A stretch of 64,000 nt of DNA from Spiroplasma gladiatoris (lineage in GTDB: Bacteria > Bacillota_I > Bacilli_A > Mycoplasmatales > Mycoplasmataceae): the NCBI RefSeq assembly GCF_004379335.1, contig NZ_CP038013.1, positions 1,054,001-1,118,000 of the forward strand. Reading direction: 5' to 3'. How positions within the stretch are numbered: position 1 is the stretch's first letter; each line of letters opens with the position of its first letter. The notes under the pieces were generated by a model, which made no database searches, was not told where the DNA came from, and was given only the letters and a program-made list of their open reading frames with translations. Position numbers and translations under genes: made by a program. Below, one piece after another: positions 1 to 64,000 of this stretch.

Positions 1-178
1 CTCTATCATTTTTAATTAATTTAGATATTTCGCGGTGTCTTTTTTTTCTTTTTTTATTTTCTTTTTTTTGATGCAAAGCAAGTTCTTTTAAATGTTCTCT
101 ATATTTTGCAAGAGCTACTTTTTTTTCTACTATTAATTGTGCTTTTTGCTCTTCGTTTAAATTTTTTAGTTTTGACAT
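1..178 (-). CDS. ecfA2: Probable ECF transporter ATPase EcfA2, N-terminal fragment (cut by window edge)
   Basis: The gene begins with ATG at 178, overlaps the end of ecfA1 by 13 bases and runs off the left edge of the window, so only about 59 residues are visible. These are very basic and charged, rich in Lys, Glu and His, and look helical; no Walker motif lies in the visible part. In Firmicutes and Mollicutes ecfA1 is normally followed by ecfA2 and ecfT, encoding the shared energising module of ECF vitamin transporters. The identification therefore rests on position and overlap, not on a domain I can see. The charged leader would be an N-terminal extension, as in the neighbouring EcfA1. Confidence 0.5.
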
Positions 179-1368
179 ATCTTTTCCACCAACTCTTCTA
201 AACTATTGCTGTGTTCTAAATCAATACCAACATTTTTAAGCGCTTCTTCAACTTGCGCAACAAAAGGAATATCTAAGTGAATTGATCTTAAGAAGTTTTT
301 ATCAACTAAAATTTCTTTTGGTGTACCATATTTAACTAATTCACCTTTATTCATAACTAAGACTTTGTCTGCATTTAAAATTTCGTCCATATCATGAGTT
401 ATTGAAAAAATAGTTTTCTCTCTAGTATTTTTTAACTCAACCATGATATTTTTTACTTCTGTTTTACCTTTTGGATCTAGCATACTTGTTGCTTCATCAA
501 AAATTAAAATATCAGGAGATAAAGCAAGTGCAGAAGCAATTGCAACACGTTGCTTTTGACCACCAGATAACATTAATGGTTCATGATCTAGAAAGTCATG
601 CATATTTACCTTTTTAGCTGCTTTTTCAATAATGTCAGCCATTTTTGAGGGTGCTATTCTTCTATTTTCTAAACCAAAAGCAATATCATCTCTAACAGTT
701 GAACCAATAAATTGATTATCTGGATTTTGAAATACTATTCCCAAGAACTTTCTAGCGATATTTATATTGCTAGAAGTTACCCTATTCCCATAAATTTCAA
801 TCGAACCAACAGTTGGTCTTAGAACTCCGATTATAATTTTAGATAGTGTAGATTTACCACTACCATTGTGACCAATTATTGCAACATACTCACCATGTTT
901 AACTTCAACACTTACTCCATTAACTGCAAATGGATGATTTGGATTATATTTAAACTTAATATTGTTTAACTTTAGAGCAACATCGCTTAATCTTGAAAGT
1001 TCTCCACCATGACCTCTATCTTTCATAGCTATTTTTGATTCTTTAAATAAAAACTGAGCTAACTTATAATCTTCATAAGCTTTTCAATATTCATCTTCTG
1101 ATTTCTTAAAATTAGAAAGGGTCTTAGCAGCATATTTTAGATTTTCTATAAATTTTTGGTTGTTTACTTTTTCTTTAAATTCTACTTTAGTGTTTTTGTA
1201 CTCTTCTTCATACCTTTTTACAACATCAATAGTAATTTCTCCTTTTGAGAACTTTGATTTTGCAATAATAACTTTTTGACTAGAACGAACTAATTTATCA
1301 TTATATTCGTTTAGTAATAATTTAAAATCGTTCAAATCTTTTGTTGTAAGTAATTTTTGTTCTGACAT
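166..1368 (-). CDS. ecfA1: ECF transporter ATPase EcfA1 with N-terminal extension
   Basis: ATP-binding subunit of the energy-coupling factor module that powers vitamin and cofactor uptake by separate S components. The frame reads through a TGA (Trp) at 1084-1086 and gives 400 residues. Residues from about 125 on form an ABC ATPase: Walker [10 protein letters not shown], the signature LSGGQKQR, Walker [10 protein letters not shown] and a switch histidine in SITHD. The first about 110 residues are a Lys/Glu-rich helical extension absent from typical EcfA1 of about 280 residues. A ribosome binding site (AAAGGA) precedes the ATG. It overlaps the next gene by 13 bases, so the two are probably translated together. 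Function is secure; the role of the extension is unknown. Confidence 0.9.
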
Positions 1369-1439
1369 ATTAAATTAGTCCTTTCATAAACTTAAAATAA
1401 AAATGAATTTACTCATTATTTATATTTTATATAAAAAAA

Positions 1440-1454
1440 CCTTTAAATTAAAGG
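1440..1454 (-). terminator. Short hairpin with minus-strand U-run
   Basis: CCTTT and AAAGG flank a five-base loop and are followed on the minus strand by seven T. It looks like a weak intrinsic terminator between the rplQ terminator and ecfA1. No intact minus-strand gene lies directly upstream, so what it would stop is unclear; read-through from the ribosomal operon is one option. Confidence 0.4.
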
Positions 1455-1579
1455 AAATTTTAAATAGTTATATTAAATAATTAAATCATTTGCTAATATT
1501 ATAAATAGTGAAAAAACTAAAATAAAAAATTTAAGTATTGAAATTTTAAGAATAATAATGGCATAACTTATTGTAATAT

Positions 1580-2400
1580 ATCATCACTATCCGAAAACGA
1601 CGAAGTTGCACCTTTATTGCATATGAAAATATTAGGACCTTTATTAATAATACACACATTAATCTTTATACTAATAACAGGTTATTTGAAGTTAGTCAAA
1701 AAAAATAATAACAGTACGTTATTAATAATTTTTTTTGCAAATATATTAAATTTTAATTTATTAAACAAAATTCAAAAAGTTACAAGTGATAATGTTGATT
1801 ATAAAACATGATCTTAGCAAGGAGAGATTGGTAATATATTTGAGCTTTGGTGGTGCTCAATTTTGTGTCACCAATTTTAAACAAAATAGTTAAAAGTTTT
1901 AATAAAAACTATTTATTAGTAATTCTATTCATATTTTTTTAATAGCACAATATACTAGTAATTTTTCTTTTGGCCAAAAGTTCAGTATATCAAATTTAAT
2001 TGTTATGATTATATTTTAAATGATTGATGGGATAATTAAATTATCGCCTAAAATACTCAAGAGGTTTTTTATTAGTAGGATTAACAATCTTAGTGCATTT
2101 AGCTTTATTATCATATTTTATTTCTATAGGATATGTTTCTTCTATAATGTTTAAAATTAAACTACATCATTAGTTTTAGCAATATTGATTTTTGTTTTTA
2201 TATTTTTTTAAAACCAAGAAGTAATAAAATTACAAGTTATCTTGTTCGAGTGCGGTTTATGCCTACTTATATCATTATTTAATGCAAATTTTAAATGGTT
2301 AGTTTGTTGAACCATATTTATTTGAATTAATTACTGAACAAACTTTGAAGTACCGGTTTTTGCTATGATTAATGTAATTTCTTCGATCTCACTGGTTTAA
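1580..2400 (+). pseudogene. Decayed plus-strand membrane-protein gene
   Basis: No intact gene fills this stretch of more than 1 kb. Plus-strand fragments in different frames translate to hydrophobic, transmembrane-like peptides with TGA read as Trp: 64 residues from 1617, then pieces near 2020-2150 and 2230-2395 (about 50 open codons ending in a Met-Ile-Asn-Val-Ile-Ser-Ser stretch). Stops and frame changes separate them. The pattern fits a multi-pass transporter degraded by several indels. I cannot name the family; an MFS-type permease is only a guess. The minus strand shows no coding signal here. Confidence 0.45.
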
Positions 2401-2490
2401 TTGTTTCTAAACCATTTCAATTTTTAACCAAAAAGATTAATAAGAATAAATATTTTCAAAAAATATTATGTATAAAATTAAATAAATAAA

Positions 2491-2523
2491 AAACCGGTCT
2501 AGATTATGATTCTAGACCGGTTT
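2491..2523. terminator. Strong bidirectional terminator after rplQ
   Basis: A perfect 13-bp inverted repeat (AAACCGGTCTAGA and its complement, seven-base loop) flanked by A-runs on one side and T-runs on the other, so it works in both directions. It ends the long ribosomal operon 12 bases after the rplQ stop and would also stop the decayed plus-strand gene. Confidence 0.9.
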
Positions 2524-2535
2524 TTTTTATAAATA

Positions 2536-2895
2536 TTAAACTAATTCAATAATACACATTGGAGCATTATCTCCACGACGATTATCTAATTTTAATATTC
2601 TTGTATATCCACCATTTCTTGATTTAAATCTTTTTGCAAGAGTGGTAAATAGTTTTTGCAAAGCAGTTTCTTTTTCGCTTGCATTGATGTGTCTTAGTCA
2701 TGCAGAAGCTTGTCTTCTAGCGTGTAAGTCGCCACGTTTTGCAAGTGTAATCATACTATCAAAGTGCTTTCTTAACTCTTTAGCTCTAGTTTCAGTTATT
2801 TCTAACTTTTCTGAAATAATTAGTTCAGTAGTTAAGTTTCTCATTAAAGCGACTCTTCAAGCAGTGTTTTTTCCTTGTTTTTGAATGTATGACAT
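2536..2895 (-). CDS. rplQ: Ribosomal protein bL17
   Basis: Large-subunit ribosomal protein bL17, 119 residues, the usual bacterial length. The start [14 protein letters not shown] and the end [12 protein letters not shown] match the family, and an in-frame TGA encodes Trp near residue 14 and another later. It is the last gene of the S10-spc-alpha transcript, 16 bases after rpoA, with an AGAGGTG ribosome binding site at the rpoA end. The terminator follows immediately. Confidence 0.95.
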
Positions 2896-2911
2896 ACATT
2901 AACACCTCTTT

Positions 2912-3865
2912 CTAGTCTTGTTTAAAAGTTAATCCTAATTGAACAACTTTATCTTTTATTTCTTTTAATGATTTTCTACCCAAGTTTCTAATTTCTTGAA
3001 TATCATCCTCACTACGTGAAACTAAATCACGTAGAGTATTTATATTTGCTCTTTTTAAACAGTTTAAACTTCTTTGAGTGAAGTCTAAATCTTCAATTAA
3101 TTTGTCTAATTCTTTTTCATCTTCTTCGCTTGTTACACCAATTACATTTAAATCGTTAATCTCTTCATTTAGATTTACAAAGAAGTTTAGATGTTCTACT
3201 AATATTTTTGAAGCAGTAGCAACAGCATCACTAGCAGATAATGTACCATCAGTTTTAACTTTTAAGATTAACTTTTCTAAATCTACTGATTTACCAATTT
3301 TTGTTGCATCTACATCATAAGCAACTGAAATAATTGGTGAATAATTTGAATCAATAGTAATTGAATCTACTGTTAGTTTTTCTTTTTTATTATCTTTAAA
3401 CGATCTATAACCTCTTGAGTTTTTAGCAAATAATGTTAAGTCTAACTCTCCGCCATCTGCAATGTTACAAATAACTAAGTCTTTATTAACAATTTCTACT
3501 CCAGTTGGTAATGGAAAATCTCCTGCTTTTACAGCTCCAACCGTTGAGGTTTTAATTGTAATTTCTACAACTTCATCTAATCCAAACATTTTTGGATCGA
3601 TTCTTAAAGCTAATTGTTTTAAATTAAGTATGATTCTACTTACATTTTCTACAATACCTTCAATTGATGTAAACTCGTGAGCAGCTCCTTTAATTTTGAT
3701 TGCATAAACTGCTGCTCCTGGTGTTGAACTTAAAAGAGTTCTTCTAATTGCATTACCTAAGGTAATACCAAATCCTCTCTCTAAAGGTTCAACTTTAAAT
3801 TCCCCATAATTTTTGTTATTTTCTTCTTTTAATAAAGTAAATTCTGGTCTAGCGAATTGTTTCAT
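2912..3865 (-). CDS. rpoA: DNA-directed RNA polymerase alpha subunit
   Basis: RNA polymerase assembly subunit, 317 residues. The N-terminal dimerisation domain carries ERGFGITLGNAIRRTLLSS, the conserved beta/beta-prime assembly region. The C-terminal domain carries RSLNCLKRANINTLRDLV followed by a helix-hairpin-helix, which contacts promoter upstream DNA and activators. It lies between rpsK (4-base gap) and rplQ, the standard alpha-operon position. No TGA codons interrupt it. The stop is TAG. Confidence 0.97.
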   Translation of the reverse strand: MKQFARPEFTLLKEENNKNYGEFKVEPLERGFGITLGNAIRRTLLSSTPGAAVYAIKIKGAAHEFTSIEGIVENVSRIILNLKQLALRIDPKMFGLDEVVEITIKTSTVGAVKAGDFPLPTGVEIVNKDLVICNIADGGELDLTLFAKNSRGYRSFKDNKKEKLTVDSITIDSNYSPIISVAYDVDATKIGKSVDLEKLILKVKTDGTLSASDAVATASKILVEHLNFFVNLNEEINDLNVIGVTSEEDEKELDKLIEDLDFTQRSLNCLKRANINTLRDLVSRSEDDIQEIRNLGRKSLKEIKDKVVQLGLTFKQD

Positions 3866-3869
3866 TTAT

Positions 3870-4262
3870 CTATCCTCTTGGGCGTTTTCTAGGACGCACA
3901 CCATTATGAGGTATTGGTGTTGTGTCATTAATTGAAGTTATTTCTAATCCGATACCTTGTAAACTTCTTACAGCAGCATCTCTTCCTGGACCTGGACCTT
4001 TAACTTCTACTTGAATAGTTTTAACTCCATTTTCCATTGCTCCCTTACCGGCAGCTTCTGCAATCATTTGTGCAGCATACGGTGTTGATTTTTTTCCACC
4101 TTTGAACCCTAGGGCTCCGGCGCTTGATCAAGATAAAACATTACCTTTTTCATCAGAAACAGTTACAATTGTGTTATTGAAAGTCGCATGAATGTGAGCT
4201 ATACCTTTTGCAATATTTTTTTTAACTTTTTTACGGTTATTATTTTGTTTATGGTTTGCCAT
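3870..4262 (-). CDS. rpsK: Ribosomal protein uS11
   Basis: Small-subunit platform protein uS11, 130 residues, reading through a TGA Trp codon near residue 46. It begins [16 protein letters not shown] and ends in the basic tail RPRKRPRG. The family segment [14 protein letters not shown] is seen as [15 protein letters not shown]. It sits 20 bases after rpsM and 4 bases before rpoA, so it is coupled within the alpha operon. Confidence 0.96.
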
Positions 4263-4282
4263 TATTTTCTAAACTCTCCTAA

Positions 4283-4648
4283 CTATTTTTTCTTGTTAGC
4301 TACAGTTTTTCTAGGACCTTTTCTAGTACGTGCATTTTGTTTTGTTGATTGTCCACGTACTGGTAGTCCTTTTCTGTGTCTCATTCCTCTGTAACTTCCA
4401 ATTTCCATTAAACGTTTAATGTTTAATGCTGTTTCTCTTCTTAAATCTCCTTCAGTTTTAAATTTTGCAATTTGCTGTGAAATTGATTTTTGTTGTTCTT
4501 CTGTTAAATCTCTAACTCTAACGTCTTCACTAACTTTAGATGCCTCTAAGATTTTTTGTGATGTTGTTAAACCAATACCATAAATGTAAGTAAGAGCGAT
4601 AACTACTCTTTTTTCATTAGGTATTTCTACCCCATTTATACGAGCCAT
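4283..4648 (-). CDS. rpsM: Ribosomal protein uS13
   Basis: Small-subunit head protein uS13, 121 residues, full length. It shows the start [20 protein letters not shown], the conserved [15 protein letters not shown] motif, and a lysine-rich tail that reaches the P-site tRNA. It follows rpmJ by 52 bases, and a ribosome binding site (AAAGGAAAAG) lies before the ATG. Confidence 0.97.
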
Positions 4649-4700
4649 ATCTCTTTTCCTTTCTAAATTAATTTAAATTGTTAATTGTCTTTTATTAAAA

Positions 4701-4814
4701 TTAACCTTGACGTTGTTTATGTTTTGGTTGTTCACAAATAATCATTACACGGCCTTTACGTCTAATTACACGACATTTGTCGCATATTTTTTTGACAGAT
4801 GATCTTACTTTCAT
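4701..4814 (-). CDS. rpmJ: Ribosomal protein bL36 (zinc-binding type)
   Basis: A 37-residue large-subunit protein, shorter than most gene callers accept. The translation [19 protein letters not shown] continues to a QRQG end. It keeps the zinc ligands (Cys-x2-Cys, a later Cys and a His in the CEQPKHKQ segment), so this is the zinc-dependent form. An AGGAGG ribosome binding site precedes it. It lies between infA and rpsM as in most Firmicutes. Confidence 0.95.
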
Positions 4815-4860
4815 CTTTTAAACCTCCTGATTTTTGTATATTTAATTTTGTTATAATTAC

Positions 4861-5088
4861 TTATTTACTGTTTTTAAAACGGTATGTAATTCTTCCACGC
4901 GTAGGGTCATAAGGTGAAATTGCCACAGTTACTTTATCACCTGGTAAGATGCGAATGTAATTCATACGGATTTTACCAGACACGTGGGCATCAATAACTA
5001 TTTCATTTTCTAATTTCACCTTAAATGTAGCATTTGGCAACACTTCAAGCACTATACCGTCAACTTCTAAATAATCTTCTTTTGCCAT
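4861..5088 (-). CDS. infA: Translation initiation factor IF-1
   Basis: A 75-residue OB-fold factor that binds the 30S A site during initiation. It starts [19 protein letters not shown] and ends with a GRITYRFK segment, both standard. Its ribosome binding site (GGAGGAC) is formed by the last codons of map, whose stop is 3 bases upstream, so the two genes are translationally coupled. Confidence 0.96.
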
Positions 5089-5091
5089 ATT

Positions 5092-5862
5092 TTAGTTGTC
5101 CTCCTTTGGTTTATATAATGTTAATATTTCTGGATCTCCATTTGTAACCAAAATAGTGTGCTCAAAATGAGCTGCCATACTATTGTCTTTTGATGATACT
5201 GTTCAACCATCTTTACTAACAACGGTATTGTTTGTTCCAATTTGTACCATTGGTTCAATACAAATTGCCATACCTTCAATTAGACGCATGCCTGTATCTT
5301 TTATTCCTGTATTAGGAACAAAAGGGTCTTCATGCATTTCTAATCCAATTCCGTGTCCTGAGTAATCTTTTGGCAATTGAAAACCAAATTCTTCAATATA
5401 ATTTTGAACAGTAGAAGAAATGGTTCCGATGCGCACACCGGCTCTTACCTGTTCAATCGCCAAGTAAAGTGACTTTTCAGTCACTTCAACTAATTTGTTA
5501 TTTACTTTGTTACTTGATTCTCCACAAATTTTTGTAAAGGCAGAATCTGCATGATAGCCTTCGTAGATACACCCTGCATCAATTGACACAATGTCTCCAT
5601 CCACTAAAATACGATCATTTGGAATTCCATGAATAAGTTGCTCATTAATTGATATACATATATGAGCAGGATAATCATAATAACCTTTAAAGTTGCTTTG
5701 ACATCCTTTACTTTCGATAAACTCAATAAAAAATTTATCTAATTCTAAACAATTAACTCCAGGATTAATCATTTTTTTTAATTTATATAGAGCTTCTCCT
5801 AATACTTGCCCTGCAATTCTCATTTTATTAGCTTGTTCACTATTTTTAATAGTTATTGCCAT
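5092..5862 (-). CDS. map: Methionine aminopeptidase, type I
   Basis: Removes the initiator methionine from new proteins using a two-metal centre. The frame reads through a TGA Trp at 5203-5205 and gives 256 residues. The ligand motifs are present: SIDAGCIYEGYHAD (two Asp), GHGIGLEMHE (His) and the EPM Glu, with a further Glu near the C-terminus. Its ATG overlaps the adk stop by one base (TAATG), and its 3' end supplies the infA ribosome binding site. Confidence 0.96.
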
Positions 5863-6503
5863 TACAAACCTAATTCTTTTAAAATTGCAGTATGAAACTC
5901 TTTAGGTGTTTTATTATTACCATCAACTTTAATTAATTTATTTTGTTGTAAATAAAAATCTATTAAAGGCTTGGTTTGATCATTATAAACTTGTAGTCTA
6001 ACTTTAATTTTGTCTTCTTGATCATCTGGTCTTGTTATTAATTTACCATAATCAAAGTCACAAACTCCATCATTTAATGGTTTACGATTCACAATATGAT
6101 AACTTCTTTTACAAATTTCACAAACCAATCTTCCAGTTAGTCTATTTAATAAAATACTGTCATTTACATCAATATAAATAACATGATCAATTTTTTTGTT
6201 TACTTCTAATAGCATTTTATCTAGTTCAATTGCTTGATCTAAAGTTCTAGGATATCCATCAAAAATTAAATTAGAGTTTTTTGTTTTTAAATATTCTTTA
6301 ACCATACCATTAGTAATATTGTCTGGAACATATAAACCTTGTTCCATGAAATTTTTTGCTTCTAAACCTAATTGGGTTTTATTAGCTATATTTGATCTAA
6401 ACAGATCTCCTGTTGATAGTTGAGTAAAACCATTTTGTTCACATAAAAGTTCAGATTCAGTACCTTTCCCGCTTCCAGGCGCACCGATTAATAAAATATT
6501 CAT
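5862..6503 (-). CDS. adk: Adenylate kinase
   Basis: Interconverts ATP, AMP and ADP. The 213 residues include the P-loop GAPGSGKGT at residues 7-15, the FDGYPRT segment, and a LID domain with CEICKRSYH plus a later Cys-Asp pair. This fits the zinc-stabilised LID of Gram-positive enzymes (the fourth ligand is Asp). It lies between secY and map as usual, sharing one base with map. Confidence 0.96.
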   Translation of the reverse strand: MNILLIGAPGSGKGTESELLCEQNGFTQLSTGDLFRSNIANKTQLGLEAKNFMEQGLYVPDNITNGMVKEYLKTKNSNLIFDGYPRTLDQAIELDKMLLEVNKKIDHVIYIDVNDSILLNRLTGRLVCEICKRSYHIVNRKPLNDGVCDFDYGKLITRPDDQEDKIKVRLQVYNDQTKPLIDFYLQQNKLIKVDGNNKTPKEFHTAILKELGL

Positions 6504-6525
6504 AAATATAGTTTTACCTTTCTTA

Positions 6526-7959
6526 TCAAATGTGTGTGTTTAAATTTTCATCTGCAAACTTTTCAGATTTTTTATCAATAAATGATTGTTGAATTAATCT
6601 ACCTTTTAATTGTTGAGTAGTTTGAATTGCAACAGAAATAATAATAATTAATCCTGTCCCCCCAATAGCCAATGAACTTGGTAGAGAGGTTAATTTACTA
6701 ATAATATAAGGTAAAACAGCAATTCCTGCAAGGAAAGTTGCTCCAATTACACTTAATCGATTAATTGTTGCAGCTAAGAATTTCTCTGTATCTTTTCCTG
6801 GTTTAATTCCAGGAATAAATGTTCCAGATTTTTTAAAGTTTTCTGCAATTTTTTCAGGATTTATTTGTACTTGTGCATACAAGAATGTAAATAATAAAGT
6901 CATTACTCCATATATTCCAATTCCTCATCAAGTTCCAAATGATAGATAGTCTTGTGTGAATTTATAAAATCCACTATCTTGACCTACAATTTGTGCAATT
7001 GTAATTGGAGTTGAAATAATAGCTGATGCAAAAATAACAGGTATAACTCCAGCATTATTTAGTTTTAATGGTAAATATGGGGTGTGGTCTTTGGTATCGA
7101 CGAGACCCGAACCGGTTTGCTGGATAGGTACTTTTCTTTCGGCTTCATTCATTAAAACAACAATAAAGATAACAAAAACATAGGCCGATACATAAATTGC
7201 GAATTTTAAAATCCCATCAAATAGTATTGAAGGATCATCTCCAGTTTTAATTCAGAAACTAAAAGTTTTTATAAAGTTATTTGGCATGTTAGATACAATA
7301 CCTGTAAAAATTATTATAGAAACACCATTACCAATACCTCTAATTGTTATTTGGTCAGCAATTCATAACATTAAGAAAGTTCCCGCTAACATAACTAGTG
7401 GAACTAAAATGTAATAGAATCATGCTGGACCTTGTCCATCTGCACCAGTTGATCATTTTGCTGTGATCAATTGAGTGTTTTGAGAAGTTAAAGTAAAGAT
7501 TGTTGCAACAGATTGCATAACTGCAAAAGGAATTGTTAAAACTTTTGTTAATCTATCAAGTTTTCTTCTTCCTCTTTCTCCTGATTTATTTCATCTTGTT
7601 AAAACAGGAATAACATCTGTTGAAAGTAGTTGAACAATAATTGAAGCTGTAATATAAGGAGATACTCCTAAAGCTAGAATAGAAAATTGACCAATTGAAC
7701 CCCCTCCAAGAGTAGACAATAATTGGAAAAATTCTTGACCACTAACTGCATCACTAAAACCTGAATTAATTTGAATTCCAGGAACTGTTAATAGTGAACC
7801 TAATCTAATTAAGATAAGTACTATTAAAGTAAAAACGATTCGTTTTACAAGATCTTTGTTTCTAACAAAGAAATTCCCTTTAGCGAATTCGTTTTTATAT
7901 TTAGTTTTTTTAACAGCTTTTTGAGCTTTTTTACTTGCTCTTGACATTTTTGTTGCCAA
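6526..7959 (-). CDS. secY: Preprotein translocase subunit SecY
   Basis: Protein-conducting channel of the Sec system in the membrane, 477 residues, with TGA Trp codons at 7591-7593 and several later positions. Ten transmembrane segments are expected; RIVFTLIVLILIRLGSLLTV is the first. The plug-region GGGSIGQFSILALGVSPYI is clear. The start is probably TTG at 7957-7959, because an AGAGGTGAT ribosome binding site sits about 7 bases upstream; the first ATG at 7947 is too far away. The gene starts 1 base after the rplO stop, so it is translationally coupled. The N-terminus is long and basic, as in other Mollicutes. Confidence 0.95.
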
Positions 7960-7960
7960 A

Positions 7961-8398
7961 CTAAATCACCTCTATTGATCCCCCAACAGCTTCAATTGCT
8001 GTTTGGGCATTTTTTGATACTTTATTAACTTTAATTTTTACTGCTTTTGTAATTTTACCATTTCCAAGCACTTTTACTAAAGTTTTTTCAGATTTTATGA
8101 ATTTTTTTTCTATTAAAGTTTTATGATTAACTTCACTTAATCCTAATTGTTCAATAGTATCTAAATTTAAGATTACAAATTCTTTTCTATTTAAACTTGT
8201 AAATCCAATTTTTGGTAATCTTCTAAATAAAGGAGTTTGTCCTCCTTCAAATCCAGGTCTTACCCCACCTCCAGAACGAGAGTTTTGTCCTTTATGACCT
8301 CTAGTGGAAGTTTTACCTTTTCCTGAAGCCATACCACGACCAACACGAGTTGAGCTTTTTTTGCTACCTGGTGTACTTTGTAATTCATGTAATTTCAT
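7961..8398 (-). CDS. rplO: Ribosomal protein uL15
   Basis: Large-subunit assembly protein, 145 residues. It opens [20 protein letters not shown], then has the glycine/arginine-rich [19 protein letters not shown] that winds through 23S rRNA. It lies directly after rpsE: the usual rpmD (L30) between them is missing, with only 16 bases available. The gene's final codons hold the ribosome binding site for secY. Confidence 0.96.
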
Positions 8399-8414
8399 AA
8401 ACTAATTCCTCCTA

Positions 8415-9110
8415 TTAAGCTTTTTTAGCTTCAACTTTCTTTTCTGTTGATAACACTGTCCCTCTTAATCTTGCGATTTGTTCTGCAGTTTGCATTTCTT
8501 TTAAACCTTCTAATGTAGCTCTAATCATATTAATTGGTGTATTTGATCCTAATGATTTTGTATAAACGTCTGAAATTCCTGCTAATTCAATAACTGCACG
8601 TGCTGGTCCCCCAGCAATAACACCAGTACCTTTTTTAGCTGGTTTAATTAGAACTCTACCTGCTCCAAAGTGACCAATAACATCATGAGGAACAGTTGTA
8701 CCTGTAATTGGAACTCTTACTAGTGATTTTCTAGCTTCTTTGATTGCTTTTTTAATTGCATCAGGAACTTCGTTTGCTTTTCCTGTTCCTAGTCCAACTC
8801 TTCCTTTTTTATCCCCAATAACAACAATTGCTGCGAATCTAAATCTTCTTCCCCCTTTTGTAACTTTTGTAACACGATTAATTGTTACAACTTGTTCTTC
8901 AAAAGGATTGTCTTCTTTATTTCTTCCAAATCTTCCTCCGTTATCGCGACGAGGACGGTCTTTGTTAAATTCACGTTTTGCATTTGGTGCACCATTTTGT
9001 GTTCTTGGAGTGTTATTGTTTTTTACTTCCTCAGGGTTAGATGGTTTGTTTTCTTGTACTAATTTTTCAGCAACTGCTTGATCAGTACTTACTTTTTTAT
9101 CTTCTGCCAT
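8415..9110 (-). CDS. rpsE: Ribosomal protein uS5 with long N-terminal extension
   Basis: Small-subunit accuracy protein, 231 residues against about 166 in most bacteria. The S5 double-stranded RNA-binding domain starts near residue 70 ([20 protein letters not shown]), followed by [20 protein letters not shown]. The first about 65 residues are low-complexity, rich in Asn, Lys, Glu and Arg, and probably disordered. Such tails occur on several Mollicute ribosomal proteins. Confidence 0.96.
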
Positions 9111-9129
9111 TTACTTAGTTCTCCTTTAA

Positions 9130-9474
9130 TTAGAATTTCATTCCGTTATCTTTTGCAGCTTGTGCAAACGCTTTTACTTTACCATGGAATAAATACCCTC
9201 CACGATCAAATACTACATTACTGATTTTTTTAGCTTTAGCTTTTTCAGCTATATCTTTACCAACTGCTATTGCAGTTTCAATATTATTAGGTTTATTTAA
9301 TTTAATTGATGATGATTCTACTAAGGTAACTCCTTTAGTATCGTCAATTATTTGCGCATAAAAGTATGAGTTAGATTTAAATACATTAAGTCTTGGTCTT
9401 TCACTAGTTCCAGATACTTTATTTCTTACCCTATAGTGTCTTCTTTTTCTTGCTTCTGCTTTAGTGTACTTCAT
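9130..9474 (-). CDS. rplR: Ribosomal protein uL18
   Basis: 5S rRNA-binding protein, 114 residues. It starts [20 protein letters not shown] and ends with the family's [16 protein letters not shown] and AAKDNGMKF. It lies between rplF and rpsE in the spc part of the operon. Confidence 0.97.
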
Positions 9475-9497
9475 ATTTATTTCTCCCTAGCAACAGC

Positions 9498-10037
9498 CTA
9501 TTTACCAGCTGCTTTACCTTCTTTTCTAATGATTTTTTCACCTTTGTATTTAATTCCTTTACCTTTATATGGTTCAGGTCTTCTATATCCTCTAATGTGC
9601 GCAGCTACTTGTCCTACTAATTGTTTACATATTCCTGTAATTTTAATTTCAGTAGGTTTTGGAATTTCTACACTTATTCCTTCTGGAATACTATATTCTA
9701 CAGGGTGTGAATATCCCAATGATAAGTTGATTTTGTTTCCTGCTAATGCAGCACGATATCCAACCCCAACGATTTCTAATTGTTTTACAAATCCTTCGTG
9801 AACTCCTGTTAACATTCCTTCTAACAATGAGTTTGTTGTTCCGTGTAATTGTTTTGTGTGTTTAAGTTCATTTTTACGAATTGTTTTTAATTCGTTTCCT
9901 TCAACAACAATTTCAATTAGTGGAGAAAACTTTTGAGTTAATTCTCCTTTTGATCCTTTTATAGTTACAACATTGTTTTCGTTTTTAACTTCTACTCCAG
10001 CAGGGATAGTTAATATTCTGTTTCCTATACGTGACAT
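9498..10037 (-). CDS. rplF: Ribosomal protein uL6
   Basis: Large-subunit protein near the GTPase-associated centre, 179 residues. The start [17 protein letters not shown] and the C-terminal [20 protein letters not shown] are the family's rRNA-binding signature. It is 15 bases after rpsH. Confidence 0.97.
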
Positions 10038-10052
10038 ATTTCTATTCCTTTC

Positions 10053-10442
10053 CTATCAAACAAATGCAAGAACCTCTCCTCCAGAATTATTCTGGCGAGC
10101 TTCTTTATCTGTCATGATTCCATTTGAAGTAGATACAATAGCAATTCCTAAGCCGTTAAGTACATTTGGGATTTTGTTAGCATTTAAATAAACTCTTAAT
10201 CCTGGTTTTGAAATTCTTTTTAACCCTTTAATAACTCTAAATTTACCTTTGTATTTTAAACTTATTGTGATTTCTTTTTTAAAGTCTTCTGAAACTTTGA
10301 AGTCTTCAATGAATCCTTCTCTTTTTAAGATATTTGCTATTTCTAGTTTGATTTTACTTCCAGGAATAACCACTTCTTTGTGGTATCTTTGGTTAGCATT
10401 TCTAATTCTAGTAAGCATATCTGCAATTACATCTGTTGTCAT
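10053..10442 (-). CDS. rpsH: Ribosomal protein uS8
   Basis: Central-domain 16S rRNA-binding protein, 129 residues. The C-terminus reads GGEVLAFVW with the last Trp encoded by TGA (10056-10058), then TAG. Since uS8 normally ends in Val-Trp, this is direct proof of UGA-to-Trp coding. In E. coli S8 is the translational repressor of the spc operon; whether that holds here is not visible. Confidence 0.97.
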
Positions 10443-10461
10443 ATTTCTCTAATTCCTTTCA

Positions 10462-10647
10462 CTATCATGAAGCCTTTTTAATACCAGGTATTTGTCCTTT
10501 GTATGCTAAATCTCTAAAGCACACACGACATAGGTTAAATTTTCTCAAAACAGCATGTGGTCTTCCACAGTTTCCACAACGAGTATATTCTCTTACTTTA
10601 AACTTCTGAACTTTAGCTTGTTTTACTTTTAATGATTTTTTTGCCAT
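10462..10647 (-). CDS. rpsN: Ribosomal protein uS14, zinc-binding type
   Basis: A 61-residue short form of uS14 with the zinc ribbon CGNCGRP...CRVC. It ends KKASW with Trp encoded by TGA (10465-10467) before TAG, the typical end of the zinc type. The lack of a zinc-free paralogue in the window gives no sign of zinc-responsive switching. Confidence 0.97.
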
Positions 10648-10661
10648 TATTCTTGTTCTCC

Positions 10662-11219
10662 CTACTTAACGAAAGGCATTCCAATTTTTTGGATTAATGA
10701 GAATGCATCGTCTCTATTTGTTGCTGTTGTAACGATTGTTATATTCATCCCACGAATTTTTTTAACTTTATCATAGTCAATTTCTGGGAATATAATTTGT
10801 TCTTTAATACCTAATGAATAATTACCTTGTTTATCAAAACTGTTTTTTGGTACACCTCTAAAGTCACGAACACGTGGTAGTGCAACAGAAATCAATCTAT
10901 CTAAAAATTCATACATTTTTTGACCTCTTAAAGTAACTTTTGCTCCAATTGACATACCTTCACGTAATTTGAATACAGCCAATGATTTTTTAGCTTTAGT
11001 TATTAAGGGTTTTTGTCCTGTAATCAAAGTTAGTTCTGCAACTGCATCATCTAATTTTTTAGAATCTGAAACTGCATCTCCTACTCCTTGGTTAACAACG
11101 ATTTTTACTATTTTTGGAACTTGCATTACTGATTTATATTGTTTTTCTTTAAACAATTCTGGGACTATTTTTTCTTTGTAAAGTTTTTCTAATCTATTAA
11201 GATTTGCTTTTTTTGCCAT
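10662..11219 (-). CDS. rplE: Ribosomal protein uL5
   Basis: 5S rRNA-binding protein of the central protuberance, 185 residues. Family motifs [36 protein letters not shown] and the end KIGMPFVK are all present. It lies between rplX and rpsN, the standard order. Confidence 0.97.
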
Positions 11220-11238
11220 AATAAACTATTTCCTTTTC

Positions 11239-11556
11239 CTATTTAAGCTCCGCTTTTGATTTAACGGCTACTCTAACTTTTTTCCCATCAGTAATTTTGT
11301 AAGCAACTCTAGATCCATTTCCTTTATTTTTTGGATCTTGTACTGCTACATTTGAAATATCTACAGATACTGGAATTTGACGAATCCCACCTTCTTGATC
11401 TGTTTGACTAGGTTTGAAGTGTTTAGTTCCTGTAACTCCTTCAACTCAAACTCTTGTTTTATCTTTTGATAATCTAGTTACTGGTCCAATAGTTCCTTTG
11501 TGATTACCTGAAATAACTTTTACTACATCACCTTTTAAAATTTTAGATTTAGTCAT
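11239..11556 (-). CDS. rplX: Ribosomal protein uL24
   Basis: Early assembly protein of the 50S subunit with a KOW domain, 105 residues. The frame contains the KOW motif ILKGDVVKVISGNHKGTIG and a VWVEGV segment and ends AELK before TAG. A good AGGAGG-type ribosome binding site lies 10 bases after the rplN stop region. Confidence 0.95.
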
Positions 11557-11566
11557 AAATTACCTC

Positions 11567-11935
11567 CTATAACACTTCTGGAGCTAATGATGCGATTTTT
11601 GCAAATCCTGCATCCTTAACTTCTCTTGCGATTGGACCAAATATACGCGTACCTCTTGGAGATTTGTCATCTTTTACAATAACAGCTGCGTTTTCTGAAA
11701 ATTTAATATATGTACCATCAGATCTTCTTAACCCTCTTACAGTTCTTACGATTACAGCTTTAACAACTTGACCTTTTTTAACAACTCCACCTGGAGTTGC
11801 TGCTTTAACAGTAGCCACAACAATGTCACCAATATTTGTAAATTTTCTTACACTTCCACCTAAATTTCTAATTACTAAAATTTCTTTAGCTCCTGAGTTA
11901 TCAGCGATTTTTAATCTTGATTCATTTTGTATCAT
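11567..11935 (-). CDS. rplN: Ribosomal protein uL14
   Basis: A 122-residue protein at the subunit interface. It starts [20 protein letters not shown] and ends [20 protein letters not shown], the family's exact length and ends. Confidence 0.98.
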
Positions 11936-11954
11936 TTCAATGTACCTTCCTTAA

Positions 11955-12212
11955 TTAAATAACTGATTTTTCTATTACTCTTAATAATCTAAAGTTTTTA
12001 GTTTTACTTAAAGGACGTGTTTCCATGATTTCAACTTTGTCTCCCATTCCTGCGATTTCTTGTTCATCATGTGCTTTATATTTTTTAGAATATTTAACAC
12101 GTTTCTTATAAGTTGGGTGGTTTTTGTAAGTTTCAACTAATACAGTGATAGTTTTGTTCATTTTATCTGAAACAACCTTACCAATGTATGTCTTTCTTAT
12201 TTTTCTTTCCAT
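11955..12212 (-). CDS. rpsQ: Ribosomal protein uS17
   Basis: An 85-residue OB-fold protein that binds 16S rRNA early. [20 protein letters not shown] and the [18 protein letters not shown] motif identify it. It begins 2 bases after the rpmC stop, so it is coupled to it. Confidence 0.97.
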
Positions 12213-12214
12213 GA

Positions 12215-13279
12215 CTATTTAGCTCCTTTTGTTTTAGTTACTTTTTTTTCTGCTAATTTCTTGTTGGCTTCGTCAATTTGTTTTTTTGCTTCATCAGCAT
12301 TTGAACCATAAGTATATGTTTTAACATCTTTTGGTTTTTTTGTTAATTTTAAGTCAATAGCTTCAATGTCTTCACCTTTAGCTATTTCAACTTTAATTTT
12401 TTTAGGTTTTACTTCTGCTAACGCAGCTTTACCTTTTCCTGTTGGTTTTGCTTCTCCAACTTCAACTTCAATTGTTTTTGCTTCACTAACTTTTGCTTTT
12501 TTTGTCGCAGTTGCTGGTTTACCAATTCCTACTGGTTTTGGTTCTTCAACTGATGTAGTTACAGATTTTTTAGTAGCTACTTTTGCTTTAGCAATTTTTA
12601 ATTCAGTTTGAGCTTCTTCAACTTCAACTTTTGCAGTTTCTACTTTTGCTTTAGCTACTTTTGCTTTAGCTTTTGCAACTGGTTTTTCTTCTGAACTAAC
12701 TTTTTCAACTTTTTGTTCAGCTTTTTCTAAATTAGCTTCTGCTTTTACTTCTTTTGCTTTAGCTTTTACTTCTTTTACAGCAGCTTTAGCTTCTTCTACA
12801 ACTTCTTTTGGAGCATCAACTGCTTTTGCTACAGGTTTTTTAGCTTCTACTTCAACAACTTTTGTTTCGTTGCTATCAATTTGATTGTCAGCTGTTGCTG
12901 CTGCCATAGCTGCTTCAATAGCATTTTCATCAATATTTCCAGCACCATATTGTTCATTTTGAAGTTTTTCAATCATTTCTCTTTGTTTTGCTCTTACAGC
13001 TTTACCTGCTTTTTCAGCATTGTCAACTGCTTTTGCATAATCTGGTTTAACAACGATTTTTTCAACTGCTTCTCCAGCTCTTTTTCTTTCAGCTAATAAT
13101 GTTTCAATACGTGCAATGTTTTTTCTTAATACGTTAATTTTGTGAGTTTGTTCTAAACTTCCTACTGCTGCTTGAAATTTTAAAGCAAATAACTCAGCTC
13201 TATGATCTTCATTTTGTTTTATTAAATCTTCAACTGATTTTGCTCTTAATTCCATAACAAGGTCTAGTACTTTAGACAT
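12215..13279 (-). CDS. rpmC: Ribosomal protein uL29 with about 285-residue C-terminal extension
   Basis: uL29 lies at the polypeptide exit tunnel and is part of the docking site for trigger factor and SRP. Residues 1-65 are a normal L29 ([20 protein letters not shown], then [20 protein letters not shown]). The remaining about 285 residues are low-complexity, rich in Ala, Lys, Val and Glu, with repeated short Ala-Lys-Val and Val-Glu-Val-Ala-Lys units. They look like long charged helices or disorder. The usual protein has about 65 residues, so this is a five-fold enlargement. The ATG overlaps the rplP stop by one base. There is no internal stop or frame shift, so the extension is truly coded. 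Confidence 0.95.
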
Positions 13280-13686
13280 TATTCATCACCTCTCTTAACG
13301 ATTTTGCATCGAACTGGCAATTTGTGCATTGCTAAACGTAAAGCTTCGCGAGCTACTTCTTCAGAAACTCCAGCGATTTCGAACATAAATTGTCCTTGTT
13401 TTACAACTGCTACTCAATCTTCAGGTGATCCTTTTCCAGAACCCATACGTACCTCTAAAGGTTTTTTAGTAACGGCCATGTGTGGGAAAATTCTAATTCA
13501 AACTTTTCCAAAACGTTTCATATAACGTGTCATTGCAATACGTGCAGCTTCAATTTGTCTTGTAGTAATTCAAGCTCCATCAAGTGACATTAATCCATAT
13601 TCACCAAAGGCAATAAATTTACCACCTTTTGCTTTTCCTTCGTAACTCACTCTATGTGGACGACGGAATTTAACTCTTTTAGGCAT
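13279..13686 (-). CDS. rplP: Ribosomal protein uL16
   Basis: Peptidyl-transferase-region protein of the 50S subunit, 135 residues, with several TGA Trp codons. [20 protein letters not shown] and the [16 protein letters not shown] motif are characteristic. It starts 8 bases after rpsC and shares the TAATG overlap with rpmC. Confidence 0.96.
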
Positions 13687-13694
13687 TAACATAA

Positions 13695-14414
13695 TTATCT
13701 AGTCCCCCTTACTGGTGGTTTTCTATCAAATTTTTTATCCGCAATAACTTTGTCATTATTAACATGTTGTCCTGGTTTTCCAAGAATTTCTCCATGATTG
13801 ATTCAAACTTTGACTCCAATTTGTCCATAAGTTGTTCTTGCTTCATATAAAGCATAATCAATATCACTTCTTAAAGTTGATAATGGAACTGAACCTTCTA
13901 AATATCCTTCAGTTCTTGCCATTTCAACTCCACCAAGTCTTCCTGAAACACTAGTTTTAATTCCTTTTGCTCCAGCTTTTAATGCTTTTCTAATTGCTAG
14001 TTTTTGTACAGTTCTAAATGAAGCACGATTTGTAATTTGTTCTCCAATAAATTGAGCAACTAATCTTGCATCAACATCTGGATTTTTAATTTCTATTACA
14101 TTTACTTTCACTGCTGCTTTTTTATCTTTAATTGTTTTTCTAACAGTTAAAATAATGTTTTCGATGTTTTTGTTTTCTTGACCTAGAACGATAGTTGGAC
14201 GAGCAGTACGGATGATAAGAACAATTTCTTTTTGTGTTCTTTCGATTTCAACTTTAGAAACAGCTCCATTTTTTAATTGTTTTAAAACTGCTTTTCTAAT
14301 TTTGATATCTTGATGTAATCATTTAACATATTCGCCTTTTTCTGCATATCATCTGTTATCTCATGTTCTGATGATACCAATACGCATTGCATTAGGTGAT
14401 ACTTTTTGTCCCAT
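13695..14414 (-). CDS. rpsC: Ribosomal protein uS3
   Basis: Small-subunit protein of the mRNA entry site, 239 residues, with at least four TGA Trp codons that break it in the standard code. [20 protein letters not shown] starts it, and the C-terminal domain has [20 protein letters not shown], followed by a [14 protein letters not shown] tail. It follows rplV and precedes rplP. Confidence 0.96.
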
Positions 14415-14428
14415 ACTTCTATTCCTTC

Positions 14429-14764
14429 CTATCTTCCGTCACTTACAATAATAGTAATGTGACTTGTTCTTTTTAAAATTTCATATGCTCTTCCGTGAGC
14501 TCTTGGTCTAAAACGTTTTAATGTTGGTCCTTCGTTAACAAATATTGTTTTAACAAAAAGTTGGTCAGCTTCCATACCGTTGTTGTTAACTGCGTTAGCA
14601 ACTGCTGAGTTTAATAATTTTAATACTGGTTCTGAAGATCTTTTATCTTGATTTTGTAATATTGCTACTGCTTCTGAGATTTTTTTTGTTCTGATTGAAT
14701 CGGCTACTAGTCTAACTTTTCTTGGTGATATTCTAATCATTGATAATTTTGCTGTTGCTTCCAT
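14429..14764 (-). CDS. rplV: Ribosomal protein uL22
   Basis: Exit-tunnel protein, 111 residues. The family's [15 protein letters not shown] and the hairpin segment [20 protein letters not shown] (here [15 protein letters not shown]) are present. No TGA codons. It lies between rpsS and rpsC. Confidence 0.97.
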
Positions 14765-14792
14765 ATTCTCTAATACTTCCTCTTAAAAAAAA

Positions 14793-15062
14793 CTATCTTT
14801 TCTTTTTCTTGTCATCACCGTGTCCACCAAACTTACGTGTTGGTGAAAATTCTCCTAGTTTGTGGCCAACCATATCTTCAGTAACATAAACAGGAATAAA
14901 TTCTTTACCGTTGTAAACTCCAAATGTGTGCCCTACAAATTGAGGAAAGATTGTTGATCTACGTGATCAAGTTTTAATATTTTCTTTTTTATCGCCCAAC
15001 GCTTCAACTTTTTTTAATAAGTGATCATCTGCAAATGGACCTTTTTTAAGTGATCTAGACAT
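14793..15062 (-). CDS. rpsS: Ribosomal protein uS19
   Basis: Small-subunit head protein that pairs with uS13, 89 residues. [20 protein letters not shown] and the [16 protein letters not shown] motif are clear, and a TGA Trp codon precedes SRRSTIFP. The basic KKKKR tail is typical. Confidence 0.96.
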
Positions 15063-15078
15063 ATATTACTTTCCCTCC

Positions 15079-15921
15079 CTATTTACTTGCGTTTCTTCTT
15101 CTTACAATCAATTTGTTTGAAGCTTTTTTAGCATCACGAGTTTTTACACCAAGAGCTTTTTTACCTCATGGTGTTAATGGAGCTTTACGACCAATTGAAG
15201 CTCTTCCTTCTCCCCCTCCGTGAGGGTGATCAATTGGGTTCATAACCGAACCACGAACTGTTGGTCTAATTCCACGTCAACGATTTCTTCCTGCTTTTCC
15301 TCAGTTTACTAAGCTATATTCTTCATTTCCTACTTCTCCAATTGTTGCATAACAATTAGCAAGTATTTTTCTTACTTCTCCAGATCCAAGACGAACAATA
15401 ACATATTTACCGTCATCTTCTTTTCCTAATATTTGAACTGAACTTCCTGCACTACGTGCGATTTGTCCTCCCTTACCTGGTTTTAATTCAACATTGTGAA
15501 TTAAAGTTCCTTCTGGAATGTTTTTTAATGGTGCTGCATTACCGGTTTTGATATCTGCATGTTCACCAGCAATAATTTCTTGCCCTACTTTCATTCCTTT
15601 TGCAAATAATATGTAACGTTTTTCTCCGTCAATATAATTTACTAAACAAATGAATGCGTTTCTATTTGGATCATACTCAATAGTGGCAATTTTTCCTGAA
15701 ATATCATATTTATTACGTTTAAAGTCAATAATACGATACTTTCTTTTGTGCCCCCCACCTTTGTGGCGAGTTGTAATTTGACCGTGATTATTTCTTCCAC
15801 CTTTTTCATTAACTTTTGTAGTTAATGAAGCTTCAGGTTTTGAAGTAGTTAGAATACTATAATCTAAGCTTGTCATATTTCTGCGACCATTAGTCGTAGG
15901 CTTGTACTTCTTAATTGGCAT
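15079..15921 (-). CDS. rplB: Ribosomal protein uL2
   Basis: Large-subunit protein needed for peptidyl transfer and subunit joining, 280 residues with three TGA Trp codons after residue 205. The N-terminus [17 protein letters not shown] and the [16 protein letters not shown] signature, with its critical histidine, are intact. It ends RNASK before TAG. Confidence 0.97.
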
Positions 15922-15979
15922 AATTTTCTTCCTTTTCGCCTTTCTATAACTTATAATAATTTATACATTTTGTATTTTT

Positions 15980-16264
15980 CTATAAGTCTGATAAGATGTC
16001 TAATTTCTCTCCATCTTTTAATGTAATAATTGCTTTTTTATAGGCATTTGTTTTACCAACAAATCTTCCCATTCTTTTATCTTGTCCGTCATAGTTAGCA
16101 GTTCTTACTGATTTAACCTTAACTTGAAAGATTTCTTCAAAAGCTTTTTTGATTTGAACTTTATTAGCTCTTTTATCAACTACAAATGTGTATGCACCGT
16201 TTTGTTGTCCTGCATATGATTTTTCAGTTAATAAAGGTTTTTTAATAACTTCTGTTAAATGCAT
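15980..16264 (-). CDS. rplW: Ribosomal protein uL23
   Basis: A 94-residue protein at the tunnel exit, the trigger-factor docking partner of uL29. [17 protein letters not shown] and the [18 protein letters not shown] segment are typical. Its ATG overlaps the rplD stop (TAATG). Confidence 0.97.
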
Positions 16265-16890
16265 TATGCATACACCTCCTCGATACGTCCTACAGCATCT
16301 TCTGTAAGTACTAGTTTAGTTGCGTTTAATAAATCAAATATATTCATTTTTTGAAAATCCAAAGTTTTTACACCAGGAATGTTTCCTGCTGATTTGACAA
16401 CTACTTCTTCGTGATCTTTTGTCACGATTAGTGTTTTTTGATTATCAATTTTTACATTTTTCATAACACTCAACATTTCTTTTGTTGATGGTTTTGAGAA
16501 TGTGAATTTGTCTAAAATTACTAAGTTTTCTTCTTTAACTTTTAAACTTAAAGCACTTCTAATTGCAAGTTGTCTAACTTTTTTATTAACTGCTTTTTTA
16601 TAGTTTATGTTTGGTGTTGGTCCGAATGCTATTCCTCCACCTCTTCATTGAGGTGCTCTAATTGAACCTTGACGTGCACGACCTGTACCTTTTTGTCTTC
16701 AAGGTTTACGTCCTCCACCTCTAACTTCTGCTCTAGTTTTTGTTTTTCTTGTTCCTTGTCTTAAAGCTGCTTGTTGCGAAACTACTGTATCAAATATTGC
16801 TTGTTGGTGTGGTTCAATCCCAAAGACTTTATCGCTTAAATCGATTTCTTTGATTGATGAACCTTTAACATCTAAAACTTGTGCTTTCAT
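16264..16890 (-). CDS. rplD: Ribosomal protein uL4
   Basis: Exit-tunnel constriction protein, 208 residues, with TGA Trp codons at 16699-16701 and in the [14 protein letters not shown] segment. The rRNA-binding loop [19 protein letters not shown] is present. In E. coli L4 represses the S10 operon; no L4-binding leader could be recognised here. Confidence 0.96.
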
Positions 16891-16906
16891 GTTAATTTAC
16901 CTCCAA

Positions 16907-17617
16907 TTATTCAGTTGGAGCAACTTCTTCACTAGAAGCTGCTTCTACTGTTTTACTATTTGCATTTCTCACAAGCAATTGCGCTGCAGTTGTTTCTTTA
17001 ACACCCTTAGCATTTTCTCTAATTACAACAAAACCTTTTTTTGGTCCAGGAATTGAACCTTTAACTAGAACTAAATTTTTTTCACTATCAATTTTGATAA
17101 TTTCTAAATTTTGAATTGTCACTTTTTCATGCCCCATGTGACCTGGCATTTTTTTTGATTTAAAGATTCTATTTATAATTGCACCCATTGATCCAACTCC
17201 ACGGTGGTAACCTGAACCGTGACCCATTGGTCCTCTTGCGTAATTATGTCTTTTAATAGCTCCTGCAAATCCTTTTCCTTTTGAAACTCCTGTAACATCG
17301 ACAAATTGACCAGCATTGAATACGTCTGTTACCTTGATTTCGGCACCCATTTCGTATCCGTTCATATCTCTGATTTCTTTAACGAAGCGCTTAGGTTCAG
17401 AATTTGCTTTTTTGAAAGCTCCCATTTCTGGTTTATTGATTAAGTTAGCTCTTTTATCAATAGTTCCTAGCTTTGTTGCAACATATCCGTCTTTTTCAAC
17501 TGTTTTTACTTGTAAAACTTTGTTAGTTTCAACTTGAATAACAGTAACGGGAATAAGTGTTCCATGCTCACTAAAAACTTGTGTCATCTCTAACTTACGT
17601 CCTAAGATTCCTTTCAT
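16907..17617 (-). CDS. rplC: Ribosomal protein uL3
   Basis: Early 50S assembly protein, 236 residues. [19 protein letters not shown], the [20 protein letters not shown] loop with its conserved basic residues, and the [14 protein letters not shown] end are standard. The last about 20 residues (rich in Glu, Ser, Ala) are an acidic extension. An AGGAGG ribosome binding site precedes it. Confidence 0.97.
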
Positions 17618-17676
17618 GTGATATTTCCTCCTGTGTTATTAATATAAAATGATAATCATGTATACTTTGTTAATTT

Positions 17677-17985
17677 CTATAATTTGATTTCGATGTTAAC
17701 ACCAGTTGGTAATTGAACTCTAGTTAATGAATCCATTGTTTTTGGTGTTGGTTCTACGATTTCAAGTATTCTTTTGTGTGTTCTCATTTCGAACTGCTCT
17801 CTACTGTCTTTGTATTTATGAGTAGCTCTTAATATTGTTATGATTTGTTTTTCTGTTGGTAATGGAATAGGTCCACGAACTTTAGCTCCAGTAGATTCAG
17901 CTGCTTCAATAATTTTAGCAATTGATTGATCAACAATAGCGTGATCGTAACCTTTTAATTTGATTTTGATTTTTTGTTGAGCCAT
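17677..17985 (-). CDS. rpsJ: Ribosomal protein uS10
   Basis: First gene of the S10-spc-alpha operon, 102 residues; uS10 also serves in antitermination with Nus[21 protein letters not shown] starts it, and [20 protein letters not shown] carries the loop motif. I chose the ATG at 17985, not the in-frame ATG at 18012: a strong AAGGAGG lies 8 bases before 17985, and the family begins there. Confidence 0.97.
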
Positions 17986-18061
17986 ATTGGTCTCCTCCTT
18001 ACACATTGACAACCGATATTAGTGTGTTGTCTTATCTACACAAAATATACATGCCAAATTA

Positions 18062-18089
18062 TTATTACACAAAGAATCAAACTTTGCAA
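18062..18089 (-). promoter_or_regulatory. Candidate promoter of the S10 operon
   Basis: On the minus strand TTGCAA (18084-18089), a 16-base spacer and TAATAA (18062-18067) lie about 80 bases before rpsJ, with TGTG just before the -10 element. No other sigma-70-like pair is better placed. It is a prediction by eye. Confidence 0.4.
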
Positions 18090-18119
18090 TAAATATTCAA
18101 AATCTTTTTAAAAGGTTAA

Positions 18120-18147
18120 AAAAATCACTATATTAATAGTGATTTTT
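18120..18147 (-). terminator. Intrinsic terminator of the lipoprotein gene
   Basis: An 11-bp stem (AAAAATCACTA with its complement, six-base loop) followed by T residues on the minus strand, 31 bases after the lipoprotein stop. Confidence 0.8.
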
Positions 18148-18177
18148 GATTCATTTTAAAATATTATTATAGATTTA

Positions 18178-19455
18178 TTACTTTTCGATTGTAGCACTAA
18201 TTGTTAATTCTCCATCGCTTAAAATAAATTTTGAAGCAATCAGCGGAACCATTTGGTCATGAGAGTATAACTTATTTGATCCAGGTAGTATTACAACAGT
18301 ATATTTATTATCTTTAAAGCTAACTCTTGTAAATTTAGTAAATTCATTAATATCAACTTTTGCTTTTAAATCAGCCTCTAATTTTTCATATATAGCTTTT
18401 TTAACTCCTATGTAGTTATTTTTATCACTTACATCTGTTGTTTTAGGTAAAACAAAACTATTTTTACCTTTTTTAACATAAGCTCTTGTATCTTCTGCAA
18501 ATTTGATTGTAAATCCAACATTGCTTTCTTGGGCAAAGATACCATTTAAAACCGGTACACTTTTAACGTTAAAATTATTCATTGTTATATCACAATTAAA
18601 TGCAATAGATGCTCCTGCGCTTACCATTACAGTAGCAAAAGCTTCTAATGCAGGATTTTTAGCTCCAATAGCTTCCATAATCAAAGCTGCAAAAGCAAAC
18701 TTATTTTTACTAATTGTATCATCTGTTAATGTATCTTTTGCTTCTTTATTTATATAAATGTTATCGATATCCTTATTTGATAAAAGACCTGAAAATGATA
18801 CATCTTTATTAAGAGATAATGTTGCGCTCCCTTTTGCATTTGAATTTTCTTTTGCTTTAATTGTAGCTAGCGCCCCAAGTCCTTGATTACCCATATTATC
18901 AACAGTAATATCAACATCGTTAGTTGTTAAACTAGTTCCATTCATTCCATTTAAAGAAAATAATACTGACTCTGCGTTTATTTTATAATCTAATTGTGGA
19001 ACAGTTTCTTCGTCTGGATCTTTATCTTGACCTAATCATTCTGCATTAGTTCTATCATAAACTCCATCAACCATATACCCAGCTGGCATATTTTTATACT
19101 TTAAAGCACTTAAGTCTGTTTTTTCTCTAACAGAATAAGTATAAGTTACTTCAACATTTCCACTAAAACTTGTAGAGTCTGTTTTTGCTTTTAAAGTTGC
19201 TTTAGAAGTTGTTGGTGTACCTTCAAACACTATATCTGTTGAGCTTAGTCAATAATTTAAATTTTTTTCATTGATTGCTTTTACAATTTCATCAATAGTT
19301 GGCAAAGTACCAGATCCAGAAATTTTACCTAATTCTTTTACACTTAATTTACTTAAATCTGTTTTTTCATTTTTACACGCTACAACTGTTGAAGCAACAG
19401 CTCCAGTTAAAGATACCATTCCCATGGCAGCTAATAAACTAATTAATTTTTTCAT
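18178..19455 (-). CDS. Surface lipoprotein with spiralin-like repeated module
   Basis: A 425-residue predicted lipoprotein reading through TGA codons near 19249 and 19036. The signal peptide MKKLISLLAAMGMVSLTGAV ends in a Val-Val-Ala-Cys lipobox, Cys at residue 27, so it is anchored outside the membrane. After Cys comes a module of about 75 residues: a DLSKLSVKELGKI start, a PTIDEIVKAINEKN helix, then beta strands ending FSGNVEVTYTYSV. A diverged second copy of the last part (DVDITVD to ATLSL) follows. The same module occurs in the broken lipoprotein at 29340-30178. Function is unknown; such Mollicute lipoproteins are often variable surface antigens. A GGAG ribosome binding site precedes the ATG. 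Confidence 0.8.
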
Positions 19456-19493
19456 TTTTCTTTTCTCCTATTGTCTTATAAGCTTGTAAAGGT

Positions 19494-20192
19494 TTATAAA
19501 ACAATAGTTGGAGGAGTTGTTGCCTTTTTTTTGTTATTTAATTGAATTGAAAAATATTTTTTTATAATTGGTTCAAAATCTCTTTTTAAATGAAAAATGT
19601 AAAATTTAACATTTTGGTTAAATGTAAAATATATTTCTTCATATACTTCCACTAATTTGACATTTGAATCAAACAGATCATTTAAGTCAAATTCGATCAA
19701 AAATAATTCAATTTCTAGTTCTTCTCTAATTATTTTTCTTTTTTTAATTTCGTATTTATAAGTTATTAATAAAATATAAGCAATTAAAGTCAATAAGATA
19801 GAAAATGATGTAAAAAATATTAAAAATATTAAAAAATTATTATTTCAGTAACTTAAATTATTTTTTTGAACACCTATAAATATGCGATAAACTGCAATTG
19901 GTAAAAAAACTATTATAGTTTTTAAAAGTGAAGCTATTTTTTTAGACTTAATAAAGTTTTTAAGAATTTTTGTGTGTTTTGATTCAATATTTAAATTATC
20001 AATATATCTAGAATACTCAATAATTAGTGCAAATGAACTAAAAAATAAAAATAAAGCAAGTAAACCAAATGCAACTTTATCAAGAATTACATTGTAGTCA
20101 AAATTATTAGTAAATACATAAAAAAATGTATATCCAAAATATATGAATAAAGTAATTTTTAATATGTAACTAATTTTTAAAAGAATTTTCAT
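19494..20192 (-). CDS. Hypothetical membrane protein, four predicted TM segments
   Basis: A 232-residue protein with one TGA Trp codon at 19845-19847. Hydrophobic segments lie near residues 5-27, 40-62, 85-105 and 120-145. A basic/acidic soluble tail of about 85 residues follows, containing a conspicuous IREELEIELFLIEFDLNDLF stretch. I chose the ATG at 20192 because AAGGAAG lies 5 bases upstream; the GTG at 20198 would overlap that site. It ends 38 bases before the downstream lipoprotein start, so the two may share a transcript. I recognise no family. Confidence 0.6.
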
Positions 20193-20290
20193 AAACACTT
20201 CCTTTTTCTAATTATATTTAGTTTTTAAATTTTTTTTTGTTTTATAAACAAACTAAAAATATTTTTAATTTTATAAAAATTTTTTATAAA

Positions 20291-20318
20291 AAAATCTATC
20301 TTTTAATTGATAGATTTT
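20291..20318 (-). terminator. Intrinsic terminator overlapping the PAP2 gene end
   Basis: A 10-bp stem (AAAATCTATC and its complement) with an eight-base loop and a minus-strand T-run. The stop codon of the PAP2 gene lies in the loop. Confidence 0.75.
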
Positions 20319-21613
20319 TCAATATTGATATTGTATTTATTAATAATTTTTTCGATTTTTGCTTGTTTATTTTTACCATAATAGAATTTGCAAATTACAA
20401 TATAACCATAAGTAGTATTTACATAAACTTTAAATCCGTTTTTTTGCTCTTTAATAAATCCTGAGAATTTTTCAAAATGTTTTGCATTTCATTTATTTTT
20501 TCAATATCTAACATGACGATTAACAAAGTAATTAGCTAAAGGTATAAAACTAAGTGCTATTATATTTGAAAATTCTAAATCACTAGCTCAATGGGTTCTT
20601 TGAAGAATTAATGACATTTGCATTGTTGGCAACAAGAAGCCGATTATCATATAAATGTAAAATATTTTATATCATTTTAAATTACGCTTTTTATTCGGAC
20701 CAATAAAATAAAACATTATTGAAGTCATTCCACAAACTGAGGTTGTGTGACCTGATGGAAAATCTCTATTTCACCAGCCATTATTGTCTTTTTGATGGGC
20801 ATTAAAATCAAACCAGTATTTAATGTTTCCAAAAAAATCGTTTGGTTTTCATCATGGAAAATAAGTTGCATTTTCTCTTCCATCAATTCCTGTTCCAAAA
20901 TAGCCCGTTTCAGGAGTGTATGTTCAACCTTTTTCTTCTGTTTTTCTTAAAATTTCATCAAAATTAACTGAGTATGGGTATGGTCTACCAAAAAAAGTTT
21001 TACCAGCACCAACAACCATGTACATAAAAGCAATATAACTTATCCCTTTTAAAGAATCCATTCAATATTCGTTAGTTAATATATCTTTTCTTTTAGAAAG
21101 TTTAAATCTTAAAAAAATAAATCCAGCTAACATTACTCCTAGTTCTAAGATTTTTATAACTATTAGAGCGTACACTCTATAATTTAGGTCTGCAAGTGAA
21201 TAAGGATCATTGCCTGGGCCAAACCCAAAATCTTTTTTAAAACCTTCAACTATTGATGTGTAAATTGTTATAATTCATATACATAAGCTTATTAAATAAT
21301 AGATATAAACTAATCATTTATTATTTTTAACAAAGTTTTTCTTTGAGTAATTTATTTGATAGAAATATAAAGTTTCTCAAATAACTCCTAAAAATAAAAA
21401 TAATAAACATAGTAAACTGTATGTTCCAAATTCTTCCATAAAAACTGTAAAAATTTTTACAGGAATATAATCAATTCCATCTTTAAAAAAATCATCGATT
21501 TCTTGGTCGTATACTCCAGATAACAAAAAAGTAACACACGAAATAGACGCTATAATAACTCCCGGTACAAATAAAAATTTATACTCTCTACTTTTTTTAT
21601 TTATATCAAACAT
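20303..21613 (-). CDS. PAP2-family membrane phosphatase
   Basis: A 436-residue membrane protein with many TGA Trp codons; in the standard code only the first 78 residues are open. The type 2 phosphatidic acid phosphatase motifs occur in order: K-x5-RP as GKTFFGRPYP, SGH in RDFPSGHTTS, and R-x5-HxxxD as LQRTHWASDL. The catalytic Ser-Gly-His, Arg, His and Asp are therefore all kept. Six to seven hydrophobic segments surround them; a soluble tail of about 70 residues follows. Likely substrates are lipid phosphates such as phosphatidate or phosphatidylglycerol phosphate, but the sequence does not decide this. It lies 17 bases after alaS and may be cotranscribed with it. Confidence 0.85.
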
Positions 21614-21630
21614 TACTTTATTCCCTTCTT

Positions 21631-24303
21631 TTAGTCTATTATCTTACCTTGTGCAAAAGCTTCATTACCTCCGCCTTTAACTTTAAAGTTTGTTGTATTT
21701 TTAAATATATTTATTGCACTATGAGTAGAAGTTATACTTTGTCCGACACTGACAATATAAACTTTAAACTCATTATTTATTAGTTTTAAAATTAAATTAT
21801 TATGTTGATTTTGTAAATAATCAGATAAAGCTTTCATTTCTTTCATTTCTAAATCTTCAATATTTAAATCGATATAATTTATTCCTTCTTTTTGTTCAGG
21901 AATAATATCTTTATATTTTGATAGTTTTTTAGCAATTAAAATATCTTCAACAGATTTTTGATATAACTTAAATTTATTTTTTAAATCAGATACTTTTATT
22001 TTTAATATTGCTAAGTTTCGTTTTGTTACAGGCATACTTATTATTTCTTTAATAATATTTTCAATTTCTATATTTTCTACATGTTTTTTAAACTCATTAA
22101 ATTTATCTATTGTTGGACGAATTTCTGCTTTTTGTTTTAAAAATTGTTCATTTAAAACTTTCGCCACTTCTTTATGGCTGGTTACTGCATGATATCTATA
22201 AACACCACTACCTTTTGAATCAATATTAGTGATAAGTAAATCTTCAATATCTTTTGTATTTTTTACGTGAGTACCACCACACAATTCACAAGAAAAAGAA
22301 CCAAATTTTACTACTCTAACTTTTTCACCATACTTATCTGTAAAAATCGCTAACGCATCGTGCTCATTTAATGCTTGATCTAAAGTACAATAAATTATTT
22401 CTCCTGGAATTTGTTGTTTAATTGCTTTTTCTATTACTGTATGTATTTTATCCACTTCTTCTTGACTTGGTAAGCGATTGTAACTAATGTCAAGTCTTAA
22501 ACCTTTTTCATTGTTATAACTACCAGATTGTAATGCTGATTTATCTAAAACTTCACGAATAGCAGACTGTAAAATATGTGTTCCTGAATGGTTTTTCATA
22601 GTGTAAAAACGTTTTTCACTATTTATTTTTGCAATAACATTTGTACCGACCTTAAGTGTCCCGTTAACCTGAACTTTATGGATATGTTGATTATTTGGAC
22701 CAACTTGAACATCAAGAACATTGTGTTTATTATCAAACTCATCAACAAGAGTACCTATATCAGATGCTTGACCTCCTTTTTCGGCGTAAAAAGGAGTTTT
22801 TTCTAAAGTCAAAAATACAATGTTATTTGAAATTTCTTCAACTTGTTTGTCATCAATAAACATGAAATTAATAGTTGTTTTACAATCTTCTAATTCATAG
22901 CCTACAAATTCACTTTTTACATCAAGACTAGTTAAAATTACAGATTGTTTATTTCAAGCTTTGTCATTTTTTCTTGAACTTCTTGCTAGTTCTTTTGCTT
23001 GTTCTAGTAAATTGTTAAATCCTTCAACATCAACTTCAATGTTTTTGTCATTTGCAATTTCAACAGTTAATTCGACTGGATAACCAAATGATTCAAATAA
23101 TAATAAAGCGTTTTTAGCACTAACAATTTTTTCTTTATTAATAATCATTTCTAGATGTTCATAGCCTTTTGATAATGTTTGTAAAAAACGTTTTTCTTCA
23201 TTTTCAACAATAGCTTTAATTGTTAATATTTTTTCTTCAATATAAGGATAAAATTCTTTCATAACTTCAGCAACTATATCAACAAGTTGATACAGAAATG
23301 CATTATTAATGCCAAGTTTTCTCCCATAAACACTACTTCTTCTAATAAGTCTTCTAATTATATATCCTCTATCTTTATTTCCTGGAAATACCCCATCACT
23401 AATTGCAAAAACAACCGCTCTTATATGATCTGCAATTACTTTAAAAGCTGTATTTATTTTTGTTTGTTCAATAGTTTCGCAAAAATAATTTTCAATTGAG
23501 TATTTAAAATCACATAAAGTTTCAACTTTATTAATTATTGGTAAAAATAAATCTGTTTCGAAGTTAGTTGGTGTATCTTGAAAAATTGATACCAGTCTTT
23601 CAAAACCAGCACCTGTATCTATGTTTTTTCTCGGTAATTCTGTGTAATTATTATTACCGTCGTTATTAAATTGAGAAAAGACTATATTTCAAATTTCAAT
23701 ATAACGGTCATTTTCAATATCATCAACTAAAAGTTTAGTTCCTAAATTGTTAGGATCTCATTTCTGTCCTCTATCAAAAAAAATTTCTGTATTAGGACCA
23801 CAAGGACCTTGACCAACATCTCAAAAGTTAGTTTTTCTAGTTCCTTTAAATATATGATCACTTGAAACACCTATTTGTTTTGTTCAAATATCATATGCAT
23901 CTTTGTCTTCTTCAAAAACTGTTATATAAAGAAGATTTTTATCAATATCAAATCATTCTTTTGAAGTCAGCAATTCTCATGCAAACTCTATAGCCTCTTT
24001 TTTAAAGTAATCACCAATTGAAAAATTTCCTAGCATTTCAAACATAGTTTGGTGTCTCGCTGTGACCCCAACATTTTCAATGTCATTTGTTCTAATTGAC
24101 TTTTGTGAATTAGTAAGTCTTGGAGAAGGAGGATTTAATCTTCCATCAAAATAAGGTTTTAAAGTTGCAACCCCAGAATTTATTCAAAGTAAGCTTGGAT
24201 CTTCAACAGGAACTAAACTAACAGGTTCTAAAAAATAATGATTTTTAGATTTAAAAAAATCTAGTCACATTTTTCTAATATCATTTGCACTTAATCTTTT
24301 CAT
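21631..24303 (-). CDS. alaS: Alanyl-tRNA synthetase
   Basis: Charges tRNA-Ala; 890 residues, full length, with many TGA Trp codons. The class II core at the start includes [15 protein letters not shown] (motif 2 region) and [15 protein letters not shown] (motif 3). The editing domain has the zinc ligands [14 protein letters not shown] (HxxxH) and the CELCGGTHV Cys/His pair, so proofreading of Ser- and Gly-tRNA is expected. The C-terminal C-Ala domain ends [11 protein letters not shown]. An AAGGAG ribosome binding site precedes the ATG. A perfect 12-bp inverted repeat lies in the leader. Confidence 0.97.
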
Positions 24304-24322
24304 TATTATCTCCTTAGAATAC

Positions 24323-24353
24323 AATAGTTTTATTTTAACATAATAAAACTATT
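24323..24353 (-). promoter_or_regulatory. Inverted repeat in the alaS leader
   Basis: AATAGTTTTATT and its perfect complement flank a seven-base centre, starting 20 bases before the alaS ATG. There is no U-run, so it is not a terminator. It could be an operator or an mRNA hairpin. E. coli AlaRS is known to bind a palindrome at its own promoter, but no link is shown here. Confidence 0.4.
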
Positions 24354-24370
24354 ACTTATTTTTATGTAGT

Positions 24371-24408
24371 CAAATTAAAAAAGCAATTTTAGTTGCTTTT
24401 TTAATTTG
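24371..24408 (-). terminator. Intrinsic terminator of the ABC transporter gene
   Basis: A 16-bp stem (CAAATTAAAAAAGCAA with its complement, six-base loop) that overlaps the stop codon and contains a run of T on the minus strand. It separates the gene from alaS. Confidence 0.85.
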
Positions 24409-26380
24409 AAGTTTCATATAAAGTTTTAAACATACCATTAATTTTTATTAACTCTTGGAAAGTTCCTCTTTGTGATATACCAACTTTTGGGTCAAGGACA
24501 AATATTTCATCAAAGTCTTTAATTGTTGATAGTCTGTGAGCAATACTTATTGTTGTTCTTCCAATCATAAGTTTATCTAGTTCTTCTTGAATTTCTTTTT
24601 CAACAATATTATCTAAAGCACTTGTCGCTTCGTCTAAAATTAAAATTTTTGGATTTTTCAAAAAAGCTCTTGCTATAACTAGTCTTTGCTTTTGTCCTCC
24701 AGACAATTGAGAACCTCTTTCATATAGTACGGTTTCATATCCTTTTGGCATTGACATAATTAAACTATGTAGTTTTGCTTTTTTACATGCAGAAATTAAA
24801 TCTTCCATTGTAAAATCTTCTAATCCATAAGATATATTTTCAATAATAGTTCCACTAAATATTTGTGGTTCTTGGTCAACATACCCTACATGTTTTAATC
24901 AACTTTTTAAATTTAGTTCGCTTAAATCAGTATTTCCATTTACCAAAATAGAACCATCAGTTGGGTCATAAAATCTTAGTAATAGTTTTGCAATAGTAGA
25001 TTTACCACTACCAGAAGGTCCAACAAAAGCATACTTTTTATTTTTTCTCAATACAAGGTTTAAATTATTTATAATTATTTTTTCAGGATCATCTGGATAA
25101 GAAAAGGTAATATTGTTAAGAATTACATCTCCATTAATTGTCTCTATTTCTTTTTCTTTATTTACATCAATTTTTGGTACTATTGAAGTTATTTTATCAA
25201 TAACATTAAAGCTGTTTTTTGCTCTATTAACACCTTCTAAAATTTCTTTTAACTGAAATAGTGGCGTAATTACAACAAAAATTCCGGCTGTAAATGTACT
25301 AAATATTGTTAGTAGTTTTGCAGTTTCACCAGTATAAATAAAACTTCCAAATACAATTGAAGCCATTGTAAAACTGCCAATTCCTCCAACTAACAATGCA
25401 GCAATAATTGTAGTTAAAGCTAAACTTAATTTTTTATCTAAATCCAGTTTTTTGGTTTCGTTTTTAAAATAATCTTGTTCTTCATTTCAAGTTGCAGCTG
25501 ATTTTACCAATCTAATTGCTTGAATTCTTTCAGCCATTTTATTATTTAAATCCTTTTCTTTATTGCTAATTTTTTTTGTTGGTTTAGAAATTAAAAAAAC
25601 AACAAGCAGAGAAATTAAAACAACAGCTACAAGTAATGAAAGTGTACACAAAGTAATTTTTCAATCGATAATTCCAAGTGTTACAGTAGCTCCAACAAAA
25701 CTACCGATTATGTATAAAATAATAATTGGTGCAATTTTTAGCTGTTCTCCAATAAAACCAATATCCTTTACAACTAAAGATACTAATCCTTGTGTTTTGT
25801 TTTCATGAAAAAAGTTTAAATCCTGAGAAATTATTTTTGTAATTGTATCTCTTCTTAAATCGCTTTCTTTAGTTTGAGCAATTATCCCTGTAAAAAAGTA
25901 ACTTAAATACATTGTTAAAACAATTAAACCAATATTACATATTAAAACAATTATTCAATCATTAAATGAAAATCCAAATCCAAATAAGTCCACATAAACT
26001 TTATGCGCTTTGTATAAGACATCATCATTTCCAAGTTTTTTTAATATTTTATTAACAAGTTCTTCGTTTTCTAATAACTTATCAACATCAAATCCTGCAT
26101 TTGGTGTTTCTGTTAAATAACCTTGTTCTATTAAATCTTTAAAAATATCATGAAGTGATCCGTCTTTATTTGAAATCATATCAATTAAGTTTTGTGCTGT
26201 TAAAATTTTTACAATACTTTCTGCAATTTTAATATTTAGTACTGTAAATCCAATAACAGCAATTATAAAAATTAAAGCAAAAAAAGCAATAATCGGTTTT
26301 TGTTTGCACCCTTGCATAAATAAACCAGCAATTGTTTTTTGTTTTGGTTTTGTTTGTCATTGTCTTTTTTGAATAGCCAT
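24401..26380 (-). CDS. ABC exporter half-transporter (MsbA/multidrug type)
   Basis: A 659-residue protein fusing a six-helix membrane domain (residues about 20-400) to an ATPase. The ATPase has Walker A GPSGSGKST, signature SGGQKQR, Walker B ILILDEATSALD and a switch histidine in SIAHRLS. It reads through TGA codons at 25955, 25661, 24899 and elsewhere. An unusual soluble insert of about 75 residues lies between the first two membrane helices (DMISNKDGSLHD to YKAHKVYVDLF), probably outside the cell. Exporters of this type work as dimers; with one gene here it would be a homodimer or have a partner elsewhere. Substrate unknown. Confidence 0.9.
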
Positions 26381-26408
26381 TTTTAATCCTTTCTTAATAT
26401 TTCTTTAT

Positions 26409-26436
26409 ACTATAAAAATAACATAACTAAATGCAA
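26409..26436 (-). promoter_or_regulatory. Candidate promoter of the ABC transporter gene
   Basis: On the minus strand TTGCAT (26431-26436), 16 bases, then TATAGT (26409-26414), ending 28 bases before the ATG. A good sigma-70-like pair. The opposite strand carries TATAAT at 26482-26487 for the divergent phosphatase gene, but with no clear -35 partner. Confidence 0.55.
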
Positions 26437-26524
26437 AAATTTTTTCTTTGATTAAATAATTAAAAAATAATAGAAAAAGATTATAATTAAATAATAATTA
26501 AATAATTTATAAGAAAGGAAAGTT

Positions 26525-27397
26525 ATGAAATTACAACACTTAAATAAAAAACGATTAATTTTAATTGATTTGGATGGAACTGCTCTAAGAAAAGATGGAC
26601 AAACAATTCACAAAAAAACCTTAGAAGTTTTAAAAAAAGCAAGTAGTGAAGGTCATACAGTTTGTATCATTACAGGTAGACCTCATAGAGCGACAATGCG
26701 TTTTTATAAACAATTAGGGTTAACAAGTTTGATGACTAATTTTGATGGAGCACACATTCATGATCCCTATAAAAGAAGATTTAAAAGAGTTGTTTTACCA
26801 ATTAGTGAACAAGTAGTTTTTGAAATAATAAACAACCCCATTATTAAGCAATATGTAACTAACATTTTAATTGAATCTTATAATAAAGCTTTTGTAATGA
26901 AAAAAGATGAATTTATTGAAAACTTTTTTCACTTAGATGATGTTGATGATGATGAATATTTTATTGCTGATCCTTATGAAAACTGAGAAGGACCAGCTAC
27001 AAACTTGTGTTTATTTGTATCAAATGAAGATGAAAAAGATATTATAACTAGACAATTAGAAAAATTTAAAAATACAGTTAAAATTCAATCAGGAAATGTT
27101 TATGGTAACTTAAGTAACTCATCAACTTTAATGATAACTTTAACTAGTAAAATTGTTAACAAAGGTTTTGTAGCAAGGATATTGGCACAATATTACAATA
27201 AAGATATTAGGGACGTTATTGCATTTGGAGATCAAATGAACGATTATGAAATGATAAAACAAGTTGGTTATGGAGTTGCTATGAAAAATGGGACAACTGA
27301 TTTAAAAAACGTTGCAGATGGTATTACTAACTTAACCAATGATGAAGGTGGACTTGGCGAGTATCTAGAAAGGCTACTTAACGGAGAAGAAGTTTAG
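26525..27397 (+). CDS. Cof-type HAD-superfamily phosphatase
   Basis: A 290-residue cytoplasmic hydrolase with a TGA Trp codon at 26984-26986. Motif I is LIDLDGTAL (nucleophile Asp), motif II ITGRPH, motif III a Lys in the second half, and motif IV GDQMNDYEMI. The C2-type cap between motifs II and III fits the Cof/YidA group, which dephosphorylates sugar phosphates and related small molecules. A GAAAGGAAAG ribosome binding site precedes the ATG. It is divergent from the ABC exporter and 29 bases before the peroxiredoxin gene. Confidence 0.9.
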
Positions 27398-27426
27398 TGT
27401 TATTATATTAATATAAGGGGGCCAAG

Positions 27427-27867
27427 ATGGTTTTAAAAGACGAAATTTATCAATTAGACACAGGAGAACAAAGTAATTTATCTAGATTAATGGGTTCAAG
27501 AGGACTAATATTGTTTTTTTATCCTAAAGCAGGTACTAAAGGATGCACTAATGAGTTATTAGAGTTTTCTAAAAGAAAAAAAGATTTTGATTACTTACAC
27601 TATAATATTGTTGGTGTTAGTGCAGATAATGTTGAAGAGCAAAATCAATTTGCTTGCAACTATAATGTAGAGTTTCCTTTGATAGCAGATACTAATAAAG
27701 ATTTAATTAATAAATTAGATTTAATAAGTCCTGATAGCAACAGCATAAGAAGATGTACTTTTGTTGTAAATTCACACTTAGAAGTTGTTAATTCTTATAT
27801 GGACGTAGATCCTAAAAAACACGTTAAAGAAGTACTAAAATACTTACAAAAAAAAGTTGAAAAATAA
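27427..27867 (+). CDS. Peroxiredoxin, Bcp/PrxQ-like
   Basis: A 146-residue thioredoxin-fold peroxidase. The peroxidatic cysteine lies in FYPKAGTKGCTNE, matching the PKxxTxGCT.E motif of Bcp, and the resolving Arg context follows (DSNSIRRCTFVV). It reduces hydroperoxides at the expense of thioredoxin. An AAGGGGGCC site precedes the ATG. It probably shares a transcript with the phosphatase upstream. Confidence 0.88.
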   Translation: MVLKDEIYQLDTGEQSNLSRLMGSRGLILFFYPKAGTKGCTNELLEFSKRKKDFDYLHYNIVGVSADNVEEQNQFACNYNVEFPLIADTNKDLINKLDLISPDSNSIRRCTFVVNSHLEVVNSYMDVDPKKHVKEVLKYLQKKVEK

Positions 27868-28020
27868 ATTCTCAGTGTATAAGTTATGTATGAAAAAAAT
27901 TATACATGAAATTGTTTTCATAAATAAAAAAATAAAACCAAAAATTAAATTTCTAAATATAATTCTCTAAGTATACATTATGTTAAAAAAACATAAAATT
28001 ATACAAGGAGAATTTTTTAT

Positions 28021-28371
28021 ATGACAAATTTAAAAGGAAACAAATCAAATATTCTAGATTTTGATACTAAAAAAGAATTAATAAATAAGTACTTTAAGCA
28101 AAATTTATCTTTTAGAGATTTATCAAAAACTTACAACATATCATATTCAACAGTTAGAAGAATGTGTTTAGATTGAGAAGTTTATGGTGATGAATCACTT
28201 ATTTCAAAAACGGGAAAACACAACAAACATAACGGAAAAATTAGAACTAATTCAGAAGATCCAAAAGACAAAAAAATTGCTGAACTTAACAAAAAATTAA
28301 AATGATTAGAAATGGAGAATGAGGTTTTAAAAAAGTTCAATGAACTAATGGAGGATTCAGAAAAAGAATAA
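28021..28371 (+). CDS. IS3-family OrfA (helix-turn-helix protein)
   Basis: 116 residues with two TGA Trp codons, translated from an ATG preceded by AAGGAG. The N-terminal part has the helix-turn-helix FRDLSKTYNISYSTVRRM used to bind the IS ends. The C-terminal half is a leucine-zipper-like helix (LNKKLKWLEMENEVLKKFNE). It ends TAA inside GAAAAAGAATAA; shifting back one base on the A run enters orfB, the usual way IS3 elements make the OrfAB transposase. Confidence 0.85.
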
Positions 28372-29251
28372 TTAATTATTACAAAATAATAGATAAATAT
28401 AAAAATAAATATACAATTTTTTCTTTATGTAAATTATTAAATATAACCAGAGCTAGTTATTATCGATGATGTAAAAAAAATAAGCCAGAATTTAACTTAA
28501 AAGTAGATATGAATTTAGCTTCTAAAATAAAAGAGATTTTTATAAAAAATAATGGAATTTATGGGGCACCAAGAATAAAAATAGTTTTAAATAATAGTGG
28601 CGTTGTTGCAAGTCAAACTAAGATAGCTAGAATTATGAAAACATTTAAATTATATTCAGTTATAAGAGTTAAAAAAATGAATAGAAAGCTTAAAGAAGTC
28701 AAAAAAATAACACACGGTCCTAATCATGTTAATAGAAACTGATCTTTATACTCAAAAAATGAGTTATGAGTTACAGATGTCACTTATATACTGTTTAACA
28801 AAAAGTTGCATATTTAAGTGTTATAAAAGATGCAAACATTGGGTTTATAGTCGGTCATGAAGTATCTTTAAAAAACGATATAGATATTTATAAAAAATCA
28901 CTAGAAAAAGCTTCGCAACATAGAAAAGATATATCTAAAAAACTAATTATTCATTCCGATAATGGAATTAAGTACACATCTGTATTTGCAAGGCGATATG
29001 CTAAAAAAAATAACATAATAACATCATTATCTAGACCTGGCAATTCTATTGATAATACAATGTGTGAAACTTTTTTCTCTTCATTAAAAGAAGAATAAAA
29101 AACTAAATTAAAACAAAATAGTTTTATCAATCTAAAAAAGGTAATAGATAATTATGTAGAGTTTTATAACTATACAAGAATAATGATTAAACATAATGGA
29201 TCTCCAGCATATGCTTATATTGGTTTTATTTCACATAAAAAAAATACTTAA
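28372..29251 (+). pseudogene. IS3-family OrfB transposase, frameshifted and with a nonsense codon
   Basis: The OrfB frame starts by -1 shifting from orfA (before 28372) and encodes an HTH_21-like part (NKYTIFSLCKLLNITRASYY) and the rve integrase core. The first catalytic Asp lies in WVTDVTYI. The frame is then lost: the A run at 28800-28804 is one base short and a TAA follows at 28815. The next frame continues with the second Asp (IIHSDNGIKYTS) and catalytic Glu (SLKEE), is cut by TAA at 29096-29098 where Trp would be expected, and resumes to TAA at 29249. Two lesions make it non-functional. Confidence 0.85.
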
Positions 29252-29339
29252 ATAATTTTGAAGTATTTTTTTAAAAAACATTTTGTATACTTGGCAAAGT
29301 ATATTTAAAAATTAAATTTTTTCGTTTTATTTTTTTATT

Positions 29340-30178
29340 TTATAAATTAATTATTTTTGTAAAAATAATTTTTGCTTTAGCATCTGAAACGATTGTTTTT
29401 TGATCTACTGTAGTTGATTTGAAATCGGTTTTGTAAAGATTTAAAGTGAATTTATTATCATTTTTTATACCCTTTAAAAATAAATTGTATGAAGTTACAT
29501 TTACTTCGTTTTCACTAATTTTTTCATGTTTATCTTTAAGATTTTTAGTTTCTTCAAAAATATAAGCGAATCTATCTAAAGATAAGTCATTCTCTTCTTC
29601 TTTTTTAGGAAGAAAGTCAATAAATTTACCTTGTAGAACTCCTAAAGCTTTGAAGCCTTCTTGCACATTTTCTTGACTTAAATCAGTATTGTCATAGTTT
29701 TCTGATAACTTATTATCTTCTACTTTAATTTACTTTTAACATTATTTCCCATAATTATGTCTATATTTTCTGAGTTCATAAAGTAATTTACTACGTCTGA
29801 ATCAGATTTATTTTTTGTAAATGTCAATTCATCAATTTTTTCACTTACTCTGTAAACTACATTCACACTTCCAGTAAATGTTTTAGAATTAGATTTAGAG
29901 TTTAGTGTTGCAGAAGTTAGAGTTTGAACAGGTTCTGAAGAGATTTCTACATCGTTTTCTGTTAAATTAAAATTTTTATTTAAAGTATTTATTGCTTCAA
30001 CAATTTCTTTAAGAGAAGGTTTAGTTTCTGCTGTTTCTAAAAAGAATTCACCTAAGTCTTTTTTTTCTAAATCGTTTAAATCAATTTTGGTTGTTGTTTT
30101 TTTAGGACAAGCAACAACGGCACTTGATGCAGTAGCTGACATTCCCAATGCCCCTAATATACTTAATAATTTTTTCAT
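29340..30178 (-). pseudogene. Lipoprotein with a frameshift in the middle
   Basis: The first frame encodes 152 residues: signal peptide MKKLLSILGALGMSATASSA, lipobox VVAC with Cys at residue 24, then a module like that of the lipoprotein at 18178-19455 (DLEKKDLGEF, PSLKEIVEAINTLN, FTGSVNVVYRVSEK). It stops at TAG 29720-29722. The overlapping frame continues at once (IKVEDNKLSENYDNTDLSQ) for about 125 more residues to TAA at 29340. One lost base near 29725-29740, in an A/T-rich run, explains both. It could be decay, phase variation or a sequencing error. A good promoter precedes the gene. Confidence 0.75.
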
Positions 30179-30216
30179 TTTAAAAGCTCTTTTCTATAGG
30201 TTCTCACCCAAAAAAA

Positions 30217-30245
30217 ATTATATTATTCTAATTTTAGATTTTCAA
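30217..30245 (-). promoter_or_regulatory. Promoter of the frameshifted lipoprotein gene
   Basis: TTGAAA (30240-30245), exactly 17 bases, then TATAAT (30217-30222) on the minus strand, 38 bases before the ATG. This is the best sigma-70 match I found in the window. Confidence 0.7.
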
Positions 30246-30267
30246 AGTTATTACTCTCAGGTTTTAA

Positions 30268-30288
30268 AAATGAAAAAAAATTTCATTT
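30268..30288 (-). terminator. Intrinsic terminator of the aminotransferase/pepF unit
   Basis: An 8-bp stem AAATGAAA/TTTCATTT with a five-A loop, then T-rich sequence on the minus strand, 10 bases after the aminotransferase stop. Confidence 0.65.
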
Positions 30289-30297
30289 GATTTTATA

Positions 30298-31344
30298 TTA
30301 TTTTAAGTTTTTTGTGGAGTTAATTAAAATTTTAACATCTGAGATATTATTATGATAATTAATACATACTCTTATAGAATTTAAATTTGCTTGATCTCCT
30401 CCAACAAATATATTGTTTTTATACATAAAAGATATTAATTCAGATGCTTTAATTTTCTGAGGACAAATTAAAACAATTAAGTTAGAGTTTATAATATCTT
30501 TTTTATTATTAACTAAAAAACCCAGTTTTGACATTTCTTCAATAAATTTATCTTTTAAAACATTTATCTTTTTAGTAATTTTATCTTTATTATTTAAAGT
30601 AAATTCTATATCTTCACAAACCACTTGTAAGTTATTTGTAAAATAAGTATGTGGCAACTGATTTATTTTTGAAAATTTATGCATTAAATGTAAAGAAAAA
30701 TAATAATTATTTTCAAATATATCATATTCTTCAAATGACTTTGAATAACCCAGAAAACTAAAACCTGGGTTTGAGTGAAAAGATTTTGCTGAACTCATTA
30801 GCAGAAAATCACACTCTTGATTTAAATTATTTTCTTTTCTATAAAATATAGGGTAACTAACTGCATCAATAAATAAATATTTATTTTGTTTTTTTATTTC
30901 TTTGTAAATATTTTTATAGTCATATATACACCCTGTTGAAGTTTCATTAAGTAATCCAAAAACCAAAGTTTCTTCTAAACTTGCAATAAAGTTTTCTAAC
31001 TCTGTTTTAGATTTATCAAAAATACTTTTATCAATTTTATTTACAATAAATTTATTAGATTCTAAAATTCTAACAATGTTTTCAGATCAGTTTCCTGTAT
31101 CTATTACAGCAATTTTGTTATTTTTTGTAACTTTATTTTTTAAAGACAAAGAAAAAATATTAATTAATTCACTTGCAGAAGTTTGAGCAATTAAAACTTC
31201 TTTTGAGCCAAACTCTTTACATAAAACTTCTTTTGTTTTTTTAACAATTTCTTGACTCTCTACTGATCTGTGAAAAATCGATTGTCTTTTTATGTTCCCT
31301 TTTGTAGTTTGGGGTCCTGGTGTGAATATAATTTTTTTCTTCAT
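30298..31344 (-). CDS. Class V aminotransferase (PLP-dependent)
   Basis: 348 residues with a TGA Trp at 31087-31089. The N-terminal FTPGPQTT is the typical start of class V enzymes such as serine-pyruvate and phosphoserine aminotransferases. LIDAVSYP-like FIDAVSYPIF gives the Asp that contacts the PLP ring, and LLMSSAKSFHSNPGFSFL has the Lys that should form the Schiff base. The substrate cannot be read from the sequence. It starts 11 bases after pepF, so the two are cotranscribed; a link to amino acids freed from peptides is an inference. Confidence 0.8.
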
Positions 31345-31355
31345 ATATTTCCTTT

Positions 31356-33131
31356 TTAAATTAGTTTTTTAAGTTCTTTTGTAAGTTTTTCTATTTCATT
31401 AATTAATGGAAGATAAGTTTCTTCTTTATCAAAATCAACACCACTATCTTTTAAAATTTCTAATGGATCTTTATGACCTCCTGCTTTTAAAAATTTTAAA
31501 ATACTTTCTGGTCCTCTTTTTTTAAAGTCATCATACAATTTGAAACTTGCAACAATATCTATTGCATATTTATAAACATAAAATGGCGAAAAGAAGAAGT
31601 GTCCAATATATGGTCACTGATATGCATCTCTGTCTTTATCGTCGAATATATTGTAACCATAATCGTTTTCTACTTTTAAAAATAAATTCATTAAACTATC
31701 AGCGGTAATTGGTTCTCCTGCTTCAGCTAATTTATGAGCGTCATATTCAAACTGAGCAAATTGAATTTGTCTAAAAAATGTTGAACATAAATCAAAAATT
31801 CTTTGTTGTAACAAGTATACTTTTTCTGAGTCATCCTTTAGGTTTTTGTAAGTATAGTCAAACAAAATATGTTCATTAAAAGTAGATGCCACTTCCGCTA
31901 AAATCAGTGGATAATTTCCTAGCGGATAAGGTTGATAATTGCATGCTAAATATGTGTGAACTGAATGGCCCAATTCGTGAGCTAGTGTGCTTACAGAATT
32001 TAATTTATCATCCCAGTTCATTAAAATAATTGGGTCAACACCATAAGAACCAGATGAATATGCTCCGCTTCTTTTTGATTTGTCTTCATAAAAATCAATT
32101 GCATTTGGTCTGGTTGCTTTTTGTAAATAAGAAATATATTCTTCTCCTAACACATTTAATGATTCTTTAACTATTTTTAAACCTTCTTCTACACTAAAAA
32201 CTTTTTTAAACTCTTTAGTTAAAGTTAATTCTCTATCCGTTGTATTAAATATTTTTAAATTATATTTATCTTTTAATGTTAAATAATATTCTTTTAAAAC
32301 ATTAATATGTTTTTTCCCAACTTCTAATAGTTTTTCATACACACTTACAGGAACGTTATCTTTTTTCAAACTCATTTCAAGACTACTAGAATAGTTTCTA
32401 ATTTTATAATCTTCTACATCTTTTAATAAAATTCCTTCATAAATTTTTGCATAGGAATATTTTCTTGATTTATAATTACAAAATCTTTTTTCTCATATTT
32501 CTTTTCTTAACTCTTGATCATTTAATGGATCAGAGTCTTGCATTACTTTTCTAAAAACAGTTGAGTCTACAACCACTTCTTCTCCATTTAAAATTATTTT
32601 TTCTTCTATATTATCTGCATAAGCTAAACTATCATAAAGTTCGCCAATAGCATTCCTACTTCTGGACACTTTACTTAATATAGATTCTTGTTCTTCATCA
32701 AGAATATGTTTTTGTTTTGAAAACAATTTTTCAAAGCTATAAGTTTGTGATTCAAACTCACTATCCTTTAAAAAGTCTAATATATTTTCTTTACCTATCA
32801 ATAATACTTCAGGACTAAAAAAACTAATTTTTGAAATGCTTTCTTGATATGTATTTGAAAACATAGAATTTAATTCTTGTAGTTCAGTATTAGTTTGATC
32901 AACATCATACATGTGAACATATTGACTAAGTCTATCAATTAGATAATCTGCTTTTTTATCAATTGTCAAATATTTTAAAAAGTTTTCTTTTATGTTTAAT
33001 GTTCCTTTCAACTCTTCTAATTCATCAAACATTTTTTTAAAAACTTCTAAGTCGCTTAAAAATTCATCTTTACTTCTGTAAAGATGACTAAAGTCTCATT
33101 TATAATCTTTTTTTGCTTCATTTCTTTTCAT
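31356..33131 (-). CDS. pepF: Oligoendopeptidase F (M3 family)
   Basis: A 591-residue cytoplasmic zinc peptidase with several TGA Trp codons. The active site TLAHELGHSVHTY contains HExxH with the catalytic Glu; the third ligand lies in the ILAEVASTFNEH segment (Glu). It cleaves peptides of roughly 6-20 residues, supplying amino acids. No clear ribosome binding site precedes the ATG at 33131, so it may be translated from a very short leader. Confidence 0.94.
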
Positions 33132-33141
33132 GGTTAAATTA

Positions 33142-33147
33142 TATAAT
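33142..33147 (+). promoter_or_regulatory. Candidate -10 element for the ECF/MFS-like gene
   Basis: TATAAT on the plus strand in the AT-rich gap between divergent pepF and the large membrane protein. The -35 is not clear, and the element could equally serve other starts, so the transcript beginning is uncertain. It lies about 60 bases before the structured leader. Confidence 0.3.
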
Positions 33148-33206
33148 ATTATTTAAGTTATTATATAAGCAATAATATTTAAATTAAAAATTAGAATTTT
33201 TTTATA

Positions 33207-33301
33207 AAGTGTTAATATTTTACTAGAGGTTAAAATGGAACACTTAATTAAAAGTATGAATAATTTTCACTAGTTTCTCTAAATTATTTAATAATTTAGA
33301 G
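33207..33301 (+). promoter_or_regulatory. Structured leader, riboswitch-like
   Basis: A two-part hairpin lies first: AAGTGTT (33207-33213) pairs with AACACTT (33239-33245), and inside it ATTTTAC pairs with GTTAAAAT. The loop bases CTAG (33223-33226) can pair with CTAG at 33270-33273, which would make a pseudoknot. A perfect 12-bp palindrome (33277-33301, one central base) then runs right into the GGAGG of the next gene. No known riboswitch consensus (TPP, FMN, THF, preQ1, purine) could be matched by eye. The combination before a vitamin-type transporter gene suggests ligand control. Confidence 0.45.
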
Positions 33302-33309
33302 GAGGAACC

Positions 33310-35124
33310 ATGGAAAATAATAGAGTAAAACTGATATTTAAAATCACAATATCTGCTCTTCTATCTTCTTTTTTAACTATTTTAAATTTACTATTTAGCT
33401 TTGTACCTGGACTTGATGTGTCTTTTTTAATGTTGGCACTACTATCATTAATGATGACCTGAGATATTGCTTTTTTTGTTACCTTAACAACTTCTGCTTT
33501 AGCTTTTCTTTATAAAATCCCCATTTTTGATGGTGTAAGCTTTTTATTAACAAATCTGCTAACTTTTGTAATATTTTTTTCTTTAAGAAAAATGCTTTTA
33601 AAAAATAAATGATCAATTTTTTTATTATTATTAATCATAAGTACTTTGTATGATACTTTTATATTTTTATTATGATTAGTAATTAGTGATTTGCAAAATG
33701 CGACTGCTATGTATATATCAAAAACAGCAGAGATGCATATAATATTTGTTGTTTATTTATTTTTACCTATCATTACTTTTAAAAAGTTAGAAATAGTTTT
33801 ATTTAAAATTAGTTCAAAGTATAGTTTTATTATCAACCGTAATTATTTAGATTACTGAGATAAAGAGGAGATTGAGAAAATGAAAAAATATAGTGATAAA
33901 AAAAGCAACTATGTTGCCCAATTAATTTCTTTAATTATATCAATGAATATTTTAATGAGTTTTTTAGCGTTTTTACCATTTCTTATTAATAATTATTATG
34001 GATATAAATACATTTTGTTATTAATTATTCTTCCTATTGTGATGTTAATTATGACTCCACAGTGGATGAAGTTAAAAAAGAAAACTAATAATAAATTAGT
34101 CTTGACACACAATTGTGTTGGTTTAATTGTTGCACTTACTTTTGTTTTTTTAGGAATGATGTTGAAAAATTATAACTTAGCTTTAAGTTTAATGATTTTA
34201 GGAATAATTTTATTTGGAGTTTTTATTGCCGGATTTATTCCAATGAACATAGAAATTCTAAAAAGTTATAAATTTAGAAATGGACAAAAAAATAATGTAA
34301 ATAAAATTATTACTATGAGTAGTTTTGTTTTAATACCATTTCCATTTTTATTAGAAAATTTTACTAAGTCAGTTTATACAATGACATTATATTTATTTCT
34401 TATTTTAATTGTCCTATTTATTTTGTGCTTGAATCGAAACATAATGAGTGATGGCAATGTTTTAAAAGTAAGCAAAGAAGATTTTAGAGACGCATTTAAA
34501 AATAAAAAGTTTTTATCAATATCTTTAACACAAAGTATCTTTATAGGTTTGGAAAAGTTTTTAGAATATGGGTTAATATTTTTCTTTTTTATATCATTTA
34601 CAAATAAAAATTTAACTTTAGAGTTTTTTCAACCTAGAATATATTTATTTATATTTTGTGGTTTTTTACTTAAACATGTTGGAAGAGCTGCTGGGTATTT
34701 ATTTAAATGAAAAAATAGTAATAATATTAAAATAAATTATTTATCAAATGTTATGTTTATGATGACTTTTTTAGTAATATTTACTTTTACATTAGTTGCA
34801 TTATTTATAAGTTTTAATAATATTAATCTTGTTTATAAACTTATAATTATTTTTTCACAATTTGTTATGGGTTTAGCATATATCCTTTTAAAAAGATCTC
34901 AAGATCGAGTTTATAAAAATATGCTGAATGAAAAAGGAATTAATGGCGCATTTATTCTAGATCACTTAAATGGAAATGTTTTATATTCTTTAACAACTTA
35001 TATATTATTTGCAGTATTTTTTGTAGCAATTCCATTCAATATTTATACTTTTATTGCTTTAAATTCAATTCTATTATTAACATCAACGGTAGTAACTATT
35101 TCAAATTTAATTATTAAAAAATAA
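33310..35124 (+). CDS. Large membrane protein: ECF S-component-like N-terminus joined to an MFS-like C-terminus
   Basis: A single frame of 604 residues that crosses several TGA Trp codons (for example 33853 region and 34708-34710). Residues 1-190 have about six hydrophobic segments and the look of an ECF substrate-binding S component (small, very hydrophobic, PGLDVSFLMLALLSLMMTWD). A charged linker (DYWDKEEIEKMKKYSDKK) follows, then about 410 residues with 11-12 hydrophobic segments resembling a major-facilitator protein. I assign both halves by topology only. AGAGGAGGAACC precedes the ATG. Substrate unknown; the unlinked EcfA1/A2 genes would energise the first half. It ends at a convergent terminator. 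Confidence 0.65.
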
Positions 35125-35156
35125 AAAATCTTGATTATCAATAATCAAGATTTTTT
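35123..35156. terminator. Bidirectional terminator
   Basis: A 16-bp inverted repeat (AAAAAATCTTGATTAT) with A- and T-runs on both sides, between the convergent ECF/MFS-like gene and the first leucyl aminopeptidase gene. Confidence 0.85.
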
Positions 35157-35159
35157 TAA

Positions 35160-36497
35160 TTACTTGTTCATAAGTTCGAACAAAGTTCTAGTCATAACTG
35201 CTTTTCCTCTTTTATCTTCATAAGCAGTGCTTGCAACATCTAAATGAATATATGAGTTATTTTCTGAAAAAACATTCAAAAATGCAGCTGCAGTTGAAGA
35301 ACCTGCAAAACCATTTGTTCCTGAATTATCAAGATCAGCTATTTTTGAACCCTTCATAACCTCTAAATGCTCATCATCTAAAGGTAGCCTTCATACTTTT
35401 TCATGTGATTTTTTTGACGCATTTACAAATTCTTCATAAAAACTAATATCATTACTAAAAGCACCTGTATATCAAGGACCTAAAGCAATTCTTATCGCTC
35501 CAGTTAAAGTAGCTACTGTTATTAATCTTTTAGCATTCAATTCTCTTATTGCATAAGTCATTCCATCAGCTAGTACTAATCTTCCTTCTGCATCAGTATT
35601 TCCAATTTCAACTGTCTTACCATTCATAGAAGTTAGAACAGATTCTGTTAAAGTAGCTTTTCCTCCAATTCGATTATCAGTTAAAAGAGCGACTGATACA
35701 ACGTTGCATTTAGCTTTGTTTTTTGCAAGAGCAAGAACTGCTGCACTAACAATTGCACTTCCTGACATATCAAATTTCATATTTGCTAGGAATTGAGAAC
35801 CTTTTAAATTGTACCCTCCAGAATCAAAAGTAATTCCTTTGCCTATAAATGCTGTTTTTTCTACGTTTTTGTCTGTACAATATTCTAAGATAACAACTCT
35901 TGGGTCAATATAAGAACCTGCATTAACACCCAATAACAATCCCATTTTTTTATCTTCAATTTCTTTTTTAGTTAATACTGTCACTTTTAAATCCGGTATT
36001 TCCTTGGCTTTTGATTCAATCATATTTGTAATTTCAATTGAAGTTCCTAAGTTTGGCGGTAAGTCTTGCAAATCTCTTGCAAAATTTACATATTCTAATT
36101 TAATACTTGCTTGTTGATAATGTTCTTCTAAACTTTTATCAAATAAAAGGCTAAAGTTTTTAAAACTAGGTTTAGTTTCTTTTAAACTAAATTGCTGATG
36201 TGTACTAAATAAAATTATCTCTACGATTAATTTAAAAATTTCTTTATCATTGTTAAAAACTTTTAAAATTGAATTAAAATCAATATTTAAATCATACTTT
36301 GCTGAACTAACAATCTTAGAAAAAATATCTTGTATTTTTTTATCTTCTAAGTTTTTTTCTAAACATAAGTAAATTGTTTTTTCTTCGATTGATAAAGTTG
36401 TATGTCCTACTTCATTGATTATAAAATCTTTTTTTAAAGAATCTTTTTCAAAACCAACTAGTGTTAAGTTATATTTTTTTTCATTTACTATAATCAT
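35160..36497 (-). CDS. Leucyl aminopeptidase, M17 family (copy 1)
   Basis: Cytosolic two-metal aminopeptidase, 445 residues, with a TGA Trp at 35472-35474. Metal and catalytic motifs are intact: GKGITFDSGGYNLK (Lys, Asp), KFDMSGSAIV (Asp), GNTDAEGRLVLADG (Asp, Glu and the catalytic Arg). The signature NTDAEGRL is exact. I chose the ATG at 36497, which has AAAGGAAAT about 7 bases upstream and matches the start of copies 2 and 3; the upstream in-frame start at 36581 lies in the promoter region. Two paralogues lie at 39702-42402. It likely finishes peptide breakdown begun by PepF. Confidence 0.92.
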
Positions 36498-36535
36498 AAT
36501 TATATTTCCTTTACTATATAAATGAATTATATTAT

Positions 36536-36570
36536 CTTTATTAAAATAAAAGTTATTTATTTTAATAAAG
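36536..36570. promoter_or_regulatory. Perfect inverted repeat between divergent pep and nox genes
   Basis: CTTTATTAAAATAAA (36536-36550) and its exact complement (36556-36570) flank five bases. On the plus strand six T follow, like a terminator, yet no plus-strand gene lies upstream. On the minus strand it covers the -35 region of a TATAAT at 36526-36531 for the aminopeptidase gene. It may be an operator or an attenuator for the nox transcript. Confidence 0.4.
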
Positions 36571-36658
36571 TTTTTTATCAAAAAAATTAATATAATAATA
36601 TTGCTAATAATTTTTTAAATTATAGCATTATAAATATATTTATTTTAAAGGAGAATAT

Positions 36659-37981
36659 ATGAAAATAGTTATATTGGGTGGAGGAGCAACTGGTATGGGT
36701 GTTGCTGCGAAACTTAAGAGAAATGATAAAAATAATGAAGTAATTGTTATTGAAACTGAAAACTATGTTTCTTTAGGAGCTTGTGGTTTACCTTATTTTG
36801 TTGGTAATCATTTTGAAAATAAAAATAATCTTTTTGCAAGATCAATAGAAAAATTTAATGAATCTGGTATTGAAGTAAAAATTAATCAAAAATTTTTAAA
36901 TGCTGATTTTGACAATAAAAAAATAGATTTAGAAGATCAAACAATTTCTTATGACAAATTAGTTATTGCAACAGGATCAACTAATAGTGTTCCAAACATT
37001 AGCGGATTAGATGATATTAAATGACATAAATTAACAAAACTAGAAGATGCATTAGAACTAAAAGAAAAGTGTAAAGATACAGATGTAAAAAACATATTAA
37101 TTGTTGGAGCAGGTTTTATAGGTTTAGAATTAGCAGAAAACTTATCAAAGTTAGGTAAGTCTATAACAATTGTTGAAAGAGATGAAGAACTATTTTCAAG
37201 ATTATATGATGAAGAAATATCACAACTTCTTGAGCAGAATTTACAAAGAAATAAAATAGAATTAATTTTAAATAGTTCAGTTAGTGAATTTAAAAAATCA
37301 AACAATAATAAGGTTTTGGCAAATATTAATCAGACAGAATTTGAGTACGATTTAGTGGTTTTAGCATCAGGATTTAAACCAAATACTAAATTTTTTAAAG
37401 ATAGCAAATTAAAAATGGATAATAAAGGTGCAATTATTGTTGATGAATTTGGGGCTACAAATATTGTTGATGTTTATTCTGGAGGTGATTGTTGTGTTAT
37501 TAAAAACAAAATCACAAATGAATTGTGCTATTCTCCTTTAGCAACAGTTGCTTCTAAACAAGCTAAAGTTATTGCGAATAATATTTGTAATATTAATTCT
37601 AAATTTAGTGGCACTATTCAAAGCTCAATTATTAGAGTTTTTGATGATTCAGCAGCTAGAGCAGGAATTACAGAAAAAGAAGCAATAAGTATGACTATGA
37701 AAATAAAAACTGTTTTTATTAAAGATAAAGATCATACAAACTATTTAAAAGGACAAAAAGATATTTATTTAAAATTAATAATGAATGAAGACACAAAAGA
37801 ATTAGTAGGAGCACAAATGCTTGGAGATCCTAACTCGATATTAAGATTTTATTGTTTAGTACCATTAATATGAAATAAAAATAAAGTTGATGAAAGTTTA
37901 GAGCAAATAGACTTACCTTATGCTCCACCTTTTTCAAGAACTTTTGATATTATTCATATTGCTTTATCAAAACTTGTTTAA
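36659..37981 (+). CDS. nox: NADH oxidase / CoA-disulfide reductase-type flavoprotein
   Basis: 440 residues with TGA Trp codons at 37022-37024 and later. Dinucleotide fold 1 is VILGGGATGMGVAAKL for FAD, fold 2 is ILIVGAGFIGLELAENL for NAD(P)H. A single redox cysteine is Cys42 in SLGACGLPYFVG, the position of the catalytic sulfenic-acid Cys in water-forming NADH oxidases. DVYSGGDCCV is the second FAD motif, and a pyr_redox dimerisation domain ends the protein. It regenerates NAD+ for glycolysis with O2; CoA-disulfide reduction is the alternative. AAAGGAGAAT precedes the ATG. The symporter gene starts 14 bases after it. Confidence 0.88.
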
Positions 37982-37995
37982 AAGGAGAGATTTAT

Positions 37996-39663
37996 ATGTT
38001 TTTAGCAGAAAATAAAAACAATATTTTAAGAGATTTTTTAGCCATAAGTCAATGACAATCTGCGGTTGCGATTTTAGTTTTTGTATCTATTCAAATAGGT
38101 TTTTATGTTTTTTTAAAAAAAATTAAATTTGCATTTATGTTTAGAGTTATTATCGGAATGCTTCTAGGTTTAATATTTGGAATTATTGTTCAAGCTATTA
38201 TTGGTTTTCCAGATCAAAAAACTTTAGAAGCTGGTTTTAAAGATAGTGGAAGTGATATTTATTGAGTTAACGAATTAAATATATGATCACAGTTTTTTAA
38301 AAATATTTTTATTAGAGGAGTTTATTTATTAACTATTCCTATTGTATTCATTGCCATTTTTAAAATAACAGCAAAACCAGGAGAATCTGGTTTAGCAAGA
38401 ATTACTTTAAAAGGAATTGCTTTACTACTAATCAATGTTGGAGTAATGTTTACAATTACATTCTTTTTAGGTATTGTAACAAATGTAGGGGGTGGAATTT
38501 TTGATTCTTCACTTGAAGGAAATGCAGCAAATAGAGATAATGTTCCTTTGCCTCAAATTATTTGAAACTATTTACCCATGAACTTTTTTAGTGCTTTATC
38601 AAAAGATGCAATAATTCCAGTTATGGTTATAGCAGCAATTGCAGGAATGTCTGTGAAAATTTTATCAAAACGTAATAAAGTTGAAATGCAAGCAATCGTA
38701 AACGGAGCAGATACAGCTTGAAAAGTAACTTCTTCAATGTTAACTACTTTTATGAAAATAATGCCTTTAGCAGTAATGTCAATGCTTTCAACATCAATAA
38801 CTTCAAGACCAATTGGAGAATTAGCAAATATCGGTAAAGTAATTGGAGTTGGATATTTAGGAGTTGTAATTGCAATTTTATGATTAACTTTACAAATATT
38901 TTTATCAAAAATAAAAGTTGGTGCGTGATGAAAACATGCTTGAAGACCTTTAATTCAAGGGTTTAGTACTCAATCTTCAAATGCAACTTTACCAGTTTCA
39001 ATAGATACTTTAGAAAAAATGAAAGTTTCAAATAAAGTTTCACACACACTTGCTCCAATTTCAACAACAATGGGTTTAATAGCTTGTGCTGGAGTTCAAG
39101 CTGGATTAGCAACTAGTATTTTATGAACAGGATCAGAAGTTCCAAGTCAATCTATGGGTCTATTCACTTACTTTATAATTTCTTTGGCTGTTACAGTTAT
39201 TGCTTCACTTGGTATTGCTGGAGTTCCAGGAACAGCAACAGTTGTTACATTTGGAGTAATTGGTGGTATTGGCTTTCCAGAATTTATAGATGCAGTTATT
39301 GCAGTTATTGCTCCTTTAGACGGTTTATTTGATATGGGAAGAACAGGTGCAAACGTTCTAGCTGGATTTACTACCTCTACTATTATTGCGAAGTCCGAAG
39401 GTTTAATTGAAGAAGGTTCGCCGATATTAACTTTAAAAGGTATTGAGAGGCAAAAACAAATCTTACAAATTAATAAGTATAAAGACGAATATAAAGAAAG
39501 TATATTGTTAAATAAAAAAGAATATTTAAAAAATATTAAGCAAAAAGATTTAAGCATTGATGATAAGAAAATATTGGAAATAGAGTTTAAAAATAAAAAT
39601 CAAGAAATCAAAAATAATTATTTAGATCAACAAAAGAATTATAAAGAAAGTAGAAGAAAATAA
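37996..39663 (+). CDS. Dicarboxylate/amino acid:cation symporter (GltP/DAACS family)
   Basis: A 555-residue membrane protein with many TGA Trp codons. The family's serine-rich loop is FSTQSSNATLPVS, and the substrate-binding TM8 region DMGRTGANVLAGFTTSTII carries the D-x2-R-T-x2-N pattern of glutamate/aspartate carriers. It is longer than the usual about 430 residues because of a soluble insert near residue 75-95 and a charged, Lys-rich tail of about 85 residues. Aspartate, glutamate or dicarboxylates are likely substrates. AAAGGAGAG precedes the ATG. It is transcribed with nox and ends at a strong terminator. Confidence 0.9.
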
Positions 39664-39695
39664 AAACTTCCTTGCACCATAGCAAGGAAGTTTTT
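39662..39695. terminator. Bidirectional terminator after the symporter gene
   Basis: A 14-bp stem (AAAAACTTCCTTGC, six-base loop) with A and T runs, serving both the symporter and the convergent aminopeptidase copy 2. Confidence 0.9.
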
Positions 39696-39701
39696 ATTTT
39701 T

Positions 39702-41039
39702 TTATTTATTTAATAATTCAAACAACGTTCTTGTCATTGGTGCAAGACCACGACCATCACTATCTGCTGTTAAAGCAATGTCTAAATGTATGTATGGTTT
39801 TTCTTCACTAAATGCATTTAAAAATGCAGCAGCAGTTGAAGAACCAGCTTCTCTAATGTTACCTGTGTTAGATAAATCAGCAATTTTAGATGATTGCATT
39901 ACTTTTAAATGTTCTTTAATTAAAGGTAAATTTCAAACAGGTTCGTTAGCTTTTTTTGCAGCTTCATTAAATTCATTTAAAAAATCTTCATTATTTGTAA
40001 ATGTTCCTGTAAATCATCTTCCCAATGAGAAAATCATTGCTCCTGTTAATGTTGCAACAGTTACTAGTCTTTGTGCATTAAGTTTTCTAATTGCATAAGT
40101 CATTCCATCAACTAATACCAATCTTCCTTCTGCATCAGTATTTCCTATTTCAATTGTTTGTCCATTCATTGTTTTTACAATTGATTCAGTTAAAGTAGCA
40201 TGACCACCAATTCTGTTATCTGTTAACATACCTACTGAAACTACATTTGCTTTTGCTTTTGCTTTTGCAAGTGCCATAACTGTGGAACTCACTATTGCAC
40301 AACCTGACATGTCAAACTTCATACCAACCATTGAAGATGAAGGTTTTAAATTGTACCCTCCAGAATCGAATGTAATCCCTTTTCCAACATAAGCTGTTTT
40401 CATAAGACTTTCATCACTACAATATTCAAGTACAACAATTTGTCCTTCAACATATGATCCATCATTTACAGATAAGAATGATCCCATTCCTAATTTATCT
40501 GCTTCTTTTCTTCCCATAATAGTTACTTTTATACCATCAATTTTTTCAGCTTTTTCTTTGATACGTTTAGCTATTTCGACTGATGTACCTACATTTGGAG
40601 GTAAATCTTGTAAATCTCTTGCAAAGTTTACAAATTCTAATTTAATTTCTGAACTATCATAGATAGCTTGATATTTACTATCAAATAATAAATTAAAAGA
40701 CTTTTGTTTTGATTCTTCTGATTTCATTTCAAAAGGCTTGTGAGTAACAAATAATATTTGTTCTACAATAATTTGAAATGCTTCTTCTTTGTTTTCTAAA
40801 ATTTCTAAAAATGAGTCTATATCAATATTTAAATCGTATTTAGCAGAAACAATAATTGAACTTATTAAGTTTGCTAAACCTCTCATATCTATTTTTGAAT
40901 CTAAGCAGTAGTAAATAGTTTTGTCTTCTGATACTAATGTTGAAGCTCCACTTTCTAATACTACAACTGAGTTTACTTTTGAATCTTTTGTTATTGCTTT
41001 TAATGTTATTTCATAATTTTTTTTATTTGTTGATATCAT
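39702..41039 (-). CDS. Leucyl aminopeptidase, M17 family (copy 2)
   Basis: 445 residues, TGA Trp at 40014-40016. The motifs GKGITFDSGGYNLK, KFDMSGCAIV and GNTDAEGRLVLVDG keep all metal ligands. It is the same length as copy 1, with the same ending pattern (TRTLFELLNK), so the copies are true paralogues. It starts 19 bases after copy 3, with AAGGAGAATT before the ATG, so copies 3 and 2 form one unit. Confidence 0.92.
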
Positions 41040-41058
41040 AATTTAATTCTCCTTTTTT

Positions 41059-42402
41059 TTAATTATTTAGTAATTCATATAATGTTTTTTGCATTGGTGC
41101 AAGTCCGCGTTCTTCGAAATCTGCTGTTCCTGCTATGTCTAGGTGAATGTATGGTTTATTTTCGCTAAACTCGTTTAAAAATGCAGCGGCAGTACATGAA
41201 TAACCTCCGTCTTTATTTGATAATTCACAACTTGCAATATCTGCAATTTTTGTAAATTTTAATGGTTCTAAATGCTCTTTTAATAAAGGCATCCTTCAAA
41301 TTTTTTCTTGTGATCTAGTAGATGCTAGTTCAAACTCTTCATAAAAACTGTCATTTGTAGTAAATGCTCCTGTTTGTCATTTACCTAGTGCTGAAAAAAT
41401 TGAACCTGTTAATGTAGCGATTGTAAATAATTGCTCAACTTTAGCTTCTCTTATCGCATAAGTCATTCCATCAGCTAGTACCAATCTTCCTTCTGCATCA
41501 GTATCTGCAATTTCTACAGTTTTTCCATTCATAGACTTTACAATCGATTCTGGTAAAGTTGCTTTACCTCCAATTCGATTATCTGTTAGCATAGCAATTG
41601 AAATAACATTACACTTAGCTTTTCTTTTTGCCAAAGCCAAAACTGTTGCACTGGCAATTGCAGCACCAGACATATCATATTTCATATTTTTTAAATAATT
41701 GGCTGGTTTTAAGTTGTATCCTCCAGAATCAAATGTAATTCCTTTACCAATCAATCCAGTTTTTGGTTGATTTTTATCTCCGCAATATTCTAATATAACA
41801 ATTCTTGGATCGACATATGAAGCTGCATTTACAGCCAAATATAGTCCCATACCATAATCTATAGCTTCTTGTTTTCCTAAAATAGATATTTTTACATTCT
41901 GAATTTCTTTTGCTTTACTTTCAATAATGTTTGCAATATCAATTGCTGTACCCAAGTTAGGTGGCAAGTCTTGCAAATCTCTTGCAAAATTTACAAACTC
42001 AAGCTTTATTCTTGAGTTTTCAACAACACTATCAAACTCTTTATCATAAACTAAGTTATAAGTTTTTTTCTTGCTTATTTCTTTTTTCATTTCAATTTGT
42101 TGATGATTTGCAAACATAAACGCTTCAATAACAGCTTGTACTATTTCTTTTTTATTTTCATAAATTTTTGCGAAAGAGTTTAAATCAATATTTAAGTCTA
42201 TTTTGTTTTCTTTAACAAATGATTTAATAAGATTTCCTATATCAAAGATTGACATTTTATCACAAACACATAAATACAAAGTTTTTTCTTCAGTTATCAA
42301 TGTCGATGTCTTAAGTTCTTTAATAACAAGATTATTGACATTAGTATTTTTTGTAATTGCTTTTAATGTTATGTCAAAACCCTTACTATTAAATGTAATC
42401 AT
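41059..42402 (-). CDS. Leucyl aminopeptidase, M17 family (copy 3)
   Basis: 447 residues, TGA Trp at 41377-41379. GKGITFDSGGYNLK and KYDMSGAAIA are kept, but the signature reads ADTDAEGRLVLADG: the first Asn of NTDAEGRL is Asp. The two metal ligands (Asp and Glu) remain, so activity is likely, perhaps with altered metal or substrate preference. AAAGGAG precedes the ATG. It is the first gene of the copy 3-copy 2 unit. Confidence 0.9.
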
Positions 42403-42444
42403 AATTCTAATACTCCTTTATTAGTGATATTATCACACATTTTC

Positions 42445-43038
42445 TTATCTAATTAAAAATTTATTATTACATTCTTTATTTCTACACTCTCCATAGATAT
42501 ACAATCTAAATTTGACTGAGTTTTTATCATAACTTAAATATGTTCTTTTAACACCATGTCCAAAATCACATTTCATCTTCATATTAGCAATTTTTGTATT
42601 TATATTTGTAAACTTTGATTTAAAGTGATAAATATAATATGTTTCTTTTTTTAATCTAGTATTTTGATCAGTATCTAATTTTAAAACAGCAAACTTAATT
42701 TGTTCTAAATCTTTTTCTTTAGTTCTAAATTTTCTAGACTTAATATTCTTAGTTTTAAAATTATTAATATGTGTCTTTCATCTTTTTTTTATATCACTTG
42801 ACTCACCAATATAACTAAATTTTAAATTTTTATTTTTATCAATAGAAAAAATTATATAAACTCCTGCTAAATTTTTTTCAACTTCATCAACTTGTCTAAA
42901 ATCATAAATTTTAAAGTTGTTTAAAATATCATTTATTGCTTTATTACAAAATAATTGACTTATCTTTTCATAATTTTTATCTTTAGAATTTTTTATTTTT
43001 TTTATATAAAAAAATTTTTGTTTATTATTTATGTTCAT
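42445..43038 (-). CDS. GIY-YIG domain protein, stand-alone
   Basis: 197 residues with a TGA Trp at 42778-42780. A GIY-YIG nuclease fold is seen at residues about 60-95: GVYIIFSIDKN, then FSYIGESSDIKKRWKTHI, with the Tyr, the second-strand Tyr-Ile-Gly and the Arg of the alpha helix. The C-terminal part has Cys residues spaced as in a small metal site (KCDFGHG ... YGECRNKECN). It is not UvrC, which has about 600 residues, and resembles small homing or repair-type GIY-YIG proteins. AAGGAAT precedes the ATG. Target unknown. It sits between the aminopeptidases and a divergent membrane-protein gene. Confidence 0.6.
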
Positions 43039-43168
43039 AAATTCCTTATCTTTTTATATTATAAAATAATTTATTTTTATAATAACTGTCTTATAAAATT
43101 TTTTTTATAAATTAAAAAACTTTTACAACTTTCAAAAGATATATTAATAATAGAAAGATGGCGTATTT

Positions 43169-43987
43169 ATGGAAAATTTATCATGGGTAGTTGCTATTGT
43201 GCTTGCTTTATTTATGTGAGCGTCTTTATCAATTTTTCCCAATTATTACAATAAAAAAATGGTTTATTTAACAATTAGGATAGTTTTAATTATTTTTTTA
43301 TTGTTTACTCAAATACAAAGAACAATCTATTTAGGTCCTATTCATCAAAATGAGTATATTAAAAATCCTAACTCAAGTGCTTATGAAGGACAAGAATGAT
43401 ATCAAAATCCTGTTAATTACTTTTTATTATATTTTTGTACTTTATCAGCGTGATCAATTTTGATTATATTAATTTATCCAAGTAAAAAGGTTATGGAATG
43501 TTTCTTCCCTTACATGATTATGGGACCAATAGTTACATTTATTTTCCCTACTGAAAAACCTTTATTTTGAAATTTAGGTTTTGTAAACTGATTTACTTTC
43601 TTTTTTGGACATGCTTGTACTTTATTTGCCACTATGTTTATGTATTTATATGGTCATACTGGATATAAGTTTAACAAACAAGCTATTATCAAAAGTGTAA
43701 TAACTGGAGCGTTGGTTTTATCTTGTGTTGAAGTATGAAACTTTTATTTTGGAACTAATTTTATTATTGGAGAAGTTCAAGGAGCATTTGATTTAAAATG
43801 AGCTAGACCTTGAATAATGTTTTTCACAATGACTGTTGGAAGTGTTTATCTAGCTGTTGGACTAAGCTTTGCATACTTCTTTAAACCAATTTATGAAAAA
43901 AACAATATAGAGAAATTACATCTGACTTGGTGAGAAAAATTTTTATTTTATGTTAAAAGAAATCAGGACAAAAAAATTAACAAATAA
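43169..43987 (+). CDS. YwaF/TMEM164-like integral membrane protein
   Basis: 272 residues rich in TGA Trp codons, which hide it in the standard code. Seven hydrophobic segments are seen. FFFGHACTLFATMFMYLYG and NFYFGTNFIIGE recall the conserved His and FGTNF segments of the YwaF family (TIGR02206), whose function is unknown. The family call is tentative. The start at 43169 follows a weak AGAAAG; the ATG at 43158 closes after ten codons. A terminator follows. Confidence 0.5.
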
Positions 43988-43993
43988 ATTCTG

Positions 43994-44029
43994 AAAAAAC
44001 TATGTTACTCAATTTTTACATAGTTTTTT
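43994..44029 (+). terminator. Intrinsic terminator of the YwaF-like gene
   Basis: A 12-bp stem AAAAAACTATGT/ACATAGTTTTTT with a 12-base loop and T-run, 6 bases after the stop. Confidence 0.8.
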
Positions 44030-44063
44030 TTATAAACTTTTTTTCAAATATTTTATAAGTAAT

Positions 44064-44085
44064 ATAAAATATTTTATATTACGAA
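44064..44085. promoter_or_regulatory. 22-bp palindrome upstream of a lipoprotein gene
   Basis: The sequence TAATATAAAAT followed by its perfect complement lies about 25 bases before the ATG, where the -10 region should be. It may be an operator or simply AT-rich chance palindromy. Position is approximate to within a few bases. Confidence 0.35.
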
Positions 44086-44108
44086 AGTGCTGAGAAAGGG
44101 AAATTGTT

Positions 44109-44798
44109 ATGAAAAAAATATTAAGTATATTAGGAGCTCTTACTTTATCCTCTATTGCAGCATCAAGTGTAGTTGCGTGTGGAGGAGAAATAAAATTAGG
44201 AACAGTTGACACAAAATTAACCGAACTTGATGGAGTTAAAAAAGATTTAACAGTAACTTATGATTCTTCTAAAGAGAACGACCCTAAATATTCTTCAAGA
44301 GAAGAACATATTGGGATGTATATAATGAGTACATATTCAACGGATTATAAAGTAGTTGAATCAACAGTGGAGAATGTTTTGAATGAAACTTATAAATCAT
44401 ATATAGCAACTAGCGCTAGAGGTTATATAAGTTTAGCTAAGAATGCAATTAAGAATTTTAAACTTGATGGTTTTGAAGAAAGTGAATTTGATTCACCAAG
44501 TTTGGAAAGCGCTGTAAATGTAGTTAATAAATTTGTATCAAAATTAAACGGTAGACAATTACTAGATAGATTATATGGAGGTAACTCTGCAAAAGAAGTA
44601 CAAGATGATCAAATTTCAAATTACTTAAGTCTTATTTACAAACATTTATTTTTAGTCGATTCCAAAGGTGAAGGTGAATCAAAAGAATATTATTTATATT
44701 GAGGTAGCTATGTTGATGATGGGTCAAAATCTCAATTGAAATATAATAACGGTATGAAGTTGAATGTTACATTTAAAGAACCTGAAAATAAATCTTAA
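44109..44798 (+). CDS. Predicted lipoprotein
   Basis: 229 residues with a TGA Trp at 44700-44702. The signal MKKILSILGALTLSSIAASS ends in VVAC with Cys at residue 24. The mature part is mostly helical and charged; it lacks the spiralin-like module of the other two lipoproteins. No family is recognised. A GAAAGGG ribosome binding site precedes the ATG, and a terminator follows. Confidence 0.75.
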
Positions 44799-44809
44799 TA
44801 TTGAATATA

Positions 44810-44841
44810 CTAAAATATTTTTAATTAAATATTTTAGTTTT
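44810..44841 (+). terminator. Intrinsic terminator of the lipoprotein gene
   Basis: An 11-bp stem CTAAAATATTT/AAATATTTTAG, six-base loop, then T-rich sequence, 11 bases after the stop. Confidence 0.8.
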
Positions 44842-44872
44842 TATTTTATTTAATATTAAATTTTTAAAGTCT

Positions 44873-45583
44873 TTATTTTTCTTTTGAGAAAAAATAATTT
44901 TTCAAAAATATTATTAATAAAATTAAGCCTCCCAATAAAGGAACTTGACTAATTAAAATTCATTTAATACTTATGTTATTTTTATTTTTATCATAAAATG
45001 TATTTGTATAAATAAATATACAAGTACTTATAGAAATAAAACTTAAATAAGGTATGAGTATTGTTAAAAAAATTAAAAAATAATTATTTAATAAATCAAA
45101 ATTATTTAAAAACTTAGGTAGTCAAATTATTATTATAATTAAAACTGCGGAAATTAAACTATTTAACAAAAAAATCAAAGTTCTTTTGAGCAAACTAAGT
45201 TATTTTTATAATTATCAAATACTTTTTCATCTTCATCATCTAATTTTTTAAGCTCATCAATGTATTTTTTTCAAAAATATATTAATAAGTTTCCTATTAA
45301 AGATAAAAAGATAAAAAACTTTAATTGCTTGATAAGTTTGAAAAAAGCTTATTTTATATTTTTGTAATCAAAATTTAGTATAAAAAATAAATAATGCACC
45401 AGATATAATCATACATCCTGCAAATACAAGCAAAATACTGTAAATAGCATTTTTTATTATTTCGTTTTCTAAAATAATTTTATCTTTAACATAAAAAGCA
45501 ATCAAAACACCTAATAAGACAAGACTTGTAATTAATAGATTTCTTCATTTGTATATTTTTAATTTTTTGTTTTCTTGTTTCAT
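44873..45583 (-). pseudogene. Membrane-protein gene broken by two frameshifts
   Basis: The start MKQENKKLKIYKWRNLLITS at 45583 leads into two hydrophobic segments, then the frame ends near 45250. A second frame carries on at once (NLLIYFWKKYIDELKKLDDE) and is lost near 45185; a third runs hydrophobic (FLLNSLISAVLIIIIIWLPK) to the end FSKEK at 44873. Joined, the pieces give about 235 residues with six membrane helices. Two indels explain this. It lies 21 bases after the similar-sized membrane gene at 45605-46120 and was probably cotranscribed with it. Confidence 0.6.
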
Positions 45584-45604
45584 GCTTAATCCAAATAATT
45601 TTTA

Positions 45605-46120
45605 TTATATTTTTTTTATTTTCTTATCGACTACTCCTTTTTTGATCAGGCCAAAAAAACAAATTAGAGATCCACTAAAAATAAACAATCCGCTTATTCC
45701 ACAAAAAGTAAATAGTAAACCTGTTATTAAAACTCAAGTTCCATTTTCAGATCTTGTATTTGAGACTATAAATGGAATAGATGAAATAAAAATTAATAAA
45801 AATCCAATAACAATGCCCAAAATGGACCCAATATTTTTCATTAGTTTTAATTTTAAATTTATTAATACTAAATATACTGTAATTATAGTTAGAACGATTA
45901 AGAGCACAATAAAAAAATAGGTTCCAATGTTTTGAATATTATTTAAAGTTTTTTCAACTAGTGATGCTAATCATTCGCCAATAAACTTTATGCTCATTAA
46001 ACTGCTTACAATAATTTTTTTAATACTCATCATAACAATAGATAAACACATTAAAGGAATTATTGAAGATAAGATTAAATTACAACCGATATTTGATAAA
46101 GTTTTTCCTGTTCTTATCAT
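45605..46120 (-). CDS. Hypothetical four-TM membrane protein
   Basis: 171 residues with TGA Trp codons. Hydrophobic segments lie near residues 12-35, 60-82, 88-112 and 128-152. The tail is basic (KKGVVDKKIKKI). A strong AAGGAGG lies 8 bases before the ATG. It follows the tuf terminator by about 60 bases, so it has its own promoter or depends on read-through. I recognise no family. Confidence 0.65.
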
Positions 46121-46178
46121 TTTGAACCTCCTTAACTAAATAATATCTTAATGAAAACAAATAAAATAAAATAAAAAA

Positions 46179-46204
46179 ATCTCCATACTTAATTGTATGG
46201 AGAT
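46179..46204 (-). terminator. Intrinsic terminator of the str operon
   Basis: A 10-bp stem ATCTCCATAC/GTATGGAGAT, six-base loop, minus-strand T-run, 24 bases after the tuf stop. Confidence 0.85.
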
Positions 46205-46227
46205 AATAGATTTAAATTTTTTTTAAA

Positions 46228-47415
46228 TTATTCAATAATTGAAATAACGCTTCCAGCACCAATTGTTCTTCCACCTTCACGGATTGAGAATTTAGTACCT
46301 TGTTCAACAGCGATTGGTTTAATTAATTCAACAATTAATTCAACGTTATCACCAGGCATAACCATATCAGTTCCTTCTGGTAATTTTACTTCACCTGTTA
46401 CATCTGTTGTACGGAAGTAGAATTGTGGACGGTATTTATTAAAGAATGGTTTATGACGTCCACCTTCTTCTGAAGTTAAAGCATAAACTGAAGCATTTAA
46501 TCTTGTGTGTGGCTTAATTGTTCCTGGTTTAGCAAGAACTTGTCCACGTTCGATATCTTCTCTGTTAACACCTCTTAATAAAGCTCCAACGTTATCTCCA
46601 GCCTCAGCAAAGTCTAGTAATTTTCTAAACATTTCTAATCCTGTAACAACAACTTTTTTGCTTTCTTCATGAAGTCCCACAATTTCAACTTCTTCGTTAA
46701 CTTTAATAACTCCTCTTTCAACTCTACCTGTAGCAACTGTTCCACGTCCTGTAATTGTGAATACGTCTTCTACTGGCATTAAGAAAGTTTTGTCTTTGTC
46801 ACGTGTTGGAGTTGGAATGTAATCATCAACTGCGTTCATTAATTCTTCAACTTTAGCAACTCATTGTGCTTCACCGTTTAATGCACCTAATGCAGATCCT
46901 TTAATAACTGGTGCTCCGTCTCCATCGAAGTCATAACTTGATAATAAGTCTCTAACTTCCATTTCAACTAAGTCAACTAATTCTTCATCATCAACCATGT
47001 CACATTTGTTTAAGAATACAACGATTGCTGGAACTCCAACTTGTCTTGATAACAAGATGTGTTCTCTTGTTTGTGGCATAGGTCCGTCAGTTGCAGCAAC
47101 AACTAAAATAGCCCCATCCATTTGTGCAGCTCCTGTAATCATGTTTTTAACATAATCGGCATGACCTGGACAGTCTACGTGTGCGTAGTGTCTTTTATCT
47201 GTTTTATATTCAACGTGAGTTGTATTAATAGTAATACCACGTTCTCTTTCTTCAGGAGCGTTGTCGATATTTGCATAATCTTTAAATTCTGCTCCTCCTT
47301 TTTCGGCTAATACTTTTGTAATAGCAGCTGTTAAAGTAGTTTTACCGTGGTCAACGTGTCCAATGGTACCAATGTTAACGTGAGGTAAACTACGGTCAAA
47401 TGATTCTTTTGCCAT
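46228..47415 (-). CDS. tuf: Elongation factor Tu
   Basis: Delivers aminoacyl-tRNA to the ribosome; 395 residues, full length, with one TGA Trp at 46861-46863. The G motifs are [17 protein letters not shown] and NKCD; the effector region keeps [15 protein letters not shown]. Domains 2 and 3 end [11 protein letters not shown]. It is the last gene of the str operon, with an AAAGGGAG ribosome binding site. Confidence 0.98.
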
Positions 47416-47463
47416 TTTGATTTCTCCCTTTCATTTTTGAATTTGCGACAAATGTCTTACTTA

Positions 47464-47491
47464 ATTGTAATTTATTTTTGTCAAAATACAA
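47464..47491 (-). promoter_or_regulatory. Candidate internal promoter before tuf
   Basis: TTGTAT (47486-47491), 16 bases, TACAAT (47464-47469) on the minus strand in the 102-base fusA-tuf gap; a TTGACA also overlaps here but has no fitting -10. An extra tuf promoter would fit the high demand for EF-Tu. Confidence 0.35.
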
Positions 47492-47517
47492 TACTTTTTT
47501 TATTTTGATAAATATTT

Positions 47518-49587
47518 TTATTTACCAGCTTTTTTAATAATTTCTTCTGCTATGCTTTTTGGAGCTTCATTATAGTGACTGAAAATCATAGTGTAATTTC
47601 CACGTCCTTGAGTAAATGATCTTAACTCTGTTGCATAACCAAACATTTCTGATAATGGTACTTTTGCTTTAACAGTTTGCGCATTACCTCTTTGTTCTGA
47701 ACCTTCAATTAATCCACGTTTAGATGAAATATTTCCCATTACATCTCCGTAATATTCATCAGGAACAGTTACTTCAACTGACATAATTGGTTCTAAAATA
47801 ACTGGTTTAGTTCTTTTTGCAGATTCTTTTAATGCCATTGAAGCAGCAATTTTATATGCCATTTCATTTGAGTCAACGTCGTGATATGATCCATCAACTA
47901 TTGTTGCTTTAACATCGATCATTGGATAACCAGCAATAATACCATTTTCTAAAGCATTAATTAACCCTACTTTTGCAGCATTAATATATTCTTTTGAAAT
48001 TTTTCCTCCAACAATTTTGTCAACTCACTCAAATCCTTTATCAGGGTTTGGTTCAAATTCAATAACAACGTGTCCATATTGCCCACGTCCCCCTGATTGT
48101 TTAACATATTTTCCTTCCGCTTTTGTAGCTTCACGAATAGTTTCACGATAAGAAACTTGAGGTGCACCAACATTAGTTTCAACTTTAAATTCACGTTTCA
48201 AACGATCAACAATGATATCTAAGTGTAACTCACCCATACCTGCTATAATTGTTTGTCCTGTTTCTTCGTCAGTATAAGTTCTAAATGTTGGATCTTCTTC
48301 TGATAATTTGTTTAAAGCAATACCTAATTTTTCTTGGTCTGCTTTTGTTTTTGGTTCTAAAGCTAAGTGAATAACTGGTTCTGGGAATATCATTGATTCT
48401 AAAATAATAGGATTTTTTTCATCTGATAATGTATCTCCAGTTGTTGTGTCTTTTAAACCAACTGCTGCTGCAATATCTCCTGCATAAACTTCTTCAATTT
48501 CTTCACGGTTATTTGCATGCATTTTTAAAAGTCTTCCGACTCTTTCTTTTTTGTCTTTTGTTGCATTTAATACATAACTTCCTTTATTTAATATTCCTGA
48601 ATAAACTCTAAAGAATGTTAATTTCCCAACAAATGGGTCTGTCATAATTTTAAACGCTAAAGCTGAGAATGGTTCTTCATCTGAAGAATGTCTTTCTGCT
48701 TCTGTTCCATCTAACAAATGCCCTTTAATTGAAGGAACATCTAATGGTGAAGGTAAGTAATCAACAACTGCGTTTAATAATAATTTAACACCTTTGTTTT
48801 TAAAAGCACTCCCTGCTAGTACTGGGAAGAATTCTGCTGAAATAACACCTTTACGGATTGCATATTTTAATTCTGGAATTGAGATTTCTTGTCCATCTAA
48901 AAACTTCATTAATAATTCTTCATCATATTCAACTGCTGTTTCAATTAGTTGAGCTCTTAAAGTTTCTGCTGTATCTTTTAAGTCAGCTGGGATTTCGATT
49001 TCTTTTGCGATTTCTTCAGCTGCACCATCAAAGTGTCATGCTTTCATTTCAACTAAATCAATAATCCCATCAAATTGATCTTCTGCTCCAATTGGTAGTT
49101 GTATTGGTGCTGCTTTAGCTCCCAATCTTGACCCAATTGTTTCTACTGAGTATAAGAAGTCTGCCCCAGTTTTATCCATTTTGTTAACAAATACAATTCT
49201 TGGAACTTTATAAGTAGTTGCTTGTCTTCAAACAGTTTCAGTTTGAGGTTCAACCCCACTTTGTCCATCTAAAACTGCTACTGCTCCATCTAAAACTCTT
49301 AATGATCTTTCAACTTCAACTGTGAAGTCAACGTGACCAGGAGTATCAATGATGTTAAATCTGTGATCAGCTCAAAAAGCTGTTGTTGCAGCAGAGGTAA
49401 TAGTAATACCACGTTCTTGTTCTTGTGCCATTCAATCCATTTGTGATTCACCTTCGTGAGTTTCACCAATTTTGTGAATTTTACCTGTATGGAACAAAAT
49501 ACGTTCTGTTGTTGTTGTTTTACCAGCATCGATATGAGCCATAATACCAAAGTTACGGGTCATATCTAAACTAAATTCTCTTGCCAT
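47518..49587 (-). CDS. fusA: Elongation factor G
   Basis: Translocase of the ribosome, 689 residues with several TGA Trp codons. Motifs are HIDAGKTT, the effector [20 protein letters not shown] and NKMDKTGA. Domain IV has [15 protein letters not shown] with the tip loop that enters the decoding site. It lies between rpsG and tuf. The gene is intact. Confidence 0.98.
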
Positions 49588-49620
49588 ATTTATTTCTCCT
49601 ATGTATATTTATGATAAATA

Positions 49621-50088
<468 letters not shown>

Positions 50089-50139
50089 TGAGTTGTATTC
50101 CTTTCTTTATATTTATTTTATTTTTAGTTGTGTACACTC

Positions 50140-50559
50140 TTATTTTTTTTCTTTAGGACGTTTTGTACCGTATAAAGAGCGACTTTGCATTCTTCCATTA
50201 ACTCCAGTTGTATCTAAAGTTCCACGGATTATGTGGTAACGTACCCCAGGTAAATCTTTTACCCTTCCACCACGAATTAAAACAACACTATGTTCTTGTA
50301 GGTTGTGACCTTCTCCTGGAATATAAGCTGTAACTTCCATTCCATTTGTTAATCTAACCCTTGCATATTTACGTAAAGCTGAGTTTGGTTTTTTAGGTGT
50401 CATTGTTGCAACCCTTGTACAAACTCCTCTTTTTTGAGGAGAAGATATTTTAGTAACTTTTTTTAATAAAGTGTTAACTCCTCTATTTAAAGCAGGTGCT
50501 TTAGTTTTTCAAGTTTTTGCTTTTCTTGGTTTTTTAACTAATTGATTAATTGTTGCCAT
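50140..50559 (-). CDS. rpsL: Ribosomal protein uS12
   Basis: Decoding-centre protein, 139 residues, with a TGA Trp near residue 17 that truncates it in the standard code. [17 protein letters not shown] starts it; [17 protein letters not shown] holds the Lys42-equivalent (streptomycin site), and the [12 protein letters not shown] segment is kept. At the first position PNS, the wild-type streptomycin-sensitive Lys appears. First gene of the str operon. Confidence 0.97.
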
Positions 50560-50612
50560 TTTGGTTTCCTCATTTCCACTATACCGAGTGTATTGTTTCA
50601 CACACAAAATAA

Positions 50613-50641
50613 ATTATATATTAAAATAAACAGTTTTTGTA
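50613..50641 (-). promoter_or_regulatory. Candidate promoter of the str operon
   Basis: TATAAT at 50613-50618 on the minus strand with a weak TACAAA 17 bases upstream (50636-50641), about 55 bases before rpsL. Confidence 0.45.
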
Positions 50642-50706
50642 TTATTTTGTAAATAATTTATTCCAATTTACAATTAATATTAATAAATCAAATCTTTTTA
50701 AATTTT

Positions 50707-51687
50707 TTATAATTCTAACATATTTGCTATTTCTATTAGTAGTTTTTCAATATTTTGTTTGCTAACTCCTGATGTTGGAATAATTATTTTATCACCAGTT
50801 GTTTCTTTTAAAAGATTAAAGTTATTTATCGATCCTTCCATATCCATTTTATTAGCAATAATTATTTCTTTTTTGTTAAGTAAATCTAAATCAAAATTCT
50901 TTAATTCATTTTTGATAATATTGTAATTTCTAATTATATTATTGTCAATACTTTTAATACTCATATCAATAATGTGACATATTATTTTACATTTTTTAAT
51001 ATGATTTAAAAATTCTATACCTAATCCTTTGCCTAAATATGCCCCTTTAATTAAGCCGGGTAAGTCTGCAACTATAAAAGAACGGTTATATTTATCTTTA
51101 CTAATACCTACGTGGGGTTTTAGTGTAGTAAAAGGATAATCTGCTACTTCTGGTTTAGAATTAGAAATAGCTCTTAACATTGTTGATTTTCCAGCGTTTG
51201 GTAAACCTACAAAACCAACATCAGCTAAAACTTTTGTTTCTAATTTTATTTTTATATTTTGACCAATTTGACCTTTTTCAAATTTGTATTTATCAGTTTT
51301 ATCTTTTTTAAACTTTAAGTTTCCAAATCCTCCCTTTCCTCCCTTAGCAACAATAAAATTGCTGTTTTCTTTATTAATTGTTGTTATATAATTGTTATTT
51401 TCATCATACACTTCAGTGTCGTTTGGAACTTTTAAAAAAATACTTTTAGCATTTTTGCCGTGTTTATTTTTTATATCTCCATTTGAGCCGTTTTTAGCAA
51501 TATAAATTTTTTTATTTTTTAAATCCATTAATGTTTTTAAATTTGAATCACAAATTAATATAATATCTCCTCCATTACCACCATTTCCTCCGTTTGGTGT
51601 ATTTCCTTTAAATTCATCAAATGATAAAGCGCCATTACCACCATTTCCAGCAATTAGATGAATTTTTGCAACATCTATAAATCTCAT
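50707..51687 (-). CDS. Obg-family GTPase, short form without C-terminal OCT domain
   Basis: 326 residues against about 430 for typical ObgE. The N-terminal glycine-rich Obg fold is clear (RFIDVAKIHLIAGNGGNGAL and the NGGNGGNGGDIIL glycine run). The G domain has GLPNAGKST, DYPFTTLKP, DLPGLIKGAYLGKGLG and NKMD in place of the usual NKxD. The protein ends soon after the G domain. ObgE acts in 50S assembly and stress; this short form is either the only copy, having lost the OCT domain, or a second specialised paralogue. AAGGAGG precedes the ATG. No TGA codons. Confidence 0.85.
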   Translation of the reverse strand: MRFIDVAKIHLIAGNGGNGALSFDEFKGNTPNGGNGGNGGDIILICDSNLKTLMDLKNKKIYIAKNGSNGDIKNKHGKNAKSIFLKVPNDTEVYDENNNYITTINKENSNFIVAKGGKGGFGNLKFKKDKTDKYKFEKGQIGQNIKIKLETKVLADVGFVGLPNAGKSTMLRAISNSKPEVADYPFTTLKPHVGISKDKYNRSFIVADLPGLIKGAYLGKGLGIEFLNHIKKCKIICHIIDMSIKSIDNNIIRNYNIIKNELKNFDLDLLNKKEIIIANKMDMEGSINNFNLLKETTGDKIIIPTSGVSKQNIEKLLIEIANMLEL

Positions 51688-51710
51688 ATTTCCTCCTTAA
51701 ATAAACAAAA

Positions 51711-51732
51711 AAATCTAACTCTTGTTAGATTT
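51711..51732 (-). terminator. Intrinsic terminator upstream of the obg gene
   Basis: A 9-bp stem AAATCTAAC/GTTAGATTT with a four-base loop, then seven T on the minus strand. It closes the unit that includes the 252-residue protein and the 11-codon mini-ORF. A second small hairpin (AACAAC/GTTGTT) lies at 51756-51771. Confidence 0.75.
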
Positions 51733-51772
51733 AATATTTTAGCTTATTAGAAAAATAACAACTTTTGTTGTT

Positions 51773-51808
51773 TTAATTAATTTCAAATAAGACTACTGAT
51801 GTTGACAT
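51773..51808 (-). CDS. Mini-ORF of 11 codons with strong ribosome binding site
   Basis: The peptide MSTSVVLFEIN is preceded by CGGAGGAACAAAACA, an optimal ribosome binding site at good distance, in a 107-base gap between the 252-residue protein and the terminator. Two hairpins follow within 45 bases. It could be a true micropeptide, a leader peptide or the remains of a gene. The strong site on so short a frame makes chance less likely, but I cannot show that it is translated. Confidence 0.35.
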   Translation of the reverse strand: MSTSVVLFEIN

Positions 51809-51839
51809 TGTTTTGTTCCTCCGTTAGGATTAATAATTT

Positions 51840-52598
51840 TTAATAAACATTAATTGTTGGTACGATTTTATTGAATACTTCTTCTGGCATTAGCCCTTCT
51901 TGCTTTGGATATGTTAATACTAGTCTTGTAAAAAATGCAAGTAAATAAAATGCATTAGCATAATCCATTAGCATATCAAATTTTTCTTTTGTTCAATTGA
52001 TAGATTTTGTTTCACTTAATTTTTTATATCCTAAAAAATATGATTCAAAAAAGTCTATTAGATTTTGAACTAAATCTCTAAAAGCTTGATCTGCAGGAAT
52101 ATCTACTATTCTTTTTAGAGTATTATTAATATTTTCAAAGATATTAAGTTCTTTGTCTATTTCATAACGATTTTGATAAGCTTCAATTAGTTCGTTTGAT
52201 TTTGTTCCAAATGCTTGTAAAGTGGTAGTTACAATTATGTCTAACCCACCCATTTCTTTAACAATACCTTTTTCTAGTTTTTCTTTTTCTAAATTATTGT
52301 CTAAAGATAATATTACAACAACTGCATTTTGAAAAATTGCCATCATATGATTTAACAATACTAACTTATCAGAATTTTCATTCTCTGATTTTCATTCACT
52401 TAGAGATTTATCAAAAGTAATTCCAAAAGTATCTAAATCCTCTTTATTAGTAATATTTTTTAAGTTTGAAAATAGTTCTTTCATAATTTTAGGAACCACA
52501 AAATCCTTTTCAACGTTGTTTAAGAAATTGTTGTAGACTTCATTTACAGCACTTGTAATAATCTTTTCATATTCAATAGGTTTTATTTCTTTTTGCAT
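51840..52598 (-). CDS. Hypothetical soluble helical protein
   Basis: 252 residues with TGA Trp codons at 52392 and 51993. It has no signal or membrane segment and is mostly helical and acidic, with hydrophobic helices (HMMAIFQNAVVVILSLDNN, MDYANAFYLLAFFTRLVL). I recognise no domain. It is divergent from the 374-residue membrane-anchored protein, with 82 bases between. A 14-bp palindrome (GTTATTATAATAAC) containing TATAAT lies in that gap and may govern both. Confidence 0.6.
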
Positions 52599-52680
52599 TT
52601 TCTATACTCTTTTCTATACATTTAATAAATGCTTTGATTTTGTTATTATAATAACATATAAGAAAAAAGGAGGCAATGTT

Positions 52681-53805
52681 ATGGTTTGAGGTGAATCAAA
52701 TTCAAGAGAATTTCTAGATTGAGCTGATTATTGTCGAGATAACGCATTAAAATCAAGAAATATAACAAAAACAGGAGGAATAAATTTTACAAATGATAAA
52801 AATCATATTCAATTTCAAGCGGCTAAAGTTCAACTACTAGATATAATTCAAAAAGCAAGAACCATTAGTGTTCAACAACTTTATAATGATATGCCTACAA
52901 ATTTACTTTCTAATCCAACTATTAAGCATGTCATTTTGCAACTTTATTTTGAAGATAATTTAACAATTCAAGGACAAACAAAAAACAATAGTGATAGAGA
53001 AACTAATTTTGTTTTAACATTTGTAAAAAAACAAATAAAGCCAAAAGAAGTAAAACCAGTTTATCAAGGAGAAAAAAAACAGTCAAATATTGAAGATTTA
53101 ATTGATAACTCTTGAAGCGCTACAGGTAGAAAACTTGGTTTTGATAAAAAAGAAAAACCAAGTCGAGAAAATTTAAATATAAGTCTAAAAAGAACTCCTA
53201 AACCAACAATTAATACACCAGGAGAAAAGCCAGTTATTGATGTTAGACAAAAAGTTGAAGTTCCAAAAAAAGTTGATCCTATTGTTGTGACTATGCCTAA
53301 AGAAGAAGCGCCAAAGGTTGAGCAAAATATAACTTATATTCAAATTCCAAAACCAAAACCTGAAATAATTGAACCAAAAAAAGTTATTCCTGCTGTAAAA
53401 ATTAATCCTGAATATAGACCGCAAGTCAAAGAAGAAGTTTATATTGAAGATAAAGTATTTTATGGATTGAGCGCATATGAATTATATTATTTAGGAGCAT
53501 TTTTAAGTGATGCTTTTAGACTAGAATCAACAAAAAAAGAATTAATCAAATCAACAAAAGAACTAGTATATACAAAAGCAGATATTAACTATTTAACTAA
53601 TAAAGAAGATATCGGTTTGGGTTACAAAATTGTAGCTGGTGTTTTATGCTTAATTGTGGTTGGGGCATTTATGTTTGCTGCAGCTAATAAAAACAAAATT
53701 AAAAAATCAGCAACCAAAGATTATAATAAAGAGTTAAAACAATCTGGTTATGATAAATTAAAAACCGATTTAAAGATAAAGTATCCAAATATATTAATGT
53801 TTTAA
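52681..53805 (+). CDS. Hypothetical protein with a proline/lysine-rich middle and one C-terminal TM segment
   Basis: 374 residues with TGA Trp codons at residues 3, 14 and later. Residues 1-125 look folded. Residues 130-260 are low-complexity, rich in Pro, Lys, Glu and Val with repeated Pro-Lys-Pro patterns. A single membrane segment (YKIVAGVLCLIVVGAFMFAA) lies near residue 320, with a short basic tail. This is the layout of a tail-region-anchored cytoplasmic protein. AAAGGAGGCAA precedes the ATG. No family recognised. Confidence 0.65.
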
Positions 53806-53828
53806 AACACTTTTATAAGTGCTTTTTT
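53804..53828 (+). terminator. Intrinsic terminator
   Basis: CACTT/AAGTG hairpin with flanking A and T runs directly at the end of the 374-residue gene. Confidence 0.65.
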
Positions 53829-53835
53829 ACAAAAA

Positions 53836-53861
53836 AAACAAACTGTTTAAACAGTTTGTTT
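53836..53861. terminator. Bidirectional terminator between convergent genes
   Basis: A 10-bp stem AAACAAACTG/CAGTTTGTTT with a six-base loop, between the plus-strand membrane-anchored gene and the minus-strand 64-residue gene. Confidence 0.8.
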
Positions 53862-53867
53862 TTGATT

Positions 53868-54062
53868 CTATATATTAGAGTTTTTATAGTTTGATTTAAC
53901 TATTTTTCTTTCCCCTTTTATAATTTTTAATTCACTTATTAAGTTTTTAAGTTGCAATTTTGCCCCTTTAATTTTTTCTTTTTGTTTAGAAATTTCTTTT
54001 TCTTTATCTGAATATTTAGTATCAACTGATGCTAACTTTTCTTTTAATTCGTCTTTTGTCAT
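53868..54062 (-). CDS. Small coiled-coil protein
   Basis: 64 residues, highly charged (Lys, Glu, Ser) with heptad-like hydrophobic spacing from residue 5 to 50, so probably one long coiled coil. AAGGAG lies 6 bases before the ATG, and TATTAT lies just upstream, so the leader is very short. No TGA codons, no family. Confidence 0.6.
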   Translation of the reverse strand: MTKDELKEKLASVDTKYSDKEKEISKQKEKIKGAKLQLKNLISELKIIKGERKIVKSNYKNSNI

Positions 54063-54112
54063 ATTTTCTCCTTGCTATAATATGTGTAAAGTTTAACAAT
54101 TTTTTAAAACAT

Positions 54113-54133
54113 TATCAAGAGCAAATCTTGATA
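54113..54133 (-). terminator. Possible terminator after the four-TM gene
   Basis: An 8-bp stem TATCAAGA/TCTTGATA with a five-base loop; the T-run behind it is broken, so the assignment is weak. Confidence 0.4.
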
Positions 54134-54207
54134 AATAATTAACTCTAAAAGTATCAATCATTATACTATTAATTATAACTTGTAAAATTAATAAAATTTT
54201 TTTAAGT

Positions 54208-54723
54208 TTAATTCTTTGTATTCTGATTGTTATTAATAAAAATTAATTGCTCTACATCATCTTTGTTTAAAACTTTTATTACAAATTTATGAGTAAAAAT
54301 AACTATTGGTACAATTATATTACTCATTATCAAAATGTAAGTTATAGATAAATAACAGAGCGCTTTATGTAGTTTTGGGTTTTTGTAAATTAAAATATTT
54401 ATTACTAATACAATTTGAGTTATTGTTATGTATAGACTATAAATGAATATAATTACGCATAAATAAATTGAAAACTTTTCATATTCGCCTTCTTTTAATA
54501 TTGTTAATAAATAAGGAGCGTTGAATATCATAAGTAAGATGCATATGTTTATAAAAGTGAAATCAAAAATATTTGTTTCTGGTGGCAAAGAAAAATCCAT
54601 AGTAGCTAGCAAAATAATTCCAAATATTAATAAAAAAATATTATTAACCAGTAAAATTATTAAAAATATTGCAAGATTTTTTGAGTATCCATCTCTAATT
54701 TTTGGCTCTTTTTTTATAATCAT
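54208..54723 (-). CDS. Hypothetical four-TM membrane protein
   Basis: 171 residues. Hydrophobic segments lie near residues 16-40, 50-72, 83-110 and 118-145, with a basic start and a polar Asn-rich end. The ribosome binding site is AGGTGA. It lies between the small coiled-coil gene and the nrdE terminator and has no recognised family. Confidence 0.6.
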   Translation of the reverse strand: MIIKKEPKIRDGYSKNLAIFLIILLVNNIFLLIFGIILLATMDFSLPPETNIFDFTFINICILLMIFNAPYLLTILKEGEYEKFSIYLCVIIFIYSLYITITQIVLVINILIYKNPKLHKALCYLSITYILIMSNIIVPIVIFTHKFVIKVLNKDDVEQLIFINNNQNTKN

Positions 54724-54752
54724 AAGTTCACCTTTATTATTCTAATTATATA

Positions 54753-54777
54753 AAAAAATCTCTTAAAGAGATTTTTT
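54753..54777 (-). terminator. Intrinsic terminator of the nrd operon
   Basis: An 11-bp stem AAAAAATCTCT with its complement and a three-base loop, overlapping the nrdE stop codon, with T-run on the minus strand. Confidence 0.8.
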
Positions 54778-56947
54778 ATACAACACAAGCATCACACTCG
54801 TAGTTTTCGCTGTCTTCTAAAACTTCTTGTCTTACTCTTACATAATAGATTGAAGCACAACCTTGTTTAAACGCTTTAATATAAGCTTTGTTTAAGTCAC
54901 GTGTTGTTGCTGTATCTGTCATAAATAAAGTAAGTGATATTGCTTGATCTACGTGTTGTTGAGCTGCTGCACATATATCGATAATTGGGTTTGGACCAAC
55001 TTCATATGCACCTAATGCATAATATGCCATATTTTCAAAATTAATATTATATGCAGGAACATATATTCTTCCTAATTTACCTTCTTTTCTTGTTTCGACA
55101 GGTGCCACAACTGGTTGTAAACTTGGTGTACATGAAGATAAATAACTAATTGATCCAGTTGGAGCAACAGCCATTAGGTGAGAGTTTGCTATTCCATTAA
55201 CTTTAATATCTTCTACTAAGTCAATTCAATCTTGTCTTGTTGGTATTGTTACATTATATTTTTTAAATAATTCTTTTACTGTTACTGATTCTGGAGTTCA
55301 TTTTTCTTCTTCACAATTTGTATATTTTTCAAAATAACTTCCATCAGCAAAAGCAGATGTTTTAAATGATTTAAAAGGACCATACTCTTTTGCTAAACGA
55401 TTTGATGCTTTAAATGCATGAAAAGCCATTGTATAGAAAAAGATATTAGTAAAATCAACTGCTTCTTTTGAATTGTAATAAATGTGGTTTGTTGCTAAAA
55501 ATCCGTGTAAATTCATCGCCCCAAGACCAACCGCATGGTTGTTTTCATTACCTTTTTTAATTGAAGGTGCACTTGATAAATTACTTGCTCTTGAAACATA
55601 ATCTAATGCACATATTGATCTAAAAATTACATCAGAAAATTCTTGTCCACTTTCCATAGTTTTTGCAATATTTAAACTACCTAAGTTACAACAAATATCT
55701 TCTCCTAATTTACTAAATCCTAAGTCTTCAGTAAATTCACTTGGTGTGCTAACTTGAACAATTTCACTACATAGATTACTCATAACAATTCTTCCTTGAT
55801 TTGCATGAGCATTTCTGTTGTTAACAGTATCGTCAAATAAAATGTAAGGATAACCACTTTCAAAATGTAATTCTGCAATAGTTTGAAATAGTTTTCTAGC
55901 GTTTATAAAAGTTTTTTTAATTTCTGGATTTTCTAACATATTGTAATATTCTTGTGTTATTGAAATATCAGACATTGGTTTTTTATAAACTTTTTCAACA
56001 TCATAAGGACTAAATAAAGCCATTTCTTCATTTTTCTTAGCTAACTCAAAAGTAATATCTGGAATAACAACTCCTAAAGATAGTGATTTAATTCTAATTT
56101 TTTCATCAGCATTTTCTCTTTTTGTATCTAAGAAACTCATAATATCTGGGTGATGAGCATGTAAATAAACTGCTCCTGCACCTTGTCTTTGGCCTAATTG
56201 ATTAGCATATGAAAATGAGTCTTCTAATATTTTCATAACAGGTATAACCCCTGTTGCTTGGTTTGCTATTTTTTTAATTGGTGCTCCATACTCTCTTAGG
56301 TTAGTTAAACATAAAGCAACTCCACCACCTCTTTTTGAAAGTTGTAATGAAGTAGTTACTGCTCTACCAATTGATTCCATATTGTCTTCTACTCTTAACA
56401 AATAACATGATACATATTCTCCACGTTGTTGTTTTCCTGCATTTAAAAATGTTGGAGTAGCTGGTTGAAATCTTCCTAACATAATTTGTTTCATTATTGC
56501 TTGAGCATTATCAAAGTTTCCATTCCCTAAGAAAAGAGCGTTCATAATAACTCGATCTTCATAGTTTTCTAGGTATTGTTTACCATCAAAAGTTTTTAGC
56601 CCATAAGCATTATAAAATTTTAATGCCCCCATAAAACTTGGAAACTCTCTTTTAAAACCATATGCTTCTTTAGTAAGTTGATCAATTTGTTCAATTGTAT
56701 ATTTTTCAATCACTTCTTTTTCATAATAATTATTTTCTACAAGATACTTAATTCTTTCCTTTGTTGAATTAAATTTCATTGTGTTTGGTTCAATATGGTT
56801 TTTTAAATATGATTTAGCAGCATCAATATCTAATTTAAAATTATCTTCTCCCTTTACAGAAAATAATTTTGCTCTAGCATTAAGTGTTATATACTCATCA
56901 GATTCTTTTGTTCCTGATAAAGTTAATACTTTGTCTTTTGTTTCCAT
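54776..56947 (-). CDS. nrdE: Ribonucleotide reductase large subunit, class Ib type (NrdE)
   Basis: Catalytic subunit that reduces ribonucleoside diphosphates, 723 residues with a TGA Trp at 55298-55300. Visible motifs are [11 protein letters not shown], the [15 protein letters not shown] loop, the active-site [10 protein letters not shown] with the radical Cys context, and the C-terminal swinging YECDACVV cysteine pair. An N-terminal ATP-cone is absent, as in class Ib. I chose the ATG at 56947: AGGAGAA lies 5 bases upstream, whereas the TTG at 56968 overlaps the nrdI end. It is the last gene of nrdF-nrdI-nrdE. Confidence 0.95.
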
Positions 56948-56955
56948 AAGTTCTC

Positions 56956-57411
56956 CTATTCTTTTCAAAAATTTATTAGTATATTTTTGATTTCAATTAA
57001 ATCGTGTTCTGTACCTAACAATTCAAACTGATACAATAACGGAACTTGTAATTTTTTTGAAATTATTGGTCCTGCAATTGCATAAGTATCACCAAAGTTT
57101 GTGTTTCCTGAAGCAATAACTCCCCTACAAAAACTTCTATTAGTTTTATCATTTAAAAACTTTATTACTTGTTTAGGAACGGCACCTGCTGTAATATTTC
57201 CTCCGCCCGCGTATGTTGGTGTAATTAATACATAGTCTTGATTTACTTCAAGTTTTTCATCTTCGTAATAAGGGATTCTTAAATTAGGAAGATTTAGCTT
57301 TTGCATAAATCTGTGTGTGTTATTTGAAATAGAAGAGAAATACACTATCATTATTTCTCCTTTTGGCTTTACAACATTATCACTTGTAACTCTAATTACA
57401 TCATCGTGCAT
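56956..57411 (-). CDS. nrdI: Flavodoxin-like NrdI
   Basis: FMN protein that supplies the oxidant (superoxide) for radical formation in NrdF. The frame reads through a TGA (56965-56967) and ends Trp-Lys-Glu at TAG, 151 residues. The phosphate loop [16 protein letters not shown] and the TPTYAGGG and ASGNTNFGD flavin loops are clear. Its ATG overlaps the nrdF stop by one base. NrdI is known to be required for building the DOPA radical in class Ie, which fits its place beside this NrdF. Confidence 0.94.
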
Positions 57412-58436
57412 TATTCAAATTCTCAATCTTCGTCAAGTGTTTCTTCTGTAACACCCATAACATATGATGAACCGTTTCCTGAGAAAAAGTCATGATTTTC
57501 ATCTGCTCTAGCTGATAATTGTGTAAATATTTCTGGTTCAATTCTTGTTTCTTCTTCAGTAAAAGGTGATTCATAACCTAAATTTTGTAAGAATTTACCT
57601 GCATTATAAACGCTAAATCTAATAGCATCTTCTGCAAGTCCAAATCCATCATATAGTTCATACAAATAGGCTTTTTCTAAATCAATTAATTTGTATAGTA
57701 ATTCAAAAACAAAATCTTTCATTTCAGCTTTTTTCTCTTCGCTAAAATTTTCAATTTTTCTTTGGAATTTATACCCGCTGTAGTAGTTGTGAATAACTTT
57801 ATCTCTAAGGATTAGTCTAATAATGTCAGAAGTATTTGGTAATTTACTTCTAGAAGATAGATAAAATGGTAAATAAAACCCTCCGTACAATAAAAACCCT
57901 GGCATTAAAGCAGCTGCAACTTTTGATTTTAATGGGTCGTTCCCAGTATAGTAAGGTATTAATTCCTTTGCTCTTTCTTGCAAAGACTTACAATTTATTA
58001 CTCATTCATGCGCTTCTTCGATTTGATCACTAGAACACAAAGTTGAAAATATAGTTCCATAACTTCTAGCGTGGACCGCTACCATAAAGGCAAAATTTGA
58101 ATAAATTACTTGTTCATGGTCAGTTAAAGAATAATCAATTTGAGCAACATCTCCGATTGTTGCTTGAATGGTATCCAATAATGTCAAACCTGTAAAAGTT
58201 CTTGTTATTAATTGTTGTCATTCTGGAGTTAATTCTGATCAAGATTTAAGGTCATTTGAAACAGGGATTTTTTCTGGTAATCAGAAATTTTGAGTAATTC
58301 TGTTTCATACTTCTAAATCTTTTTCGTCATTGATTACATTTCAATTAACTGATCGCATTTTTCCTTTAAAACCGTTTAAAGCATATTCTAAAGGTGAAAC
58401 AGAGTCAGCATAATAACTATTTTTTTGTTTTGCCAT
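57411..58436 (-). CDS. nrdF: Ribonucleotide reductase small subunit NrdF, class Ie (VPK) type
   Basis: Radical-generating subunit, 341 residues with many TGA Trp codons. Three of the four metal-binding carboxylates are replaced. Asp88 remains (LTLLDTIQ), but the FxE-xx-H helix reads FMVAVHA with Val119, the second Glu is Pro179 ([12 protein letters not shown]), and the RDE-xx-H helix reads RDKVIH with Lys213. Both histidines (122, 216) stay. Tyr126 (HARSYGTIF) is the residue known to become DOPA in Mesoplasma florum class Ie. This Val-Pro-Lys pattern marks the metal-free DOPA-radical enzyme. It is first in the operon. Confidence 0.93.
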
Positions 58437-58475
58437 TGTAGCGTTTCCTTTCTTAACTAAAATTGTGATATTAAA

Positions 58476-58484
58476 TCTATAGCA
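58476..58484 (-). promoter_or_regulatory. Candidate extended -10 promoter of the nrd operon
   Basis: TATAGA (58476-58481) preceded by TG one base upstream on the minus strand, about 40 bases before nrdF. No good -35 element at 16-18 bases. No convincing NrdR box was found nearby. Confidence 0.4.
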
Positions 58485-58756
58485 TTTTTAATCACTTTTA
58501 TAACAACTAATAACAGCTTAGTCTATAAAGATATTAAAAAAGCACATATATAAAATGTCCTTTTTTAATTCTGACAAACCGAATTGGAAGAAGATGGGTG
58601 TAAATTGAGTATTTAAATTGTTATTATAATATATCTTGAATTATTTTTTTAATTACTATCGATACTAAGTATTTGAATTACCCCTAAATTCATGCTGTTT
58701 AGTTGCAAGAATATATTACTATGAAAAATATAAAAAAGATAATCAAATTAGTAAAA
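58485..58756. other. Intergenic stretch with imperfect hairpin and no intact gene
   Basis: About 270 bases between the nrd promoter and the PD-(D/E)XK-like gene. An imperfect hairpin (AAAAAAGCACAT against ATGTCCTTTTTT, one mismatch) lies at 58537-58568 and may terminate transcription in either direction. A short plus-strand reading near 58690-58780 (VARIYYYEKYKKDNQISK) may be a fossil of a coding region. I see no RNA gene. Confidence 0.35.
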
Positions 58757-59446
58757 TTAAAAAATTTTTGCTAAAATTAGATTTTCCAGAGATTTTTTAG
58801 GTTTTTCATACTCTTGAAATACCTGATTTTCTCTAACATTTAAAATAAACAAGTTTCTCATTTTAATTTCTCTAGATGTTTCGATTAAAATTTTATTTAA
58901 GTATAAATTTGCATTATTTTTTTCTAAATAATTAGTTTTGCTTGTTTTTAACTCTACTTGGATATAATCACTATTTGTTTTCATTAAAATATCTACTTTT
59001 CCAATAAAGGGTTTATTAAAGTCTCTATTTAAAAAGACTCGATTTGCAAAAATTTCTTTTACATCAAATTTATATATCATATTATTAAGTTCAGTAATAA
59101 ATCTTTTTGTGATATTAATATGATTTTTATTAGTGCACTTGGTTTCTTCAAGTTTTAATGTTTTGTTTTGTTTATTGTAAATACTTTTATAAACTCTTTT
59201 TTTAACACATTCTTGCATGCTTATTGCATTATTTATTATTTCTTGATTAAGTTTTTCTACATAGGGAAAAGTTTCTAGTAAAATATCATACGTATTAAGC
59301 ATGTTAATTTCTCCATTTCTTAAGTTTTTTAATAATTTTTGTAAATAGATGTTTTTTGGCTCTATTTCTTTAATAACCAAGAATTTTTGTTTTACATAAT
59401 CTCATTTCACATATTTACTTATTTCGTTTAGTGCTATTGTTTTCAT
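58757..59446 (-). CDS. PD-(D/E)XK nuclease-superfamily-like protein
   Basis: 229 residues with a TGA Trp at residue 15. A nuclease-like core lies near residues 138-165: GKVDILM, then YIQVELKTSKTN, giving the Asp and Glu-x-Lys spacing of the PD-(D/E)XK fold. An upstream acidic residue in the NLRNGEINML helix may complete the site. The rest is helical and basic (pI high). No ribosome binding site precedes the ATG at 59446; a TATATT lies just upstream, so translation may be leaderless. There is no partner methylase or Cas gene beside it. Role unknown. Confidence 0.5.
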
Positions 59447-59481
59447 AGATATATAATATAAAAAAATAATGGATTAAACCA

Positions 59482-62235
59482 TTATTTTTGATTATATGTA
59501 TGTCTTTTTGTTAAAGTATCGATAATTGATCTTGGATTAGTTTGTTTCATATTACCAACAGCATTACTAATTTTATCAAGTTGTTTAGTTATTTGATCAA
59601 ATTGAGTTTTTAATGCATTTATTCCATCATTATTATTTAAAGAATTAATAACTGATTCTAGTTTTTCCATTCTTTTTTCTAAATCCATAACCATAGAATT
59701 ATCAACTATTGTTGATCTTATGTTTGTTGATTTTTCAATGCTTTCGTGTATTAATGAAACTTCTTCATAATCGTCATTATAATTATTTTTAAAGTTTTTA
59801 ATTGGGCTTAATTGTTCATTGCCACTAAAAACCTCTAACGCGTTTACTTTTTCATCTATCTCGTTTAAGTTTCAATTATTTATATCTTCATAATTTTTAC
59901 TTATATTTGAATCGTTTTCAAATTCACTTAAACTTTCTTTATATCCATCATTGTTTTCAAAAACGCGTTTTGGAGCTGTGAAACTTTCAAAAGTATCGTC
60001 ATTTTTATGGTTAAGTACATTTTGATTTTCTAGATCCAGCTTGTCTAATTCATTGATAGTATTATCATTGTTTTTTAATTCTGTTATGCTATTGATTTCA
60101 TTTTCTTCATAAATTGAAGCTGATATTTTGTCATCATTAGTTTCTTTTAGTTGATTAATATCAAATACATTTTCTTCACTATCTAAATCTATAAATTTTG
60201 GTGGAGCAGATATTGTTCCTAAAGTTGTTCCGTTTTGTTCTGCTATTTTTGCTAAATTTTCAGCTTGTTTTTGTTTTTTAGCAGCAACCTCGGGTAATTT
60301 GTTTTCAACTACAAAGTTTTTATCATTTAAAACTTCTTCAAGTGGAGTATCAATAACATTTTCAACACTATCAAGTTGTGTTAAAGAATTATTAATCGCG
60401 TTTTCTTGATAATCTGAAAGACTTTCTTCGTAAGTTGAGATTGCTTGTCTATCCTCACCAAATTTGGTTTGTTGATCAGTATCAAATATACTTTTTTCAC
60501 TATCTAAATCTATAAATTTTGGTGGAGCAGATATTGTTCCTAAAGTTGTTCCGTTTTGTTCTGCTATTTTTGCTAAATTTTCAGCTTGTTTTTGTTTTTT
60601 AGCAGCAACCTCGGGTAATTTGTTTTCAACTACAAAGTTTTTATCATTTAAAACTTCTTCAATTGAAGTGCTGTCAATTTGATTATCAGAAAGAATTAAA
60701 TCATTTAACTCATAATTTACAGAATGACCAATATACTTTTCTAATCCTTCTTTATAATCTTTATTTAAGTTAGCTTCAATTTTAGTTTGAGGCAGCTCAA
60801 ATTTTTGCTCTTCTAATTTTGAAGATTGTTCATAAGTTTCTACTGCTTCTAGTAAAATTGGTGGAGCAGATATTGTTCCTGTTCCTGTTGACTTTTCTTG
60901 TTCTTTTTTTTGTTTTTTAGCAGCTACTTCTTGTAACATATCTTTTTCAATAAAGTTTTTATCAGTATAAACTAATTCTTTATCGGCATCAGCTTTTTGT
61001 TCACTTATTTTTAAATCGTTAAAATCAATGTTTATTGCATAAGCCATGTATTCTTTAATTTGATTCTCATATTGTTTTGTTATTAAGTTTGGTAATTGTT
61101 CATTTGTGAGTTTTTCGCTTAGTTCTTGGGGAACACCTGGTTTATTATTACCGCTATATCTTTCATGAAGATTTTCAATATTTTCATCAAAAGCAGATGA
61201 TAGGTCTCCATCAAAAGCAGATGTAGCTTCATCAATTGGGCTTGACTTAAAGTTTGTTTTCAATGTTTCTTCATTTTCTTCGATATCGTTAAATTCTTCT
61301 TCTAGAATTACTTCAACTCCATCAATGTCATTTCATGAAAAATAACTAAGTTTATATTCTTCTGGTAGATTTAGTTTTGCAGCTACCTCATTAACATCGT
61401 TAATTTTTTTGTTTAAATATTTTTCTAAATCACTTTTTTGTTTTGGTTCTAAATATTCTGATCTTCTTAATAGCTCAGATTTTTCAAAATTAATTTTATC
61501 TTTATTTGCTTTTCAAAAATTATATTTTTTAATTAATTTTGTTGATTTATTAATATGTTCTATCTCACTTGAGCTAGGGTTTGGCAACGCAGAATTATCA
61601 GTTATTTTTACTTTCTCATTTTGGACCTGGTGCACCTTTTTTAACTGGTTTTGCACGACCAAATCTACGTTGCCAATTGACTTTCCCTCTTTGCTTACCT
61701 CTCTTTCAAATTTTCTTTCTTCTTTGTAAATTGAAATCAGGTTTCTTTCCTCAGCATAGTTATTTAATGCTTCAGAATCGAATAAAACAGCTTCTAATAA
61801 TATTCAAGCTAATATTAATGTTGCTGAGAAAATTAATATTATAACTTGTCCATATAGTACTCCTAAAATTGGAAGTAAAACAATTAAAGCTTTAACATAA
61901 GGTTTTGAAATTTTTTGACGTTTTTTAGCTCTTACAAGCTCCACTATTGAAATGGTGTATAGCAATAATGCTACTGCAATCATTACAGCCGCTATAACTA
62001 TTACAACTGTGTTTGAAATACTTCCACTTAGAACATTGTTTAAAGTTATTGAAGATTTTCCTGATGTAAAGAATGGCAAACCATAAGGTTGGTTTGAAAA
62101 AAAGTTAAAAAGTTTTACCATGAAATCACTTGATGATCATAGCTTTATTAGTAGTGATAGCACTCCAAAACTTAATAAGAATGTTGCGCCAACCATAACT
62201 GATGACCATGCAAGTATTATTAGTAATAAAAACAT
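59482..62235 (-). CDS. Large membrane-anchored repeat protein of unknown function
   Basis: 917 residues in one frame through several TGA Trp codons. Residues 1-33, 76-101 and 116-150 are membrane segments, the first a short signal-like helix. From about 150 on the protein is hydrophilic and acidic. It holds two copies of a block (VLNDKNFVVENKLPEVAAKK to SAPPKFIDLDSE) that are identical in DNA over 167 bases, plus a third diverged copy. The C-terminal about 60 residues form a coiled coil (DLEKRMEKLESVINSLNNND). GGAGGAACCAA precedes the ATG. It starts 12 bases after the gene upstream, in an operon. I know no family; a scaffold or surface/cytoskeletal role is only a guess. Confidence 0.7.
60175..60341. 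repeat. Direct repeat copy A (167 bp) inside the 917-residue gene
   Basis: Identical base for base to 60496-60662, offset 321 bases (107 codons). It encodes the Glu-Val-Ala-Ala-Lys-Lys-Gln segment and the Ser-Ala-Pro-Pro motif. Confidence 0.95.
60496..60662. repeat. Direct repeat copy B (167 bp) inside the 917-residue gene
   Basis: Second identical copy. Perfect identity in an otherwise diverged region points to a recent duplication or gene conversion. A third, diverged copy lies near 60850-60970 and keeps the SAPP and QEVAAKKQK motifs. Confidence 0.95.
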
Positions 62236-62247
62236 ATTTGGTTCCTC

Positions 62248-64000
62248 CTATTTATTTAATTTGCTTCAATCACCAGTTACTTTTAAAAAGTTTTCGTCTT
62301 TTTTATGCCCTGGTGCATAATTTTTATCGTTTACATCGATACTTGGTCTTGATGCAAAAGTTGATGCCATGTTTTGAAGTCTATTTTGAACTTCATCATA
62401 ACTCCTTGGATCATTAACTGCAGGGTTTGCAATTAATCCCGGTCTATTAATATTTAAGTCATTTCTATAACTTTGTTTAAAGTTGTGATCTTCATTATTG
62501 TTTTCAGCTAGAATTGCAGGGTTAAACCCAACTCTTCCACCTTGTCTTTCCAATCTTTCAATCTCTTCTAATTTTTCTCTTTCTTTTATTTCTTGTTCTT
62601 TTCTTTTTAAGTTTAAATCAACTCTAATTCGAATACTTTTATCAATTCCTGAATCGTGTTCTTCAGTAGGCTCTTCAATTTGCAAGTTTGTTGGAAAACC
62701 AAAGTTGAATTTATCATTATAACTATTGTAAAAAGAATTTGAAAAATTCTGTAACCCCCCAGGTGGGGAGCTTACTTGAGAACTTTGACTCAAGAATTCT
62801 TGATTAATTTTAGGATTCATTGACCCTAAAGGCGAAGCTATTGTGTTGTTTATATTTTGTTGATTTATTTCTAAATTTGAGTTTGCTTCTGCTCAATTAG
62901 AATTTGGTATGATTTGTTCTAGACCGCTTGGGTCTTTATTGAGATTGTTTTTTTCTTGAAAAAAATCTTTTTGCTCTGTTGGAAATAACAATAAATCGTC
63001 ATTTTTTTCTTTTTCTACATTTTGATTTTCATAAATTTCTTCTAAATCATTACCTTCAATAAGTTCTTTTTGCTTTGTACTTTGATAAACTCTATAATCT
63101 ATCAAGCTATTAAGTTTATGAATTTTATTATTTTCTTGCAATTCTATTAAAAAGTCTTTATTTAAACTAAATATAAATTTCAATGAGCTAACTTTTCTAA
63201 ATAATTTATGTAAAAAGGTTAAAGTTTCAAAAATTTGTTCTTGTGATATTTTTTCAAAACTATTTAAAGCAATAAAAAAGGATTTATCTATAAGGCTATA
63301 ACTTTTTAAAACCTGATTAAATTCTTCTTTAATTGAACCTAATGGGTCAAATATATCCATCTCTTCAATAATTTCATCAACTTCAGAGTCGGTTTTTGCA
63401 TATTCAGTAGCAACTAAGAATAATGATGTTTTTTCTCATAATATTCTTTTATCTTCAAGATCTATATTTGGTAAACCACAAATTATTTGTTTAAGTAAGA
63501 ACAAGAACGGAGAACTATATAGATATATCTCTTCCATATCAATCTCAAAAACTTTATCTAAATCAATTTCGTTTACAATTTCACTTAATAAAAAATCTTT
63601 ATTTTTTTTGCTTGAAATTACACTATAGAATTGTTTTTTTAATTTGTTATCATTAATGTTTATTAGTAGTTCATTCACTAATAAAGATTTATGTTTAATT
63701 TGTATTATTTCATCAACTTCTTTAAGCTCTTTTTTATTTTTTTCGCTTCTATTAATATCATCTAATATTGTTTTAGAAGTTTTTATATCTGTTGATTTTT
63801 TAGTTTCTTCTGTATTTTCAAAGTTTTTTGCTATATCTTTAAAACTGAATTCATTCCCTAAGTTTGGTTGTTCCATGAAGTTTGGTTGTTGATTAAATTT
63901 TGGTTGTTCCATGAAGTTTGGTTGTTGATTAAAACTACAATCTTGACTCAAAGTAGATTCAAATTGTTTAGAGTTATAATTATCTAAATTTTGATAAGTT
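62248..64000 (-). CDS. Large protein of unknown function (cut by window edge)
   Basis: At least 584 residues in one open frame through three TGA Trp codons; the start lies beyond 64000. The visible N-terminal part has tandem Gln/Asn/Pro repeats (FNQQPNFMEQP twice). A helical middle (residues about 60-330 of the visible part) follows, rich in Ile, Leu, Lys and Glu. The last 200 residues are polar with a charged helix (RKEQEIKEREKLEEIERLER) and an Asn/Pro-rich end. There is no membrane segment. It ends 12 bases before the 917-residue gene, whose ribosome binding site overlaps its stop region, so the pair are cotranscribed and may interact. Confidence 0.65.

Follow-up and report, generated by a model that had tools for sequence, protein, structure and literature searches.

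Class Ie ribonucleotide reductases (RNRs) were described in 2018 (PMC8463856). The R2 subunit of Mesoplasma florum (MfR2) contains no metal and carries Tyr126 as a DOPA radical; it is reactivated by NrdI, and the radical leaves via Trp52 (PMC7615503, PMC8463856). The mechanism of DOPA maturation is unsettled in the literature (PMC8463856). In a QM/MM proposal, the HO2 radical is the oxidant, Asp88 is protonated and Lys213 acts as proton donor to the DOPA radical (PMC8902622). The RNR gene of M. florum is under a 2'-dG riboswitch (PMC12268651). Genes of the VPK type, in which Val, Pro and Lys stand in for three Glu ligands, have already been counted in 93 species of the Mycoplasmatales, and virtually all VPK genomes have the gene order nrdF-nrdI-nrdE (John et al. 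2025, PMC11846895). The operons of the second type, QSK, differ from this gene order, and DOPA has been shown for the QSK R2 of Gardnerella vaginalis (PMC11846895).

Here we analysed an nrdF gene in a stretch of 64,000 nucleotides from Spiroplasma gladiatoris (referred to as the window). Its product is another VPK class Ie RNR, a type that is already known in the Mycoplasmatales and ordinary there. Our literature search returned no paper treating Spiroplasma and class Ie together; family-level surveys do cover it.

The nrdF gene and its metal-site residues

The gene nrdF is located at positions 57411-58436 on the minus strand and encodes a class Ie (VPK) R2 subunit of 341 amino acids (Pfam PF00268, 266 bits); coordinates, strand and length are as given in the original prediction. 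Under genetic code 4, the seven in-frame TGA codons of the gene are read as Trp. Among them is the codon of Trp52 (58281-58283), the first step of radical transfer (PMC8902622), which is readable under this code only. Alignment and codon reading placed Val119 (GTA, 58080-58082), Pro179 (CCA, 57900-57902) and Lys213 (AAA, 57798-57800) at the three positions that hold Glu metal ligands in class Ib, all on the minus strand and all as had been predicted. Both histidines are kept, as had also been claimed (His122, 58071-58073; His216, 57789-57791; minus strand), and the radical tyrosine is indeed residue 126 (TAT, 58059-58061, minus strand), the predicted DOPA radical site (PMC7615503). The earlier account of the ligands was thus right in its three Glu replacements and left out the fourth carboxylate, Asp88 (GAT, 58173-58175, minus strand), which is retained (PMC8902622). 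Taken together, the window protein has Val/Pro/Lys in place of three Glu ligands and keeps Asp88, His122, His216, Tyr126 and Trp52, which is the residue set of class Ie (VPK).

Operon organisation and leader

The window operon has the order nrdF-nrdI-nrdE, and the VPK relatives are alike, whereas the Glu-type mollicutes (L040-L042) show the order nrdI-nrdE-nrdF. The gene nrdI (56956-57411, minus strand) encodes a flavodoxin-like activator of 151 amino acids (TIGR00333, 178.9 bits with a cut-off of 74.65; PF07972), and its start codon and the stop codon of nrdF overlap in the sequence TAATG. NrdI is more divergent than NrdF, with 71% identity to the protein of L007, the locus nearest to MfR2. 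The R1 subunit is encoded by nrdE (54776-56947, minus strand; 723 amino acids; TIGR04170, 990 bits; Pfam RNR_N, lgN and lgC). SCYLL, SNLCSE, CCNLG, YYVRVR and a C-terminal CxxC (CDACVV), which we take to be RNR motifs, are intact in NrdE, in which a Pfam profile search detected no ATP cone. In three genomes from another family of the order (G040, G053 and G058; loci L027, L028 and L029), NrdI and NrdE are encoded in one open frame with no intervening stop. The fusion of G040 (also L178:3771-6407) comprises 878 amino acids, and both TIGR00333 and TIGR04170 match it above their cut-offs.

The nrdF leader and intergenic region (58437-58756, minus strand) is A+T-rich and contains a U-rich hairpin. 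We found no known RNA elements or riboswitches in this leader, even at permissive thresholds. Its folding z-score of -1.09 is not significant in comparison to shuffled sequences, and since the leader folds no better than these, we do not claim the hairpin as an attenuator.

Two further minus-strand genes of the window lie beyond the leader. The first (58757-59446) encodes a protein of 229 amino acids, perhaps a PD-(D/E)XK nuclease, in which one stretch resembles Cas4 below threshold (TIGR00372, E 2.5e-4) and the motif GKVDIL...VELK occurs. The second (59482-62235) encodes a protein of 917 amino acids that has no family match; its N-terminus is hydrophobic, and it contains internal repeats (NKLPEVAAKKQKQAENLAKIAEQNGTTLGTISAPPKF).

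Alignment, phylogeny and class assignment

The alignment comprised 39 close-type NrdF loci from the window genome and related genomes (74-98% identity; the window gene itself is L001), one annotated VPK protein each from M. hyorhinis (L044) and L. gasseri (L045) and a comparison set of nine Glu-type NrdFs (L040-L043, L046-L050). V/P/K was present in all 41 VPK-type rows, that is the 39 mollicute loci together with L044 and L045, and all nine Glu-type proteins had E/E/E at the three ligand positions. The Asp, both His and the Tyr were constant across rows of both types. In the solved class Ib proteins (nrdF2, Salmonella, E. coli, C. ammoniagenes), Glu is present in the motifs FMEAVHARSY, LESFLFYSGF and RDEAVHGYY. 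Aligned with characterised class Ib and class Ie R2 proteins, the window NrdF shows no intact Glu at residues 119, 179 or 213.

In the maximum-likelihood tree, the window protein falls within a VPK clade of 23 rows with 100/100 support, and MfR2 is part of the same clade. The V/P/K set of the window NrdF is therefore not a chance occurrence. The Glu-type rows form one group (100/100), from which the VPK and QSK proteins are set apart (100/100); how QSK and VPK branch relative to each other is left open by this tree, in which some outgroup branches are long. A scan of genome contigs for the Gln-variant motif returned 120 stretches, 113 of them with a complete signature, and each of these 113 proteins had Q/S/K. 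We rejected an assignment of the window NrdF to QSK class Ie on the basis of its V/P/K residues and its position in the tree.

Database annotation would instead make the protein a class Ib NrdF with a dimetal (Mn or Fe) site: the matching NCBIfam models NF010572 and TIGR04171 are titled class 1b, and public records list the M. hyorhinis and L. gasseri VPK proteins as class 1b. However, three of the four carboxylate ligands, all of which are kept in every class Ib protein that we examined, are gone, and the protein is placed within the VPK clade. We thus rejected class Ib, which we regard as highly improbable. For a protein that family models label class 1b, the correct subclass leads to the correct prediction of its cofactor, which is none, and of its oxygen dependence.

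The substitutions, the kept residues, 85.9% identity to MfR2, the VPK clade and an nrdFIE operon with NrdI bear out the proposed membership in class Ie (VPK); residues, homology, clade and operon are established for the window. We consider it very likely (probability roughly 0.95) that its NrdF is a metal-free class Ie protein of the VPK type with an NrdI-dependent DOPA radical on Tyr126, as in MfR2.

Selection on nrdF and other RNRs of the genome

Loss of ligands could by itself resemble decay, and the window gene might accordingly be read as a degenerate, non-functional R2 with a decayed metal site. Several observations speak against this. The dN/dS values of nrdF in comparison to four relatives were 0.026-0.069, which are approximate as dS is near saturation; none of the 39 VPK-type loci that we examined from mollicutes departs from V/P/K; the R1 and NrdI that accompany the genome's only class I RNR are intact; and close homologues of the window NrdF are active in vitro (PMC8463856). 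We regard degeneration as highly improbable; the dN/dS values and the intact motifs of R1 both indicate that the gene is functional. Purifying selection and the status of the enzyme as the sole class I RNR of its genome are established.

The genome contains one PF00268 gene (R2) and one PF02867 gene (class I/II-type R1), and a second R2 or R1 was not found in it; neither was the regulator NrdR. A class III NrdD is encoded in the same genome (G000:C1:497199-499223) with NrdG adjoining (L173:3059-5751). We therefore rejected class Ie as the sole RNR of the cell: it is the only aerobic RNR found in this genome, not its only RNR. NrdG, the activator of the class III system, is a radical-SAM Fe-S enzyme. 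The original prediction had described the chemistry of the operon as independent of iron and manganese. Because NrdI needs FMN and O2, and because NrdD and its Fe-S activator NrdG are encoded in the same genome, this statement can apply to the R2 cofactor at most.

Proposed mechanism

NrdI requires FMN and O2. In the window, the NrdI encoded next to nrdF would form superoxide from O2, and this superoxide would convert Tyr126 into a stable DOPA radical without a metal. Val119, Pro179 and Lys213 would abolish the dimetal site, and Lys213 and Asp88 could serve as the proton-handling groups that replace it. For turnover, the radical would travel from Trp52 via the C-terminal tail to the active-site cysteine of NrdE. 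All 13 residues that we compared (52, 88, 91, 119, 122, 126, 163, 179, 183, 187, 213, 216 and 217) are as in MfR2, and because of this identity a shared mechanism is much more likely for the window NrdF than any other. It is from MfR2 that we infer the metal-free state, the DOPA radical, the need for NrdI and the mechanism itself.

The kept Asp88 and the two histidines might also suit a metal-free R2 that works without DOPA, either through a tyrosyl radical that is not modified or through one metal held by Asp88/His122/His216. The compared pocket residues are nevertheless those of MfR2, in which the radical resides on DOPA and metals are absent, and this variant appears very improbable in comparison to a DOPA radical on Tyr126.

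Riboswitches and class II RNR in relatives

An NrdF at least 73% identical to that of the window was present in 79 of 198 genomes of the order, with V/P/K read directly in those of them that belong to the aligned loci. A 2'-dG-I riboswitch (RF01510) precedes class Ie nrdF in five relatives (L007, L015, L020, L022 and L024). Cobalamin riboswitches above the Rfam cut-off were detected 123-251 bases upstream of nrdF in eight of 39 VPK genomes. All eight encode class II NrdJ, intact or broken (NF005991), and a cobalamin adenosyltransferase of family PF02572, which is broken in G005. In the order-wide sample of 198 genomes, the cobalamin leader (RF00174; 123-348 bases upstream of nrdF) was found in G005, G015, G025, G031, G036, G040, G053, G058, G063, G072, G077, G081, G086, G128, G150 and G164. 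It occurred in 14 of 18 VPK genomes with NrdJ (intact or broken) versus one of 61 without (Fisher p 3e-11, a value that overstates independence as the genomes are related). Directly downstream of one NrdJ lies the gene of a single protein (L175:3717-4793) whose N-terminal half is hydrophobic and is followed by an adenosyltransferase domain similar to CobA/BtuR.

Within the genus of the window, a sub-threshold aptamer core similar to cobalamin/AdoCbl-II riboswitches was seen in the nrdF leaders of G002, G007, G009 and G017 and weakly in G013 (L005, L006, L008, L009 and L012, at about 1126-1280 of each). NrdJ or the adenosyltransferase (BtuR) was not found in these five genomes. The aptamers may be relics or may have an altered ligand. 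In the nrdF leader of the window, neither a cobalamin-like core nor a 2'-dG element is present. Sub-threshold sRNA matches in relatives (n00280, a family described as lying within a helicase gene) were dismissed.

In Streptomyces, where class I and class II RNRs occur together, cobalamin reportedly controls the class I enzyme. For cobalamin control of class Ie, our literature search, itself incomplete in coverage, returned no report. The distribution of the leaders suggests that class Ie of mollicutes is probably a B12-free alternative to the cobalt-dependent class II, and that, where both are encoded, a cobalamin riboswitch in the nrdFIE leader would shut off class Ie in the presence of B12. 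In genomes like that of the window, which have no class II enzyme, class Ie would be the one RNR used under aerobic conditions. This reading draws on the relatives and not on the window's own leader. The pattern in the relatives bears on the choice that cells make among metal-free, cobalt-dependent and Fe-S-dependent DNA precursor synthesis, and it raises the question of whether B12 represses the metal-free enzyme.

Comparison with known systems

The best solved-structure match of the window NrdF is the class Ie protein of M. florum (6GP2, E 2e-202). Between the window protein and MfR2 (Mesoplasma florum R2e; 6GP2, 6GP3, 8BT3, 8BT4), 292 of 340 residues are identical (85.9%), and the residue numbering is the same. 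The two differ upstream of the gene: L007, the locus nearest to MfR2, has a 2dG-I leader, whereas the window nrdF leader has none. The other solved VPK class Ie R2 proteins (6EBO and the 7MMP series) have V/P/K as well (335 aligned residues, E about 1e-179) and belong to a branch of the VPK clade that is more distant from the window NrdF. QSK class Ie R2 proteins of Actinomycetota resemble it in that the metal ligands are replaced and Asp88, the His residues and Tyr are kept; however, they have Gln119/Ser179/Lys213 and stand outside the VPK clade, whereas the window NrdF has V/P/K and stands inside. With the class Ib NrdFs of E. coli, Salmonella and C. ammoniagenes (3N37, 1R2F, 1KGN), the shared features are the fold, NrdI dependence (predicted for the window NrdF), the Tyr, two His and the Asp. 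Unlike the window NrdF, these proteins have three Glu ligands, a dimanganese or diiron site and other gene orders.
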